Assembly (NCBI RefSeq): GCF_005222225.1
Contig: NZ_CP036536.1
Span: 2,008,001-2,072,000, forward strand
Direction: 5' to 3'
DNA from: Salinimonas lutimaris
GTDB taxonomy: Bacteria; Pseudomonadota; Gammaproteobacteria; Enterobacterales; Alteromonadaceae
Length of the DNA stretch: 64,000 bases
The notes under the pieces were generated by a model, which saw only the letters and a list, made by a program, of their open reading frames with translations, was not told the origin of the DNA and made no database searches. Positions 1 through 64,000 of the stretch are shown in pieces; positions within the stretch are counted from its first letter, which is position 1, and each line of letters starts with the position of its first letter. Both the position numbers and the translations under genes were made by a program.

Positions 1-2426
1 GTGCCTGGACAGCAGATTTGCTGCTGTTCAGTTTTGGCTGGCTAGCCTATCTGCTTCCTTTTGGCTGTGCCTTTCTGGGCTACTTTTTGTTTCAGCATGT
101 CAAACACCTCGACGAACTGGATTACCTGACCATTGGCTTACGTATCATTGGCGGGCTCCTGGTGGGGCTGGGGGTCAGTGGCATCGCCAGCGTTAATTTT
201 AACGACCTGTTTAACTTTTCTGCTGGCGGGTTTGTGGGTGATGTTATCAGCTCCGCTCTGATCCCTTACTTCAATACCCCAGGTACGATTTTACTGCTGC
301 TGTGTTTCTTTTGTACCGGTTTTACCCTGATGACCGGCATTAGCTGGCTGACCATTATTGATGGGGTAGGGCAGTGTGTGTTGTGGTCAGGACGCAAGGT
401 GGTAGAAGGCCCTCAGCAGTTGCTTGACCTGCGGATGCCCAGCCTGAGTCTGCCGGATGTGGGGCGTAAAAAAGCGTCTGCATCAGATGAGCTGGAAGTG
501 ACCAGCATGCGTGCAGAGCCACCGGCAACCCGGCAAGCGCCGGCACCGGTAACCAACAATGCACAGCGTAGTCGCGAAGAACCTTCATTTGGGATTCCCG
601 ATGAAATTTTTGCCGATGATGATCTGCCGCCGTTTGATATGTACGATGAGCCGCACAATGACTCGCGTTCTGCTGAGCCTGCCAGCAAACCGGTGCAGAC
701 CGGACAGGCCTCAGCACCGGAAACACAGCATTTTGCTGAAGATAACGCTCGAACATCGTCTGCCGCTGAACCGTCTGAACCAGCCTCACCGTCTGAACCT
801 GCTGCGCAGAAGTCCCGTTTTTCGGTCTCGGCTTTAAAAGAAAAAATCGCTCCGGCCAAACCGGCAACTGCCCCAGCCCCAGCCAGTGCAGCATCGTCTG
901 CCAGCAGCGCTGAGGCAGATGAAGAGCCGGTTACGCTCATGCCCTCATTTGATTTACTTGAGCGGCCAGACAAACACGAAAATCCCATCACTCAGGAAGA
1001 ACTTGATGCGGTGTCACGCCTGGTAGAAGAAAAACTGGCCGACTTTAACATTGAAGCCAGTGTGGTGGGGGTATATCCCGGCCCCGTGATTACCCGCTTT
1101 GAGCTGGACCTGGCACCGGGAGTCAAGGTCAGCAAGATTACCGGCTTATCCAAAGATTTGGCCCGGGCGATGTCTGCTATCTCGGTGCGGGTGGTTGAAG
1201 TGATACCCGGCAAATCAGTGATCGGACTGGAATTGCCAAATAAGAAGCGGGAAATGGTCAGACTGAGCGAAGTCATCAGCTGCGATACTTTTCAAAGTAA
1301 CAGTTCAGCCCTGACCATGGTGCTGGGCTCCGATATCAGCGGTAAACCTGTGGTGGTGGATCTGGCCAAGATGCCGCACGTGCTGGTGGCCGGTACCACA
1401 GGCTCAGGGAAGTCTGTGGGGGTGAATGTCATGATCCTGAGCTTGTTATACAAGTCGACGCCTGAAGATGTGCGTATGATCATGATTGACCCCAAGATGC
1501 TTGAATTGTCAGTTTACGAAGGGATTCCCCATTTGCTGGCCGAAGTCGTTACTGATATGAAAGAAGCGGCCAATGCACTGCGCTGGTGTGTAGGCGAGAT
1601 GGAGCGTCGGTATAAACTGATGTCGGCACTGGGAGTGCGTAATCTGAAAGGTTACAACACCAAGGTGATGAAAGCGATTGAAGAAGGCCAGCCGATTAAG
1701 GATCCGCTGTGGCGAGCTGAAGAAAGCATGGACACCGAACCACCTGATCTGGGCAAGTTACCCAGTATTGTGGTAGTGGTGGATGAATTTGCCGATATGA
1801 TGATGATCGTGGGCAAAAAAGTAGAAGAGCTGATTGCCCGGATTGCACAAAAAGCACGGGCTGCTGGTATCCATCTGGTACTGGCTACCCAGCGTCCATC
1901 GGTGGATGTGATTACCGGTCTGATTAAAGCCAATATTCCGACCCGTATTGCCTTTCAGGTTTCCAGCAAAATTGACTCACGGACCATTTTAGACCAGCAG
2001 GGCGCCGAAGCGCTGCTGGGAATGGGTGATATGCTGTACCTGCCGCCGGGCAGTCCGGTGCCAACCCGGGTTCACGGTGCGTTTGTGGATGATCATGAAG
2101 TGCATGCCGTGGTGGCAGACTGGCAGAAACGGGGTGAGCCTGAATACATTGATGAAATTCTTAATGGCGATGCCAGCGCTGAGGTGCTGCTGCCTGGTGA
2201 ACAGCCGGAGGGCGGTGACCAGGAATTTGATGAATTTTATGATGAAGCAGTGGCGTTTGTGACTGAGAGCCGGCGGGCCAGTGTATCCGGCGTGCAGCGA
2301 AAATTCAGAATTGGTTACAACCGGGCTGCCCGATTAGTTGAACAAATGGAGCAAAGTGGCGTCGTAAGTACACCAGGGCATAACGGTAACCGTGAGGTTA
2401 TTGCGCCCCCACCACCTAAGGATTAA
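1..2426 (+). CDS. ftsK: DNA translocase FtsK, 3' part (5' end outside window)
   Basis: Septal DNA pump that drives the chromosome terminus through the closing septum and activates XerCD at dif. The reading frame is open from the first bases (reads [12 protein letters not shown]), so the first TTG at 18 is internal and the gene is truncated by the window start. In order: the last membrane segments (to about nt 420), a Pro/Ala/Ser/Glu-rich linker (about 450-960), the RecA-like motor with Walker A GTTGSGKS (nt 1392-1415) and Walker [10 protein letters not shown] (about 1768-1795), and the C-terminal winged-helix gamma domain (about 2230-2400) that reads KOPS. The linker is shorter than in E. coli. 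lolA follows after 2 nt. This FtsK should act on the dif site at 57959 in the same window. Confidence 0.97.
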
Positions 2427-2428
2427 CC

Positions 2429-3058
2429 ATGAAAAAGTTCGATAAAACATGGCTGGCGGTATCATTGGTATCACTTGCCGCTGCGGCCCCGGCATGGGCA
2501 GAAGACGCTCAGGCCCGCGCCCAGTTACAGCAAAAGCTGGCCGGGATGCAGCAGTATCAGGCAAACTTTACCCAGACGGTAAAAGACACCGAAGGGGATA
2601 TTGTGCATGAAGCCAGTGGTCAGCTGACCATGGCCCGTCCGGACAAATTACGCTGGGAAACCGCACAGCCGGATGAAACGCTGTTAATTGCTGATGGCCG
2701 CAGCGTCTGGAATATGGACACCTTTGTGGAGCAGGTAACGATTGTTGACCAGCAGCGCGCGGTTCAGGATAACCCGGTGATTCTGCTGACCACCAGTGAC
2801 AGCAATGAGTGGAAAAAGTTTGCTATCGACAGAACCACAGATGGTGCCTATGCCATTAGCCCGGTGGACGGGCAAGGCCAGATTCAGCAGTTAAATCTGT
2901 ATTTTGATGGTGATACGCTTAACCGGCTGACCATGACAGATGCGCAAGAGCAGCGCAGCACACTTGAATTTTCCGACATCGATACCCAGTTTACGCCGTC
3001 TGTTTCACTGTTTGAGGTAACCGTGCCGGATACCTACACCATCGACGACCAGCGTTAA
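2429..3058 (+). CDS. lolA: Outer-membrane lipoprotein carrier protein LolA
   Basis: Periplasmic chaperone that takes lipoproteins from LolCDE in the inner membrane and hands them to LolB in the outer membrane. The 209-aa product has a clear Sec signal peptide (MKKFDKTW, hydrophobic core, AWA cleavage site near residue 24) and the family pattern of an N-terminal QYQANFTQ segment, LRWE and LLIADG. An AAGGAT ribosome site within the ftsK 3' end sits just before the ATG. Its stop codon overlaps the rarA start (TAATG), so the two are translationally coupled. ftsK-lolA-rarA order is the same as in E. coli. Confidence 0.95.
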
Positions 3059-4368
3059 TGTTGTTTGAAGACGACGAACCTTTTGCACCACTAGCGGCCC
3101 GGATGCGGCCGCAGAATTTGTCAGAATACACCGGCCAGGGGCACCTGGTGGGTGATGGCAAACCCCTGCGTAAAATGCTTGAGGCGGGCCACTGTCACTC
3201 CATGATCCTCTGGGGCCCGCCGGGAACCGGCAAAACCACCCTGGCCGAGCTGATTGGCAGTTATACCAATGCTAATGTTATCCGTTTGTCTGCGGTCACC
3301 GCCGGGGTCAAGGAAATACGCGCCGCTATGGAAAAAGCTCAGCAGGATGTGCGTTACAATCAGCGCACCTTGCTGTTTGTTGATGAAGTGCATCGGTTTA
3401 ATAAAAGTCAGCAGGATGCATTTTTACCTTATGTGGAGTCAGGCACCGTCACTTTTGTAGGGGCCACTACCGAAAACCCATCTTTTGAGCTTAACAAAGC
3501 CCTGTTATCACGAGCCCGTGTTTATGTACTAAAGGCTCTGGAAGATGATGATCTGAACGGTTTGCTGAACCGCGCCCTGACAGACACGGAGCGCGGCCTG
3601 GGCGAGCGTTCTCTGACCATTGAGGATGACGCCCGGCGGGCTCTTATTGGGCTATGTGGTGGTGATGCCCGACGGTTACTGACGTATCTGGAGCTGGCGG
3701 CCGATTTTACCGATGCGGCGGCGATCAGTCTGGCGGATATTGAACAGGCCGTGGGCGAGAAAGTGGCCAGCTATGATAAGCAGGGCGATGCGTTTTACGA
3801 TCTTATTTCTGCCTTTCATAAGTCGGTACGTGGCTCTGACCCGGACGCAGCACTTTACTGGTATGCGCGAATCCTGAACGGCGGAGGCGACCCGCTGTAT
3901 GTGGCCAGAAGACTGCTGGCCATCGCGTCTGAGGATATTGGCAATGCTGATACCAGAGCGCTCGAACTGAGCCTCAATGCCTGGGACACCTTTCATCGGG
4001 TAGGCCCGGCTGAAGGTGAACGGGCTATTGCCCAGGCCGCGGTGTACTGCGCCCTGGCGCCCAAAAGCAATGCAGTTTATGCGGCGTTTAATAAAGCTAA
4101 AGCGCTGGTACGCGAAACACCGGATTATCCTGTTCCTAACCATCTGCGCAATGCGCCAACCAAGCTGATGAAAGAACTGGGGCATGGTGAGGGGTACCGT
4201 TATGCTCACGATGAGCCCAACGCGTTTGCAGCCGGTGAAATATATCTGCCCCCCGAACTGGCCGGCCAGCGATTGTATGTGCCTAATGAGCGGGGCATGG
4301 AAAAAACCCTGAAAGCCAAGCGGGCCTGGCTTGATGAATTAAATCAGCTCAGTAACAGGAAACGTTAA
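3058..4368 (+). CDS. rarA: Replication-associated recombination protein RarA (MgsA)
   Basis: AAA+ ATPase of the clamp-loader/RuvB relatives that acts at stalled replication forks and single-strand gaps. The 436-aa length is normal. Walker [13 protein letters not shown] lies at about residues 50-61 and the Walker B/sensor region [16 protein letters not shown] at about 109-124; the C-terminal half carries the tetramerisation region ([29 protein letters not shown]). The start overlaps the lolA stop by one base, and crcB begins immediately after the stop. Confidence 0.96.
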
Positions 4369-6055
<1,687 letters not shown>

Positions 6056-6064
6056 AAAGTTCTT

Positions 6065-6090
6065 AAAAAAGCGCCATACGGCGCTTTTTT
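6065..6090. terminator. Bidirectional intrinsic terminator between serS and tusE
   Basis: Perfect hairpin AAAAAAGCGCC / GGCGCTTTTTT around a 4-nt loop. The A-run and T-run flank the stem, so it can stop transcription of serS from the left and of the tus operon from the right. Confidence 0.93.
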
Positions 6091-6098
6091 ATTATTGA

Positions 6099-6440
6099 TT
6101 ACAGGCATTTTGCCGGTTTAGGTAAGCCAGCCAGTTTGGTTGCCTGCTTGGCCGGGCCTTTAGGGAATAATCGCTGCAAATAACGGCTATTACCTTTGTC
6201 CGGTCCGTAGGTTTGTTTCATAGCATTGACCAGTGCCCGGATTGCCGGACTGGTGTCATACTCCATATAAAACTCACGGACAAAGCGCACAACTTCCCAG
6301 TGTGCTTCCGTCAGGCTAATGCCTTCCTGTGCGGCCAGCGCCGGTACCATGTCTTCATGCCAGTCACTAACATTAAGCAGATAGCCGTTTTTATCTACGG
6401 GAACAGCCTGCCCGTTTACTTCAAATGTATATTCGCTCAT
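6099..6440 (-). CDS. tusE: Sulfurtransferase TusE (DsrC family)
   Basis: Final sulfur carrier of the Tus relay, passing persulfide sulfur from TusBCD to MnmA for 2-thiolation of U34 in tRNA. The 113-aa product ends in the DsrC-family tail with the reactive cysteine as penultimate residue (KPAKCL). Lies 3 nt after tusB at the end of a tusD-tusC-tusB-tusE operon. In E. coli tusE is separate from tusBCD and sits beside yccA; here both contexts are combined, giving a dsrEFH-dsrC-like layout. Confidence 0.93.
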
Positions 6441-6443
6441 TTG

Positions 6444-6704
6444 CTACCATTTTATCCAGGGCGAATACTGTGCAGACAACTCACACAGCTGCTCCACAGT
6501 AATTGTATTACGTTGTTGCACATCAATGCCGCGCAATGCAGCATCCGGCGCGTACCAGACACATTGTGCCTGTCCGGTTTGCAGGGTGTCAGGAGCAAGC
6601 ATACAGGCATCTCCCATCACCACTACCACAGCGCTAACTGGCAAACGTGCCAGTAAATCTTCATCAGCACTTGAAAGCTGGCTTTTCGTGAATTGTATCA
6701 GCAT
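6444..6704 (-). CDS. tusB: Sulfurtransferase complex subunit TusB (DsrH family)
   Basis: Smallest subunit of the TusBCD heterohexamer that relays sulfur from TusA to TusE. The 86-aa size and the DAxLLARLPVSAVVVV / GDACMLAPDT pattern fit DsrH/TusB. Its start overlaps the tusC stop by one base. Assigned partly on context, since TusB sequences are short and variable. Confidence 0.87.
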   Translation of the reverse strand: MLIQFTKSQLSSADEDLLARLPVSAVVVVMGDACMLAPDTLQTGQAQCVWYAPDAALRGIDVQQRNTITVEQLCELSAQYSPWIKW

Positions 6705-7051
6705 CAGAAGGTTACCACATGGTCTGCATTTTTCAGCAGCGTTATCAGCGTGTTGCTATCAGCTGCCTGAAACGCCTGTGAAAACGGTGTCACCGGATAA
6801 GTATTAAGTGATGGCTGACAGATATAACAATCCTCAATATCGAATAAGGGCAATGACTTCAAACGTTTGGTCATATTTTTTACGCCATCGGGAGGTTGTT
6901 GATTTGCCTGCCACATCCACACTGCCAGGCCTTCAAATACCACAGTCACATGATGACCATAATTAGTAGCGGCCAGCGCAAAGTCCAGGCCGTCACTGGC
7001 GCTAGACGTAGAATAGGGGGCTGAGGTGAATCTTACCAGTATCGACGCCAT
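6704..7051 (-). CDS. tusC: Sulfurtransferase complex subunit TusC (DsrF family)
   Basis: Structural subunit of TusBCD. The 115-aa product has the DsrE/F fold pattern: N-terminal beta strand ILVRFTSAPYS, the GLDFALAATNYGHHVTVVF helix-strand unit and a C-terminal HVVTF. Overlaps both neighbours by one base, indicating tight coupling of complex subunits. Confidence 0.88.
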   Translation of the reverse strand: MASILVRFTSAPYSTSSASDGLDFALAATNYGHHVTVVFEGLAVWMWQANQQPPDGVKNMTKRLKSLPLFDIEDCYICQPSLNTYPVTPFSQAFQAADSNTLITLLKNADHVVTF

Positions 7052-7440
7052 CAGAACTGTACCAGGTGCTGAGATTGATGCAGGGCGGTAAAAAACTCAC
7101 CAAGCCCGGCCTGAATGAACGGCGGATGCAAATTACTGGCAGACAGTGAATGCTCGGTTGCCTCAGCACCACTGACCACACCACGCTTTACCGCGGCCGT
7201 GATGCACACCAACAGTTCGCATCCTGTTGTTTTTTGTATATCGCACCAGTTTGCATAGAACTGGTATTCATCAGAAGGTGGCGCGGACAGACTGTTGGTA
7301 TGATGAATGCCTTCGCCATAGAAGAAAATTGTACTGAGCGTATGCCCTTGTCCGGACAGCGCACGGGCAAATTGGTGCGCCGCAATAGTTGCTTCGGTAG
7401 ACGAGGGGGCCGAAGTAATAAGTAGAGAGTAATGTGCCAT
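7051..7440 (-). CDS. tusD: Sulfurtransferase complex subunit TusD (DsrE family)
   Basis: Active-site subunit of TusBCD; its cysteine accepts sulfur from TusA. The 129-aa product carries the expected conserved cysteine within LLVCITAAVKRG (about residue 80) and the glycine-rich GHTLSTIFFYGEGIHH segment. First gene of the tusDCB-tusE operon; a terminator separates it from yccA upstream, so it must have its own promoter in the short 7441-7490 gap or be read through. Confidence 0.92.
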   Translation of the reverse strand: MAHYSLLITSAPSSTEATIAAHQFARALSGQGHTLSTIFFYGEGIHHTNSLSAPPSDEYQFYANWCDIQKTTGCELLVCITAAVKRGVVSGAEATEHSLSASNLHPPFIQAGLGEFFTALHQSQHLVQF

Positions 7441-7448
7441 ACAAACAA

Positions 7449-7474
7449 AAACACCCCGACTAGGCGGGGTGTTT
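7449..7474 (-). terminator. Intrinsic terminator after yccA
   Basis: Perfect 10-bp stem (AAACACCCCG / CGGGGTGTTT) with a 6-nt loop. On the minus strand it is followed by a T-rich tract and lies 17 nt past the yccA stop, just before the tusD start. Confidence 0.88.
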
Positions 7475-7490
7475 CCTTACAAAATCGTTA

Positions 7491-8159
7491 TTAGTCGTCG
7501 CTGCCGAACGCGCCCAGCAGGTGCAGAATCGACGTGAACAGGTTATAGATGTTCAGGTACAGAGAAACTGTTGCACGAATGTAGTTAGTTTCTCCACCAT
7601 TGATGATCCGGCTGGTATCAAACAGAATCAGACCAGACATAATGAACACAATCGCAGCATTCAGTGCCAGACTCACGGCGGGTACCTGGAAGAAAATGTT
7701 AGCAATACCTGCAACAATCACGACAACCAGACCAACCATTAAAAAGCCGCCCAGAAAAGAAAAATCTTTCTTGGTTGTCAGCGCATATCCGGACAGTGCA
7801 AAGAACACCAGTGCCGTCGCGCCCAGCGCCTGCATAATAATGCCAGGGCCAGCAAAGTTAAGATAATAAGCCAGCGTATAACCTAATGAGCCGCCCATTA
7901 ATCCGGTAAAAGCAAATACCCAGTAGATACCTGACGCTGATTCAGCTTTCTTTTGCACAACAAACAGGGTAATAAAAGCACCGATTGTCATACCTAAAGA
8001 AGCCATAGGACCAATACCCACAGCCATAGCAACACCAGCACAGACCGCACTAAACGCCAATGTCATGGCCAGCAACATGTAGGTATTACGTAATACCTTG
8101 TTTGTCTCCAGCACTGACTGCCTGGACGCACCAGCATACATCGAAGAACGGTTATCCAT
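7491..8159 (-). CDS. yccA: Bax inhibitor-1 family protein YccA (modulator of FtsH)
   Basis: Seven-TM inner-membrane protein; E. coli YccA binds and modulates the FtsH protease. The product has seven hydrophobic segments and the family start ETNKVLRNTYMLLAMTLAFSA. The start was set to the ATG at 8159 (MDNRSS) because GGAGG at 8166-8170 is 6 nt away; the adjacent ATG at 8162 would be only 3 nt away, and a further upstream in-frame codon adds 11 residues without homology. Neighbourhood with tusE and a tRNA-Ser(UGA) gene matches E. coli yccA/tusE/serT. Confidence 0.93.
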   Translation of the reverse strand: MDNRSSMYAGASRQSVLETNKVLRNTYMLLAMTLAFSAVCAGVAMAVGIGPMASLGMTIGAFITLFVVQKKAESASGIYWVFAFTGLMGGSLGYTLAYYLNFAGPGIIMQALGATALVFFALSGYALTTKKDFSFLGGFLMVGLVVVIVAGIANIFFQVPAVSLALNAAIVFIMSGLILFDTSRIINGGETNYIRATVSLYLNIYNLFTSILHLLGAFGSDD

Positions 8160-8400
8160 CATTTTCCTCCAACAGGATTTAAAACAAACCAAAAATGGTT
8201 CAAAATATCTGACCTATTTGTATGGGTTTTAGTTCCCAAATTCAAGTGGTTGCTTAATAAAAATATACGCTGTTTTTACTATTTTGAATGAAAAAACAAC
8301 GATTTCACTCATAATTGTATAGTACGCGATCGCTTAAAACATTTTTTCAAATTAACACTTTACAGCTCAACAAATATCATTAAGATACGCATCACTTCTC

Positions 8401-8492
<92 letters not shown>

Positions 8493-8583
8493 TATTATAC
8501 GCTGATGGGCAATCATTAGCTTCAATATAAAACGAGTTTAATGTTTTATATTTGTCACAAAATGTGACATAACAAGTTGTTCT

Positions 8584-8675
8584 GGAGAGTTGGCAGAGTC
8601 CGGTTGAATGCACCTGACTTGAAATCAGACGAAGGGTCAAACCTTCCGGGGGTTCGAATCCCTCACTCTCCGCCA
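8584..8675 (+). tRNA. tRNA-Ser(UGA), copy 2
   Basis: 92 nt with encoded CCA. Acceptor GGAGAGT/ACTCTCC, anticodon loop CTTGAAA (TGA). First unit of the 146-bp tandem repeat. Confidence 0.97.
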
Positions 8676-8729
8676 TTTTCATATTGGTGGTTAATCATCA
8701 ATATCGCCGCAAGGCACACAATCAGTTCT

Positions 8730-8821
8730 GGAGAGTTGGCAGAGTCCGGTTGAATGCACCTGACTTGAAATCAGACGAAGGGTCAAACCTTCCGGGGGTT
8801 CGAATCCCTCACTCTCCGCCA
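8730..8821 (+). tRNA. tRNA-Ser(UGA), copy 3
   Basis: Identical by eye to copy 2, exactly 146 bp downstream of it. Confidence 0.97.
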
Positions 8822-8875
8822 TTTTCATATTGGTGGTTAATCATCAATACCGCCGCAAGGCACACAATCAGTTCT

Positions 8876-8967
8876 GGAGAGTTGGCAGAGTCCGGTTGAA
8901 TGCACCTGACTTGAAATCAGACGAAGGGTCAAACCTTCCGGGGGTTCGAATCCCTCACTCTCCGCCA
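8876..8967 (+). tRNA. tRNA-Ser(UGA), copy 4
   Basis: Identical by eye to copies 2 and 3, again at 146-bp spacing; followed at once by a terminator. Confidence 0.97.
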
Positions 8968-8973
8968 AATAAG

Positions 8974-8998
8974 AAACCCGCCTCGTGCGGGTTTTTTT
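8974..8998 (+). terminator. Terminator of the tRNA-Ser cluster
   Basis: AAACCCGC / GCGGGTTT stem with a 5-nt loop followed by a T-run, 6 nt after the last tRNA. Confidence 0.92.
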
Positions 8999-9000
8999 AT

Positions 9001-9738
9001 ATCAGTTACACACCGCCTGCTTCATCATCGCCCGGCGCAGCAAAGTGATTTCATAACATGGACAGGCACATTTAAAACCATCTCATCCGGTCTTAGTACT
9101 AACTTAGTGCTTGTCCAGGAAAAAGTATTGTCAGGTAAAGTCTTGCAGGCAAAGCATGGACAGGCACATTCCGTTTTATTTATGACTGTCACTTTTCGGA
9201 TTAATTGGTATAGGCACTCTGCTGCGCGCACTTGTGACATATTACGGGTACTGTGTTCAGTAGTCGTGCGTGACCGATGTAGCAGCTTCATCCGATCTTG
9301 AATTCAAACAGTTGCACATTCATTAATACATTTGGCTTTCAGAATGTTTTAGAAAAAGTGCCTGTCCACATTGTGCAGTTACGTTGTGCAGTTCGTTTTC
9401 AACAATTCTTTTTTGTCCTCACGCACTCTAAATAGGACAGGCACATTGATCTTGCACAGTAATAAAAAAGGTCATGAGCTGTGTTTTACACATGTGCCTG
9501 TCCATGTTGTGGGATGTGCCTGTCTTTTTGTTGTGAAGTTTCAGAATCAGTGCCTGTCCAGCCAGCTCCCAGCCTATTTTGGTTGTTTAATCTGCAACTG
9601 CTAAGGTTACAGAGAGTTAAGTAATCTTTAGTCATTACTTAAGCGTAATGCCTTTACCTGCCTGTAAAAAAATAACGCATCATCACCATCGCGTTTTGTC
9701 GTGTCACTGATGAGCAGTAAAACGCTAGAGGACGTTAT
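9001..9738. repeat. Gene-free stretch with dispersed GGACAGGCAC words
   Basis: No convincing gene in about 740 bp; the short open frames lack ribosome sites and family features. The 10-bp word GGACAGGCAC or its complement occurs at 9060, 9158, 9358(rc), 9435, 9494(rc) and 9550(rc), with one-base variants at 9107(rc) and 9516(rc). Both orientations are mixed and flanks often continue as CAT/ATT. Further copies lie at 57788 and 57867, with a variant at 54553(rc), all in other gene-free DNA. About 0.1 exact chance hits would be expected in the whole window. The right end (about 9600-9738) must hold the ovoA promoter and has a GAGG ribosome site. Confidence 0.75.
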
Positions 9739-11835
9739 ATGGAATTCTTGCACACCCCGAATCTGCGGGAGGGGACGATCGAGCAAAAGCGTGCTGAGAT
9801 CCTCGCCTGGTTTGAAGACTCTTTTGAATGCTACGAAAGCCTGTTCAGTAATTTGAAAAACGATGAGGCCTTTTACCAGCGGCCTGAAAAATTGCGCCAC
9901 CCCCTGATTTTTTATTATGGTCATACGGCAACCTTCTTTATCAATAAACTGGTGTTAGCCAAGCTTATCAATGACCGGGTCAATCCTGATTTTGAATCAC
10001 TGTTTGCCATCGGTGTTGATGAAATGAGCTGGGATGACTTGAATGAGGAAAACTATAACTGGCCGACTGTTAGTGAGGTAAGAGCCTACCGGGCTCAGGT
10101 GCGTCAACTGGTGCGCGACCTGATTCAGAATATATCGTTCACACTGCCGGTAGACTGGCAAAGTCAGGTTTGGCCGGTTGTGATGGGGATAGAGCACGAG
10201 CGCATTCATCTTGAGACATCCTCTGTGCTGATGCGTCAGCTGGACCTGCAATTTATCAGCGAGCAGCCACAATGGGCGCCATCTGAGGTACATCATGAGC
10301 CGGTCGCCAATGAGCTGGTCAGTGTTGCTGCCGGAGATGTGCAATGGAGCAAAACTCAGGATGCGCCGTTTTATGGCTGGGATAACGAATATGGCCATGC
10401 CAGTGAGTCTGTTGCCGGCTTTAAAGCCGCCCGTTATCTGGTCAGTAATGCTGAGTACCTGAGCTTTGTTAAGCAAAACGGCTACCTGGATGAAAGTTTA
10501 TGGGACAATGAAGGATGGCAGTGGCGATGTTATACACAGGCACAGCATCCGGTATTCTGGCGTAAGCAGGGGCAAGACTATGTATATCGCGCCATGACCC
10601 GTGAAATGCCGCTGCCCCTGTCATGGCCGGTGGATGTGAACTATCATGAAGCCAAGGCGTTTTGTCACTGGAAGGCCAGACAAACCGGCAAATCCATTCG
10701 ATTACCAACTGAGAATGAATGGGTGCGTATACGTGATGAGGCGGGGCTGACGCAGGCCCGGTATTACGACAATATGAATATCCATTTACGCAAAGCGGCT
10801 TCCAGTGAACCGGTGGATGTGAATCAGCATGGTGAATTTTTTGATGTGGCCGGGAATATCTGGCAATGGACCGAAACCCCGATTTATCCGTTTGAAGGTT
10901 TTGAAGTTCATCCGCTGTATGATGATTTCACCACACCGACGTTTGATAACAAACATAACCTTATCAAGGGTGGCTCATGGATATCGACGGGCAACGAAGC
11001 CACCAGAGACAGTCGTTATGCGTTTCGCCGGCATTTTTTCCAGCACGCCGGTTTTCGTTATATAGAATCGGACATCAGTATTACCGTGAATGATTTTGAT
11101 TATGAAAGTGACACGCAGGTGTCGCAGTACAGTGAATTTCACTATGGCGATAATTATTTTGGCGTAGCGAATTTTGCTCAGCAGTCAGCTGAGCTGTGCC
11201 TGAAAGTTTCTCAGGGCAGACCACAGCGCAAAGCGCTTGACCTTGGTTGCGCGGTAGGCCGGTGTTCTTTTGAACTGGCGACCCGGTTTGACCATGTGGA
11301 TGGCATTGACTTTTCAGCCCGCTTTATCAAAACCGCGTTTGCCATGCAGGAGCGTAAAGAGATTCGCTATCATCTGATTGATGAAGGTGAACTGACCAGC
11401 TTTAAAGCCAGAAAACTGGCCGATATGGGTCTGGAAAAGGTTGCTGATAAGGTCAGCTTTGCTCAGGGAGATGCCTGTAATCTTAAGCCTCAGTACACCG
11501 GCTATGATTTAATATTCCTGGGTAACCTGATTGACCGGGTTTATTCACCGGCAAAACTGCTAAAAGATATTCAGCAGCGCCTTAATATAGGCGGCATTTT
11601 AGTGGTGGCGTCGCCGTTTACCTGGCTGACCGAATACACCGAGCGGGACGAATGGCTGGGCGGGTTCAAAGAGTCTACCGGCGAAACACTTACTACCACC
11701 GATGCACTCGATCAGGTATTAGATCAGTGTGAACGGGTAATGGCGCCGCAGGATATTGAGTTTGTGATTCGCGAAACCAGGCGCAAATTTCAGCATACTA
11801 TTTCCGAGTTTAATGTCTTTGAGCGCACCCGTTGA
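9739..11835 (+). CDS. ovoA: 5-histidylcysteine sulfoxide synthase / 4-mercaptohistidine N1-methyltransferase OvoA
   Basis: Iron enzyme for the first step of ovothiol A synthesis: joins cysteine and histidine into 5-histidylcysteine sulfoxide; its fused methyltransferase is assigned the final N-methylation. At 698 aa it has the three-part OvoA layout: DinB-like domain (residues about 1-170) with iron ligands H62 and the HX3HXE motif H153/H157/E159 in EHERIHLET; a formylglycine-generating-enzyme-like domain (about 190-450, LIKGGSWISTGNEATRDS, FRRHFFQHAGFRYI); and a C-terminal SAM methyltransferase (about 460-698, LDLGCAVGRCSFELA). ATG with GAGG 7 nt upstream. The last 4 nt overlap the next gene (TTGA). 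Confidence 0.96.
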   Translation: MEFLHTPNLREGTIEQKRAEILAWFEDSFECYESLFSNLKNDEAFYQRPEKLRHPLIFYYGHTATFFINKLVLAKLINDRVNPDFESLFAIGVDEMSWDDLNEENYNWPTVSEVRAYRAQVRQLVRDLIQNISFTLPVDWQSQVWPVVMGIEHERIHLETSSVLMRQLDLQFISEQPQWAPSEVHHEPVANELVSVAAGDVQWSKTQDAPFYGWDNEYGHASESVAGFKAARYLVSNAEYLSFVKQNGYLDESLWDNEGWQWRCYTQAQHPVFWRKQGQDYVYRAMTREMPLPLSWPVDVNYHEAKAFCHWKARQTGKSIRLPTENEWVRIRDEAGLTQARYYDNMNIHLRKAASSEPVDVNQHGEFFDVAGNIWQWTETPIYPFEGFEVHPLYDDFTTPTFDNKHNLIKGGSWISTGNEATRDSRYAFRRHFFQHAGFRYIESDISITVNDFDYESDTQVSQYSEFHYGDNYFGVANFAQQSAELCLKVSQGRPQRKALDLGCAVGRCSFELATRFDHVDGIDFSARFIKTAFAMQERKEIRYHLIDEGELTSFKARKLADMGLEKVADKVSFAQGDACNLKPQYTGYDLIFLGNLIDRVYSPAKLLKDIQQRLNIGGILVVASPFTWLTEYTERDEWLGGFKESTGETLTTTDALDQVLDQCERVMAPQDIEFVIRETRRKFQHTISEFNVFERTR

Positions 11836-12956
11836 GTCTGTTTGTTAACCGCAGTCAACACAACACCTTAAAATATGATGGCGTTAAACAGAAGTTTGGC
11901 GTCGATCATCCCGATATGGTGTCGATGTGGATTGCTGACATGGATGTGTCGCTGCCACCCGTTGTCGGTCAGGCGTTATCTGAACATGCCAATACCGGTG
12001 CCAGTGGCTACCAGCACTGTGATATCAGTGAGGCAGTGCAGCACTGGTATCGCCTGTCAGGCTATACCCTTTGCACGCACCACATTTTGCCTGCTGCGGG
12101 CGTGGTGCAGTCGCTGTTTGCCTGTGTCGATGCGCTGACCCGACCGGGTAACAAGGTCATGGTGTGCCCGCCGGTTTACGGGCCTTTTTATTCGGCGGTA
12201 CAGCACCAGCAGCGAGAGCTTGTCACTATTGGGTTAATGCAGCGCGATGGTCAATACAGGATTGATTTTGAGGCGCTGGATCCCAGCGCCAGTATGCTGT
12301 TGCTGTGTAATCCGAATAACCCAACTGGTGATGTCTGGGATGAGCCGACGCTTCGTCGGCTATCTGCCTTTTGCCGTAAACACCATATTGTACTGGTGTG
12401 CGATGAGGTTCACCGGGACTTTATATTTGATACCGTTCCGGTCTCTGCGGTTTGTCTGTTTGATGAGCCTGATAACCAGATGGTGGTCCTTAACAGCGCG
12501 GCAAAAAGTTTTAATCTGGCCGGGCTTGGCCCGGCATCCTATGTGTTAGCACAACACCAGGATGTGCGCCAAACACTGTTTGAGTACTTTACTGCTCGAC
12601 ACCTGGCGCCAGCATTGCCTGGTGCTATTGCGTTGCGCGCTGCTTATCTGCACGGTTACCCATGGTTTTCACAGGTGCTCAGCGACATTAAAACCAACCG
12701 TCAGTTAGTGCGCAGTCTGCAAGGAGCGCTTCCCGCCACATTGGCAATATACCTGGGGCAGGGGACTTATTTTGCCTGGCTGGATGCCCGACAGCTTGGC
12801 GCAAATGTAAAAGATTTGCTGCTGCATGAATATCATCTGGCTCTGGGAGATGGCGCACAGTTTGGCCAGCCGGGCTGGTTCAGGCTGAATCTTGCCACCC
12901 ATCCGGATGTGATTGAAACGGTCATGACGCGCTTGTGCCGTCCAGCGCGTGTATAA
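11832..12956 (+). CDS. ovoB: PLP-dependent C-S lyase, probable ovothiol lyase OvoB
   Basis: Aminotransferase class I/II fold of the MalY/PatB group. 374 aa; substrate-domain motif MWIADMD near residue 35, NPNNPTG at about 159-165, CDEVHRDF at about 191-198, and the PLP lysine in SAAKSFNLAG at about 223. The TTG start overlaps the ovoA stop (TTGA) and keeps the whole conserved N-terminus, whereas the next Met would lose it. MalY/PatB enzymes cleave cystathionine-like C-S bonds. The direct coupling to ovoA argues that this one is OvoB, which splits 5-histidylcysteine sulfoxide into 5-thiohistidine, pyruvate and ammonia. Family is certain; the OvoB role is inferred from context. Confidence 0.82.
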   Translation: MSLFVNRSQHNTLKYDGVKQKFGVDHPDMVSMWIADMDVSLPPVVGQALSEHANTGASGYQHCDISEAVQHWYRLSGYTLCTHHILPAAGVVQSLFACVDALTRPGNKVMVCPPVYGPFYSAVQHQQRELVTIGLMQRDGQYRIDFEALDPSASMLLLCNPNNPTGDVWDEPTLRRLSAFCRKHHIVLVCDEVHRDFIFDTVPVSAVCLFDEPDNQMVVLNSAAKSFNLAGLGPASYVLAQHQDVRQTLFEYFTARHLAPALPGAIALRAAYLHGYPWFSQVLSDIKTNRQLVRSLQGALPATLAIYLGQGTYFAWLDARQLGANVKDLLLHEYHLALGDGAQFGQPGWFRLNLATHPDVIETVMTRLCRPARV

Positions 12957-13067
12957 ATTCAGGCTGTATATATTCCATTTTATAGAACGATGGGCATGAA
13001 TAATTGAAATTTTATCAGCTCCATCAGAACGGTAAACTGTCTCCATTGTAATGAGCAGGAACCAGTT

Positions 13068-13763
13068 ATGGAATATATCAGACAAGCTTCGCAGCGTGGC
13101 AAAGCAGATTTTGGCTGGCTTAACAGCCATCACAGTTTTTCCTTCGGGCGATACTATGATCCGGCGCACATGGGGTTTTCTGTGTTACGGGTTATCAACG
13201 ATGATATCGTTAAGCCTGGGTACGGGTTTGAAACTCACGGACACCGCGACATGGAAATTATCTCGTATGTGATAAGCGGTGAGCTGGAACATAAAGACAG
13301 TCAGGGCAACCAGTCGGTCATTCCGGCGGGTGATATACAGCGGATGAGCGCCGGCAGTGGTATTCTGCATTCGGAGTTTAATCCGTCGGACGAAAACCCG
13401 GTTAACTTTTTGCAAATCTGGATTCAACCAGCAGTAGAAGGGATCATGCCATCTTATGCTCAAAAGCAGATAATACAGGATGAAGCGGTGACGCCCATCG
13501 TCAGCCCGACTGGCAGCAACACCGCTATTTCCGTTAACCAGGATATGGTCTTATACCGGGTGGTACTGAAAGAGGGCGAATCAGCCCGCTTACCGGTAGG
13601 ACAAAGGGCCGGATATCTGCACGTTATTAAAGGACAGGCACAGGTTGGCAGCCATACGTTTACGCCTGGCGACGGTTACGGCATTACCGAACAGGACGCC
13701 ATTGAGGTTACCGCCAGCGAAACAACCGAAGCACTGTGGTTTGATTTGCCCCCAATGATCTGA
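13068..13763 (+). CDS. Pirin family protein (YhhW-like)
   Basis: Bicupin metal protein; E. coli YhhW has quercetin dioxygenase activity in vitro, and the cellular role is uncertain. 231 aa with the N-terminal pirin motif FGWLNSHHSFSFG and all four metal ligands of the family: H57 and H59 (ETHGHRDME) and H101 and E103 (ILHSEF). ATG with AGGA about 9 nt upstream. Stands alone between ovoB and the opposed chaB; a GC-rich stem at 13777-13799 may end one or both transcripts. Confidence 0.93.
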   Translation: MEYIRQASQRGKADFGWLNSHHSFSFGRYYDPAHMGFSVLRVINDDIVKPGYGFETHGHRDMEIISYVISGELEHKDSQGNQSVIPAGDIQRMSAGSGILHSEFNPSDENPVNFLQIWIQPAVEGIMPSYAQKQIIQDEAVTPIVSPTGSNTAISVNQDMVLYRVVLKEGESARLPVGQRAGYLHVIKGQAQVGSHTFTPGDGYGITEQDAIEVTASETTEALWFDLPPMI

Positions 13764-13799
13764 TGAGTCGCCCTGGGCGGTCCGGTAAATCCGGGCCGC

Positions 13800-14033
13800 T
13801 TAACCGCTTTTTTTCACCCAGTGTCCTTTCTCATTTTTCTCGTAACTTTGCTTTACCGCCGCCCAGGCCACTTTAAACGCAACCTCTTCGCGCGAATCAT
13901 TCCCGTCTCTGTCATCCGGATCTTTATATTCGTCCCAGGCGCTGTTGTAGGCCTCTTTAAAAATTTCCTGCGCGTGAGTGGGCAGGTTATCGGTTACCGC
14001 ATCCGGTAGTGACTGTCTGTTCTCGTAGGGCAT
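13800..14033 (-). CDS. chaB: ChaB family protein
   Basis: Small basic/acidic protein, named in E. coli as a regulator of the ChaA cation antiporter. The 77-aa product matches E. coli ChaB along its length (MPYENRQSLPDAV, AQEIFKEAYNSAWDEYKD, SREEVAFKVAWAAVKQSY). Start fixed at the ATG 14033, which has AAGGA 9 nt upstream; the open frame continues upstream without homology. No chaA is seen nearby, so the regulatory role cannot be assumed here. Confidence 0.92.
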   Translation of the reverse strand: MPYENRQSLPDAVTDNLPTHAQEIFKEAYNSAWDEYKDPDDRDGNDSREEVAFKVAWAAVKQSYEKNEKGHWVKKSG

Positions 14034-14238
14034 AAAGATGATCCTTTTATTGGTGGTGGGTTTAACGAATATGTACATTTTAGTTTGCTACGGTGAAACA
14101 GACGGCTTTGCTTTGCTGGTGGTCAATATACCGTCAAACAGCCGGCAACCACTTCACTACTAAGGGAAAGGTGGTATGATAAAACCATCACAGTCAATGA
14201 CTGTCCCCAATGAGCAACGATGATCGGTGAGCAATAAC

Positions 14239-14883
14239 GTGATAAAGATTATCCTGGCAGATGACCACCCGCTGGTAAGAAGCGGAATCAGACGTATTCT
14301 TGATGACGTTCAGGATTTTACAGTGATAGCAGAAGCTAAAAACGGGGAAGAGGCTATCAGTCTGTGCCGGCGCAACGCGCCGGATGTGGTACTGATGGAT
14401 GTGAACATGCCCGGCATGGGCGGCCTGGAAGCCACCAAAAAAGTGTTGCGACTGGCAGAAAATATCCGGGTTATCGGACTTTCTGCCTATAAAGAACACC
14501 CCATTCCTGCCCAGGTCATGCAAGCCGGGGCATTTGGTTTTCTGACTAAAGATGCCGAACCGGACGAAGTTACCCGGGCGATTTATAAAGTCGCTTCAGG
14601 TCAAAAGTACTTGCCTGCGGATATTGCCGAAAGCATTGCGTTTGGCAAAGTTGGCGCCGATGCTGAAAACCCTTTCGAGTCTTTGTCTACCCGGGAACTG
14701 AGCATTGCCCAGCGCCTGACAATCGGCAAACGGGTGCCTGAAATTGCCGAAGAGCTATGCATCAGTGCCAAAACTGTCAACACCTATCGTTATCGCATGT
14801 TTGAGAAACTGGGCGTCACCACAGACGTTGAACTGACTCATCTGGCGTTACGGCACAAACTTATCGAACCAAACACATTTTAA
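14239..14883 (+). CDS. uvrY: Two-component response regulator UvrY (GacA/SirA family)
   Basis: Partner of the BarA/GacS kinase; in gammaproteobacteria it activates CsrB/C-type small RNAs. Receiver domain (residues about 1-120) with acidic pocket ADDHP, phospho-acceptor Asp in VVLMDVNMPG and Lys in FLTKDAEPD; LuxR-type HTH at about 150-200 (LSTRELSIAQRLTIGKRVPEIAEELCISAKTVNTYRY read in segments). Start chosen at GTG 14239 because GGTGAG lies 7 nt upstream and it aligns with the E. coli start; GTG 14227 would add four residues. Overlaps uvrC (TAATG), as in E. coli. Confidence 0.95.
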   Translation: MIKIILADDHPLVRSGIRRILDDVQDFTVIAEAKNGEEAISLCRRNAPDVVLMDVNMPGMGGLEATKKVLRLAENIRVIGLSAYKEHPIPAQVMQAGAFGFLTKDAEPDEVTRAIYKVASGQKYLPADIAESIAFGKVGADAENPFESLSTRELSIAQRLTIGKRVPEIAEELCISAKTVNTYRYRMFEKLGVTTDVELTHLALRHKLIEPNTF

Positions 14884-16700
14884 TGGCCACATTCGACTCT
14901 GCTGAGTTTTTAAAACATCTGACTAATCAGCCTGGCGTGTACCGTATGTACAACGAGCAGGAAGAAGTTATTTATGTTGGTAAAGCAAAAAATCTGAAAA
15001 AGCGGGTATCCAGTTATTTCCGCCTGCAGGTGGATAACGCGAAAACCCGTTCGCTGGTAAGCCAGATTGCTAATATGGATGTGACGGTGGTAAACAGCGA
15101 AACAGAAGCGTTTCTGCTGGAAAACAACTTCATCAAAAAATACAAGCCACGCTACAACGTGGTGCTGCGTGATGATAAATCCTACCCGTTTATTTTTCTG
15201 TCTGCCCATCAGCATCCCAGACTTTCGTTCCACCGCGGGCCACAAAAGGCTAAGGGAGAGTATTTTGGGCCGTACCCGAGCGCCTGGTCGGTGCGTGAAA
15301 GCCTGCGCTCAATGCAAAAAATATTTCCGGTTCGCCAGTGCGAGGACAGTTATTACCGCGCGCGCAGTCGCCCGTGCCTGCAATATCAGATGCAACGCTG
15401 TAGTGCGCCATGTGTAAAAGGGTATGTGAGCGACGAGGAGTATGCCGAGCAGGTCGATTTTGCCAGGCTGTTTTTAAAAGGCAAAAACCAGCAGGTCATT
15501 GGTAGCCTGGTGGAAAAAATGGAACAGGCTTCGGTGGATCTGAATTTTGAAGCGGCTGCCCGCTACCGGGATCAGATCTCAGCGCTGCGTAAAGTACAGG
15601 AGCGCCAGTGGGTAGCCGGTACACAGGATGAAATGGATGTGTTCGGGTTTGCTATTCGTGGCAATATGGCCTGTATACAGGTTATGTTTATTCGTGAACG
15701 GCAGTTACTGGGCAGCAAAGCCTTCTTTCCCAAGGTGCCGCCCACCGCCAGCGAAGAAGAAGTGTTCGAAGCGTTTTTCTTGCAATTTTACTTAGCTGGC
15801 AACAAGGTTATCCCTAAGCAGGTTGTGTTACCGGTGGCGTTATCCGATGAACCAGCCATTGCGGATTTGCTCAGTGGTGAGGCAAATCACAAAGTGTCTT
15901 TTTTTAAAGGGGCGCGAGATGAAAAACGACGGTACCTTGAGCTGGCCCAGAATAATGCCAAAAGTGCACTCGATGCCCGGTATGTGGAACAAAAGTCAGT
16001 GCATGCCCGGTATATCGATTTAGAAGAAATCCTTGAACGAGATATGCCTGTACAGCGTATGGAATGTTTTGATATCAGCCATACCTCCGGCCAGCAAACC
16101 GTGGCATCCTGTGTGGTTTTTAATCGTGAAGGGCCGCTTAAAACAGATTATCGCCGTTACAACATAGAAGGGATCACCCCGGGCGATGATTATGCTGCAA
16201 TGGCGCAGGCACTTAAACGTCGGTATAAAACAGTGGAAGAGGTTAGCAAAATTCCGGATATCCTGTTTATTGATGGGGGGAAGGGGCAACTTGCACAGGC
16301 CGAAACATTTTTTGCGCAGTGGCCGGAAGATGTGAAGCCACTGCTGATTGGTGTGGCTAAGGGCACCACCCGTAAACCTGGGCTGGAAACCCTGATTATG
16401 GCTGATACCCATGAAACCATACCGATGGACAGCCATTCTCCGGCACTGCATCTGATTCAGCATATTCGTGATGAATCTCACCGGTTTGCCATTGCCGGAC
16501 ACCGGAACCGGCGCCAGAAAGTAAAAAATACCTCCACCCTGGAAGGCATCCCCGGTGTGGGCGCAAAACGCCGGCAGTCGCTGCTTAAATTTATGGGCGG
16601 GCTGCAAGGTCTTAAGAAGGCCAGCAAACACGAAATTGCCAGTGTTCCGGGCATCAGCCAGGATCTGGCAGAAACAATATACGACCACCTGCATCACTGA
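14883..16700 (+). CDS. uvrC: Excinuclease ABC subunit C
   Basis: Dual-incision nuclease of nucleotide excision repair. At 605 aa it is complete: GIY-YIG domain for the 3' cut (residues about 17-95, GVYRMYNEQEEVIYVGKAKN), cysteine-bearing CLQYQMQRCSAPC linker, UVR helix pair that binds UvrB (about 200-235), RNase H-like domain for the 5' cut (ECFDISHTSGQQTVAS, about 395), and tandem helix-hairpin-helix at the C-terminus (LEGIPGVGAKR, IASVPGISQDLAE). Translationally coupled to uvrY. Confidence 0.97.
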   Translation: MATFDSAEFLKHLTNQPGVYRMYNEQEEVIYVGKAKNLKKRVSSYFRLQVDNAKTRSLVSQIANMDVTVVNSETEAFLLENNFIKKYKPRYNVVLRDDKSYPFIFLSAHQHPRLSFHRGPQKAKGEYFGPYPSAWSVRESLRSMQKIFPVRQCEDSYYRARSRPCLQYQMQRCSAPCVKGYVSDEEYAEQVDFARLFLKGKNQQVIGSLVEKMEQASVDLNFEAAARYRDQISALRKVQERQWVAGTQDEMDVFGFAIRGNMACIQVMFIRERQLLGSKAFFPKVPPTASEEEVFEAFFLQFYLAGNKVIPKQVVLPVALSDEPAIADLLSGEANHKVSFFKGARDEKRRYLELAQNNAKSALDARYVEQKSVHARYIDLEEILERDMPVQRMECFDISHTSGQQTVASCVVFNREGPLKTDYRRYNIEGITPGDDYAAMAQALKRRYKTVEEVSKIPDILFIDGGKGQLAQAETFFAQWPEDVKPLLIGVAKGTTRKPGLETLIMADTHETIPMDSHSPALHLIQHIRDESHRFAIAGHRNRRQKVKNTSTLEGIPGVGAKRRQSLLKFMGGLQGLKKASKHEIASVPGISQDLAETIYDHLHH

Positions 16701-16764
16701 TTAAGCGAATAAAGGTGGCACCGTCATTCCATTGCGCGTGGCGAACAACAACAGAGAAGTTATT

Positions 16765-17331
16765 ATGTGGAATGCACCCAATATTATCACCCTGTTCAGA
16801 GTCGCTCTGATCCCTGTTTTTGTGGTGATTTACTTTCTGGACTGGCGCTGGGCTCATGAGCTGGGCGCGTTTATTTTCTGGCTGGCAGCCATTACCGACT
16901 GGTTTGACGGTTATCTGGCCAGAAAGCTAAAGCAAAGCACGCCGTTTGGTGCATTTTTAGATCCGGTAGCCGATAAGCTGATTGTGGCAGCGGCGCTGAT
17001 TATGATCACGCATACTTATGCAACCTTGTGGGTCACGGTACCGGCGATTGTGTTACTCATCCGGGAAATTTATGTATCGGCTTTACGTGAATGGATGGGC
17101 AGTCAGGGTGTGCGTGACGAGGTCAAGGTGTCTTTTGTCGGTAAGGCCAAAACCACCGCACAAATGCTGGCACTGATTGGGTTATTATCCGGTTTGCAAA
17201 CCTTTATGGGCTTTCCAATTTACTGGGTCAGCCTGGGCTACATTTTATTGTATATTGCTGCGGTGTTGTCGCTGTGGTCGATGATTGTGTACACCGGCGC
17301 CGCATGGAAACACCTGGGCGGAAGCAATTGA
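16765..17331 (+). CDS. pgsA: CDP-diacylglycerol--glycerol-3-phosphate 3-phosphatidyltransferase
   Basis: Makes phosphatidylglycerol phosphate, the committed step to PG and cardiolipin, in the inner membrane. 188 aa with the CDP-alcohol phosphotransferase motif DGx2ARx8Gx3Dx3D, seen as DGYLARKLKQSTPFGAFLD plus the PVAD that follows. Start placed at ATG 16765 (MWNAPNIITLFR), which aligns with E. coli PgsA; an upstream in-frame ATG at 16732 would add 11 residues without homology. Followed by the tRNA Gly-Cys-Leu cluster, as in E. coli. Confidence 0.95.
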   Translation: MWNAPNIITLFRVALIPVFVVIYFLDWRWAHELGAFIFWLAAITDWFDGYLARKLKQSTPFGAFLDPVADKLIVAAALIMITHTYATLWVTVPAIVLLIREIYVSALREWMGSQGVRDEVKVSFVGKAKTTAQMLALIGLLSGLQTFMGFPIYWVSLGYILLYIAAVLSLWSMIVYTGAAWKHLGGSN

Positions 17332-17427
17332 TTTAAAAGAATTGTTTGTCATATAAACAATTTGAATAAAAAACTGTCAAACGATGCAATAAATGCAGAA
17401 TTACCTGAAAAATCGCACGATTTTATA

Positions 17428-17455
17428 TTGACAGTTTGGCCGGGGTAGGTAGAAT
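17428..17455 (+). promoter_or_regulatory. Sigma-70 promoter of the tRNA Gly-Cys-Leu cluster
   Basis: -35 TTGACA (17428-17433) and -10 TAGAAT (17450-17455) with a 16-bp spacer. The following GCACCCC is a GC-rich discriminator, typical of stringently controlled stable-RNA promoters. Confidence 0.85.
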
Positions 17456-17504
17456 GCACCCCACGTTCAAGGCAGCAAGCCAACGAACAGAATTAAATTG
17501 AAAT

Positions 17505-17580
17505 GCGGGAATAGCTCAGCTGGTAGAGCACAACCTTGCCAAGGTTGGGGTCGCGAGTTCGAATCTCGTTTCCCGCTCCA
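17505..17580 (+). tRNA. tRNA-Gly(GCC), copy 1
   Basis: 76 nt with encoded CCA; anticodon stem-loop CAACC-TTGCCAA-GGTTG, acceptor GCGGGAA/TTCCCGC. Confidence 0.97.
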
Positions 17581-17600
17581 ATTTAATTGATGGATAAAGT

Positions 17601-17674
17601 GGCGGAATGGCAGAATGGCTATGCAGCGGATTGCAAATCCGTCTATCTCGGTTCGACTCCGGGTTCCGCCTCCA
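17601..17674 (+). tRNA. tRNA-Cys(GCA), copy 1
   Basis: 74 nt with encoded CCA; anticodon loop TTGCAAA, acceptor GGCGGAA/TTCCGCC. Confidence 0.97.
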
Positions 17675-17736
17675 CTTCCTTGCTTTTATAGCAACAGGCT
17701 TACCGGCCTGCATCAGGTCCACGTGACCAACCCAAT

Positions 17737-17823
17737 GCCCGGGTGGTGAAATTGGTAGACACAAGGGATTTAAAATCCCTCGCTGGTAACAGCGTGCCGG
17801 TTCAAGTCCGGCCCCGGGCACCA
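17737..17823 (+). tRNA. tRNA-Leu(UAA), copy 1
   Basis: 87 nt with encoded CCA, long variable arm, anticodon loop TTTAAAA, acceptor GCCCGGG/CCCGGGC. Confidence 0.97.
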
Positions 17824-17876
17824 TTTGTTGGGTTCTTTGTTTGGGGTCATTGCCCGAAACATCATTACATTACAAT

Positions 17877-17952
17877 GCGGGAATAGCTCAGCTGGTAGAG
17901 CACAACCTTGCCAAGGTTGGGGTCGCGAGTTCGAATCTCGTTTCCCGCTCCA
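17877..17952 (+). tRNA. tRNA-Gly(GCC), copy 2
   Basis: Identical to copy 1 by eye. Its last 12 nt begin the 100-bp tandem repeat array that follows. Confidence 0.97.
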
Positions 17953-18266
17953 ATGTAATATTAGGGTCGAGTCCCAGATTACACTGCTAACGATGTCCTC
18001 GCGACACGCCGCGACAACGTGGTTGCCAGTTACAAATCTGTTTCCCGCTCCAATGTAATATTAGGGTCGAGTCCCAGATTACACTGCTAATGATGTTCTC
18101 GCGACACGCCGCGACAACGTGGTTGCCAGTTACAAATCTGTTTCCCGCTCCAATGTAATATTAGGGCCGAGTCCCAGATTTACACTGCTAATGATGTCCT
18201 CGCGACACGCCGCGACAACGTGGTTGCCAGTTACAAATCTGTTTCCCGCTCCAATGTAATATTAGG
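17941..18266 (+). repeat. Tandem 100-bp repeats seeded by the 3' end of tRNA-Gly (rtT-like)
   Basis: Units 17941-18040, 18041-18140 and 18141-18241 (100, 100 and 101 bp) plus a partial fourth to about 18266. Each begins with the exact tRNA-Gly 3' terminus TTTCCCGCTCCA and continues with ATGTAATATTAGGG. The base before the terminus is also shared (G), and the preceding 12 nt are weakly tRNA-like. Units differ by only a few bases. No tRNA can form from units 2-4 because the 5' part is missing. The layout closely recalls the tyrT operon of E. coli, where about three 178-bp repeats each start with the last 19 bp of the tRNA gene and yield rtT RNA. Confidence 0.9.
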
Positions 18267-18344
18267 TTAGAGTCTCATTTAATCAACCTGATTGAACTCC
18301 AACCATTGCCCTGTAAGAATGTCCACAGTTCTACGCAATACAGC

Positions 18345-18418
18345 GGCGGAATGGCAGAATGGCTATGCAGCGGATTGCAAATCCGTCTATCTCGGTTCGA
18401 CTCCGGGTTCCGCCTCCA
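18345..18418 (+). tRNA. tRNA-Cys(GCA), copy 2
   Basis: 74 nt, same sequence as copy 1 by eye; part of the duplicated Gly-Cys-Leu set. Confidence 0.97.
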
Positions 18419-18475
18419 TTAGCTTTATCGCTCCAGGCATACCAGCCTGCACCAGGTCTGTTCGACCAACCCAAT

Positions 18476-18562
18476 GCCCGGGTGGTGAAATTGGTAGACA
18501 CAAGGGATTTAAAATCCCTCGCTGGTAACAGCGTGCCGGTTCAAGTCCGGCCCCGGGCACCA
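18476..18562 (+). tRNA. tRNA-Leu(UAA), copy 2
   Basis: 87 nt, same as copy 1. The spacer between Cys and Leu also resembles that of the first set (CAGCCTGCACCAGGTC versus CGGCCTGCATCAGGTC), which shows segmental duplication. Confidence 0.97.
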
Positions 18563-18662
18563 TTTAATACACCTCACAATGATTACTTTACCGGTCAAAT
18601 GCCCTTTCAGGAATACTGCTGCCTGCTGTTTAGTCGCAAGCAGGAATGGTAAGGATAACGGC

Positions 18663-18983
18663 ATGAATCATACAGCCTATAGTCGGATTACACGCACTCT
18701 TGTCATACTACGCGACACTTATGCCGATATGCCTGCGCCAACGATGCTGGTGCTGCTGGAAGTGGCTCAGAGCGGTCAGAACGGACTCAATGTGACTCAG
18801 GTCATGAAACGACTGGGGTTGTCACAAAGCTCAGCCAGCAGACACTGCCGTATGCTGTCTCAAGGCGGGCCGAACTTGTGTGACTTGTCACTTGATCCTA
18901 ACGATCCGCGCAGCAGGCTACTTAGACTGAATGACAATGGCCGGGCGCTGGTGGCCCGGCTGGAACAGTCGCTGACAGGGTAA
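18663..18983 (+). CDS. MarR-like winged-helix transcriptional regulator
   Basis: 106-aa predicted DNA-binding protein. Residues about 25-90 read as a MarR-type winged helix: MLVLLEVAQSGQNGLNVTQV, recognition helix LGLSQSSASRHCRMLSQ, and the wing LDPNDPRSRLLRLNDNGRAL, where the DPxDxRxxxL pattern is typical of MarR. Start at ATG 18663 with AAGGA about 8 nt upstream; the open frame upstream overlaps the tRNA-Leu trailer and is not homologous. Ligand and targets unknown. The opposed neighbour is the acyltransferase at 19015. Confidence 0.75.
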   Translation: MNHTAYSRITRTLVILRDTYADMPAPTMLVLLEVAQSGQNGLNVTQVMKRLGLSQSSASRHCRMLSQGGPNLCDLSLDPNDPRSRLLRLNDNGRALVARLEQSLTG

Positions 18984-19014
18984 GATTTTTATGGAGGCCG
19001 GGATACCGGCCTGG

Positions 19015-21012
19015 TTAATCTGATGCCTGCTGTTGAGTGGGCTTGCGGTCTATCGGCTCAAGTTCGGTATAGCCTTTGTTAAACAGATGTGTGAGCAGAC
19101 GGTGGCCGAAAACTTCTTCACCCTGGGTGGTGATATGACGATGGTCCGAATACGTGATTTTACCGTCAATAACCAGATCCCGGGGTAGCTGCAACTCAAA
19201 TCCATCAATTTTACTGTAGTAATCCACCCCATGCTCTGCCAGACGACTGGCCAGACGCTTATCCAGTGCGTGACTGACCTCAATGGTATTGTCAGAAACA
19301 TAGTCAGGTAACTGGCTGTCAAATTCCCGGGTGTAATCCCAGTCAACCGGATCGGTGGTAATGGGCGGCAACATGCCTATCATCAACACCGGCAGGCTAA
19401 ACTGCTGATGAACCTGGCTCAGATACGCCACTACATCATCGACATACTGCTGATTAATATCCCTGGCTCTGGCGGTAAACATGTCATTGTTGCTAAACAG
19501 ACGGTCCGGGGTCTGGGTGTAGATCACCAGCTCAATGTTGTCACTGTGCGTCTTGGCAAAGCTGATAAAGTCTTCATACTGGCACTGCGGCACATCATTC
19601 GGGTTACCGTTGTACCCGTGCGCCCGGCAGGAGCCCCGCGACACGCTGACCACAAACGGGTTTTTACTGTTAAAGGCGACCGCGTTATACATATCCATGC
19701 CATGGCTGCCGCCAAGAATGAATACTGCTTTGTTATGTTTAGCCGCGCACTGTTCAAAGCGTGCTGTAAACGCCTCATCAAGCAGCGGTGACCAGATTTT
19801 ACAGGGCTCGTCCGCCATTTTTTGATGAAGATGCGATTCATAGGCGGTGTCCAGCATGGTGAAGCGGACCATATTCTCAGGCTCCCATAAACTTCGTACG
19901 GCGACATTCTGTGTTTGTACACAGCCAGCCAGAATAACCGCTGCCAGACCGGCTGCTGAGAGTTTAAAAATACGCGGGCGGGTAAATTTACTGCGATTAC
20001 GCAGCGGGGTTTCTACAAAGTGCCAGGAGATGACTGCCAGTACCACGCTGAGGACCAGCCCGGCGATGGCCGCAATAACCGGTAAATGTTCACCAAAATA
20101 AATACGCAGGCCTGCCAGAATAGGCTGATGCCACAAATACAGGCTGTAACTGATAAGGCCGGTCAGCGTCAGCAGGCGGGTGGAGAGCAAACGACCTGTA
20201 AGATTAGTACTGCTGGCAAATAAAATAATGCCGACTGCGCCGGCTACTGGCGCCAGCGTCAATAACGACGGATGGGCCGTATCCGGGGTAAACCACATGT
20301 AACTGACAACAACGATGACCACAGACATGATGGCCAGCAGTGACTTAGCCAGCTCGGGGATACGCTTAAACGCGCGGGTTTGAATGAACAGGCTGGCCAG
20401 GCCGCCGGCCATCAGTTCCCAGGCCCGGGTATGTAACAAATAAAAATTGCCGATGGGATCCACGGTGTGCTGCCACTGCGCCAGCCCCAGGGAAATAATA
20501 AAAATGCCTAGCATGAGTGAGATAAATAAGGCTTTACCCCGAGGCAGGGCCCACAGTGCAATCAGCGGAAAGAAGATATAGTACTGTTCCTCTACTGCCA
20601 GGCTCCAGGTATGCAGCATGGGGGTCAGTTCTGATGTGCTGCCAAAATAGCCGGATGTCTGCCAGAAATAAAAGTTTGATACAAAGGTCGCGACACTGAG
20701 CAAACTGGCGCCGTAATCTGCAAAAATACGTGGCGAGTCACCGGCAAGGGGGAGTAGCAGGGTCGTAACGGCAATGACCAGAAAGAGTGCCGGCAGAATA
20801 CGGCGAGCCCGGCGTTCGTAAAAATTGATGATTGAGAAGGTGCCTTTGGCTATTTCCCGGGTAATGATACCAGTGATTAAAAAGCCACTGATAACAAAAA
20901 ACACATCTACACCCAGAAAGCCCCCGCTCAGACCGGGAAAACCGGCGTGAAGCCAGAGAACCGGTATGATTGCCAGTGCCCTGAGTCCGTCTATTTCTGT
21001 TCTGTACTGCAT
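19015..21012 (-). CDS. OafA/YrhL-type acyltransferase with SGNH domain
   Basis: Membrane acyltransferase that probably O-acetylates a surface glycan such as O-antigen. 665 aa: an N-terminal acyltransferase-3 domain of about ten TM segments (residues about 1-350) with the family start YRTEIDGLRALAIIPVLWLH, FFVISGFLITG, FYERRARRILPA and a conserved LHTWSLAVEEQYYIFFP; then a periplasmic SGNH hydrolase-like domain (about 400-650) with GGSHGMDMY and a SDHRHITTQG tail. Start set at ATG 21012; in-frame GTGs just upstream add three residues. A glycosyltransferase gene lies upstream on the same strand. Confidence 0.92.
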   Translation of the reverse strand: MQYRTEIDGLRALAIIPVLWLHAGFPGLSGGFLGVDVFFVISGFLITGIITREIAKGTFSIINFYERRARRILPALFLVIAVTTLLLPLAGDSPRIFADYGASLLSVATFVSNFYFWQTSGYFGSTSELTPMLHTWSLAVEEQYYIFFPLIALWALPRGKALFISLMLGIFIISLGLAQWQHTVDPIGNFYLLHTRAWELMAGGLASLFIQTRAFKRIPELAKSLLAIMSVVIVVVSYMWFTPDTAHPSLLTLAPVAGAVGIILFASSTNLTGRLLSTRLLTLTGLISYSLYLWHQPILAGLRIYFGEHLPVIAAIAGLVLSVVLAVISWHFVETPLRNRSKFTRPRIFKLSAAGLAAVILAGCVQTQNVAVRSLWEPENMVRFTMLDTAYESHLHQKMADEPCKIWSPLLDEAFTARFEQCAAKHNKAVFILGGSHGMDMYNAVAFNSKNPFVVSVSRGSCRAHGYNGNPNDVPQCQYEDFISFAKTHSDNIELVIYTQTPDRLFSNNDMFTARARDINQQYVDDVVAYLSQVHQQFSLPVLMIGMLPPITTDPVDWDYTREFDSQLPDYVSDNTIEVSHALDKRLASRLAEHGVDYYSKIDGFELQLPRDLVIDGKITYSDHRHITTQGEEVFGHRLLTHLFNKGYTELEPIDRKPTQQQASD

Positions 21013-21197
21013 AATCACCACTTTTCACTCACCGGCCGGTGTCGATGAGAAGGTTAAAAAGAAGGTATTAAACAATTATCAGGCCATCTGTGTGTTTTTG
21101 TACGAAGAGGGATGGAATGCGGTGGGTCAGGCTATAAAAATAGAGGGCTGGCGCTTGTACAATGGCAGTTAACTCGGGGCTTTCGCGCGTACTCAAA

Positions 21198-21253
21198 CCG
21201 GCATGCTATGAATAAATGACTGACAGTGTTGCCATTTATTCACAGTATGCCGG
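21198..21253. repeat. 22-bp inverted repeat between glycosyltransferase and acyltransferase genes
   Basis: Arms 21198-21219 and 21232-21253 match at 19 of 22 positions around a 12-nt loop. It starts 27 bp past the glycosyltransferase stop. There is no T-run on the minus strand, so it is not a classical terminator; it may be an mRNA 3' stabiliser or a binding site for the downstream gene. Confidence 0.7.
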
Positions 21254-21279
21254 CACGCTGAACGTTAGGTAGTCGTTGT

Positions 21280-22281
21280 TCAGGCAGTAAGTATCTGACT
21301 AACCTGCTGCGTGGCGTTTTTATTACGCGGAGCAACATTATTGTCAGGCTCAGGGCTGTTCACATGCTCAGGGCTGTTCATATGCTCAACGCTGCCCGTG
21401 CCATCGTTATCAGCTAAGGGCCTGTTGTATGGCTGGGCGTCGTCGGTAATGTCATGAACGCCCTGCAATGCGGCATAAATTTCGTCCTCAGAAGGCATCC
21501 GGCGAATTGCCAGCCCTTGGGTTTCAAAATCTGCATTCACATACCCATGTGCTACAAACTCACCTAACCATTCGGTAGCCGGGAAGTAGCCCCATTTACG
21601 TTTAAACAGGTTGGCGTTAGTCACAATGTCCAGCAAATGATTTATCGGAAAATCATAATTGGCCCGGTGTTGGATAAAGGTGGAAATATCCAGCCGGCGC
21701 AACTTAATGCCCGCCGCATGGCAACGGGTGGCAAAATCTATATCACCAATGCCAAATCCGTGATACTGCTCATCAAACCCGCCTATATCTTCAAAAACCT
21801 GCTTAGATAACCCGAAAACAGATGACTGAAAACGGTTAATGTGCATATTGGACTTACCAGACGTAGTCACATGCAAATCCGGAGCAGAGGCAAGATGCTC
21901 AAATGTATCGCCATCTTCCAGTAACCGCACAGGAATTACATTGTCGGTTAAGATGGTATCGTCCTGCCAGTACTTCATCATGGCTTCAAACAACTGGGGG
22001 TGACACAAACAGTCTACATCCAGATGTATAACGCGATCATGGCTGGCCGAAGCAAAGCCTTTGTTGCGGGCCTGCGCAATGGGTAATTCTTCAGATGTGA
22101 CAAAGCGATGCTGTATTGTAAACACCTCGCTTTGCATCAGGGATTTGTCTGATGGCGGTGCCATCCAGACAATAATAAGCTCAGCCGGAGGCTGTGAGGC
22201 GCGCTCCAGGTTGGCAATCAGGTTAGTCAGTTGGTGTGTCCGGTTTTTAACAATAGTTACCACACTAAATTGGGAATGCAT
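21280..22281 (-). CDS. Family 2 glycosyltransferase with galactosyltransferase-type C-terminal motif
   Basis: Cytoplasmic GT-A sugar transferase, target unknown. 333 aa: N-terminal SVVTIVKNRTHQLTNLIANL, PIAQARNKGFASA, the DxD metal motif in HLDVDCL (about residue 95) and the catalytic-loop pattern GGFDEQYHGFGIGDIDFATR (about 180). The last 60 residues are a low-complexity acidic/Asn-rich tail with a duplicated EHxNSPE unit. GGAGATG lies before the ATG. Likely works with the acyltransferase downstream in modifying a surface polymer (inference). Confidence 0.85.
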   Translation of the reverse strand: MHSQFSVVTIVKNRTHQLTNLIANLERASQPPAELIIVWMAPPSDKSLMQSEVFTIQHRFVTSEELPIAQARNKGFASASHDRVIHLDVDCLCHPQLFEAMMKYWQDDTILTDNVIPVRLLEDGDTFEHLASAPDLHVTTSGKSNMHINRFQSSVFGLSKQVFEDIGGFDEQYHGFGIGDIDFATRCHAAGIKLRRLDISTFIQHRANYDFPINHLLDIVTNANLFKRKWGYFPATEWLGEFVAHGYVNADFETQGLAIRRMPSEDEIYAALQGVHDITDDAQPYNRPLADNDGTGSVEHMNSPEHVNSPEPDNNVAPRNKNATQQVSQILTA

Positions 22282-22606
22282 AATTCATCTCCGTTGTGCC
22301 GGCGGTCCAGCTTCATAACGTCATCTCTGTCAGTAGTAGAGCAAAAACCAATCCATGCGAGCCACTTTTTATCTGGCTGATTAAAAAGGATTTTTTATCA
22401 CGTACTGACGTACCGACCGCGCCAGCCTCGTGAAATTGTTACAACCGGGCATGTAGTTGTTTTCTACTATAAATGCATTAATAAACCCTTATAAAACAGT
22501 GCTATGTCATTTATTGCGGGTCTGCTGGCTGTGTAAAGCCGCTATATTTTTTACGCTGCGTCACTTATCATGCTGATAACCTGTATTTTTCTGAGATGGA
22601 GACCAG
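22282..22606. other. Intergenic region between divergent genes
   Basis: 325 bp separating the glycosyltransferase (leftward) and sseA (rightward). AT-rich in the middle and presumably carrying both promoters; no repeat, RNA gene or known operator recognised. Confidence 0.5.
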
Positions 22607-23440
22607 ATGTCAGCTTATGTGTTATCAGCCAGCCAGTTATACCAGCGGCAGCAATATAAGCCGGTCAGGTTATTAAGGGCACTGATGAAAGACCCGACAA
22701 CCGGCGAACAGGACAACCACGCAGGGGATATGATTGCCGGTACCCTGAATCTTGACCTGGATGATGAAGGCAGCGACCATCGTGGCGGTGGCGCTCATAC
22801 GTTACCGGCGTTGCCGGCAATGGAGGCATTGCTGACACAGCTGGGAATCGCCAGAGATACAGAGCTGGTGGTGTATGATAACCGGGGAATATTTTGCGCA
22901 CCCAGAGTGTGGTGGATGCTTAAATCTCTGGGACATTATAGCGCTCATGTGCTGGATGGCGGGCTGCCGGACTGGATCGCCCATGGTTTTGCGGTGGTAC
23001 CGTCACCGGCCGATATTGTTTCACGACCTTCCTATATGGCTGTTCCGGCCGCTGACTGGTTTGTGAATGCTGATCAGGTAGCTGACGCGATACACTCCGA
23101 TACCCAGATTATTGATGCCCGCGGGCCGGGACGCTTTTACGGGCGTGAGCCTGAACCGCGCGCTGGCGTGCGTCCCGGGCATATTCCCGGCTCATTTAAC
23201 CTGCACTATCAACAGGTGTTACGGGCCGGTAAGTTTCGCCCGGTCAGTGAGCTTAGTGCGTTGTTCAGCCAGACCGGTATCGATCTCTCCAAACCTGTGA
23301 TTTGCAGCTGTGGCTCTGGTATTACCGCCTGTATTATCGGTATGGCGGCGCTGATGTGCGGTGCAACAGCGGTCAGCGTGTATGATGGTAGCTGGGCCGA
23401 GTGGGGCAGCGATAAAAGCCGTCCGGTGGAGACAGACTGA
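22607..23440 (+). CDS. sseA: 3-mercaptopyruvate sulfurtransferase-type rhodanese (SseA-like)
   Basis: Two-domain rhodanese that moves sulfur from mercaptopyruvate (or thiosulfate) to thiol acceptors in the cytoplasm. 277 aa: inactive N-terminal rhodanese domain (about 10-130, LVVYDNRGIFCAPRVWWMLKSLGH) and C-terminal domain (about 160-270) with DARGPGRFYG and the active-site loop CSCGSGITAC, the CGSG(V/I)T form typical of mercaptopyruvate sulfurtransferases. GGAGA precedes the ATG. TGATG overlap couples it to the sirtuin gene. Confidence 0.9.
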   Translation: MSAYVLSASQLYQRQQYKPVRLLRALMKDPTTGEQDNHAGDMIAGTLNLDLDDEGSDHRGGGAHTLPALPAMEALLTQLGIARDTELVVYDNRGIFCAPRVWWMLKSLGHYSAHVLDGGLPDWIAHGFAVVPSPADIVSRPSYMAVPAADWFVNADQVADAIHSDTQIIDARGPGRFYGREPEPRAGVRPGHIPGSFNLHYQQVLRAGKFRPVSELSALFSQTGIDLSKPVICSCGSGITACIIGMAALMCGATAVSVYDGSWAEWGSDKSRPVETD

Positions 23441-24153
23441 TGAATCAACGCAAGGTAGTTGTATTAACCGGGGCCGGTGTATCGGCCGAGTCGGGACTGA
23501 AAACATTTCGTGATAGCAACGGATTGTGGGAGCAGCATCGCGTAGAGGAGGTCGCCACCCCCGAAGCATTTCAGACAAACCCTGAGCTTGTGTATCGGTT
23601 TTATAATGCCCGGCGACAGCAGCTACAGGAGCCGGACGTTCAGCCTAATGCGGCTCACCAGGCACTGGCCAGGCTCGAACAGCATCTGGGCAGCAACCTG
23701 ACTCTGGTGACTCAGAATGTGGACGATTTGCATGAGCGCGCAGGCAGCCAGCAGGTGCTGCACATGCATGGCCAGTTAATGTCAGCCCGCTGTGTTGCCA
23801 GCGGTATTCGCCGGCCGTTCACCCGGAGTTTTGATGCGACGACCGCCTGTACCTGTTGTCAGCCAGCAAATCAGTTACGACCGGATATTGTCTGGTTTGG
23901 TGAAACCCCGATGTTCATGGATAAAATCATCGTGGCGGTCACTCAGGCTGATCTGTTTATTGCCATTGGCACCTCCGGACAGGTGTATCCGGCCGCCGGC
24001 TTTGCTCAGCTGGCTCACGAAAGCGGAGTTCGCACGGTGGAACTTAATCTGGAGCCGGACATTCATCATCCTTATTTTGATGAACACCGGCAGGGGCCGG
24101 CAGGGCAGGTAGTTCCGCAATTTATTGACGAACTTATTCAAACTAACGCGTAA
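23440..24153 (+). CDS. cobB: NAD-dependent protein deacylase, sirtuin CobB
   Basis: Class III sirtuin that removes acyl groups from protein lysines, using NAD. 237 aa with GAGVSAESGLKTFRDSNGLW (NAD site, about 11-30), the Y-x-x-R of desuccinylase-type sirtuins in FYNARRQQ, TQNVDDLHERAGS and the catalytic His in LHMHGQL. Cysteines at SARCVAS and ACTCC form the probable zinc site. Starts inside the sseA stop codon; the LysE-type exporter follows after 15 nt, so the three form one operon. Confidence 0.94.
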   Translation: MNQRKVVVLTGAGVSAESGLKTFRDSNGLWEQHRVEEVATPEAFQTNPELVYRFYNARRQQLQEPDVQPNAAHQALARLEQHLGSNLTLVTQNVDDLHERAGSQQVLHMHGQLMSARCVASGIRRPFTRSFDATTACTCCQPANQLRPDIVWFGETPMFMDKIIVAVTQADLFIAIGTSGQVYPAAGFAQLAHESGVRTVELNLEPDIHHPYFDEHRQGPAGQVVPQFIDELIQTNA

Positions 24154-24168
24154 CGTGTAAGACAAACT

Positions 24169-24798
24169 ATGCAGGAATTTTTGACTATCGCCCTGATTCA
24201 CCTGGTGGCCGTTGCCAGTCCGGGGCCGGATTTTGCCATTGTGGTGCGCCATAGCGTGAGCTTTGGCCGCCGTGCGGCTATGTACACCAGCATTGGTATT
24301 GGCCTTGGTATACTCATTCATGTGGCTTACTCGCTGGTGGGACTCAGTGTCATCATCCAGACCACCCCATGGCTGTTTAAGGCTATCAGCTATGTGGCCG
24401 CAGCTTATTTGATCTACCTGGCGGTAGGTGCGCTGCGCAGCGGCCCTGCGCCGGCGTCGAACCAGCCACTGACCGATGAACCGGTGCATAGCCAGGCTCA
24501 TAAGATGCCGGCCCGCAAAGCCCTGTGGACTGGTTTTCTGACCAATGGGTTAAACCCAAAAGCAACCCTGTTTTTCCTGTCGCTGTTTACTGCGGTAATA
24601 GACGTAAATACTGCGTTCACCACCAAACTGGGTTACGGCATATATCTTAGTGTGGCGACCGGTATCTGGTTTTGTTTTTTGTCTTATTTACTCAGTACCA
24701 GCAAAGTGGCCCGGTTTATCGGCGATAAAGGTTACTGGCTCGACCGGACCATGGGCGTGCTGCTGATTGCCCTGGCAGTCAAACTGGTCTGGTCATAA
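24169..24798 (+). CDS. LysE/RhtB family amino-acid exporter
   Basis: Inner-membrane exporter of an amino acid or derivative; substrate not predictable. 209 aa, about six TM segments, with the family signature VASPGPDFAIVVRHSVSFGRRAA near residues 14-36 and LTNGLNPKATLFFLSLF around 125. The central loop (PAPASNQPLTDEP) is hydrophilic. Third gene of the sseA-cobB-exporter group. Confidence 0.93.
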   Translation: MQEFLTIALIHLVAVASPGPDFAIVVRHSVSFGRRAAMYTSIGIGLGILIHVAYSLVGLSVIIQTTPWLFKAISYVAAAYLIYLAVGALRSGPAPASNQPLTDEPVHSQAHKMPARKALWTGFLTNGLNPKATLFFLSLFTAVIDVNTAFTTKLGYGIYLSVATGIWFCFLSYLLSTSKVARFIGDKGYWLDRTMGVLLIALAVKLVWS

Positions 24799-24883
24799 AT
24801 TGACTGGTTAAAAACGGTGGGTTTCATTTTGCATCGTACTTCAGGGTATACTGGCGTACGCGGAATATATATTTGAGGATCCT

Positions 24884-25633
24884 GTGGAAAACGACAGTAA
24901 CCAAACGCCAGAGTCAAAGCCTGGCCGCATGCAACAAGCACTGGACGGGCAGTATCAGTTTTCGGTCAAAGCGGTGTTTACGCAGGCCAATAAGATGGTC
25001 AGGGAGAACTACGCTACACTGTTTGCCGGGGTCGCGGTTATTTTGGGCATTACGGTGCTTTTGATTACGTTGCTGGCCACCCAATTCAGTATTGAGCAGC
25101 TTCAGAATCTGTCGTCTGGTCAGCAGCTGCTGGTGGATGTCATTGTACTGTTTCTGATCGCGCCGGTGACCACAGGCTTTATTATGCTGGGCGCACAAAT
25201 TGCCCAGACCGGTAAGGGCGAGCGCTCGACCCTGTTTCGTTATGTACCCCAGGTAATTTCCCTGGTACTGGCACAATTACTGATTTCAATTGTCACGCAG
25301 CTGGGTTTGTACCTGTTGATTCTGCCCGGTCTGTACGTCTTTATTGCAACTTCATTTACCCTGCCACTGGTGGCAGATAAACGGATGACAATTTTTGCTG
25401 CCATGCTGTTGTCGGTAAAAATGGTCAATACTTACCTGAGCGGTTTTATCGGATTGTTTTTACTGTTTGGTCTGTTATTTGTCCTGTCGGCGTTTACTTT
25501 CGGGCTGGCTTTGTTGTGGGTGATGCCGCTGTATTACGCTGCTATAGGACTATTGTATAATGATCTTTTCGGTTCGGGTATGGTAGAAACAACGGTTAAA
25601 ACCAATAACAACGAGTCAACATTCGATGCATAA
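24884..25633 (+). CDS. Multi-pass inner-membrane protein, YciC/UPF0259-like layout
   Basis: 249-aa membrane protein of unknown function. A polar N-terminus (about 50 residues) precedes about five to six TM segments; PGLYVFIATSFTLPLVADKRM followed by IFAAMLLSVKMV resembles the central part of the E. coli YciC family in layout, though I am not certain of membership. GTG start with GAGGAT 3 nt upstream. Its end overlaps the Bax-like gene by 8 nt, suggesting a cell-envelope operon of three genes. Confidence 0.75.
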   Translation: MENDSNQTPESKPGRMQQALDGQYQFSVKAVFTQANKMVRENYATLFAGVAVILGITVLLITLLATQFSIEQLQNLSSGQQLLVDVIVLFLIAPVTTGFIMLGAQIAQTGKGERSTLFRYVPQVISLVLAQLLISIVTQLGLYLLILPGLYVFIATSFTLPLVADKRMTIFAAMLLSVKMVNTYLSGFIGLFLLFGLLFVLSAFTFGLALLWVMPLYYAAIGLLYNDLFGSGMVETTVKTNNNESTFDA

Positions 25634-26429
25634 AAGGGAAACAACAAAAATTGTTCTGGTCACGGTCGGTATTCTGGCGGTGATTGTGATTAATGCTTGG
25701 ATCCTGTCTTCCCGTGAACCTGATATTCTGGATGTGCCAGAGACCGAACAGGCCTCTGAGCCGGTGCCTGATTTTGCTTCTTATGATGATGTAAATGAGC
25801 GCAAACGGGCGTTTTTCAGTTATCTGCGTCCGGAAGTGGAAAAACAGAATGAGTATCTGTTGTCTTTACGGCATTACATTCAAACCCTGCAACGTAAACA
25901 GACCGCAGGTGAAGGGTTATCAGAAGATGACGAGAAGCGTCTGGCCTGGCTTCGTAAGGAATACAAGGTGAACCCTGATGTGTCTGCTGATACCGCGATT
26001 TCCCGATTGTTGGCGCGTGTCGATATTTTACCGGTAGAACTGGTTCTGGTGCAGGCAGCTAATGAGTCTGCCTGGGGGACCAGCCGGTTTGCTCAGGAAG
26101 GCTACAACTTCTTTGGGTTATGGTGTTTTCGTGAAGGCTGCGGCTTTGTCCCCCAGCGCCGCAGCTCAGGTGCCGACCACGAAGTGGCTAAATTTGATAA
26201 CCTGTCCAGAGCCACTTACACCTATATGCGAAATATTAACCGGCACAAAGCCTACTCTGATTTGCGCACAATCCGAAGCCGGATGCGGGTAAATCAACTG
26301 CCGGTAACCGGGCAGGCACTCGCCGAAGGACTGATTAACTATTCTCAGCGTGGCGCCGCCTATGTTGAAGAACTACAGGCAATGATTCAGTTTAATAAGC
26401 GGTTCATGAAAAATGATTCGGCGGATTAG
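25626..26429 (+). CDS. Bax-like glucosaminidase domain protein
   Basis: Membrane-anchored protein with a peptidoglycan hydrolase fold, as E. coli Bax. 267 aa: one N-terminal TM anchor (residues about 8-28), a linker, and a glucosaminidase domain (about 125-265) with the catalytic Glu in QAANESAWGTSRFAQEG and the NFFGLWCF motif. Overlaps the preceding membrane-protein gene by 8 nt and the next by 17 nt. Likely periplasmic cell-wall remodelling. Confidence 0.9.
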   Translation: MHKRETTKIVLVTVGILAVIVINAWILSSREPDILDVPETEQASEPVPDFASYDDVNERKRAFFSYLRPEVEKQNEYLLSLRHYIQTLQRKQTAGEGLSEDDEKRLAWLRKEYKVNPDVSADTAISRLLARVDILPVELVLVQAANESAWGTSRFAQEGYNFFGLWCFREGCGFVPQRRSSGADHEVAKFDNLSRATYTYMRNINRHKAYSDLRTIRSRMRVNQLPVTGQALAEGLINYSQRGAAYVEELQAMIQFNKRFMKNDSAD

Positions 26430-27072
26430 CGTGCTACTGCTGCTTGGCTCTCTGTGGGCCGGGCAGGCACAGGCCAGCGCGGCTGCAGACTCTGAGCTGA
26501 GTATTGATTACAGCCGCTTTTACAGTCATATCCGAAAACTCAGTGGTGAAGATACTCAGGCGCTGCAATTTGCGTTTGGTTTTGTCCATGTACAAAGCGG
26601 TCAGCTTTGCCATATCAGTAACGCCCGTGTCACAACCCCTAAACAGACCATGCCGGTGCCCATCAGCGCTGAACAGCGGTTTACCCTGCCATCTGAAAAA
26701 GCCCTGCAACTGGCTGACGCGGTGGTGGAGCTTTCGCTGGCAGAACCGCCAAATCAGTGTGATATGTCGGTACAGCTGGAAACCAAAGCAGCCTATCTGA
26801 AACAGGCCTACAGCAGTGAAGAACTGTCTGTGCTGGTGGAGCAGTACCGTGCCTTTTTTAACGAAATGGGCAGTTTTCTGTCTTTTATGATGCCGTCGGT
26901 CAAGGGGCTGACCCTGCAGTTTGCCGATGACAATCTGACGATGCCGCTGAAACACGGCCTGATGATACAGGGAGGTATGTTGCAGTTGCCGACAACGTGG
27001 ATCAGCCAGCAAAAGTCACTATCTCTGCCGGCTGCTCCTGTCAGGATCACGGCTATTGCCAGTCGCGATTAG
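26413..27072 (+). CDS. DUF2987 family periplasmic protein
   Basis: 219 aa with a Sec signal peptide (MIRRISVLLLLGSLWAGQAQASA). The mature part carries DYSRFYSHIRKL and FAFGFVHVQSGQLCHI, patterns I associate with the Alteromonadales/Vibrionales DUF2987 family; function unknown. The paired cysteines (LCHI and QCDMS) could form a disulfide in the periplasm. Overlaps the Bax-like gene upstream and, by 4 nt, the opposed rssA downstream. Confidence 0.75.
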   Translation: MIRRISVLLLLGSLWAGQAQASAAADSELSIDYSRFYSHIRKLSGEDTQALQFAFGFVHVQSGQLCHISNARVTTPKQTMPVPISAEQRFTLPSEKALQLADAVVELSLAEPPNQCDMSVQLETKAAYLKQAYSSEELSVLVEQYRAFFNEMGSFLSFMMPSVKGLTLQFADDNLTMPLKHGLMIQGGMLQLPTTWISQQKSLSLPAAPVRITAIASRD

Positions 27073-27974
27073 GGCTCTTCGTGCACCAGCTGATAGCGGA
27101 TCTGCTCAGCCAGCCGATTCACCGTTGCCTGACCTTTTTCACACAGTTCACCGGCCCGGTGAAACTCCAGCAGCCCCACATCGTTGAGGTGAGGCTCAAT
27201 CAGTACATCGGGCGGATCGCCTGCCAGTCGTGAGCGGGTCACCCTGGCCTGTAAAATCTCCAGTGAACTGCTCATAACACTTAAAATACCAGGGGGCGCT
27301 TCGTTATTGCCCGGGGTGCTGTCAGACGAAAACCACTGACGTACCATGCCAGAGCTTTTTTTGAGAAAACGCTCGGTTTTTTTCTCATTTTCTTCATGAT
27401 TCTCTGCCGGTTTGTCCAGTCGCTGTGGCCTGAAATCTGCGTTAAGATTAACCGCGATAACAAAATCTGCTCCCAGCTGACGACACAGATTAACCGGCAC
27501 GGGATTGACTACGGCACCATCTACCAGCCAGCGACCTTCATAGGGCACCGGACTGAACAGAGCAGGAATCGCACAGGATGCCTGAATGGCATCATCCAGC
27601 GGCCCTGAGCGAAACATCACCTCACGGCCAGAGTGCAGATCGGTGGCAACCACAGCAAATGGTTTATTCATTTCCTCAAAGCTGGGGGCACAAAAGTCAT
27701 TTTTCAGTTTGCGAAAGACCTTCTGCCCGGTGGCCAGTCCGCCTTTGCGCAGGCCGATACCCATCAGGGACAGCACCTGCCACTCGGTCAGTGAACAGGC
27801 CCATTCTTCCAGTTCATCGAGCTTCCCACTGGCATAGGCAGCACCGACATAGGCACCAATCGAGCATCCTGCTACTACATCAATTTTAACCCCCAATGCT
27901 TCCAGGGCTTTAATAATTCCAATGTGTGTCCATCCGCGGGCGGCGCCGGCGCCAAGTGCTATACCTATTTTCAT
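27069..27974 (-). CDS. rssA: Patatin-like phospholipase RssA
   Basis: Predicted serine lipase of the patatin family. 301 aa: oxyanion motif GAGAARGWTHIGII at the N-terminus, nucleophile Ser in GCSIGAYVGA (about residue 40) and catalytic Asp in LVDGAVVNPVP (about 160), forming the Ser-Asp dyad. E. coli RssA sits beside rssB; here the neighbour is ttcA, 7 nt downstream of the latter's stop, so the E. coli rpoS-related context is absent. Confidence 0.92.
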   Translation of the reverse strand: MKIGIALGAGAARGWTHIGIIKALEALGVKIDVVAGCSIGAYVGAAYASGKLDELEEWACSLTEWQVLSLMGIGLRKGGLATGQKVFRKLKNDFCAPSFEEMNKPFAVVATDLHSGREVMFRSGPLDDAIQASCAIPALFSPVPYEGRWLVDGAVVNPVPVNLCRQLGADFVIAVNLNADFRPQRLDKPAENHEENEKKTERFLKKSSGMVRQWFSSDSTPGNNEAPPGILSVMSSSLEILQARVTRSRLAGDPPDVLIEPHLNDVGLLEFHRAGELCEKGQATVNRLAEQIRYQLVHEEP

Positions 27975-27981
27975 AACGGCC

Positions 27982-28920
27982 TTATTCAGTAAGGTTTACG
28001 ATCTGTACAATGCCATGGTCTGTTTTGTTGCCAGGGGTGTCTGTAAAGCCAGGGGTATCAAACGCAGTATCGCCGTTCTCAACCGGGCCGTCGGTGCGGG
28101 TCACAGCATCAAAATCATGCAGTTCGCGGTCCAGCAGGTGTGACGGTGCCACATTCTGAATCGCGCGGAACATTGACTCAATTCGACCCGGAAAACGTTT
28201 ATTCCAGTCCTGTAGCATATGTTTGATGTTCTGACGCTGAAGATTTTCCTGCGAGCCACACAGGTTACATGGAATAATCGGGAAACCCACTGCCGTGCTG
28301 TACTTTTCAATGTCATTTTCAGCGCAGTATGCCAGCGGACGAATCACGATATGTTTACCATCATCGCTGACCAGCTTGGGCGGCATAGATTTCAGCCTGC
28401 CACCGTGGAACATATTCAAAAACAAGGTCTCCAGCATGTCATCGCGATGATGGCCCAGTGCAATTTTGGTCGCCCCCAGTTCGGTGGCAGTGCGATACAG
28501 AATACCCCGGCGCAGTCGGGAGCACAGTGAACAGGTGGTCTTGCCTTCCGGTATTTTATCTTTCACGATGGAGTAGGTATCTTCTTCCACAATTTGATAA
28601 TCCACACCCAGTGATTTCAGGTATTCAGGCAACACATGCTCGGGGAAACCTGGCTGTTTCTGGTCCAGATTTACCGCCACAATATCAAAGGTAATCGGGG
28701 CGATTTTTTGCAAAAACAACAAAATGTCGAGCATGGTATAGCTATCTTTACCACCTGACAGACACACCATTACTTTGTCCTGATCCTCAATCATGGAAAA
28801 ATCAGCAATGGCTTTACCCACATTGCGGCGTAAGCGCTTTTGCAGCTTGTTAAAGCTGTATTTCTGTTTGCTCTGGGTCTCGGGACTCACGGCGTGTGTT
28901 GTGTTTTCTTGCTGGCTCAT
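27982..28920 (-). CDS. ttcA: tRNA 2-thiocytidine(32) synthetase TtcA
   Basis: Inserts sulfur at C32 of certain tRNAs using ATP and a [4Fe-4S] cluster. 312 aa with PP-loop [10 protein letters not shown] (about residue 55), and CxxC pairs CSLC and CNLC that ligate the cluster, plus GHHRDD. A C-terminal tail of about 40 residues rich in Asp/Thr/Gly is longer than in E. coli. Lies next to uspE and fnr, as in E. coli. Confidence 0.95.
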
Positions 28921-29021
28921 AATACGACTAGACTGAGTAAAACGGTAATTATACTAAAGCTGGGCAGGGTTCGTCACCCCAAGTTAGCGTGCAAATCGGC
29001 CTGTACTAAATTAAATCCGGT

Positions 29022-29948
29022 CTACGCCGGGCTTAGCGGGCAGACAAATCCGTCGGGTTTAACGGCCAGCACATCGCAATCCAGATTATCAATTACCTGT
29101 TCGGCCGTGTTGCCGATAAAGGCGGCTGACAATCCAACCCGGCCCACCGTGCCAATGACCACCAGTTCAGCATCAAGCTGGTCGGCCATACTAGCCACCA
29201 CGGTTTCAGGCAGGCCTTCATGTACATGGCAATGGTCATCATCCAGCTGATAACGGCTACGATAAGCCTGCATTTCCTGCAAGTGATGCTCACGTACTGC
29301 ATGATGATAGGCCTGGGTGTCAAATTCGGGGATTTCGATAGCAATACTGACCGGAGCAATCGGGTAGGCATTGACCAGATGCACACTGCCGGTAAGCAGG
29401 TCGGCGTAGTCTTTGGCGATATCGGTGATTTTTTCGTTAAGCTGGGCATGTTCACTGTCTTCCGTACCCACATTAACCGCCGCAATAATATTGCCTTGCG
29501 GCGGCCAGGCATGTTCCTTCACCATCAGTACCGGGGTAGGACACTTGCGCATCAGATGCCAGTCGGTCGGGGTAAAAATCACTGACGCCAAATCATCAGA
29601 TTTGCGGCTGGCTTTAATAACTATATCAGCCTGCTGGCTGACCGCCGTGCGGATAATGGCTTCATAATTGCGGCTATGCCACTGCACAATCAGCTGTTCA
29701 GGCTCTATGTGGTAACTGGCTAGCAAGGCGTTTAACCAGCCGGTGCGTTCTTTAATCACCGCTGAACGCATAGCTTCGCGCTCATCGGCTGACAACATGG
29801 TTGTCATTTCATAGGAGAAGTCGTAAACCACCATCATCACAATGATACCAGCCTGCGTGTGAGCCGCCAGTTCAGCCGCCCGGGACAGGGCAGGCTGTGT
29901 ATCACGCTCATCGTCAACCACAGCCAGTAGAGTGTTATAATTAATCAT
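29022..29948 (-). CDS. uspE: Universal stress protein UspE
   Basis: Tandem-type universal stress protein (two UspA domains in one chain). 308 aa; aligns with E. coli UspE through YDFSYEMTTMLSADEREAM, VIFTPTDWHLMRKCPTPV, IAIEIPEFD and GTVGRVGLSAAFIGNTAEQVI. Start set at ATG 29948 (MINYNTLLAVVDD); the longer open frame upstream has no homology. Sits directly downstream of fnr, so anaerobic control is likely (inference). Confidence 0.93.
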   Translation of the reverse strand: MINYNTLLAVVDDERDTQPALSRAAELAAHTQAGIIVMMVVYDFSYEMTTMLSADEREAMRSAVIKERTGWLNALLASYHIEPEQLIVQWHSRNYEAIIRTAVSQQADIVIKASRKSDDLASVIFTPTDWHLMRKCPTPVLMVKEHAWPPQGNIIAAVNVGTEDSEHAQLNEKITDIAKDYADLLTGSVHLVNAYPIAPVSIAIEIPEFDTQAYHHAVREHHLQEMQAYRSRYQLDDDHCHVHEGLPETVVASMADQLDAELVVIGTVGRVGLSAAFIGNTAEQVIDNLDCDVLAVKPDGFVCPLSPA

Positions 29949-30041
29949 GCTTGCGGCCCATCCTGTTGTTATTGTTACCAATAAGTGTAATACGTATGCA
30001 GGATGATGCATTGCGGCCAATCAAATTTTTATTGCGTCCGC

Positions 30042-30773
30042 CTATCGACAGTGAGCAGAAAGTTCCACCCGACGGGTTCTGGCCTGCATCGCATCAAAGT
30101 CTATTATAGTGATCAGTTTGCCCGAAACTTCAATAATTTTATCTTTTTGGAACCGGGTCAGTAGCCGGCTGATAGTTTCTACGGTCAGCCCCAGATAATT
30201 GCCAATTTCATTTCGGGTCATCGATAAGTTGAACTGACGATGGGAAAATCCCCGTTCCTCAAAGCGCTTTGACAACTGCGCCAGAAAATAAATCAGCCGC
30301 TCTTCAGCGGTCCGCCGGTTAAGCAGCATCATCATATCCTGTTCCTGCTTTATCTCAGCGCTCATAAAGCTCATGATTTGCTGGCGTAACTTAGGAAACG
30401 TCACCGACATCTCATCGAGCGTGTTATAAGGCAGTTCACACACCATCGCGGTTTCCAGTGCCTGAGTATAACTGGCGTGACGGCCATCGCGTAACGCATC
30501 AAAGCCGATGATATCGCCGGGAAAATGAAACGAGATAATCTGCTCTTCGCCATCAGTGTCACTGATAAACGATTTAAATGAGCCAGAACGCACCGCGTAC
30601 AAAGAGCGAAAGGTATCGCCGGCATGCAGCAGGGCATCGCCTTTATGTAACGGCTTTTTACGCTCAACAATATCATCCAGTGATTCAATCTCGGTTTTAT
30701 TCAGCGCCACTGGCAGACACAAATGACTAAAACTGCAGTTTTGACAGTGAATAGAAAACTCTGACGTGGCCAT
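30042..30773 (-). CDS. fnr: Oxygen-sensing transcription factor FNR
   Basis: CRP-family regulator that senses oxygen through a [4Fe-4S] cluster and binds TTGATNNNNATCAA. 243 aa: cluster cysteines in [10 protein letters not shown] at the N-terminus plus the internal Cys in MVCELP; cyclic-nucleotide-type beta barrel; C-terminal HTH with [20 protein letters not shown]. Start set at ATG 30773, since AGGA lies 8 nt before it, while the ATG 30779 is too close. A perfect FNR box lies upstream of ccoN (38023-38036), the head of this cluster. Confidence 0.96.
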
Positions 30774-30795
30774 ACTCATCTTCCTTATTGTGTGG

Positions 30796-31470
30796 CTACC
30801 CACCTGAATAATATCGGGCAGCACGCGCCAGTAAGAGTACCGCAAAAATCGTCAGCAAAACAGCCGTGGCTTGTCGTACTACAGGATGTTTTATCGCATT
30901 GACCAGCCAGTGAGCGCCGACAGCCGTGGCCAGTAGCGCAGGCAGGGTACCCAGGCCAAAACACAGCATCAGCAGGGCGCCGTCAGCGGCGCTGGTGCTG
31001 GCCAGCGACCAGCTTAGTACCGAATAAACCAGCCCACAGGGCAGCCAGCCCCAGATAATGCCATAAGGCACAGCACTTAGCGGCCGGTTAAACGGAATAA
31101 AGCGTCGTGACAGCGGCTGAATATGCTGCCAAATCCGGTTACCGGCGCGCTCAAGATAGGTCAGGCCGTGCCACCAGTTGCCAATATACGCAGCCATCGC
31201 CAGCAGCAGTAACCCGCTGATAAGCGCCAGAATCGGGCCGGCCACGGGCACAAACTGTTTAATCACCTGCCCGACACCACCGGTGAGGGCGCCGGCCAGG
31301 GTATAACTGAACAGGCGACCGGCGTTGTAACTCAAGGTATAGGGCCAGTGACTGGTGCCTGCGGGGGCCGCCAGACGCAGGGCTGATGCAATGCCGCCAC
31401 ACATGCCAAAACAGTGCAGCCCGCCGGCCAGACCGATAAGTAACGCTGACCAGTAAGTCACATCATTCAC
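30796..31470 (-). CDS. SafE/TauE-type membrane protein of the cbb3 locus
   Basis: 224-aa protein with about six TM segments, starting [21 protein letters not shown], the Cys/His-bearing signature of the 'sulfite exporter TauE/SafE' proteins that sit between ccoS and fnr in Shewanella and Alteromonas relatives. A role in copper or heme handling for cbb3 assembly is plausible from context but unproven. GTG start overlaps the ccoS stop (GTGA). Confidence 0.85.
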
Positions 31471-31676
31471 GGCTTTTGATGCTCGCGTTCAATCAGTTTT
31501 CTGCGCTCATCAGCCAGCTTTTTTTCGTCCTCTGGCAAATCATCGTCATACAGAATGCTATGGCCCTGGCGTTCAAGATCATCAAACTGATTGGCTTTTA
31601 CCGCCCAGAAAAAAACACCGATGGCAATGGCCACCAGGATTATCGCCAGCGGGATGAGAACATAGATAATACTCAT
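31467..31676 (-). CDS. ccoS: cbb3-type cytochrome oxidase assembly protein CcoS
   Basis: 69-aa single-TM protein required for heme/copper cofactor insertion into cbb3 oxidase. N-terminal TM (IIYVLIPLAIILVAIAIGVFFWAV) followed by the family motif NQFDDLERQGHSILYDDD. Lies 4 nt after ccoI. Confidence 0.93.
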   Translation of the reverse strand: MSIIYVLIPLAIILVAIAIGVFFWAVKANQFDDLERQGHSILYDDDLPEDEKKLADERRKLIEREHQKP

Positions 31677-31680
31677 AACG

Positions 31681-34101
31681 TTACCTTATCAATCTGGCTG
31701 AATTCAGTGCAACAATGATACTACTTAACGACATGCCCACCACTGCCATCCATGGCAACAGGATACCGCTGACGGCCAAAGGCAGAACCAGCAGATTATA
31801 CCCCAGTGCCCAGGCCATGTTCTGCCGGATGATACGCCGGGTTTTATCGGCGGTGGTAAAAAGCAAAGGCAGGGCCGACAGCTGCTCAGACAACAGAATG
31901 ACATCGGCTGAAGCGCGGGCGATATCAGTGGCATTACCCACCGTGACAGAAATATCTGCAGCGGCCAGTACCGGTGCATCATTAATACCGTCACCCAGCA
32001 TCATGATGCGATGACCCTGCTGCTGCCAGTCTTTTATCCTGGCCAATTTGTCCTGTGGGGTCAGCCCGCCGGTGGCATCACTGATCCCCAGTTTATCAGC
32101 GATACGGGTCGCCGCATGGGGACTGTCACCACTGATAATAGCTTTTTGGGTAACCGGGCACTGACGAATGCTCTGGGCACTGTCAGCTTTAAGCGTATCG
32201 GTCACCTGCCAGGCGGCAATCACCTGATTGTTACGCGACAGCAACACATTGGCCTTAAAGGGCAGCGACAACGGCCCGGTTGCATGTAAAGCCGGTGCAC
32301 CTATAACATAGTGGTGGGCATCAATCTGGCCCTGGATGCCCTGATGATGTACCGGCGACACCGCATTGACCGGCAATAATGTGTCGGTCTGGTGAGTTTT
32401 CAGATAATCTTTTGCCGGGTAAGAGGATGTAAACGCTCCGGCCACAGGATGATCAGAATATTGTTCCAGACTGGCGGCCAGTTGCCGGCAAATGGTGTCG
32501 CTGAAACCAGGCGCATACCAGTGTGCGGTAATACTGAAACAACCATTGGTCAGGGTGCCGGTTTTATCCATGGCCAGCAGCGTGGTAGAGCCCAGTTGCT
32601 CCAGTACATCCGTACGCCGGATCAGTACACCGCTGCGATTCAGCCGGGCCATGGCACAGGTCAGGGCAGTCGGTGTTGCCAGCCCCAGCGCACAGGGGCA
32701 GGTGGCCACCAGTACCGCCACGGTGATCCACAGTGCCCGGTCATTGTGTTGCTGCCACCAGTAAACAAAGGTGATAGTGGCTATAAGCAACACGGCAAAG
32801 ACAAAATACCGGGCCAGTTTATCTGCCTGCAAGGCTTGTCTGGGCTTGTCGGCCATGGCGCTGGCCTGTAGATTAAGGATCTGATTAACCAGTGAATCTT
32901 TCAGGGTTTTAGTTACGCGTAACTGTAGAATGCCCGACTGGAGCACAGTTCCGCCATACACGCACTGACCTGTTGTGCGATAAACCGGTTCAAACTCCCC
33001 GGTCAGCATGGCTTCATTGATAATGCCGCTGCCCTCGCTGATAGTACCATCTGCAGGAAGGGTGTCGCCGGCTTTGACCAGAATACAATCATCGGGTCGC
33101 AGTTTTCTGGCCAGTACCGGTTGCCAGGTTTTTTGCGCCGTTAAACGGACGGCCGATACCGGCATATATTTGAGCATATTGGCTGAGATTTGCATGGCCT
33201 GATAGCGGCTTTTGTGCTCAACAAAGCGGCTGAGCAGCAGCAGAAAAATAAACATACAGATAGATTCAAAGTACACCTCACCGTGACCGCTCAGCGTGGC
33301 CTTAACACCCGCGCCAAAGGTAATGAATATGGCCAGGGTAACCGGCACATCCATATTGATACTGCCCATCTGCACAGCCTTAATGGCGCTGACATAAAAA
33401 CGACTACCTGAATAGATCACCACCGGCGTGGTGAGCAGTAAGCCTGCCCAGTGAAAATACTGTTGCATCTGCGTACTCATATTCCCCAGCCAGTCAAAAT
33501 ACTGTGCGGCCATCAGCATCATTACCTGCATGGTCATCAGGCCGGCCAGCCCTAAGCGCTTTAAAAAGCCTTTGTGCTCCGTTTTATAGGCCTGTTCATG
33601 GGTGTCCGGGGCGAACGGGTAGGCGTGATAACCGGTTTTACGAAGCTGTTGTAAAATCTGACTAAGCCGAATCTGCTGTGGATCCCAGCGAACCCAGGCG
33701 CGCTTTTCATGAACATTAACGGCAATTTTCATAACACCTGTATATTTAGACAGTTGTCGCTCAATCAGCCATCCGCAGGCCGCACAGGTGATACCTTCGA
33801 TGGTCAGTTGCAGTTCACTGGCGCCGGCCTGACTGGTAACAAAATCATCCTGTACTTCTTTTTCGTCAAACACAGCCAGTTTTTCAGCCAGGGCGTCTTC
33901 TGGTAAAGCGCCCGGTTCGGCGGGCTTGTCCCGAAACCGGTAGTAGTCCTGCAGGCCATGGCTCACAATCGCCTGCGCGACGGCGGCGCAGCCCGGGCAG
34001 CACATGGGGCGGGATTCATCCAATATGGTGGCAGAAAAATGCGTGTCCGGCGGGACCGGCCTGGCGCAGTGATAACACAGAATGTCTGAAGTGCCTGACA
34101 T
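31681..34101 (-). CDS. ccoI: Copper-exporting P1B ATPase CcoI (FixI) of cbb3 biogenesis
   Basis: Inner-membrane P-type ATPase supplying copper for CcoN maturation. 806 aa: N-terminal extension with CYHCARP and CCPGCAA cysteines, HMA domain with GITCAACGW (about 112), eight TM segments, metal-binding CPC in ATCPCALGLATPTAL, phosphorylation motif DKTGTLT and hinge GDGINDAPVLAAADI. Coupled to ccoH (start and stop share a base) and followed by ccoS. Confidence 0.95.
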   Translation of the reverse strand: MSGTSDILCYHCARPVPPDTHFSATILDESRPMCCPGCAAVAQAIVSHGLQDYYRFRDKPAEPGALPEDALAEKLAVFDEKEVQDDFVTSQAGASELQLTIEGITCAACGWLIERQLSKYTGVMKIAVNVHEKRAWVRWDPQQIRLSQILQQLRKTGYHAYPFAPDTHEQAYKTEHKGFLKRLGLAGLMTMQVMMLMAAQYFDWLGNMSTQMQQYFHWAGLLLTTPVVIYSGSRFYVSAIKAVQMGSINMDVPVTLAIFITFGAGVKATLSGHGEVYFESICMFIFLLLLSRFVEHKSRYQAMQISANMLKYMPVSAVRLTAQKTWQPVLARKLRPDDCILVKAGDTLPADGTISEGSGIINEAMLTGEFEPVYRTTGQCVYGGTVLQSGILQLRVTKTLKDSLVNQILNLQASAMADKPRQALQADKLARYFVFAVLLIATITFVYWWQQHNDRALWITVAVLVATCPCALGLATPTALTCAMARLNRSGVLIRRTDVLEQLGSTTLLAMDKTGTLTNGCFSITAHWYAPGFSDTICRQLAASLEQYSDHPVAGAFTSSYPAKDYLKTHQTDTLLPVNAVSPVHHQGIQGQIDAHHYVIGAPALHATGPLSLPFKANVLLSRNNQVIAAWQVTDTLKADSAQSIRQCPVTQKAIISGDSPHAATRIADKLGISDATGGLTPQDKLARIKDWQQQGHRIMMLGDGINDAPVLAAADISVTVGNATDIARASADVILLSEQLSALPLLFTTADKTRRIIRQNMAWALGYNLLVLPLAVSGILLPWMAVVGMSLSSIIVALNSARLIR

Positions 34102-34577
34102 CAGGGCTCCAGAACCACCGGTGCTGAAACCGGCAGCACAACCTGTTGTTCCACCTTCCAGCTATTGTCCACCGGCTCCAGTGTGATGCGCCATTTACCC
34201 TGCGTCTTTTTTTCACTGTAGCCACGATAACGGCCGGTGGCATCCCGGGTCAGCAGCAGGCTGATATCGCGGGCTTGCAGGGTCGTATGGTAGAGCGTCA
34301 GGCGCAGCGCCTGACCATCCACTGCCTCAGAGGCATTGAGCCGGATTACAAAACTGCCGTCTGCAATCTGAAGCTGTGGCCGTAACCCCAGGTCCCGGGC
34401 GCGCTGCTGACGGGCCAGCGAGGCGTTGATCGCCTTGCCCTGTTTGTAGTAATCATCCACCACCAGACTATCCTGAGTGGAAATAGCCAGGTACAGCATG
34501 ACACCGCCCATGGTAAAGGTGATAACCGGAACCATAATAAAGAACCATGGCCAGAATTGTTTATACCAGGGGGTCAT
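34101..34577 (-). CDS. ccoH: FixH/CcoH family cbb3 assembly protein
   Basis: 158-aa single-TM protein that helps stabilise the cbb3 assembly intermediate. N-terminal TM (FWPWFFIMVPVITFTMGGVML), then the FixH hallmark DDYYKQGKAIN and a periplasmic beta-rich domain. First gene of a ccoH-ccoI-ccoS-SafE unit. No ccoG/rdxA lies between ccoP and this gene. Confidence 0.9.
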   Translation of the reverse strand: MTPWYKQFWPWFFIMVPVITFTMGGVMLYLAISTQDSLVVDDYYKQGKAINASLARQQRARDLGLRPQLQIADGSFVIRLNASEAVDGQALRLTLYHTTLQARDISLLLTRDATGRYRGYSEKKTQGKWRITLEPVDNSWKVEQQVVLPVSAPVVLEP

Positions 34578-34645
34578 CAGGCGGTAACATCCAGTGTACA
34601 GTGAAGAAGATCAACAGGTTAGCAAAACACAAAGTAAAACGCTGC

Positions 34646-34682
34646 AACAAAAAGAATGTGTGCGTGGGTCAACACACATTCT
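34646..34682 (-). terminator. Intrinsic terminator after ccoP
   Basis: Perfect 10-bp stem AGAATGTGTG / CACACATTCT with a 10-nt loop, followed on the minus strand by TTTTTG. It splits ccoNOQP from the ccoHIS genes and suggests separate or attenuated transcription. Confidence 0.85.
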
Positions 34683-34702
34683 CTGTGTCAGTGCAGGGCA
34701 GG

Positions 34703-35668
34703 CTACTGAGACGGTTGCTGGTGGGACAGACTGTAAACATAGGCCGCAACCACATGGATTTTATCTTCACCCAGCGTTTTGCTGAATGAGGGCATGACGC
34801 CGTTACGTCCGTAGGTCAGGGTTTCAGTCACCGCCCGGTGACTGCCGCCATACAACCAGATATTATCGGTCAGGTTGGGTGCCCCCAGCATCTGATTACC
34901 TTTGCCGTCCATGCCGTGACAGGCGGCGCACACCGCAAACCGGGCCTGACCTTTATCTGCCAGTTGCTGGTCTACTTTGCGGCCACTGAGGCTTAAAACA
35001 TAGGCCACTACTTCTTCAATTCCCTGTTCTCCCATAGCATCCAGCCAGGCGGGCATGGCCGCCATACGTCCGTTAATCAGTGTTTCTTTAATCTTGGCGC
35101 CACTGCCGCCATACAGCCAGTCATCGTCAGTCAGGTTCGGAAAACCGCCATTCTGACCCCGGGCATCAGAGCCATGGCATTGGGCGCAGTTTTGCAAAAA
35201 CAACCGGCGGCCTATTTTCAATGCGCTGTCGTCGCGGGCCAAATCCTCTACCGCGACATTGGCGTACTGCTTAAAGATGGGGCCGAATCGTGCCTCAGCT
35301 TTGGCCAGCGCGGTATCGTATTCCACATATTCGCCTGCCGCTCTGGCATCTTCCACTGCCTGTTGTGACTCAGCCAGCGACTGTATGTTCTGATTAGAGC
35401 TTTTCCATTCCCACAGGCCTTTATAGGCTCCAAGTCCGGGGTAAAGAATGAGATAAATAATGCCAAATACAATCGTGACGTAAAACAGGATGGTCCACCA
35501 TTTTGGTAGCGGGTTGTTCACCTCTTCGATGCCGTCGAACGTGTGCCCCATGCTTTCGCCTTCGCTGACCCCGGTAAAATTGGTCAGGCACCAGCGTAAC
35601 AGCCAGAAACACCCGAAAATGGTGCCCAGCGTAATCACGGATATCCAGATGGTCCAAAACATGCTCAT
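34703..35668 (-). CDS. ccoP: cbb3-type cytochrome c oxidase subunit CcoP
   Basis: Diheme cytochrome c subunit that brings electrons to the cbb3 oxidase. 321 aa: N-terminal TM segments (two hydrophobic stretches within residues 1-85), then two cytochrome c domains with heme motifs CAQCH (about 160) and CAACH (about 250), each followed by a distal Met region. Third large subunit of the ccoNOQP operon; a terminator follows. Confidence 0.96.
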   Translation of the reverse strand: MSMFWTIWISVITLGTIFGCFWLLRWCLTNFTGVSEGESMGHTFDGIEEVNNPLPKWWTILFYVTIVFGIIYLILYPGLGAYKGLWEWKSSNQNIQSLAESQQAVEDARAAGEYVEYDTALAKAEARFGPIFKQYANVAVEDLARDDSALKIGRRLFLQNCAQCHGSDARGQNGGFPNLTDDDWLYGGSGAKIKETLINGRMAAMPAWLDAMGEQGIEEVVAYVLSLSGRKVDQQLADKGQARFAVCAACHGMDGKGNQMLGAPNLTDNIWLYGGSHRAVTETLTYGRNGVMPSFSKTLGEDKIHVVAAYVYSLSHQQPSQ

Positions 35669-35671
35669 GGT

Positions 35672-35848
35672 TTAAGACTCCCGTCTGTTAGGTTCTTTTG
35701 TGGGCTGGTCGTTATCATCTGCAAAAGGCAGATTCGCTGCTTCATCAAATTTGTGTTTGTTGCGGCTGCTGAAAGCCCACCACACCACGCCAAAAAAACA
35801 GACTAAAACCACCACGGTAAAAATACTGCCAATAATTCCCTGATCCAT
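35672..35848 (-). CDS. ccoQ: cbb3-type cytochrome oxidase small subunit CcoQ
   Basis: 58-aa single-TM peptide, too short for most ORF lists: starts MDQGIIGSIFTVVVLVCFFG, then VVWWAFSSRNKHKFDEAANL and an acidic tail. Size, TM position, the RNKxxFDEAAxLPF pattern and location between ccoO and ccoP identify CcoQ, which stabilises the complex. Confidence 0.92.
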   Translation of the reverse strand: MDQGIIGSIFTVVVLVCFFGVVWWAFSSRNKHKFDEAANLPFADDNDQPTKEPNRRES

Positions 35849-35849
35849 A

Positions 35850-36455
35850 CTATTTCAAATGCGTTCCCAGTGACTGTAAGTAAGCCACCAACGCCTCCAT
35901 TTCTGTTTTACCTTTCACCGCAGCCTGAGCACCGGCGATATCCTCGTCGGTGTAGGGCACGCCAAAGCCACGAAACACTTCCATTTTTTTAGCGGTCAGC
36001 TCGCCTGTCAGGGTATTTTTTTCTAACCAGGGAAAGCCGGGCATATTAGACTCGGGCACCACATCTCTGGGGTTACGCAGGTGCACAATATGCCATGCAT
36101 CGCTATAACGGCCGCCTACCCGGGCAAGATCTGGCCCGGTTCGTTTAGAGCCCCATAAAAACGGATGTTCCCACACCGATTCACCGGCCACAGAATAATG
36201 GCCATAGCGCTCGGTTTCGGCCCGAAACGGCCGAATCATCTGTGAATGACAACCCACACAACCTTCACGAATATAGATATCGCGGCCTTCCAGCTCCAGT
36301 GCCGTATAGGGACGTAAACCCTCAACCGGCTCCATGGTCTGTTGCTGGAACATCAGCGGTGTAATCTGTACCAGTGCGCCCAGACTGATTGCCACCAGAA
36401 TCAGGATGGTCAGCAGACCAACATTTTTTTCAATTATCTCATGTGGATTTTTCAT
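35850..36455 (-). CDS. ccoO: cbb3-type cytochrome c oxidase subunit CcoO
   Basis: Membrane-anchored monoheme cytochrome c of the cbb3 oxidase. 201 aa: one N-terminal TM ([20 protein letters not shown]), heme motif CVGCH in [16 protein letters not shown] and distal-Met region MPGFPWL. Its start overlaps the ccoN stop by one base. Confidence 0.96.
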
Positions 36456-37903
36456 TATACGGCTCCCTGAGTCGCTGGCTGGGTGGCCGGGTCTGCGGCA
36501 ATACTGCCACGTGGCGCGCGCACTGTTTTGTACGTGTTGTAAGCCATAATAAGCATGCCTGCAACCACAAAGCAGCCGCCAATAAAGCGCACCACGTAAA
36601 AGGGTTTGGAGGCTTCCAGCGATTCTACAAAGCTGTAGGTGAGGGTGCCATCGGCATTAACCGAGCGCCACATCAGACCCTGTAACACGCCGGAGAACCA
36701 CATCGCAACGATGTACAGCACAACGCCAATGGTAGCAAACCAGAAGTGCATATTGACCAGGCGGGTACTGTACATAGCGCGCTGACCAAACAAAATGGGT
36801 ATCAGGTGATAAACCGAGCCGATGGAAATCATCGCAACCCAGCCCAGCGCACCAGAATGCACATGTCCGATGGTCCAGTCGGTGTAATGGGACAAAGCGT
36901 TAACCGTTTTAATGGCCATCATCGGCCCTTCAAAGGTCGACATACCGTAAAATGTTAACGATACCACTAAAAATCGCAGTACCGGGTCTGTGCGCAGTTT
37001 ATGCCAGGCACCGGATAAGGTCATGATGCCGTTGATCATGCCGCCCCAGGAGGGCACAAACAATATGATCGACATCACCATGCCCAGCGACTGGGTCCAG
37101 TCTGGCAGCGCAGTGTAATGAAGATGGTGAGGGCCGGCCCAGATATACAGTGAAATCAGCGCCCAGAAATGCACGATAGACAGACGATACGAATATACCG
37201 GGCGGCCTGCCTGTTTAGGCACAAAATAATACATCATGCCCAAAAATCCGGCGGTCAGGAAGAAGCCTACCGCATTGTGGCCGTACCACCATTGCATCAT
37301 GGCATCGACCGCGCCGGCATACAGTGAGTAAGACTTGGTGAGTGACACCGGAATAGCCATGCTATTACCAATATGCAGAACCAGTACGGTGAGGATAAAA
37401 GCACCGAAAAACCAGTTGGCCACGTAGATATGCGATACCTTTCGGATGGCCATGGTACCAAAAAAATTAATACAGTAAGCCAGCCAGACCAGCGCAATCA
37501 GAATATCAATGGGCCACTCCAGCTCCGCATATTCTTTGGTTGATGTCAGGCCCAGCGGCAGTGAGATAATCGCCAGTACAATGACGGCCTGCCAGCCCCA
37601 GAACGTAAACGCGGCCAGTTTGTCGGAAAACAGTCGTACCTGAGATGTACGCTGCACCACATAATAAGACGTGGCAAACAGGGCGCAACCGCCAAAGGCA
37701 AAAATAACGGCATTGGTATGCAATGGCCTTAAGCGGGAAAATGTTAGCCAGGGGGTATCAAAGTTCAGCGCCGGAGCAAATAACTGTGCGGCAATAAAGA
37801 CGCCAAGCCCCATGCCAATAATGCCCCACACGATAGTCATAATAGTAAATTGCCTGACAACTTTATAATTGTAGACAGGCTGTGCTTCGCTTGTTTCACT
37901 CAT
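36455..37903 (-). CDS. ccoN: cbb3-type cytochrome c oxidase catalytic subunit CcoN
   Basis: Heme-copper oxidase subunit I of the C family, reducing oxygen at low concentration and conserving energy. 482 aa with about twelve TM segments. Conserved histidines include [29 protein letters not shown] (CuB region), [14 protein letters not shown] and [13 protein letters not shown] perfect FNR site lies 120-133 bp upstream of the ATG, so micro-oxic induction is expected. Confidence 0.97.
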
Positions 37904-38399
37904 TGTATTGAATCTTCCACTTCAATCATGGGCTGGTTGCCGGCTAAGTTATTATTATTGTTTATTTATTAGGCGGATAATAGTGCTTATGTCTATGCAA
38001 AGATAGCATAAAGTGATCTGTTTTGATGTAAATCAACCCGGCCCTTATTTAAAATTAACCATTATTTTAGTTTACATTCTATTTTCAATTGTTTGTTACG
38101 CTGACCCGATATGCATACAGGCAACGTGACAGATCGTTCACGTTCGGTGCTACAGCAGAGAACCAGCCCGCTGGTATGAGGCTATGTTTTCACGATAATT
38201 CAGGGTGTTACAGTAGATGGACAGGTCAGGTAGTGTCACCGTGGTGGTGGTAAAGTCGCGCAATAGAGCAAAAAGAATACCTGGCAGAGAGGCAAAAAAA
38301 GAGAGGGGCCGGATGAGGGTAGGTAAGTGCTATGTTAACCTGGTCATAACAAGTACTCAGGCTGTCACTCTGGCGAGCGACAGCCTGAAAAAACGGTCA
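37904..38399. other. Intergenic region between bacterioferritin and ccoN
   Basis: 496 bp with no convincing gene. It holds the ccoN leader and FNR box on the left. On the right, a 9-bp stem CAGGCTGTC/GACAGCCTG (about 38358-38387) lies 13 nt past the bacterioferritin stop and may end that transcript. The short open frame around 38217-38429 looks random. Confidence 0.6.
38023..38036 (-). promoter_or_regulatory. FNR box upstream of ccoN
   Basis: TTGATGTAAATCAA matches the FNR consensus TTGATN4ATCAA at all ten defined bases. It is 120-133 bp upstream of ccoN, a sensible distance for class II activation with a long leader; fnr itself lies at the other end of the cluster. Confidence 0.92.
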
Positions 38400-38867
38400 T
38401 TACATCTGCGATTGCAGGTAATTGGGTAGTCCCAGCATTTTAATCAGGCGTAGTTGCTGTTCCAGCCAGCGGGCATGATCGTTTTCGGTGTCATCCAGCA
38501 GTACGACAAGCATATCCCGGGTGACAAAATCTTCTTCTGCTTCACACAAAGCGATGACTTCTTTTAGTTTTGCATCCACTTCATATTCAACCCGCAGGTC
38601 ACTTTCCAGCATAGAAGCAACATCGCTGCCCACTTTAAAGCCAGTACGGGTTTGCATGTCTGGCGTGCCCTCCAGAAACAGCATCCGTTCAATCAGCTTA
38701 GTGGCATGACCGCGCTCATCATCAAACTCATGATCAATACGCTCGTACAGCTTCGTCAGTCCCCAGTCCAGATACATCTGAGAGTGAATGAAGTACTGGT
38801 CCATGGCGGCCAGTTCATAACCAAGCAGTTCGTTCAGCCCGGCAATTATTTTGGTATTACCTTTCAT
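38400..38867 (-). CDS. bfr: Bacterioferritin, ferroxidase-competent subunit lacking the heme Met
   Basis: Iron-storage ferritin subunit. 155 aa, four-helix bundle. By position against E. coli Bfr it keeps the ferroxidase ligands E18, E51, H54, E94 and, after a one-residue insertion, the E/H pair in DTENDHARWLE. The heme-ligating Met52 is replaced by Arg (DDERGHATK). It therefore complements the upstream paralogue, whose start-stop overlap (one base) indicates stoichiometric co-expression. Confidence 0.93.
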   Translation of the reverse strand: MKGNTKIIAGLNELLGYELAAMDQYFIHSQMYLDWGLTKLYERIDHEFDDERGHATKLIERMLFLEGTPDMQTRTGFKVGSDVASMLESDLRVEYEVDAKLKEVIALCEAEEDFVTRDMLVVLLDDTENDHARWLEQQLRLIKMLGLPNYLQSQM

Positions 38868-39343
38868 TATTTGTCTCCTGTAACCTGTGCCTGCAGATAA
38901 TTTTCAATACCCATTGCACCAATCTGGTACTCCTGGGTTTCCAGCCAGTCCAGGTGCTCTTCTTCATATTCCAGAATTTCTTCAAGCAGGTCCCGGCTCA
39001 CGTAATCCTGTTTTTCTTCGCACAGGGCAATGGCTTTTTTCAGCAGCGGAATCTGTTCAAGCTGGAATTTGGTATCGCATTCCAGCATTTCCGGTGTTTC
39101 TTCGCCGATATATAATTTACCCAGCGCCTGCAGGTTGGGCAGGCCCTCTAAAAATAAAATACGTTCTATCAGTTCATCTGCCTGTTTCATGTCCTTGATA
39201 GACTTTTTGTAGTTCTTTTCGTTAAGAACCGACAAACCCCAGTTTTTAAACATGCGGGCATGCAAAAAATACTGGTTGATGGACGTAAGTTCGCTGGTCA
39301 GCACCTCATTGAGGATGGCTATAACCTGTCTGTCGCCTTGCAT
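38867..39343 (-). CDS. bfr: Bacterioferritin, heme-binding subunit with altered ferroxidase site
   Basis: 158-aa bacterioferritin, the closer match to E. coli Bfr overall ([31 protein letters not shown]). It keeps heme ligand Met52 (KDMKQAD) and E18, but three ferroxidase ligands are changed: E51 to Asp, H54 to Gln and E94 to Gln. That pattern fits the heme subunit of two-subunit bacterioferritins such as the Neisseria pair. Preceded by AAGGG and by a strong promoter containing an 11-bp inverted repeat. Confidence 0.93.
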
Positions 39344-39367
39344 GCTAAATACCCTTAATCAAAATAT

Positions 39368-39402
39368 GAGCAAAGTATAATGAATACTTTGCTCTAAGTC
39401 AA
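39368..39402 (-). promoter_or_regulatory. Bacterioferritin promoter with overlapping palindromic operator
   Basis: On the minus strand TTGACT (39397-39402) and TATACT (39374-39379) are separated by exactly 17 bp. A perfect inverted repeat GAGCAAAGTAT / ATACTTTGCTC (39368-39378 and 39384-39394, 5-bp spacer) covers the spacer and -10. A repressor bound there would block RNA polymerase. The regulator is not identified; the sequence is not a clear Fur box. Confidence 0.8.
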
Positions 39403-39461
39403 AAAGTTCAATAAAAACAATTGGATATGAATAAGAATAGTTTTCAATACAACCACGATTC

Positions 39462-41054
39462 TTATTTTACCGGAACGATAACATCCTGATTTGCATGTAC
39501 ATATGCTAAAGACTCTTCGGCAAAGCCCAGACCGGCCTCGGTGAAAAAGTTAAATACCTTGTCGACATCGTTTTCCAGCAGGGTATTAATTTCATCTTCA
39601 TAGCGGGCGATGGCGGCAATTTTGCCGTTGTAACCGGCAAACTTGAGCTGCCGGGTAATATTAATGGCGTCGCCGATAGACGGCAGTGCCAGCAGGATCA
39701 AACGGGCATTACTGATATCCAGGTTGTCCCACAGGTCGATATCCTCACCATCACCGCAGATAACGTGCATGCCCCCATCACACAGTTTGCGCACTTTCTG
39801 TCGATCGGCATCCATGCCTACTACCCGGCTGTCCACCAGTTTGCTTAAAGACTGATACGCGCCCATACCAACCCGACCCATACCAATCACTAAAAATTCA
39901 GCCTGATCAATGCGTGGATAGATATCCTCTTTAAGCCGGTTACCACGCTCAAAACGGGTCAGGTCATCTTTAATCCGTACATAGCGTGAATGGGAGTTTT
40001 TATACAGCAGGCTGGTTACTACAAAAGAGATGGACACCGCCATCGCCAGCACAACCAGCCATTGGTCTGACAACATGCCAAGCGATACCGCCAGAGAACC
40101 CACAATCAGACCAAATTCACTGTAATTGGATAGTACCAGGCTGGTTAAGTAACTGGTTCGCGCCCGCAAACGCAGACTGGCCAGCAGGCCGTAGAACAAA
40201 AACGCTTTAAAGGGCAGCAGCAGAGCGACCACCACAGCCAGAATCAGCATATTGGTATCTGGCAATGCTTTTAAGCCGATAGTCAGGAAAAAGCCAATCA
40301 GGAATAGATCCTTAAATGCCATCAGTGACTTTGACAACTCGGTGGCTTTTGGGTGCCGGGCCAGCAGAATACCCATAATCAGTGCGCCAAGGTCACCTTT
40401 TATATCAACCAGATCAAACAGGTTATAAGCACCCAGAGCCAGAATAAAGCCGGTAAGGGGTAATAACTCGCCGTGGCCAGAGCGATTGAGGATGCGGTAG
40501 AGCATCGGCAGTGCAGGTATCACCAGTAGCAAAGCCAGCGCCCAGGGCGAGGGCAGTTTTCCGGTTGCGGCAACCATAAAGATGACGGCAAACACATCCT
40601 GCATCACCAGCACACCGATAGCCAGCCGCCCGTGGCGGGTTTTACTCTCGCCACTTTCCTCCAGAATCTTGATTACACAAACGGTGCTGGAAAAACTCAG
40701 GGCAAAGGCGATCAGCGCTGCACTTTTTATATCAAGAGCCCCGGTAATTGACCCCATTAGCGCGCCAATACCAAACAATGCCCCGGACACCACCAGTGTC
40801 CATAACAGCATATGCGTGATACTGCCGGCCCAGACCTCACGTTTACTTAAGTCTTTCACATTGAGTTTCAGACCAATGGTGAACAGCATAATAGTGATAC
40901 CCAGATCAGCAATATGCTGTAAGTCGTCAGTGAGATTGTATCCCATGGCGTTTAGAACAAAGCCTGCAGCCAGATAGCCCACCATAGGAGGAATGCCGAT
41001 GACCTTTACGGTAAGGCCAAAAATGAAAGCAAAAAGAAGAAATGTATATTCCAT
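39462..41054 (-). CDS. CPA2-family cation/proton antiporter with TrkA-N domain (KefB/YbaL-like)
   Basis: Potassium or sodium:proton antiporter. 530 aa: N-terminal sodium/hydrogen exchanger domain of about 12 TM segments (residues 1-375) with IGIPPMVGYLAAGFVL and LGITIMLFTIGLKLN, then a cytoplasmic RCK/TrkA-N domain (about 390-510) with nucleotide-binding GMGRVGMGAYQSL and acidic MDADRQK. No KefF/KefG-type ancillary gene is adjacent, so glutathione gating is not implied. Confidence 0.9.
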   Translation of the reverse strand: MEYTFLLFAFIFGLTVKVIGIPPMVGYLAAGFVLNAMGYNLTDDLQHIADLGITIMLFTIGLKLNVKDLSKREVWAGSITHMLLWTLVVSGALFGIGALMGSITGALDIKSAALIAFALSFSSTVCVIKILEESGESKTRHGRLAIGVLVMQDVFAVIFMVAATGKLPSPWALALLLVIPALPMLYRILNRSGHGELLPLTGFILALGAYNLFDLVDIKGDLGALIMGILLARHPKATELSKSLMAFKDLFLIGFFLTIGLKALPDTNMLILAVVVALLLPFKAFLFYGLLASLRLRARTSYLTSLVLSNYSEFGLIVGSLAVSLGMLSDQWLVVLAMAVSISFVVTSLLYKNSHSRYVRIKDDLTRFERGNRLKEDIYPRIDQAEFLVIGMGRVGMGAYQSLSKLVDSRVVGMDADRQKVRKLCDGGMHVICGDGEDIDLWDNLDISNARLILLALPSIGDAINITRQLKFAGYNGKIAAIARYEDEINTLLENDVDKVFNFFTEAGLGFAEESLAYVHANQDVIVPVK

Positions 41055-41182
41055 GAATTAACTAAATATTCCGTAGGTAACAGCGTGCTTGTGCACAGAA
41101 TGCGTGAATACGCGATGATTGTAAAACAGGGCGGAGATACAACAGGACAGGCAGACTCTGCTTTAAGTGCGCCTGCCCGCAA

Positions 41183-42139
41183 TCAGGCAGCCTGGTCCTG
41201 CCGGGCCAGGTTTTTGACCTGAATAAAATTCACTATCCGCTGATAGGTGCGTCCGGGGGCTTCAAGCATGGGCATATGGCCCACATCATGAAACATTTCC
41301 CAGTCGCAGTGCAGCGTGTTGACCCAATTGTCCAGCGCTGAAGGATCGAGCAGTTCGTCTCTGCCTCCCCAGATAGTCAGCACCGGCACCTGTATTTTGA
41401 CCAGTTCATCCGGGTCAAAATAACCCGCCGCGATAAAATCAGTAAACACCCGCTGGTATTGGTTGACCCGTTTAATATGGCGGTCAGCCAGTACATCTTT
41501 CACCATTTTAGGGACATACGGCCCGGAGGCCATCGACATATCCACGAGCCGGTACCAGGCGCGCCGACGGGTGACGAAAAATGGGTTCTGACCACGGTCG
41601 AGCATGTCATCCAGCTGACTTTTCTGATTTGCCGGTAATCCGGCCGGTGCCAGTAAAATGCACGCTTCAATAGCATTGCTCTGATACCGCGCCATGTAGG
41701 CAGCAATATACCCGCCCATAGAATTGCCAATCAGTGTGGCCCGCTGGTAACCCATGCGCCAGATAAGTGCATTAAGCAATTTGGCCTGGGCCGAAATACT
41801 ATACTGCCAGTCGGGCGAAAAACCAGTCTGACCGTGACCGGGTAAGTCAGGGACCACAACGTGATAGTCATCCTTGAACTGGGCAGCCAGAGCCAGCCAT
41901 ACCGTATTGTCACCGGTAAAGCCGTGAATCATCATCAGAAGTGGTTTATTGCGATCGCGACGGCCTTCGGTTTCCAGTACACTGACACTGATGCCGTTAA
42001 TGTCATAGCGCCGACGAACCAGATTGGCCCGTTGCATCGCCTGTTGTTCCCATCCGCTAAGTACAACTTCTCCCAGTCTGGGATAGGTATACCAGTATAT
42101 AAACACTAACAGGCCTACGAGGCTTAACGCTATCCACAT
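41183..42139 (-). CDS. Alpha/beta hydrolase with N-terminal membrane anchor
   Basis: 318-aa predicted lipase/esterase. One TM or uncleaved signal anchor (LSLVGLLVFIYWY), then an alpha/beta-hydrolase fold: oxyanion HGFTGDNTVW, DLPGHGQTG, nucleophile Ser in IGNSMGGYIAA (about residue 145), Asp in WGGRDELLDP and His in VGHMPMLE. Faces the periplasm if the anchor is N-in. Substrate unknown; stands alone. Confidence 0.88.
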   Translation of the reverse strand: MWIALSLVGLLVFIYWYTYPRLGEVVLSGWEQQAMQRANLVRRRYDINGISVSVLETEGRRDRNKPLLMMIHGFTGDNTVWLALAAQFKDDYHVVVPDLPGHGQTGFSPDWQYSISAQAKLLNALIWRMGYQRATLIGNSMGGYIAAYMARYQSNAIEACILLAPAGLPANQKSQLDDMLDRGQNPFFVTRRRAWYRLVDMSMASGPYVPKMVKDVLADRHIKRVNQYQRVFTDFIAAGYFDPDELVKIQVPVLTIWGGRDELLDPSALDNWVNTLHCDWEMFHDVGHMPMLEAPGRTYQRIVNFIQVKNLARQDQAA

Positions 42140-42403
42140 AACTTTGAATCAGACTCCGTTGTTCAGTGATGGAGGCACAGGTCATAAACAAACGCGTTGA
42201 CGCTGTTTTTCAGTGCGAATCACGCCTGCTCGCCTGATTATACGTTTTACCATACTGGCAGTAGGGAAAAAAGCGGATGGCGGGGAATATTTGCAGGTTC
42301 GCGCCCGCTGAACCAAATTTGCCGCATACTTTGGCGCATCAGGCTGATCCTCTGGCGGCAAGTTGACATAGGTAACCCTTAAGCAGATATACAAGGACAC
42401 TTC

Positions 42404-44041
42404 ATGCGAAACCGGATCATCTTTACTGTTATTGCCCTGTTTTTTATCAATGTTGCTGTAGCCTGGCTCTGGTGGCCGGCAGCGGGACTGATTCTGCTCA
42501 CCGGCCTGTTATTAACGGTTACGATTCATGATGCTATGCAAAAGCATCATTCTATCTTGCGAAATTATCCGCTCATCGGGCGGACCCGCTGGCAGGTTGA
42601 AATGATGCGACCTTACATTCAGCAATATCTGCTTGAAGGTGACACTGAAGGCACGCCGGTTAACCGTATGTTTCGCTCTATTGTTTATCAGCGGGCAAAA
42701 AGTTCACTGGATACCTCTCCTTTTGGCACCAAAATGGACACCTACGCACCAGGCTATGAATGGATAGGCCATTCTTTGTCAGCCCGGGCAGTTCAGGAAA
42801 TGGATTGCGACCCCAAAGTAAAAATTGGCGGGCCCGACTGCAAGTATCCGTACTTTGCCAGTGTGTTGAATATCTCTGCCATGAGTTTTGGCAGCCTGAG
42901 CGCTAATGCAATAAAAGCCCTGAACGCGGGGGCGGCCAAAGGCGGTTTTTATCACAACACCGGCGAAGGCGGACTCACGCCTTATCATCTGGAAAATGGC
43001 GGTGATATTGTCTGGCAAATCGGTACTGGCTATTTTGGCTGCCGGGATAAAGATGGCCATTTCAATGAACTGGAGTTTGAAAGCAAAGCCAGGCACGACA
43101 ACGTGAAGATGATTGAGATAAAGCTGAGTCAGGGCGCTAAACCGGGTCATGGCGGTATATTGCCGGCGCATAAGAACACTGAAGAAATTGCCCGGATAAG
43201 GGGTGTTGAGCCCCATACTCAGGTGGACTCTCCGCCCCGGCACACCGCGTTTAGCACGCCTGTGGGCATGCTTGAGTTTATCGACCGGCTGCGCAAACTC
43301 AGTGGCGGCAAACCCGTGGGGTTCAAGCTTGCGCTGGGCAGAAAAAGTGAGTTTATCGCGATGTGTAAGGCAATGATTCAAACTGGCATTAAGCCAGACT
43401 TCATTACCGTGGATGGTGGCGAGGGGGGGACCGGGGCTGCGCCGCTGGAATACACCAACTCCATTGGTTTTCCACTTCGTGAGGCGCTGGCCTATGTCGA
43501 TGACGTGCTGGTGGGATTTGATCTGCGTAAAGATATACGGGTGATAGCATCAGGCAAGGTTTTCACCGCTTTTCATCTGGTCAAAAACCTGTCGCTGGGG
43601 GCGGACTTATGCAACAGCGCCCGGGGCATGATGATGGCCCTGGGCTGTGTACAGTCGCTGTCATGCCACACTAACCGGTGCCCTACCGGTGTCGCTACTC
43701 AGGACCCGGCACTGGCGCAGGGCCTGGATCCGTATGATAAAGCTAGCCGTGTGTTCAGTTATCATCAGAAAACGGTACATGCACTGGTGGATATTCTCTC
43801 ATCAACCGGTCATGGCAGCCCGCAAGAGCTCAACCGTACGCATATTTTCAGACGGGTCGATCAACAGCAGGTAAAACGCTATGATGAAATTTATCCGCTG
43901 GTGAAGCGCAGCTGTCTGCTTGAGGGAAACATTCCTGAGCGGCTGCGTCTGCATTACTGGGAAGCCTGTGCCAAGAGTTTTATGCCGGTGAGTCAGTTAG
44001 CGGATATTGAAGAAGAAACAAAATCTGTCAGTAACGGATGA
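42404..44041 (+). CDS. FMN-binding glutamate synthase family protein
   Basis: 545 aa homologous to the central FMN/Fe-S domain of glutamate synthase but without the amidotransferase domain. Two N-terminal TM segments (residues about 5-45) anchor it. FMN-barrel motifs: NTGEGGLTPYHLENGGD, KPGHGGILPAHKNT, TVDGGEGGTGAAPLEY. The cysteine cluster C-x5-C-x4-C (CVQSLSCHTNRCPTGV) fits a 3Fe-4S centre. Reaction unknown; not a stand-alone glutamate synthase by itself. Followed by usp and dgkA. Confidence 0.88.
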   Translation: MRNRIIFTVIALFFINVAVAWLWWPAAGLILLTGLLLTVTIHDAMQKHHSILRNYPLIGRTRWQVEMMRPYIQQYLLEGDTEGTPVNRMFRSIVYQRAKSSLDTSPFGTKMDTYAPGYEWIGHSLSARAVQEMDCDPKVKIGGPDCKYPYFASVLNISAMSFGSLSANAIKALNAGAAKGGFYHNTGEGGLTPYHLENGGDIVWQIGTGYFGCRDKDGHFNELEFESKARHDNVKMIEIKLSQGAKPGHGGILPAHKNTEEIARIRGVEPHTQVDSPPRHTAFSTPVGMLEFIDRLRKLSGGKPVGFKLALGRKSEFIAMCKAMIQTGIKPDFITVDGGEGGTGAAPLEYTNSIGFPLREALAYVDDVLVGFDLRKDIRVIASGKVFTAFHLVKNLSLGADLCNSARGMMMALGCVQSLSCHTNRCPTGVATQDPALAQGLDPYDKASRVFSYHQKTVHALVDILSSTGHGSPQELNRTHIFRRVDQQQVKRYDEIYPLVKRSCLLEGNIPERLRLHYWEACAKSFMPVSQLADIEEETKSVSNG

Positions 44042-44051
44042 GGAAATTAGC

Positions 44052-44486
44052 GTGTATCAGCGAATACTTGTTGCTATTGATGTATTTAATCACCCCGGCC
44101 TGCTTATTAACCGGGCCCTGAATCTGGCGGCAGATACGGCTGTAGTGGATTTGCTTTATGTGGTTCAGCCCCAAACCACCGTTGACCCTTACGGCTGTTT
44201 TCTGGAGCGGGATTTCTCACAGGATGTTAAACAACACGCTACTGAAAGAATGAATGCGGTGGCCAGTGAATATCCGGGCCGTATTCATCAGGCTCAGGTG
44301 ATATACGGTAGTGTGGTAGAGGAAATTGTATACATGGCAACCCATGATGACTATCAGGTGGTCATTGTAGGGGCGCGTGCTGCCAGTGGTATTCCACGTA
44401 TTCTGGGCTCAACCGCCACCACACTGGTTCACAACGTCAGCTGTGATGTGCTGGCTATCCATACCGATAATCCTGAACAACAGTAA
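44052..44486 (+). CDS. Universal stress protein (UspA family)
   Basis: 144-aa single-domain Usp. Starts at GTG 44052 with GAGGA 7 nt upstream; the longer open frame overlaps the previous gene and lacks homology before YQRILVAIDV. The ATP-binding-type motif VGARAASGIPRILGSTATTLVHN and the C-terminal CDVLAIH are present. Ten nt after the flavoprotein gene. Confidence 0.92.
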   Translation: MYQRILVAIDVFNHPGLLINRALNLAADTAVVDLLYVVQPQTTVDPYGCFLERDFSQDVKQHATERMNAVASEYPGRIHQAQVIYGSVVEEIVYMATHDDYQVVIVGARAASGIPRILGSTATTLVHNVSCDVLAIHTDNPEQQ

Positions 44487-44505
44487 ACTGGCAGAGCCTT
44501 GTCTG

Positions 44506-44862
44506 ATGAAAGCAAAAGTTACCGGCATCATGCGTCTTTATTACGCCACACGGTATTCATTACTGGGCCTTAAAGCAGCCATCACCAGTGAACCGGCGGT
44601 GCGTCAGGAAATGGCAGCTATGGTCATTCTGATCCCGGTGGCCTGTTATGTGGATGTGACTGTGACAGAGCGGCTGCTGATGATCATGACTCTGTTTATA
44701 GTGCTTATCACTGAGCTACTCAATTCAGCTATTGAGGCGCTGGCCGATCGCGTTAGTACTGAGATACATATACTTATTGGCAAAGCGAAGGATATTGGCT
44801 CAGCGGCGGTGTTTGTTGCGCTGGTTCTGTGCGCAATTGTGTGGGCCAGTATTTTAGTTTAG
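44506..44862 (+). CDS. dgkA: Diacylglycerol kinase DgkA
   Basis: Trimeric membrane kinase that recycles diacylglycerol to phosphatidic acid. 118 aa, three TM segments, amphipathic N-terminus (YYATRYSLLGLKAAITSEPAVRQE) and the catalytic signature ELLNSAIEALADRVS. Start at ATG 44506; the open frame upstream lies inside usp in another frame. Confidence 0.94.
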   Translation: MKAKVTGIMRLYYATRYSLLGLKAAITSEPAVRQEMAAMVILIPVACYVDVTVTERLLMIMTLFIVLITELLNSAIEALADRVSTEIHILIGKAKDIGSAAVFVALVLCAIVWASILV

Positions 44863-44992
44863 CGCTTCACCAAATACGTCCCGTTGAAATGTGCACATAC
44901 CCGTTGGCCTGAATAAGATAAGGGGCGGTATAGGTCAATAAGCTATAGCCTGTTGAAAAGCCCGGCGTAGGATATACCGGGCAGGTAATTAT

Positions 44993-45349
44993 TTAAAATG
45001 GCGCGACTTTTTTACCTTCCGGTAAACGTTCATTCAACATCTCTGTTACGGTGCTGCCAATCAGTTTCAGGTGAGAGGAGTGAACCTTCTTTTCCAGCGG
45101 CTGTTCAAAACTAACATTCGTGAAGACCACATGCTCACCACTGGAAGTCACTTTTACCGTCAGATGCTCGTCTTCACCGGCGACCGGCACCAGAATGCAT
45201 AATGGCTCGTTGTGTGTTTCTACATATTCATTCGCCTTTTCCACACTGCTAAAAGGTGACTGTTTTTCGGGTTGCAGTTTCCAGCGAGAAGACTGATCTA
45301 GAACCTGAATCAGGGTTTTTGCATGCTGTTCACTGATTTCATACGCCAT
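44993..45349 (-). CDS. Hypothetical soluble protein, 118 aa
   Basis: I do not recognise a family. The ATG has a strong AGGAG 7 nt upstream. The product is acidic/basic mixed, with a helix-rich start (ISEQHAKTLIQVLDQSSRW), a beta-rich centre (PLCILVPVAGEDEHLTVKV) and a hydrophilic end; no signal peptide or TM. Opposed to dgkA. A perfect 9-bp palindrome lies about 225 bp upstream. Confidence 0.7.
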   Translation of the reverse strand: MAYEISEQHAKTLIQVLDQSSRWKLQPEKQSPFSSVEKANEYVETHNEPLCILVPVAGEDEHLTVKVTSSGEHVVFTNVSFEQPLEKKVHSSHLKLIGSTVTEMLNERLPEGKKVAPF

Positions 45350-45709
45350 ATAGCACTCCTTTTTAATTTATCTGTCATTGCTTACGCAGCCTGCTGCGGA
45401 TTAGTTTTCGCATTGAACGATGAAATTTTCACATTCACCGTTAACGTAGGCCGGTGCTCGACGGCTAACGGAGACGAGCAAACAGGCAGGATCAGAATGA
45501 TCTTCTTAGGTGACTGATTAACTTATATATAATGTGGCGATCAAAAAATGATCAACGAGGCGGGCGGGCGCAATTAAATCAATCTGGTTGATTTAAGTCG
45601 TATGGGATCCGGGATCAAAAAAGCACGGGCTTGCCGTGCCAGGAGGAATTTGAATGAAATGGCCTGATGGTGCACGGCTATCGTAATGCGGTTTTGTTCA
45701 GGACAACGT
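45350..45709. other. Intergenic region with palindrome and terminator
   Basis: 360 bp between two leftward genes. A perfect inverted repeat TTAAATCAA / TTGATTTAA with a 5-bp spacer lies at 45574-45596. A hairpin GCACGG / CCGTGC at 45617-45640, followed by TTTTTT on the minus strand, terminates the ydgA-like gene about 70 nt past its stop. No gene seen. Confidence 0.7.
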
Positions 45710-46981
45710 CTAAGGTAATTTTGTTGCCACTTCACCGTTTGCGGTGATTGTCTTGTCTTTAAGCTCGATACGGGAGATATACCGGGCGTCCTTATGCTCA
45801 AACCAACGCTGTAAAAAGGGTTGCAGCATAGGATAAACCGGCAGCGAAGAAACAGTATCGCCCAGTGTCAGGGTGGCAGAGGCCTGTAATGCGGGATGGG
45901 TGGCCAGAGTCTGCATCTGCCCTGGCTTGAAGGCCGGAATAAAAACCTCACCGCTAAAGGTAAGCGGCACATTGTTGTAGGTAAAATCCAGGCTCGAAAT
46001 GGTCATGGTATGTGGCTGGCTACCAAAGGCTTTTTCAAACTCTGCCAGTTGCTGTTCGGTTTGAGCATACGTGTTGCCCGGGGAGTTGATATACTGAACC
46101 ACTTCAGGTGTCAGCCCGTCGATAGTCATCTCGCTGGTTAATGCTGTCAGGCTTTGCTCTGACAGGCCCATAGTCAGCAGGCTGATCCCTGCCTTATCTG
46201 TGGTTAGCGACTGACTGACCGTATAAAGATCTCGCTCCTTCTGCGTAGTGGTACGATAAACAATATTGCTGGCATAAGCGCTCTCGCCGGTACTGCCACG
46301 TGTAAAATCCATCTTCTGCATTGAAAAACGGGTATCACCGGTGAAGACTTTATCCTGATTTTGTTGCATATCGGCAGTCAGGCTCAGCGAATCAACATTT
46401 ATCGTCAGGTCCTGTGCAGTGTCTGACGTTAACACCATGCCATCCCAGTCAGCGTTAATCGTAAACTTATCACCTGACAGATTACTGCTGGTGGTAATAT
46501 CCATAGGCAACAGTTCTAGCGCGCCGTCTGGATAGTCCCGGTCTAAGCTGCCGGTAGTCAGCCAGGCGCTCACTGAACTAAACAACAGATTCGCCGACCA
46601 TCCGCTGTCATATTCCAGTTCACTGAATGCTTCAGCAAGCTCTCTGGTTGTCTCATCATTGGCCGCGAACCGGTTATCACAGGTCAGATAAAAGGGAAAA
46701 AACGAACAATTGTTGTCAACAACGACAGACAATGGCGATGAGGCAGGCAAACCTAAGCTGGCTGTTTGAGAGGGTGACAGGGTCACGATAAGTTTATCTG
46801 AGGCTGAAAACATACCGGCACTGACCGGTTTATATTCCAGCGAAACACTGTCGGTTAAAGGTGGCGTATTAAGCTGTTGGATTTGTCCTTCAATCTGTTG
46901 GTTATAAGCTGAACTGGTATAAATTTGCCCGCCCACCAGAATAACAGCCGCACCAATGCCTGCGATAAGGATTTTAGCCAT
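45710..46981 (-). CDS. DUF945/YdgA-like protein
   Basis: 423-aa exported or membrane-anchored protein. N-terminal hydrophobic segment (ILIAGIGAAVILVGGQIYT) followed by a long beta-rich region with repeated strands; the layout, TLATHPALQASATLTLG and the final SRIELKDKTITANGE resemble E. coli YdgA (DUF945), which is longer (about 500 aa). Function unknown. Family placement is moderate; export is well supported. Confidence 0.65.
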   Translation of the reverse strand: MAKILIAGIGAAVILVGGQIYTSSAYNQQIEGQIQQLNTPPLTDSVSLEYKPVSAGMFSASDKLIVTLSPSQTASLGLPASSPLSVVVDNNCSFFPFYLTCDNRFAANDETTRELAEAFSELEYDSGWSANLLFSSVSAWLTTGSLDRDYPDGALELLPMDITTSSNLSGDKFTINADWDGMVLTSDTAQDLTINVDSLSLTADMQQNQDKVFTGDTRFSMQKMDFTRGSTGESAYASNIVYRTTTQKERDLYTVSQSLTTDKAGISLLTMGLSEQSLTALTSEMTIDGLTPEVVQYINSPGNTYAQTEQQLAEFEKAFGSQPHTMTISSLDFTYNNVPLTFSGEVFIPAFKPGQMQTLATHPALQASATLTLGDTVSSLPVYPMLQPFLQRWFEHKDARYISRIELKDKTITANGEVATKLP

Positions 46982-47331
46982 GTTTTCTCCCTGTGGCTTA
47001 ATGTAATGATTGGTTAATCGTAGAAATATAAGGGACTTACCTTACCGGAACAGGAGGGTATAACAAGCCGGATTGTTGGTTTTCTGTTCCTGCTGGTTAT
47101 TCACTAGCCGGTTGATTGTCATATTTTTTTCATACTTGTTGGTCTTTTCGTCGTATCAGTAAAGACACGTAACCGTGTGTTATGCCGTAATTTATCGCTA
47201 ATGGCGGTTTGATAAAAGACGCAAAGTGAAGGATTACAACCCGTCGTGCAGACTAAAAAGCCCGTAGCTCAATGGATGCGGGTCGTGATAGGCTGCGCAA
47301 CCAGTTAACATCACACTAACAGGGAGAGACG
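46982..47331. other. Intergenic region between ydgA-like gene and nhaC
   Basis: 350 bp between divergent genes, so it holds both promoters. A short tRNA-5'-like string GCCCGTAGCTCAATGGAT occurs near 47260-47277 with no matching 3' half, so it is not a tRNA gene. GGGAGAG before 47332 is the nhaC ribosome site. Confidence 0.55.
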
Positions 47332-49044
47332 ATGTCCGCTAACCGTTATGGTTTTATTGCTTTTTTGCTGGCCATCGCTGTTGCATTCTATATTCAGGGC
47401 TGGCAGGAACCCGTCTGGAAGGAGCAACGCTTTTTATATGAAACCGTGACCGATGAATCAGGGAATCATTTTTATCTCGAAGATGGTGAAAAACATCAGA
47501 TAAATACGCTGGTGGACTATGCCGATTCACCACTTAATCAGGCGTCGCTGGATAATAACCCAGAATCACGTCCCGAGTCACAATGGGTAAAAGACGGCGA
47601 TAAAATTGTTCAGCTCAAGCCTGGCTTTCATTTTGGTATCTGGTCATTATTGCCGGCATTGATTGCCATCATTCTTTGTTTAACCACCCGCGAGCCGATT
47701 GCCGCCCTGTTGGGCGGTGTTATAGTGGCCGGTGTTATGCTGGGTCGCTTTGATATTACCGATGATATCCTGCTTAATAGCCTGGCCTCCGACAGCGCTG
47801 CCTACATTGTGTTGTTATATCTGTGGTTATTGGGCGGCTTGCTGGGAGTCTGGTCTAAAACCGGTGCCGCGCAAGCGTTTGCCAGCTTTATGACCGAGCA
47901 TTTTGTACGCGGGCCAAAATCAGCTAAATTTGTCACCTGGCTGCTCGGCGTGGTGTTCTTTCAGGGTGGGACGGTCAGTACTGTGCTGGTGGGCACAACG
48001 GTAAAGCCGCTGGCTGACAAAGCCGGCGTGAGCCATGAAGAACTCAGCTATATTGTTGATTCCACGGCTTCGCCAATCGCCCTGGTACTGGCGTTCAATG
48101 CCTGGCCTGCTTATGTGCAGGCGCTGATATTTGTGCCTGGCGTTGCTTTTCTGGCGACTGACGAAGCCCGTATCAACTTCTTTTTCAGCAGCATTCCGTT
48201 TAGCTTTTACGGCGTGCTGGCCGTGATCGGAACCTTGCTGTTGTGTTTTAACATTACCTGGCACACTGGCGGGCATATGCGTAAAGCCCATCGCCGGGCA
48301 GCAGAAACAGGTCAGCTCGATGAACCGGGCGCCAAACCTATGAGTGCCAAAGAGCTGCATGAGCCAAAAATTCCCAAAGGCTTTAGCCCCAGCGCTCTGG
48401 AATTTGTGGTTCCGATGATTCTGCTTATTGCCATTGCGGTGCTGACGTTTGTGTTTTTGGGCACACCCAAAGTAAACTGGGCGTTTGGCGTGGCGCTGGT
48501 AGTGGCTTCGGCCATGGCAATGTGGCGAGGACTGACCCTGGATGATCTGATGGATGGTCTTGGCAATGGTTTTAAAGGCGTGGTTGTGGCGTCGGTGGTA
48601 CTGGTGCTGGCAGTTACCTTGGGAAGCCTGAGTAAACAAACCGGTGGCGGCCTGTACCTGGTCGAGCTGCTGGGCGAGCGCATCCCGTTCTGGGTATTAC
48701 CGGTTTGCCTGCAACTGATCACCATGGTAATTGCGTTTTCCACGGGGACCAGCTGGGGGACTTACGCCATCGCTTTTCCACTGGCCATGCCTCTGGCCTG
48801 GGTCGTCGCCGATCATAACGCGCTGCAGGGCGCAGAAGTGTTTATGATGATATGTTTTGCCGCGGTGTTAAATGGCAGTGTGTACGGCGATCAGTGCTCA
48901 CCGATTTCTGATACCACGATATTAAGCTCCATGACCACCGGATGTGACATGATGGATCATGTTAAAACCCAGATAGTACCAGCCACTATGACCGCCGCAC
49001 TAGCCGGTGTGCTATGGACATTATGTGCGTTAATGTTTACCTGA
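47332..49044 (+). CDS. nhaC: NhaC-family Na+/H+ antiporter-type transporter
   Basis: 570-aa inner-membrane transporter of the NhaC ion-transporter superfamily. One TM at the N-terminus, a periplasmic insert of about 75 residues ([20 protein letters not shown] onward), then about ten TM segments with [29 protein letters not shown] and the family motif [16 protein letters not shown] near the end. Lies directly upstream of a LysR regulator and dgcN-dgcA, so it may carry an acidic amino acid rather than serve pH control (inference). Confidence 0.88.
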
Positions 49045-49057
49045 GGAAGCCAGTCTG

Positions 49058-49960
49058 ATGCGTCTGCGTCACATTGAAGTGTTTCATGCTGTTTATACGA
49101 CCGGGTCTATTACCAGCGCTGCGCGCATGTTGTATGTGTCGCAGCCGTCGGTAAGCAAAGTGCTGGCGCACGCAGAAAGCCAGCTGGGCTTTGCGCTGTT
49201 TGAACGTAACCGGGGCAAGTTAACCCCAACCGCTGAAGCCGACATGCTGTTTGATGAGGTGGACAAAATCTACCGGCAGCTTTTCACCGTCCGGCGCAAA
49301 GCAGAAAATATTCGTCAGCACCGCGCCGGTGTGGTGGATATCGCCGTAACACCGGCGCTGGGTTTTGAGCAGGTGCCAGACTCTATTGCCCGGTTTCGCC
49401 AGACTCATCCTGACGTTCAGTTTAAACTGCAGACTCTGCACAATGAAGCTGCCTTACAGTCATTGCTGGAAAGTCGCTGTTCGTTACTGATGCTGTATTC
49501 GTCACCGTCTATGCCCGGTGTAGCGGAAATTGATCTGGGCGAAAGCGAAATGGTGCTGCTATATCCGCGCAGTCAGTATCCGGGTATGCCACAGCGGATC
49601 CCATTGTCCGCTCTGGCCAGTATGGAGCTGATTGATATCTGGGACAGCGGTCCGCTGGGCGCGCTTATCTGGCAACAACTGGCAGAAGCGGGCATAGAGG
49701 TAACCAGCAGTTTACAGGTCGACACCTATTACATTGCGGCCAATCTGGTACGCAAGGGAATGGGCTGCTGTACCATTGATAAATACACCGCCAGTGCGCA
49801 TTTATCGCCAGACCTGGCTATGGCAGCCTTTGACCCGCCGCTGACATTCACCATTAAAGGCCTGCATTTGCAAGATACGCCACTGCCAAGAGTTTGTCAG
49901 GATTTTATCGCCTTTTTTCAGCGCGAAACCGGGCGGATCGTCGGGGATCATCAGCCATAA
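49058..49960 (+). CDS. LysR-family transcriptional regulator
   Basis: 300 aa: N-terminal winged HTH (MRLRHIEVFHAVYTTGSITSAAR then LYVSQPSVSKVLAHAESQLG, residues 1-60) and a periplasmic-binding-protein-like effector domain (about 90-295). Starts 13 nt after nhaC and is on the same strand as dgcN-dgcA, which is unusual for LysR genes that are commonly divergent. Likely controls the cluster with an amino-acid-type inducer. Confidence 0.93.
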   Translation: MRLRHIEVFHAVYTTGSITSAARMLYVSQPSVSKVLAHAESQLGFALFERNRGKLTPTAEADMLFDEVDKIYRQLFTVRRKAENIRQHRAGVVDIAVTPALGFEQVPDSIARFRQTHPDVQFKLQTLHNEAALQSLLESRCSLLMLYSSPSMPGVAEIDLGESEMVLLYPRSQYPGMPQRIPLSALASMELIDIWDSGPLGALIWQQLAEAGIEVTSSLQVDTYYIAANLVRKGMGCCTIDKYTASAHLSPDLAMAAFDPPLTFTIKGLHLQDTPLPRVCQDFIAFFQRETGRIVGDHQP

Positions 49961-50056
49961 CCTTGGGTTATGGCCTTCCAACACTTTGATTCTTTAACAA
50001 TATATAATGCCCAGTAGGATAGGGGGTATCTTTAATCGCAACACATGGATACTGCT

Positions 50057-51055
50057 ATGGCTATTCAGGGACCCTATCTTCTTTTTGTCGGTGATGCGAC
50101 CGATCCACTCAGCATTAAAATGGCGCAAAGCGCGGCCTACTGGACGCCACAAAACTGTGTTGGCGAATTTCGGTTGCCGGGCAATACCGCCTCTACCGGA
50201 CTGTCGGCGCTAAGCATTGCCGAGGCGGCCAGTCAGGGGGCAAAAAGTTTTGTGCTGGGCTTTGCCAATAGCGGCGGGAATCTGGACGCAAGCTGGCATC
50301 CGTATATTGTGGCCGCACTGGAAGCCGGCATGGATGTGGTCAGTGGTTTACATGATCGTCTTACCGACATTCCGGATATCCGGCAAAAGGCTGACGAACT
50401 GGGGCGCCGCCTGATAGATATCCGTCATCCCACCACCCGGTTTAAAACCGGCAAAGGTATTAAGCGTAAGGGCAAGCGCCTGCTGACTGTGGGCACCGAC
50501 TGCTCGGTAGGCAAAATGTTTACCTCTCTGGCAATTAGCCGGGAGCTGGCGGCTCGCGATGTTCCCTGTGATTTTCGGGCAACCGGCCAGTCAGGGATTC
50601 TGGTCAGTGGTGCCGGTGTTGCCGTAGACTGCGTAATATCAGATTTTATTTCAGGCGCGGTGGAAACCCTGTCACCCGATGCGGCTGATAACCACTGGGA
50701 TATTATTGAAGGACAAGGCTCCTTATCTCATCCGGCCTTCGCCGGAGTCAGTCTTGGGCTTTTGCATGGCTCGCAGCCTGACGCCCTGGTGATATGTCAT
50801 GCGATGGGCCGGGAGCATATGCGGGCACTGCCGCATCAACCGCAGCCTACCATTGCCCAGACCATTGAGCTAAACCTGTTACATGCCCGCCTGACGAACC
50901 CGGATGTAGTGGTTGCCGGTATTTCAGTGAATACTTCATCGGTGGATGAAGCTACCGCAAAAGAATATTGCGCCAGCCTGAGCGAACAGTTTGGCTTACC
51001 CTGTGTCGATCCTCATCGTCATGGTGTCAGTGCGATTGTGGATGCGCTGGTATGA
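50057..51055 (+). CDS. dgcN: DUF1611 protein, probable D-glutamate N-acetyltransferase DgcN
   Basis: 332 aa. N-terminal Rossmann-like domain beginning IQGPYLLFVGDATDPLSIK, and a C-terminal P-loop domain with GTDCSVGKMFTSLA (about 155). The family was shown in marine bacteria to be DgcN, which acetylates D-glutamate, with DgcA racemising the product to N-acetyl-L-glutamate. ATG 50057 aligns with the family start; ATG 50045 would add four residues, and neither has a good ribosome site. Overlaps dgcA by 4 nt (ATGA). Confidence 0.87.
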   Translation: MAIQGPYLLFVGDATDPLSIKMAQSAAYWTPQNCVGEFRLPGNTASTGLSALSIAEAASQGAKSFVLGFANSGGNLDASWHPYIVAALEAGMDVVSGLHDRLTDIPDIRQKADELGRRLIDIRHPTTRFKTGKGIKRKGKRLLTVGTDCSVGKMFTSLAISRELAARDVPCDFRATGQSGILVSGAGVAVDCVISDFISGAVETLSPDAADNHWDIIEGQGSLSHPAFAGVSLGLLHGSQPDALVICHAMGREHMRALPHQPQPTIAQTIELNLLHARLTNPDVVVAGISVNTSSVDEATAKEYCASLSEQFGLPCVDPHRHGVSAIVDALV

Positions 51056-52071
51056 GTGTAACGCTGAAGGTGTATCTGGAGCGCTTTGACCTGGCCAAAG
51101 TATTTCGTATATCCAGAGGCGCTAAAACCAGTGCACAGGTGGTGACTCTGGTATTGTGTGATGGTGAACATGCAGGCTGGGGAGAAGCTGTGCCATACGG
51201 GCGCTACGGTGAAACGCTGGACAGTGTCAGCGAGTCATTATGGGAATTGCAGGGGCAGATTAGCAGTATGGCGTCGGTACATCAGTTACTGGCTAAGCTA
51301 CCTGCCGGTTCTGCCCGCAACGCACTGGATTGTGCTTTGTGGGATTTACAGGCAAAACAACAGCAAACCAGCGTTGCTGACATGCTGGCACTGCCTCAGG
51401 CAAAATCAGTGATCACAGCGCAAACCCTGAGTATTGATACACCACAGAATATGGCTGCCGCTGCCACAGAGCTGACGACCGCACCGCTGATAAAAATAAA
51501 GCTGGATGCTGAGCTGATTGTTGAGCGCATTGCTGCGGTTCATGAGGTCTGTCCGCATTCACAGTTTATTGTTGATGCCAACGAAGCATGGAATTTTCGC
51601 TTACTGGAATCGGTTACCGAATCGCTGGCCGGGATGAATGTGGTGCTGATTGAACAACCACTGCCAGCCGGTGAAGATGACGGGCTGATTGATATTGTGT
51701 CTGCGGTGCCATTATGTGCCGATGAGTCCTGCCATACCAGTGATAACCTCGAGTGGCTGGCTGAGCGGTATCAAGCGGTGAACATTAAACTGGATAAAAC
51801 CGGTGGCCTGAGTGAAGCGGTGGCGCTGGCTAATAAGGCAAAATCACTGAACCTGCAAATTATGCTGGGATGTATGGTGGGCAGTTCACTGGCCATGGCA
51901 CCGTCTTATTTACTCGGCCATATGGCGGACTATGTTGATTTGGACGGCCCACTACTGGTTGCACAGGATCGGGAGCAGGGCTTTAAGTTTGATAACGGTA
52001 CAATGCTGTCCCACCCATCTCTGTTGTGGGGGCTGCCACAACCGGCCAATGCACTTGCCCGTTATCGCTGA
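51052..52071 (+). CDS. dgcA: Enolase-superfamily racemase, probable N-acetyl-D-glutamate racemase DgcA
   Basis: 339 aa with the muconate-lactonising subgroup active site: KxK-type LIKIKLDAE, first metal Asp in VDANEAW, Glu in IEQPLP, Asp in CADESCH, and Lys in NIKLDKTGGL. Historically annotated as L-Ala-D/L-Glu epimerase; the coupling to dgcN favours the DgcA role. Start ATG 51052 overlaps the dgcN stop; the longer open frame upstream is a shadow of dgcN. Confidence 0.9.
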   Translation: MSVTLKVYLERFDLAKVFRISRGAKTSAQVVTLVLCDGEHAGWGEAVPYGRYGETLDSVSESLWELQGQISSMASVHQLLAKLPAGSARNALDCALWDLQAKQQQTSVADMLALPQAKSVITAQTLSIDTPQNMAAAATELTTAPLIKIKLDAELIVERIAAVHEVCPHSQFIVDANEAWNFRLLESVTESLAGMNVVLIEQPLPAGEDDGLIDIVSAVPLCADESCHTSDNLEWLAERYQAVNIKLDKTGGLSEAVALANKAKSLNLQIMLGCMVGSSLAMAPSYLLGHMADYVDLDGPLLVAQDREQGFKFDNGTMLSHPSLLWGLPQPANALARYR

Positions 52072-52096
52072 ATTTGACCAGGCACAAGGCGTCACG

Positions 52097-52120
52097 AAAT
52101 AGCCGGTTAGCCGGCTATTT
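52097..52120. terminator. Bidirectional terminator between dgcA and tus
   Basis: Perfect 10-bp stem AAATAGCCGG / CCGGCTATTT with a TTAG loop, A/T-flanked; it overlaps the last bases of tus on the opposite strand. Confidence 0.87.
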
Positions 52121-52990
52121 CAGCTTTTGATACAAATGCATGCGAGGTACTACCAGTTGCCAGTTGGCAGTGTGAGTCTGAGGTGGTTTACGCACATAAT
52201 CCTTTAGCGTCGTGACCCTTGGCTTTTCGGTAAAACCGGTAAGGATAAAAGGAAGTCCTGCGCTATAACCGAGCATTTTGTTTTCTTTATCTCTTACCGA
52301 GCACTCAGGCCGCAGTTTAATCGGGCGGCGAACGCTGAGTTTTGGTTGCATGACCTCGCTCACTTTTTGAATATCCGCATCAAGCAGGGCGTACCATGAC
52401 TCCCGGGTATGGTTGGCTGGAATCGTAGCGCGGGCCCGTTCCAGTTTGTCCAGCCAGTTCTGGCGCGTATCGGATTCTACTCTGGGGCGGCGCGACCAGT
52501 TAAAATAAAAGGCTTTGTAGTCACCGTTAAAATGATAGATTTTACGATAGGCCATGGTGGTGATGAGGTAGTTAAACCTGTCGTGCACCTCGAAAAATTT
52601 TTCATCCGGCCCGTCAAATTTCTGTACTTCCTGTTTAAATGCCTGTTTTGCCTGGTTCAGTGCTGTCAGCGTTGGCTCTACAATAGTAGCTGGACAGGAC
52701 AGGGGAAGAATACCGGGATATTTCTGCACGAACCGTCGGCTCAGATCATTATTAAACACATACATATCCTGAAAAGCCTCGATACCGGTTTCAACCGCCT
52801 CTTCTCCCGTCAGTGTAGTCACTGGAATAACATCGTAATCGTCATCAATGATTTCCTGTTCTTCTTCTTTACTGATGCGGGGCAATGAATAAACCACCGC
52901 CTGGTCAGTCATCACATACTGACGAACCAGCTTAGTCAGGGCCTGAGTGTGGCTTTCTATTTCATTCATGTAGTAACGGAGTAGATTCAT
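52115..52990 (-). CDS. tus: DNA replication terminus site-binding protein Tus homologue
   Basis: Probable replication-fork trap protein that binds Ter sites and blocks DnaB helicase from one side. 291 aa (E. coli 309). Matches along the chain include VVYSLPRISKEEE, YPGILP, FEVH..LITTMAYR, SVRRPIKLRPECSV and the C-terminal VVPRMHLY (E. coli IIPRLHLY). Two residues of the cytosine-6 lock pocket are kept: F132 and H136, aligning with E. coli F140 and H144; V78 replaces I79. Start set at ATG 52990, which gives the E. coli spacing to the VxSLP motif; no clear ribosome site. A LexA-type box and a Ter-like word lie upstream. dif is about 5 kb away. Confidence 0.88.
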   Translation of the reverse strand: MNLLRYYMNEIESHTQALTKLVRQYVMTDQAVVYSLPRISKEEEQEIIDDDYDVIPVTTLTGEEAVETGIEAFQDMYVFNNDLSRRFVQKYPGILPLSCPATIVEPTLTALNQAKQAFKQEVQKFDGPDEKFFEVHDRFNYLITTMAYRKIYHFNGDYKAFYFNWSRRPRVESDTRQNWLDKLERARATIPANHTRESWYALLDADIQKVSEVMQPKLSVRRPIKLRPECSVRDKENKMLGYSAGLPFILTGFTEKPRVTTLKDYVRKPPQTHTANWQLVVPRMHLYQKLK

Positions 52991-53007
52991 AACAATGTAT
53001 TGATGTA

Positions 53008-53027
53008 TACTGTTTGCATATACAGTA
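53008..53027 (-). promoter_or_regulatory. LexA-type SOS box in the tus promoter
   Basis: TACTGTTTGCATATACAGTA has the CTGTN8ACAG core and matches the E. coli 20-bp SOS consensus at 17 of 20 positions. It is 18-37 bp upstream of the tus start codon, so a bound LexA would block transcription. Nearest rightward gene starts 360 bp away. Confidence 0.7.
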
Positions 53028-53041
53028 CACCTAAACATACT
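53025..53041 (-). promoter_or_regulatory. Candidate Ter site upstream of tus
   Basis: Minus-strand AGTATGTTTAGGTGTAC shares AGTATGTT with E. coli TerB (AGTATGTTGTAACTAAA) and sits 35 bp before the tus ATG, where E. coli TerB lies for tus autoregulation. The right half does not match, so this is a weak candidate. Confidence 0.35.
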
Positions 53042-53386
53042 GCTTTTCGACTTTTTCGCGACAAAAAGCCTGACAATACGGCGACTTATCACTTCTAAAA
53101 TAATACCCAGCATTTATTACGGCACCATACCCTATAATGTAATTCAAGTTACGCCGCTACGCGGCGGGGTAGTCAGGAGCATCCGGCTAAAAGTTATCCA
53201 GCGCAGCTGTGCATTTTCCTCACTATGTGTTTGTTTTATAAACATAAGGTTCTCGCACGCTGGCTATTTGTCTCGCCGCATTGACGCTTTGCCGAAAACA
53301 CAGCCCCTGACTCATGGGCTATATTGTAATGCCGCAGGATTATTGAGAATCTTGCCGGATTATTCATGCAATAGGACCAAAGGCGA

Positions 53387-53689
53387 GTGGAACAGCAATC
53401 AGATTTCGTAGGCACTGAAGAACTGTCAGCCACCAATAAGGGGCTAAACTGGTTACAGAAAAGCGCGACCCGTTATGACCTTATGTTTGATCAGGATGTG
53501 CTGGCTGTCGTTATGCCGACCTGGGAGGGTCGCTGGTTCTGGTACTGTCGTGGTGATCGCAGTAAAAAGATTCGGCAGGTAACCACACACGATGCACCGC
53601 AGGAAACTGTCGAAGAGGCTATGCAGGCGGCTGAGATGTATATTCGAAAAGCGCTGAAGCTAAAACCACCCAAAAGCACCAAACGTTAG
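53387..53689 (+). CDS. Hypothetical protein, 100 aa
   Basis: I recognise no family. GTG start; AAAGG is only 3 nt upstream, so the exact start is uncertain. Aromatic-rich middle (VVMPTWEGRWFWYCRGDRSK) and helical, Lys/Pro-rich C-terminus (AEMYIRKALKLKPPK). No TM or signal peptide. Lies 95 bp before the cytochrome b561 gene on the same strand. Confidence 0.6.
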   Translation: MEQQSDFVGTEELSATNKGLNWLQKSATRYDLMFDQDVLAVVMPTWEGRWFWYCRGDRSKKIRQVTTHDAPQETVEEAMQAAEMYIRKALKLKPPKSTKR

Positions 53690-53784
53690 TATTTATAAGA
53701 TAAGTTATATTAACGCCAAATTAGCATTTTGATTAGCCTGAATCAGGTATGCTTTGAACTGGATTAACAGCAAAGAGGTGATGT

Positions 53785-54375
53785 GTGCACCTGACTAATA
53801 CTGATTTTAATTATGGCTTTGTAGCCAAATGTTTTCACTGGCTCACAGCAGCGTTGTTTATAGGCTCTTACGTTACCGTTTATTTAAAAGACTGGCTGGC
53901 GGATACTTTTGGTGTAGAAGGTGGCCCGGTCATTCACATACATTTTGCCATTGGTGTGACAGTGGGTGGTCTGGTTTTGTTGCGAATTTTGTGGCGTCTG
54001 ACTAACACGACGCCCAGAGAAGAGCCGGGTAATAAATTGATGCACCTGGCCGCTCACCTTGGGCATCTTGCTTTGTATGGCATAATGATTATCATGCCAT
54101 TGACCGGGTATATGGGTACTGGTGCTGACACTCAATTTTTTGGCTTTTTTACTGTTCCAAAATTTGAAGATACCTGGCTGTTTGAAGTGCTTGTCAGCAA
54201 TGGTATGGGCCTGACATTCAAAGAATTTGAAGCACCAGTAGATTTCATCCATAAACAAATTATGGGGGAATGGCTGGTATGGATGCTAATTGCAGGCCAC
54301 GTTGCTGCTGCGCTCTATCATCACTTTATTCAAAAAGATCGTACATTGAAAAAAATGACCAGCGGCAAGCCATAA
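53785..54375 (+). CDS. Cytochrome b561 family protein
   Basis: Di-heme membrane cytochrome that passes electrons between quinol and a partner. 196 aa, four TM segments with heme-ligand histidines in KCFHWLTAALF, HIHFAIGVTVGG, HLGHLALYGIMII and AGHVAAALYHHFI. GTG start with GAGG 6 nt upstream. A larger loop between TM3 and TM4 than in the shortest members. Confidence 0.92.
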   Translation: MHLTNTDFNYGFVAKCFHWLTAALFIGSYVTVYLKDWLADTFGVEGGPVIHIHFAIGVTVGGLVLLRILWRLTNTTPREEPGNKLMHLAAHLGHLALYGIMIIMPLTGYMGTGADTQFFGFFTVPKFEDTWLFEVLVSNGMGLTFKEFEAPVDFIHKQIMGEWLVWMLIAGHVAAALYHHFIQKDRTLKKMTSGKP

Positions 54376-55015
54376 AAACCAGCAGGGTTAGTTAAACAAG
54401 GTTCTTATATAAGTATATTCGCGCTGCTGCAGAGCACCGGCAAATGTCAGATCGGTTTATGTATCGAGCTTGCTTTCGAGTCATAATATTTTTGTGTTGG
54501 CACTTGCGTCCAGATGATAGGGTTTGTGGGCCATATAATGTCAAAAAGTGACGTGCCTGTCTTTGATTGGGGAGTGTCAGTGTTCTGTCGTTGCCGCGCA
54601 TTTAACTACATCACCGGTATTGAATATAACCGCACCTTTTCCTCTTTCCTGACAACAGGCCTGACCGTCTATAATGATCAGAACCTGCACGGTCGAATGC
54701 TTATCGCAGAGTCGGAAGCCTTCGTACCTTCTTTATGAAAGTAAGACACATTATAGTCTGCGCATTGGACAAGTACTGTCAGCAGGATTAAAAACAGAGT
54801 GAAAACCAACACTTGCATGTTATGCCTTGTTAATCTTTCACGACGATATCTACAATAACGCTGCTTTAACGATGAACAAGCGACATGTCGAAAGTGCCGG
54901 TAATGAGCCGACAGTTAAGACAGGGTAAAGCCGGGAAGTTATTTTGGACTAACAGAAAATTTAAACGGCCTCTGTTCAAGCTTAATTTACGTTTTAAATG
55001 TGCTCTTGCAAAAAG
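54376..55015. other. Gene-poor stretch left of hopJ
   Basis: 640 bp. Short open frames lack ribosome sites and homology. One variant of the GGACAGGCAC word (54553-54562, complement). Nothing else recognised; marks the beginning of the gene-poor dif region. Confidence 0.5.
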
Positions 55016-55384
55016 CTACTTTGTATCAGTACTCCGCACGTGCAGCGGAAAAGTGTCAAAGGTCACGCCATCATGGCCACCAACCATAAAATTTCGGATG
55101 TTCGCATGATCGTTACCTTGCGGATTCTCAAGCACATCGCGAGTGTAAAAACGGCCGAATAAAGCCAGAGTTTGGGATTTATCCAGCGCCAGATGACGGC
55201 CCAGTGCCAGTAACTTACATGAGCCATGGTTCTGGTCAGCATCATTAATCACGCTGCCATTCGTAAAGCGCGTCGGTGTAAACAAAAACTGAGTGTCAAT
55301 CAGCGCTATTACATCATTAAATTCTATGTTCTGTGAGTTGCTTTTTATATCTTCAAGCAGTTCAGTGGTGTCACGGTAGCGCAT
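55016..55384 (-). CDS. HopJ-family protein
   Basis: 122-aa soluble protein of the 'HopJ type III effector' family, which is widespread in free-living gammaproteobacteria with no type III secretion; the cellular role is unknown. Motifs: IEFNDVIALIDTQFLFTPTRF, NGSVINDADQNHGSCKLLAL, ALFGRFYTRDVLENPQGNDH and NIRNFMVGG. Start overlaps the 60-codon ORF upstream (TAATG), and both follow the recombinase gene. Confidence 0.87.
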   Translation of the reverse strand: MRYRDTTELLEDIKSNSQNIEFNDVIALIDTQFLFTPTRFTNGSVINDADQNHGSCKLLALGRHLALDKSQTLALFGRFYTRDVLENPQGNDHANIRNFMVGGHDGVTFDTFPLHVRSTDTK

Positions 55385-55566
55385 TAAATTAACTCTCTTT
55401 TCTGATTAACTGGTTGCACACGTTCTGCCATAAAATCATCACTGACTTGCCTTTCGCTATTAAAAAAGGAATCCCACCCAGAGTAGGTCGAGCGCAAAAG
55501 AGCAGGGGAGAACGATAGATTGCTGTCTTTATGAAGCCCTTTTTGTTGTTTAATAATTTTCTTCAT
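55384..55566 (-). CDS. Small protein between recombinase and HopJ genes
   Basis: 60 aa, unrecognised: basic start (MKKIIKQQKG), then SNLSFSPALLRSTYSGWDSFF and a charged tail. Starts 35 nt after the recombinase stop and shares a base between its stop and the hopJ start, which argues that it is translated. No TM segment. Confidence 0.55.
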   Translation of the reverse strand: MKKIIKQQKGLHKDSNLSFSPALLRSTYSGWDSFFNSERQVSDDFMAERVQPVNQKRELI

Positions 55567-55601
55567 CGGGATACCTGTTTAAAAAATTGAACAAAATAAA
55601 T

Positions 55602-56660
55602 CTAACGATTTCTGTTTTTGGCCAGCTTAGCCATTCCACCATGGCCCACATTGGCCTGTTGACTATAATGCCCTGGCATTTCAGGAGAATTCCAACCACC
55701 GGCCAACTGCATCTCGGGCAGTGTAGCACCATTTTCTGCCAACGACACGGCGCCGCCAACCCGACCACTGTGCGGTGTAATATTTTCTTTAATCCCGGCA
55801 AGATCGGCAATTCGTCGCCAAACCCTGTATATAGAAGAGTATTCCAGAATCGGTGAATGCTTGCCTTGCAAGCTTTCGTCATAAGGGAGCAGGGCATGTC
55901 CACGATTCGAAACCCGCCTGAATAGTATGCCATTATTCAACCGGCGGGGATCCGTGGTCTCACGTTCAGTTTGTCTGGCACGATTAAAATTAGCTTCACT
56001 GATATATTCATCAATCATCGCAACCGTACTGTTGGAGATATAGCGATAAGAACCCTTACCGGCTTGGTCAGCTTTAGAGGTAATAATAAGAAGTGCATTG
56101 TTGCGTTTGTTTATATGCTCCAGGCGTATTCGTACTAGTTCATCGGCACGTAGCAACGCATCAAACATCAGGTTGATAATAGCAAGATCTCGCATTTCCA
56201 GTAAGGTATCAGGAATTACGGCATCATTGATTTTTTCCAGAATATCCAGTGTCAGCGGTACTGCCTGGTGGCTGCTCAGCTGATACTTTTCATTTTCTGC
56301 CAAACTCAGCTTTATAAAATCTTTCAGATACACCGACTGCACAATCGGATTAGGCAACTGAGCAATTCCCAGAAACTTACTTAATGCGCTGAGCCTGCGT
56401 TTTATGGTTCTGTAGGCAAGGGGACTTTGACAAAGCACTTCCACATAGCGCTTTACGCAATGCTCATTATCCTGCATCGAATCAGTGAAACCAGGCAGAT
56501 TTTCCTGGTCGCAGAATATCGCAAATTCATTGAAATCACTCACATAAGCACGCTGCGTATTGCGGGGTAACTTTGTAAATATATCGTTAAAATAGCGGCT
56601 GACCGCTTCTTTATATACGGTTACAAAGCCATGCTGAGAGGAGATTAAAGCGCTGGTCAT
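55602..56660 (-). CDS. Tyrosine recombinase/integrase near dif
   Basis: 352-aa site-specific recombinase. N-terminal SAM-like core-binding domain (about 15-110: NTQRAYVSDFNEFAIFC, YRTIKRRLSALSKFLG) and catalytic domain with Arg in LLRADELVRIRL, HSGRVGGAVSLAENG (H-x-x-R), GGW and the nucleophile Tyr in GHYSQQ. It is not XerC or XerD by length and motif form. First gene of a recombinase-60-aa-hopJ operon 1.3 kb left of dif; upstream DNA carries a large hairpin and a LexA-type box. Confidence 0.9.
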   Translation of the reverse strand: MTSALISSQHGFVTVYKEAVSRYFNDIFTKLPRNTQRAYVSDFNEFAIFCDQENLPGFTDSMQDNEHCVKRYVEVLCQSPLAYRTIKRRLSALSKFLGIAQLPNPIVQSVYLKDFIKLSLAENEKYQLSSHQAVPLTLDILEKINDAVIPDTLLEMRDLAIINLMFDALLRADELVRIRLEHINKRNNALLIITSKADQAGKGSYRYISNSTVAMIDEYISEANFNRARQTERETTDPRRLNNGILFRRVSNRGHALLPYDESLQGKHSPILEYSSIYRVWRRIADLAGIKENITPHSGRVGGAVSLAENGATLPEMQLAGGWNSPEMPGHYSQQANVGHGGMAKLAKNRNR

Positions 56661-56734
56661 AAACTCTATAAAACTTGTATCTTATTGATTAATAATAACA
56701 TTATAAGGGTTTTGGCGCATCGTAAATCTATCTC

Positions 56735-56782
56735 TTTATTCATCACGCATGATAATTCCAGTTATCTTGCGTGATGAATAAA
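56735..56782. repeat. Long hairpin upstream of the recombinase
   Basis: Perfect 15-bp arms TTTATTCATCACGCA (56735-56749) and TGCGTGATGAATAAA (56768-56782); the loop adds GATAA/TTATC pairing. It is 75 bp before the recombinase ATG and could be a recombinase site, an attenuator or the terminator of the small frame beside it. Confidence 0.8.
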
Positions 56783-56875
56783 ACCGACTAATAGCGTCCT
56801 TTTTGACCATTATTTACGATCGTCTTTTCCACTTTACGGTTCTTTAAGAACACCGAAGTGCCCTTTTTACCAAGA

Positions 56876-56891
56876 CTGTATAAGTATACAG
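56876..56891 (-). promoter_or_regulatory. LexA-type SOS box upstream of the recombinase operon
   Basis: CTGTATAAGTATACAG has the CTGTN8ACAG core; extended to 20 bp it matches the SOS consensus at 17 positions. It lies 216 bp upstream of the recombinase start, farther than usual, and within an unproven 50-codon frame. Confidence 0.5.
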
Positions 56892-57051
56892 TATATGGTG
56901 ATTTACTCAATTTATGTCGATACTGTTGAATACAAAACAAGCGGGAAGGCGTATTAACTGTGATTATTGGCCCATCACCACAGCATCATTTTGCCTTTGC
57001 AGCTGACTAAATTTCATAAGAATGAGCAAAAATAGCGCTATTATCACAGCG

Positions 57052-57589
57052 CGCTACGTAAAATATTCAGGCCTGTGACCCGAAATCTTTATCAGATTTC
57101 ACGTAGCGTTGCCTGAAATTCAAACAGAAAGATGCCAAAGTCAGCAAGCAATTTCTAAACGAGTGTTGATGAAACCTGAATTGGCTAAGCGTACTCTGAC
57201 TGAACCGTCATTTGGGAGTTTCACTGGTGGATTTGAATCAGCAATTTGTCCGGCGACTTGCGATATATTTAATCCAATATTGCGACTACCATATCAATAA
57301 CCAAATCTGAGATTTCGCGAGCTAATTATCTTTGTTGTTAACCATGCTTTATAAGCAGAGATAACCTGATTAGGAATACGATTTATATTTTTGACTATGA
57401 CTCTTTGCGAATATTGTTCAGCTTCTGTCGTCATTTGATTTCACGAGCATCGTTAAACTAAACCAACAACCAGTTAGTTTATCAGGCATGGCTGATGACA
57501 CTTTTTGCACAAAAGACGGTAACTTTTCAGCGCGGCTCTACGTAAAATCTGACTAGCCATACCTCGCAAAACTCCTCAGATTTTACGTA
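57052..57589. repeat. Two related palindromic elements
   Basis: Element A (57052-57108) has outer arms CGCTACGT / ACGTAGCG. Element B has perfect 14-bp arms TACGTAAAATCTGA (57539-57552) and TCAGATTTTACGTA (57576-57589). Both are led by CAGCGCG and contain TACGTAAAAT on the left and TCAGATTT-ACGTA on the right, so they are copies of one element. Confidence 0.75.
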
Positions 57590-57958
57590 CGACACGATTT
57601 TAAATTGGTAATATTTGTCTATTTTTAACGCAAATTTGCCAGCCAGCTTATATATGTAATAAACAACTGAGTAGCTTAATTCTGAGGTCGATGACAAAAC
57701 CTAAGTGACTGGGTTATCTCATACCGGTTGCCGAACACGACCAATACCAGCAACGCTTTATATTACTATTTATCTGCGGCTGTTTATGGACAGGCACAAC
57801 TTTGCTTCGTTAGCCGGCCTGGCTAGTGAGCAACTTGCGGTGCGTTAACACGTGGATTGCCAATGCGGACAGGCACGCTGTAAAAGCGTTAATCTGCAGA
57901 TATTGCTATAGAGTCGGGAAGCAGCCCTGACTAACATGATATAATACATAAATACTCT

Positions 57959-57986
57959 ATTTAACATAATATACATTATGCGCAAT
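57959..57986 (-). other. dif site (XerCD recombination site; chromosome terminus)
   Basis: 28-bp site. On the minus strand the XerC half-site TGCGCATAA, spacer TGTATA and XerD half-site TTATGTTAAAT are all identical to E. coli dif; only the two outermost XerC-side bases differ (AT for GG), giving 26 of 28. XerD half-site on the left, XerC half-site on the right. It is in gene-free DNA, and KOPS words on both sides point toward it. Confidence 0.96.
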
Positions 57987-58052
57987 TATATATGTTGCGA
58001 TATCAGATAGTTACACGCGTCACTTTTGGCGGCCTGATTTTATGGCTTTACG

Positions 58053-58106
58053 CACTGGTATCTGGCGGCCTGCGCTCCCGTTGGTGCTCGCCGCCAGATA
58101 CCGTGC
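58053..58106. repeat. GC-rich stem-loop next to dif
   Basis: Perfect 13-bp arms GGTATCTGGCGGC (58057-58069) and GCCGCCAGATACC (58090-58102), extended by GCAC/GTGC after one unpaired base, with a 20-nt loop and then TTTT. Reads as a terminator or a structured RNA. A partial second copy of its left arm (TTGGCGGCCTG) occurs at about 58026. No gene ends nearby. Confidence 0.75.
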
Positions 58107-58379
58107 TTTTAATCGTTCAGATGACTGAGCACCCGGTCGATTTGGTGTTGGCATAAGTCTGGCGATACCCGTTCATCATCGGGCATCATGTCTGGCAGTA
58201 AGTTATGCTGTATATACAGATGGTTTTAGTTACAGCGCCTTTAGTACCATACTCATACATAAAATTTGATGACCTTAGTTAATTACTTTAAAACCTGAAA
58301 ATACCAGACGGCTACTGGAACTTCAGATTTTATTTTCTATGTTGACTGCATGCTAAAATCAGGCTCATCTTTTTACCAA

Positions 58380-58868
58380 TTATTCTTTTACTTTTTCAAC
58401 TTGATAAGTCGACGCATAAATATCAGCAAGTTTTCTTTTCATTTTCTCATCTCTGAAGTCTTTAATAAAAACATCAGATTTTCCGAGGTTACAAATGTTG
58501 CAAAGAATCTGTAGATTATAAAATTCCAGCTCAAGTTCAGGATATTTGCTGACAGGATAAATATGATCAACTTCCAGCTTAACGCCATCTAAGAAACCTG
58601 CACCGCAACATGAACAAGCATTTCCGTACTTATCGAAAACTTTAAATCTGAGCCGTTGCCAGCTTTTAGAATCGGCAATCCTTTGTTTGGTTTTTGGGAC
58701 AGTGATTTCATTGGCGTCTGTGAAGGTTTGCACTTGCCTGCCTGGAGATATCAGCGTGACCAGCTTCAAGTTATCTTGATCATAGTCTGACAGAAATGAA
58801 TAAATGGCCCTTAACGCACTATTTTCTCTTTTGTATTTTTTAAACCGTTTTACGCCGGTTGCTCTCAT
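58380..58868 (-). CDS. HNH endonuclease domain protein
   Basis: 162 aa. Residues about 75-140 hold an HNH zinc-finger nuclease: CSCCGA, the metal-binding pair in LEVDHIYPVSKYP, NLQILCNICNLGKSD. The N-terminal 70 residues are basic and unrecognised. Lys-rich and AT-rich relative to neighbours, suggesting acquired DNA. Its biological target is unknown; single HNH proteins of this kind occur with mobile elements and defence loci, but no partner gene is visible. Confidence 0.82.
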   Translation of the reverse strand: MRATGVKRFKKYKRENSALRAIYSFLSDYDQDNLKLVTLISPGRQVQTFTDANEITVPKTKQRIADSKSWQRLRFKVFDKYGNACSCCGAGFLDGVKLEVDHIYPVSKYPELELEFYNLQILCNICNLGKSDVFIKDFRDEKMKRKLADIYASTYQVEKVKE

Positions 58869-59086
58869 CGTTGCAATATAAATAACCGTTCTCCTTTTTA
58901 AAGCTCACTGACATCAGTGTGAGGCTTCCATTTCCTGTATTCCTGCTTATTTATCACCAATTGGAAAAAAGTTTCCAATTATCTTATCTCTATTTATCAC
59001 CATAAAGCATGATTTACTGGCGTCGGTCGATCTTTTTAGCGTGTTGCGGTTATATATTTCATGTGCAAATTTTAAGGATCAACGTG

Positions 59087-59665
59087 ATGCTTCATCTGAG
59101 AACCAAAGATAAAAGTCTGGCCGGAAAAATTGTTGGCCGGTTTGTTAAGTCGAAAGCAGAGAAAAACAAACAGGCTCTGCTGGAATCTAAGTACTTAAGT
59201 GCATTGACCAAGCCTGTGGCAGTGACCGCTATCACTGCATCTGCCTATGCGGCAACCACGTTGGTGGATGCGCCCAAGACCCAGAAATTTTTAAAGCGTG
59301 CGGCACTCAGTGCTGCTTTGGCTGGCGGTGCCAATGCTATTTTAAAACGGCTGATTGGTAAAAAACGGCCCCGAGCGATTCGTGGCCCTGACTTTAAAGG
59401 CCCAACGCTGAAAGACAAATTCAATGCAATGCCGTCTGGCCATGCGGCCGCCATGGCTGCAGTAGCAGGCAGTATTCCGAAAAGCTCAGGCCCCTTAGTG
59501 CTTGCATCAGCAGCTGGATATGCCGCCACCGCGTTAATAGGAAAAAGCCGGACTGACCGGGATGCTCATTACAAATCGGATGTTATGGTGGGCAGTTGTC
59601 TGGGGTTTGCCGCGGCCTATCTGGTTTCTAAAGTCAGCTCCCCTGCTCCGCCCTATAAAAAATAG
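59087..59665 (+). CDS. PAP2-family phosphatase
   Basis: Lipid-phosphate or related phosphatase. 192 aa with all three PAP2 motifs: KKRPRA, AMPSGHAAAM and SRTDRDAHYKSDVMVGS. Hydrophobic segments are short and alanine-rich, unlike classical six-TM PAP2 enzymes. Start placed at ATG 59087 with AAGGA 8 nt upstream; the open frame upstream is not conserved. A stem (59660-59678) overlapping the stop codon can end transcription. Confidence 0.87.
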   Translation: MLHLRTKDKSLAGKIVGRFVKSKAEKNKQALLESKYLSALTKPVAVTAITASAYAATTLVDAPKTQKFLKRAALSAALAGGANAILKRLIGKKRPRAIRGPDFKGPTLKDKFNAMPSGHAAAMAAVAGSIPKSSGPLVLASAAGYAATALIGKSRTDRDAHYKSDVMVGSCLGFAAAYLVSKVSSPAPPYKK

Positions 59666-59682
59666 CCTGAGGCTATTTCAGG

Positions 59683-60528
59683 TCAGCCTGCACATTTATC
59701 TACTGGCATATTGGCCGGGCTGACCATTTTAGTTTCCGAATTATGGACCGGCACATCTACTTTGCCACTGGCAATCACATCCCCCTGTTGCCAGAGTTTC
59801 CATTCCCCGCGCTCATAAATATCCCACTGCTCATCGTTGGTCAGGGGTTCTGTGGCTATAATACTGACCACGTCATTAGGTGTGGTTTCGCTGGCAAAGT
59901 CTATTTCCACCTCAACATCTTTCAGGCAGGCCGGACCAAATGGCGCACGCCGTGTAATACTGGCCAGTTTGGTACTACAAAACGTGAACAGCCAGTCGCC
60001 GTTACTTAATAAGCAGTTAAATACGCCTTGCTGCGCATACTCCTGACTCAGGGTGACCAGAGTCTGGGCCAGCTGTTGTGGCATGGCATCACGAGGCAGA
60101 TTTTGTCTTAGCTGGTTGAGTAAGTCGCAAAACAGTTCCTCGCTGTCGGTATCACCGATAGCTTCATAAATCCCTGTGCGACGCGTAAACCCCGGAATCT
60201 GACCATTATGAGCAAATACCCAGTTACGTCCCCATAATTCACGGGTAAAAGGATGCGTATTCGACAGATTGATGTTACCTACATTAGCCTGGCGTATATG
60301 GCAGATTGCGGTTTTACTCTTGATCGGCAGGCGGGCGACAAATTCTGCTATCTTTGAAGTGGAACAAGGCTCTGGATCATGAAACTGACGTACGCCCTTC
60401 CCTTCATAAAATGCGACGCCCCAGCCATCTTTGTGCGGCCCGGTTTCACCACCACGGCGGGTCAGGCCAGTAAAACTGAAACATAAATCGGTGGGTGTGT
60501 TGGCACTCATGCCTAATAATTCACACAC
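59683..60528 (-). CDS. Class II glutamine amidotransferase, YafJ-like
   Basis: 281-aa Ntn-type glutaminase domain protein. The catalytic Cys is residue 2 (MCELLGMSANTP) and is expected to become N-terminal after Met removal. GPHKDGWGVAFYEG, HIRQANVG, HNGQIPGF and GDTDSEELFC form the glutamine site. YafJ-type proteins consist of this domain alone; their acceptor is unknown. Confidence 0.93.
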   Translation of the reverse strand: MCELLGMSANTPTDLCFSFTGLTRRGGETGPHKDGWGVAFYEGKGVRQFHDPEPCSTSKIAEFVARLPIKSKTAICHIRQANVGNINLSNTHPFTRELWGRNWVFAHNGQIPGFTRRTGIYEAIGDTDSEELFCDLLNQLRQNLPRDAMPQQLAQTLVTLSQEYAQQGVFNCLLSNGDWLFTFCSTKLASITRRAPFGPACLKDVEVEIDFASETTPNDVVSIIATEPLTNDEQWDIYERGEWKLWQQGDVIASGKVDVPVHNSETKMVSPANMPVDKCAG

Positions 60529-60644
60529 GATGCGGCTCCTTGTACTGCAGGTCTGTTAGCAGAATACCCAAGGCTCGCATCGGGTTCAACAAGACATCAA
60601 AAAAGAACTGATACCAAATGTTATCAGCCCCTGGAGTTGCAGAT

Positions 60645-61679
60645 TTACTGAGGCAAGGCGACTTTATAAACTTCAAATGACATTTTACTGACATCGGCAC
60701 CGGCATCCTGAATTTTACTATTGGTATAGTAAAGCTCGCCATTATGGATACTGAAAGTATCTGCCCAGCTAACCGCCTGGCCACTCACCAGCGTGCGCAA
60801 GTCCATGCTTGGTGTGAGATACTGCACCAGCTGTTTTTCAAGATCGGCCAGATATACGTTGCCTTCATGATAAATCATACCGTCAGGTGCGCCGGTTTTC
60901 GCAACTTTACGCACCGATTTGGCAATGCTGTCATTAGCACCAGGCTGAATATCTGCGGTGTTGATGGCATACAGGCTGTAACCAGATAAAGCGTGAAAAT
61001 ACAGCGTATTATTTACAGTATCCAGGGCGATGCCGTCTGACTGAACCTGCATGGTAAACGGCTTACCTTCAATGCTTAATTGATCAACTTCGGCTTTGGT
61101 ATAAACATGGTTATCCAGAATACGGTAGCTGGAGTCGTCATCCAGGTTGTATACCACTAAGCCGGCATGGGCAGAATCAGTCATATAAATGCGATTGGTT
61201 TTATCATCAACCCGTAAATCATTGATGTATGAATCGCTATGATAAGCCTGTTCGCTGAGTTTAAGGACCTTTTCAATCTGATTTGAGTTAAGGTCAATTA
61301 CGAACAACCGTGGTGCATCCTGCACTTTTTGAAAACGGGGATTGCGGGTATCCAGCACGTACAGTTTGTCGGCGTGAGCAACTACCGACTGCACGGCTAA
61401 AAAGCAGTCGTCTTTAACCTGTGCGCTGGCCACACAGGCATTTACCTGCGTGTTAGGATAAGGTTCAAACTTGCCATCTTTAGTGACTTTAGCCACAGCA
61501 AACGGCACATTTTCACGCCAGTTAGGCGCATTAACAAAAACATCACCATTACCGCTGACGGTGACGCCGGTAATTTGTGTCCCATCTATCTGGGCTACTT
61601 TGTACGGTTCTGCTGCGTGTATTGTCGTTGCTACTGTGGCTGTCATTAGCGCAGCCAGGGCTTTTTCTTTTAATGTCAT
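60645..61679 (-). CDS. Secreted major royal jelly/yellow-family beta-propeller protein
   Basis: 344 aa with a Sec signal peptide (MTLKEKALAALMTATVATTIHAA). The mature protein has propeller-type repeats with LYVLDTRNPRFQ, LFVIDLNSNQIEKVL, YINDLRVDDKTNRIYMTDS, SDGIALDTVNNTLYFHALSGYSL, which fit the MRJP/yellow family found in bacteria as secreted proteins of unknown ligand. Start at ATG 61679; the codon before is a TTG. Stands between the amidotransferase and the photolyase operon. Confidence 0.85.
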   Translation of the reverse strand: MTLKEKALAALMTATVATTIHAAEPYKVAQIDGTQITGVTVSGNGDVFVNAPNWRENVPFAVAKVTKDGKFEPYPNTQVNACVASAQVKDDCFLAVQSVVAHADKLYVLDTRNPRFQKVQDAPRLFVIDLNSNQIEKVLKLSEQAYHSDSYINDLRVDDKTNRIYMTDSAHAGLVVYNLDDDSSYRILDNHVYTKAEVDQLSIEGKPFTMQVQSDGIALDTVNNTLYFHALSGYSLYAINTADIQPGANDSIAKSVRKVAKTGAPDGMIYHEGNVYLADLEKQLVQYLTPSMDLRTLVSGQAVSWADTFSIHNGELYYTNSKIQDAGADVSKMSFEVYKVALPQ

Positions 61680-61735
61680 CAAAGGTTCACGTTCACTGAT
61701 TAATGAAGCTGTTACGCAGTATCGTGACCACTGGT

Positions 61736-61885
61736 TTAATGCTGTGGTGACGATTTGTTACGATTTCCGGCGCAACGTTTTGAGCAGTAACGGACATTTT
61801 CCCAGTCACGCGCCCATTTTTTGCGCCAGGTAAAAGGCCGGCCGCACACCACACAGGTTTTTTGTGGCAGCTCAGACTTCTTCAT
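61736..61885 (-). CDS. DUF2256 small zinc-ribbon-like protein
   Basis: 49 aa: [15 protein letters not shown], then CSKRCAGNR. Two CxxC-type pairs suggest a zinc ribbon. The start overlaps the end of the FeS photolyase gene by 14 nt. DUF2256 peptides are repeatedly found beside photolyase/cryptochrome genes, so a linked role in light response is likely, though unknown. Confidence 0.87.
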
Positions 61886-63413
61886 TATTAGTGATCTTTG
61901 TTAAAAATTTTTGACCGTCGGAGCGCATTGTCTCAATTTTTTGTGCATCCATCCGGTCGTAACTTTTATAAACCAGCCCCATGCGCGGATTCTTTCTTAA
62001 TTTATCCTGATGGGCATCTAAAAAGCGCCAGTACAAATAGTTAAACGGGCAGGCTTTTTCGCCAGTTTTCTTACTTACGCTATAGCCACAATTCTTGCAG
62101 TAATCCGACATTTTATTGATGTAACTGCCGCTCGCTACATAGGGCTTGCTGGCCAGATTACCGCCATCGGCAAACAGAATCATGCCTGCTACATTGGGTA
62201 GCTCCACCCACTCATACGCATCGGCATACACCAGCAGATACCATTGCTGTACCTGTTCGGGCGACAATTCACACAGTAGCGAGAAATTTCCCAGTACCAT
62301 CAGGCGCTGGATGTGATGAGCATAAGCATGATTCTTGGTATCGGTAATGCACTGACGCATACAGTTCATATTGGTATAACCATCCCAGAAGAATTCCGGC
62401 AGGTTACGGGTTGCGCCGAAGTAATTGTCAGATTGCAGGCCGGGCATGTAGTGCCAGTAAAAACCGCGCACAAATTCGCGCCAGCCAAGTATTTGGCGGA
62501 TAAACCCTTCGACCGAATTTAACGGCGCGCTACCGCTGTGGTAGGCCAACTCTGCCTGTTCCACCACTTCCTGTGGGCTGAGTAGCCCGCAGTTGATGTA
62601 AAACGACAAGTGAGAATGAAACAACCAGGGCGCATTGTTGCGCATGGCATCCTGATAACGTCCAAAGTCCGGCAAGCGCTCGTCAATAAATGTGTTGAGG
62701 ACTTCCAGAGCCTGCTGCCGTGTCACCGCATAATGAAACTCGTCAATATCACCAAAATGATCAGAAAATTCTGTTTTTACCAACTCAATCACCTCAAGGG
62801 TGATGTCGTCAGGCTCAAACATACTGGGTGATGGTGGCTGAACAGACGCCGGTAACGACTCCCGGTTTTTCGCGTCAAAATTCCACTGCCCGCCTATCGG
62901 ACCACCGTCCTGCATCAGTATGCCAGTTTTTTTACGCATTTCCCGGTAGAAAAACTCCATGCGCAGGGATTTTCTGCCTTCGGCCCATTCACTGAATTCT
63001 GTCGGTGTGGCATAAAACCGTGTGTCCTGGTTGATTGTAACGGGCTTACCCAGCTGATGCTCCCATTGCTGCATGCTTTTCATCAGCCGGTACTCACCAG
63101 GCGCCGTGGTAACCACGTTATCCAGTTTAAGCTCATCGAGCGCCCGCTTCACCTCGCCCAGTAAGCTCCCCTGGTTGTCTTTGTCGTCGTAATACCGGTA
63201 GCGTACCGTGTAGCCCTGCGACTGCAACTCCTGCGCAAAGTGGCGCATGGCCGAAAACAAAAAGGCGATCTTCTTTTTATGGTGCTTTACGTAAGTGGCC
63301 TCTTCGCGCACTTCGGCCAGTAAAATAATATCGCGGGATTTAACCGCATCGGTGATAGCTGGCAGGTCATCGGTTAGCTGGTCACCCAGAATCAGTCGCA
63401 GAGTACCTGACAT
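61872..63413 (-). CDS. FeS-type bacterial cryptochrome/photolyase (CryB/PhrB class)
   Basis: 513-aa flavoprotein of the FeS-BCP class, whose members repair (6-4) photoproducts or act in light signalling. N-terminal Rossmann domain ([16 protein letters not shown]) and C-terminal FAD domain ([52 protein letters not shown]). Cysteines in [15 protein letters not shown] and [11 protein letters not shown] are the four [4Fe-4S] ligands. Starts 3 nt after the class I photolyase stop. Confidence 0.93.
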
Positions 63414-63416
63414 TGG

Positions 63417-64000
63417 TTATTTTCCTTTTATCTGGTCAAACGCATCAAGCGCACGGCGCCGGCTTTCTTTCAGGTCTACCAGTGGCTCTGGATACTCTTG
63501 CCCCAGCGTAATACCGGCTTTGCTGAGTTCATCTTTTGACGCTTCCCAGGGTTTATGCAGGTATTTGTTGCCCAGCTTAGCCAGCTCCGGACACCAGGCC
63601 TTTACGTAATGTCCCTGCTTATCAAACTTTTCGCCCTGCAAAACAGGATTAAATACCCGAAAATATGGCGCAGCATCAGCGCCGGAGCCGGCCACCCACT
63701 GCCAGCTGGCACTGTTACTGGCCATATCGGCATCCACCAGAGTATCCCAGAACCAGGCTTCACCATGATGCCAGTGCATAAGCAGGTTTTTGACCAGAAA
63801 TGAGCCGACAATCATACGCACACGGTTGTGCATCCAGCCGGTTTGCCACAGTTGCCGCATCCCCGCATCCACAATCGGGATCCCGGTCTGGCCTTTTTGC
63901 CACGCCTTCAGATCCTGTTCGCTGTAGCGCCAGTTGAAGTGGTTAAACTTATCATTAAAGTTTTCATCTACAATCTGCGGAAAGTGATACAGCAAATGAT
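63417..64000 (-). CDS. phrB: Deoxyribodipyrimidine (CPD class I) photolyase, C-terminal part
   Basis: Light-driven repair enzyme for cyclobutane pyrimidine dimers. The gene runs off the window end; the frame is open through position 64000. The visible FAD domain shows TGIPIVDAGMRQLWQTGWMHNR, VKNLLMHWHHGEAWFW, DADMASNSASWQWVAGSG and the C-terminal Y-hxPWEA segment, all class I. First visible gene of a photolyase, FeS photolyase, DUF2256 operon. Confidence 0.95.
   Translation of the reverse strand, partial: HLLYHFPQIVDENFNDKFNHFNWRYSEQDLKAWQKGQTGIPIVDAGMRQLWQTGWMHNRVRMIVGSFLVKNLLMHWHHGEAWFWDTLVDADMASNSASWQWVAGSGADAAPYFRVFNPVLQGEKFDKQGHYVKAWCPELAKLGNKYLHKPWEASKDELSKAGITLGQEYPEPLVDLKESRRRALDAFDQIKGK

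What the first reader, a model, noticed from the sequence alone, without database searches (positions are those of the whole stretch)
52115..53041. A Tus replication-fork-trap homologue about 5 kb from dif in an Alteromonas-like genome
Tus is best known from Enterobacterales. This 291-aa protein keeps the C-terminal PRxHLY end, the RRPIK segment and the Phe/His pair of the cytosine-6 lock. Its closeness to dif suggests a chromosomal fork trap outside the classical group. A TerB-like word (AGTATGTT at 53034-53041, minus strand) sits where E. coli TerB autoregulates tus.
Basis: partly seen in the sequence, partly recalled or inferred. Interest (0 to 1): 0.82.

Follow-up and report, generated by a model that had tools for sequence, protein, structure and literature searches.

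The report
LexA-boxed Tus fork trap around dif
This marine bacterium seems to stop its two DNA-copying machines in a small zone opposite the origin, using a distant relative of the E. coli Tus protein, stop sites with a new sequence, and a switch that probably raises the protein when DNA is damaged.

Summary
The Tus homologue is real (52115-52990, minus; PF05472 E=1.8e-47) and dif is exact at 57959-57986. Footprinting four relatives that keep tus beside dif gave a 15-mer, GGTATGGTGCCGTAA (window 53117-53131, minus).

In the 4.12-Mb chromosome its copies within one mismatch are this site, left of dif on the minus strand, and two right of dif on the plus strand. The three other chromosomal-tus genomes match: 11 of 11 sites point away from dif, the polarity of E. 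coli TerA/TerC/TerB, and two positions across dif are orthologous between species. This is strong sequence evidence for a Tus-Ter fork trap with its own Ter sequence.

Unlike E. coli, tus carries a LexA box (perfect core in 9 of 15 examined non-Pseudoalteromonas family loci, 0 of 20 Pseudoalteromonas), and 8 of 11 chromosomal sites have a GC-rich hairpin on the predicted blocking side. Pseudoalteromonas has another word, GTATGATGTGTTC, near its chromid tus and also around dif of the main chromosome. Tus binding, fork arrest and SOS induction are inferred.

The parts
52115..52990 (-). tus homologue, 291 aa, stop codon included
   Evidence: PF05472 E 1.8e-47; E. coli Tus in phmmer and Foldseek
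53008..53027 (.). LexA box TACTGTTTGCATATACAGTA, 17 bp before the tus ATG
   Evidence: one of two perfect TACTGTN8ACAGTA in the genome; the other lies between a UmuD-like and a YebG gene; perfect core in 9 of 15 examined tus loci of the family outside Pseudoalteromonas
53117..53131 (-). Ter1, GGTATGGTGCCGTAA, upstream of tus on the same strand, pointing away from dif
   Evidence: longest word shared by four upstream regions, 15 bp against at most 7 in 200 shuffles; oriented copies across dif
53153..53165 (-). short GC-rich hairpin GCCGC-GTA-GCGGC on the 5' side of Ter1
   Evidence: same element beside Ter2a at genome 2138869
57959..57986 (-). dif
   Evidence: exact match to the 28-mer pattern
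55602..56660 (-). tyrosine recombinase between tus and dif; marker of the conserved neighbourhood, no part in the trap claimed
   Evidence: Phage_integrase 1.5e-17; 83-86% identical in G019, G015 and G043

Best explanation
This is one arm of a chromosomal Tus-Ter replication fork trap. Tus made from this gene binds a 15-bp site of new sequence (NGTATGGTGCCGTAA). One copy lies beside tus, almost exactly opposite oriC; two copies lie across dif, 73-74 kb from it, in the opposite orientation (genome 2138904 and 2139856, outside the window). Forks enter the dif zone past the permissive face of a site and are stopped at the blocking face of the far site, so both forks finish around dif. tus is probably repressed by LexA, so more Tus would be made under DNA damage. 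Shown here from sequence: the gene, the sites, their number, orientation, conservation and orthology, and the LexA box. Inferred: Tus binding to these sites, the cytosine lock, fork arrest and SOS induction.
For: Tus by profile, sequence and fold. The 15-mer is the longest word shared by four otherwise unlike upstream regions (15 against at most 7 in 200 shuffles). In the four genomes with tus beside dif, 11 hits at up to one mismatch, 11 of 11 pointing away from dif; without the four that defined the motif, 7 of 7, all within 80 kb of dif. The backward control gives 1 hit in these four genomes. Two far positions are orthologous between species. Same orientation as E. coli TerA, TerC and TerB around dif. 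Three genomes with this Tus lineage, or a near one, off the chromosomal locus (G008, G016, G058) carry the word near that tus. GC skew peaks between Ter1 and dif. All seven members of an rpoB clade (support 100) carry this Tus lineage.
Against: No binding or arrest data. Only GTATG-TG is shared with E. coli Ter. Over all 59 genus genomes the word is no commoner than its backward control (31 against 32 hits); the excess is confined to tus genomes. One of 43 genomes without PF05472 has an exact copy (G006). S. profundi (G030) has tus of this lineage but no such word within 1.4 kb upstream, and its one hit is on another contig. NCBI equivalog cut-offs for Tus are not reached (109 of 323 and 87.9 of 178.3 bits). 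The structure model is weak (pLDDT 59.5), lowest in parts that include residues 132-143.
Confidence: 0.85

Rival explanations
1. The oriented 15-mer is a site for another terminus protein (a MatP-, FtsK- or Xer-accessory-like factor), and Tus here has a different target or none.
For: Binding of Tus to the word was not tested. Oriented words around dif are also known for other factors such as KOPS (recalled).
Against: The word lies beside tus in four of four chromosomal loci and near tus on three further replicons. It shares GTATG-TG with E. coli Ter, and other Tus lineages (Pseudoalteromonas, g52, g11) have their own words around the same core near tus. It is too rare (2-4 copies a genome) for KOPS.
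Confidence: 0.08
2. The tus gene is a mobile, plasmid-type passenger that happens to sit near dif and has no role in chromosome termination.
For: tus is patchy in the genus (16 of 59, ten of them strong) and found on plasmids of Salinimonas, Alteromonas and relatives.
Against: Same neighbourhood beside dif in four species, Tus tree order as in rpoB, and chromosomal Ter positions conserved across dif.
Confidence: 0.07
3. The palindrome before tus is not a LexA box but part of a Tus-controlled or other promoter, so tus is not SOS-regulated (E. coli-like autoregulation through a Ter instead).
For: Ter1 is upstream of tus on the same strand in four of four chromosomal loci. At one mismatch the LexA pattern is as common as its backward control in the genome (13 against 13 places).
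Against: Ter1 lies 105-261 bp before the start codon at varying distance, while the palindrome keeps a place close to the start. The same palindrome precedes recA, dinB and a UmuD-like/YebG pair in this genome.
Confidence: 0.2

Closest known systems
Enterobacterial Tus-Ter fork trap, type I (Edwardsiella, Dickeya; PMC8707476 and PMC10331603, passages read)
   Same: Tus-family protein; a Ter beside tus that blocks one replichore; one or a few Ter of opposite orientation across dif; GC-skew switch inside the trap
   Different: Ter sequence diverged beyond GTATG-TG, whereas the Ter next to tus in the Enterobacterales examined there are 74-83% identical to TerB; Ter1 is upstream of a LexA box and not close to the start codon; hairpin beside most sites; in A. 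indica a one-mismatch site lies inside Ter1
E. coli Tus-Ter trap, type II
   Same: Orientation of sites around dif and of the tus-side Ter relative to tus
   Different: E. coli has many Ter sites and TerB in the tus promoter (papers); no LexA box before E. coli tus and no 5' hairpin at TerA, TerB, TerC (0 of 3)
Pseudoalteromonas chromid tus (PMC6549158, PMC7858055, passages read)
   Same: Alteromonadales Tus; own Ter word with the GTATG-TG core
   Different: tus is next to the chromid origin, not dif; different word; no LexA box in 20 of 20 loci
Bacillus subtilis RTP fork trap (named in the papers read)
   Same: Polar sites around the terminus
   Different: Unrelated dimeric protein and different sites

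Membership tests
Tus / Ter protein family (PF05472) | Profile match over the curated cut-off across the whole length | tested here: met
   162 bits, cut-off 22, residues 4-287
Tus / Ter protein family (PF05472) | Tus fold | tested here: met
   the only four PDB matches below E 0.001 are Tus, TM 0.70-0.72, from a weak model
Tus / Ter protein family (PF05472) | Phe/His pair of the cytosine-6 pocket | tested here: met
   Phe132 and His136 invariant in the six-protein alignment; a Tyr replaces the neighbouring E. coli Gly; which residues form the pocket is recalled
NCBIfam Tus equivalogs (NF002810, TIGR02648) | Score over the equivalog cut-off | tested here: not met
   109 of 323 and 87.9 of 178.3 bits: a distant homologue, not filed as the same equivalog
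Tus / Ter protein family (PF05472) | Sequence-specific Ter binding and lock | not testable with these tools
   needs binding assays
Tus-Ter replication fork trap | Ter sites in opposite orientation on the two sides of dif, with blocking polarity towards the outside | tested here: met
   11 of 11 sites in four genomes
Tus-Ter replication fork trap | Fork arrest dependent on tus | not testable with these tools
   needs replication profiling
Type I fork trap | The Ter beside tus is the innermost on its side | tested here: inconclusive
   true in G000, G019 and G043; in G015 a one-mismatch word lies between dif and Ter1
Resident tus (criteria of PMC6549158) | Conserved genomic context and distribution congruent with the species tree | tested here: met
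   same context in four species, same order in rpoB and Tus trees; in three other clade members tus is elsewhere, so residence holds for part of the clade
SOS regulon | LexA box at the promoter | tested here: met
   box of the kind found before recA, dinB, UmuD-like/YebG
SOS regulon | LexA binding and induction by DNA damage | not testable with these tools
   needs expression and binding assays

The most novel reading that the evidence does not exclude
The trap is damage-responsive: LexA holds tus low in normal growth and SOS raises it, so the terminus is closed to escaping forks mainly when forks are broken or over-initiated. This circuit and its Ter word were shared between plasmids and the chromosome of this clade. 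In Pseudoalteromonas the same kind of system works in trans, a Tus made by the chromid trapping forks around dif of the main chromosome.
Probability: 0.5. Interest if true: 0.85.

Novelty: new variant of a known kind. Interest (0 to 1): 0.74.

Why it matters
PMC6549158 (passages read) counted three groups with resident tus; this adds a candidate fourth, on a main chromosome and beside dif. PMC7858055 (passages read) reports that a search with the E. coli consensus found no ter near the expected chromid terminus of P. tunicata; the words found here give testable Ter sequences for Pseudoalteromonas and for part of the Alteromonas/Salinimonas group. Naturally diverged Tus-Ter pairs that share only GTATG-TG can show which bases the lock needs. 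A LexA box on tus makes the open question of what fork traps are for directly testable.

Tried and rejected
AGTATGTT at 53034-53041 as TerB analogue: rejected (8 bp, not in the shared footprint, no extended E. coli Ter). The 2-mismatch hits of the 15-mer (447221 and 2164038): not counted, since the backward control gives more hits (12 against 5) and 2164038 looks coding by eye. A general folding signal around the sites: z-scores mixed, not special; only the specific short hairpin stands out. Defence link: no PADLOC family. Viral carriers: 134 candidate stretches, none encoding a relative. Ter words for the Tus lineages of G011, G029, g16 and g5: no convincing word near tus, left open; the six weak PF05472 loci of the genus (L011-L016), the fragment L017, and the matches that got no locus were not examined for sites or LexA boxes. 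Structure: one AlphaFold job with 5 sequences gave a weak model; the second job was not used. dif on C1 of G302 rests on a 2-mismatch match and of G313 on a 1-mismatch match.

Full report
What was checked. The ORF at 52115-52990 (minus) encodes 291 aa and is a Tus relative by profile (PF05472, 162 bits, E 1.8e-47), by sequence against solved structures (E. coli Tus 1ecr, E 1.1e-11) and by fold (the four PDB matches below E 0.001 are all Tus, TM 0.70-0.72; the model itself has mean pLDDT 59.5). It does not reach NCBI's equivalog cut-offs. dif is exact at 57959-57986. The genome is one contig of 4,123,530 bases; the window is 2,008,001-2,072,000. dnaA is at the contig start, so the point opposite is about 2,061,765.

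Where tus sits in relatives. PF05472 matches 16 of 59 genomes of the genus, ten strongly (over 120 bits) and six weakly, and 37 of 345 genomes drawn from the family, 20 of them of genus g19. I take g19 to be Pseudoalteromonas because the tus place of G313:C2 ends at the same base as that of Pseudoalteromonas sp. NC201 NZ_CP022523. Of 16 flanking loci compared, three (G019 = A. lipotrueiana and G015 = A. indica, named by contig; G043 unnamed) keep tus in the same neighbourhood as the window, with the same tyrosine recombinase between tus and dif (dif of G043). In an rpoB tree of 57 genomes of the genus plus one outgroup (G048 and G057 had no rpoB match; G053 had an internal stop and was kept), these four and G008, G016 and G030 form a clade with support 100, and all seven carry this Tus lineage. 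In G016 (S. iocasae) tus is on a 348-kb plasmid; in G008 and G030 (S. chungwhensis, S. profundi) it is on contigs of 22 and 54 kb without the chromosomal neighbours. The Tus tree groups the four chromosomal proteins (84/90) in the same order as rpoB.

Finding the site. The 420 bp upstream of tus in the four genomes are mostly unalike but share GGTATGGTGCCGTAA exactly. The longest common word in 200 dinucleotide shuffles was 7. In the own genome the word occurs exactly twice, at 2,061,117 (minus, beside tus) and 2,139,856 (plus), and once with one mismatch at 2,138,904 (plus). Two 2-mismatch hits are at control level and are not used. Across the genus at up to one mismatch (59 genomes, 31 hits), the four chromosomal-tus genomes hold 11: G000 3, G019 2, G043 2, G015 4. 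With dif at 2,065,959 (G000), C45:42,497 (G019), 1,821,717 (G043) and C4:110,098 (G015), every one points away from dif: minus on the low side, plus on the high side. Leaving out the four that defined the motif it is 7 of 7, all within 80 kb of dif. The other 20 hits: 12 in the 43 genomes without a PF05472 match (one exact, G006), 6 near tus in G008, G016 and G058, one each in G005 and G030. The pattern read backwards gives 32 hits in 59 genomes by my count, none in G000, G019 or G043 and one in G015. So the word as such is not commoner than chance in the genus; its excess is in the tus genomes and at the terminus.

Conservation across dif. Genes beside the far sites show that G019, G043 and G015 (104,806) share one orthologous far position, and G000 (2,138,904) and G015 (33,621) another. 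The three own-genome sites lie outside the ORFs listed around them (ORFs running off a stretch are not listed). Trap widths between innermost sites are about 78 kb (G000), 16 kb (G043), 22 kb (G019) and 9 kb (G015; 10.5 kb to Ter1).

Polarity. In E. coli MG1655, fetched as a control, TerA is on minus left of dif, TerC and TerB on plus right of dif, and TerB is on the strand of tus. The layout here is the same. That E. coli forks are blocked when they run in the direction of the written Ter word is recalled. In the own genome the cumulative GC skew over 380 kb peaks at 2,062,593, between Ter1 and dif, as if forks usually meet there.

Relation to E. coli Ter. The word keeps GTATG-TG, and with it the G that pairs with the lock cytosine (position recalled), but differs from TerB beyond that core. 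Other lineages have their own words around the same core: AGTATGTTGTAATTA in g52, GGTATGATGTATTCA in g11, and GTATGATGTGTTC in Pseudoalteromonas.

LexA box. TACTGTTTGCATATACAGTA lies 17 bp before the tus ATG. The genome has only one other perfect TACTGTN8ACAGTA, between a UmuD-like (Peptidase_S24) and a YebG gene; one-mismatch boxes with an intact core precede recA, dinB and a 115-aa ORF that resembles SulA by eye but has no Pfam hit. At up to one mismatch the pattern is no commoner than its backward control (13 against 13 places), so the evidence is which genes carry it, not the count. CTGTN8ACAG within 80 bp upstream of the match start occurs in 9 of 15 examined tus loci of the family other than Pseudoalteromonas, with one mismatch in two more (G019, G043); it is absent from the other 4, from 20 of 20 Pseudoalteromonas and from E. 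coli. The chance density in 380 kb of the own genome is about 0.003 per 60 bp. Several of the nine are close relatives, so they are not nine independent cases; the chromosomal box is perfect in G000 and has an intact core in G015 only.

Hairpin. A short GC-rich hairpin lies on the 5' side of most chromosomal sites, in six of them as GCCGC-N3/4-GCGGC starting at -34 to -38. It is present in 8 of 10 sites scanned; an eleventh (G015 113,689) has none, so 8 of 11. None of the 10 has one on the 3' side. 5'-side controls: Pseudoalteromonas 0 of 42 and 0 of 7, E. coli 0 of 3, words in genomes without a strong tus 1 of 13, plasmid sites 2 of 6 and further away. GCCGCNNNGCGGC occurs 12 times in G000, 14 in G043 and 3 in G019, of which 2, 2 and 1 are beside Ter sites. 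Overall counts are like those of the backward control (11, 13 and 5), so the word is not enriched as such, only placed. At the orthologous far site of G043 and G019 the stems differ but both pair (GCCGC/GCGGC, GTCGC/GCGAC), while the ortholog in G015 has none. Many of these sites are orthologous, so independent cases are few, and folding energies of the flanks are not unusual overall. What the hairpin does is unknown; shielding the site from incoming transcription is a guess.

Plasmid-type replicons. G016:C2, G008:C21 and G058:C2 carry two words each, pointing outward, with starts 303, 304 and 274 bp apart (one word of the pair has one mismatch in G008 and G058), roughly 1.2-1.8 kb upstream of tus. 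That geometry would fix the meeting point of forks within about 300 bp (inference). S. profundi (G030) has no such pair.

Pseudoalteromonas. GTATGATGTGTTC is near tus in 20 of 20 loci. In five genomes of two contigs there are 21 exact copies: 14 on the smaller contig and 7 on the large one; the backward control had none. All 7 lie within 34 kb of dif and point away from it: both sides in G332 and G313, one side only in G253, G381 and G302, where a matrix scan of the surrounding 200, 200 and 100 kb found no second site. dif in G313 and G302 rests on 1- and 2-mismatch matches, and one shuffle of the G313 region scored nearly as high (29.0) as its two sites (30.3 and 32.2). So a chromid-made Tus may act on the main chromosome. 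PMC7858055 (passages read) states that no ter was found near the expected chromid terminus of P. tunicata with the E. coli consensus; PMC10331603 (passages read) marks the chromid ter with a question mark.

Literature. Eight searches of the held library listed no paper whose title or abstract start reports Alteromonas or Pseudoalteromonas Ter sequences or LexA control of tus. Passages of five papers were read (PMC7858055, PMC3025954, PMC6549158, PMC10331603, PMC8707476); the other listed papers, among them two that hold 'tus gene', 'LexA' and 'SOS regulon', were not opened, and most subscription journals are not held.

Mechanism, with status. Shown: a Tus relative; a rare, conserved, oriented site around dif in four species; a LexA box. 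Inferred: Tus binds it, blocks forks running in the direction of the word, and rises in SOS. I rate the trap at 0.85, and SOS control of tus in this genome at about 0.6 on its own.

Noticed in passing
Pseudoalteromonas G332, G313, G253, G381, G302, large contig C1 (loci L196-L235): Seven exact copies of the chromid Ter-like word GTATGATGTGTTC on the main chromosome, all within 34 kb of dif and pointing away from it, although tus is on the chromid.
   Followed up: partly
L024 8082 and 8385; L022 17743 and 18047; L025 7713 and 7987: On plasmid-type replicons two Ter words point outward about 300 bp apart, upstream of tus.
   Followed up: partly
window 56874-56893 (and L111 2825, L018, L019): A CTGTN8ACAG palindrome lies 225-233 bp before the tyrosine recombinase next to dif in the window, G019 and G015, and at a like place in G043; why so far upstream is unclear.
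   Followed up: partly
L055 (genus g52) and L054 (genus g11), upstream of tus: Pairs of Ter-like words of opposite orientation: AGTATGTTGTAATTA (close to E. coli Ter) in g52 and GGTATGATGTATTCA in g11.
   Followed up: no
L067 1501 (G006:C12:116650): An exact copy of the Alteromonas 15-mer in a genome without tus; could be chance.
   Followed up: no
L017 / G008:C20:117-329: A broken second tus fragment in S. chungwhensis, with a stop inside.
   Followed up: no
window 55016-55384 (-): A 122-aa protein matching Pfam HopJ (6.5e-41), a family name that says little about its role in this marine bacterium.
   Followed up: no
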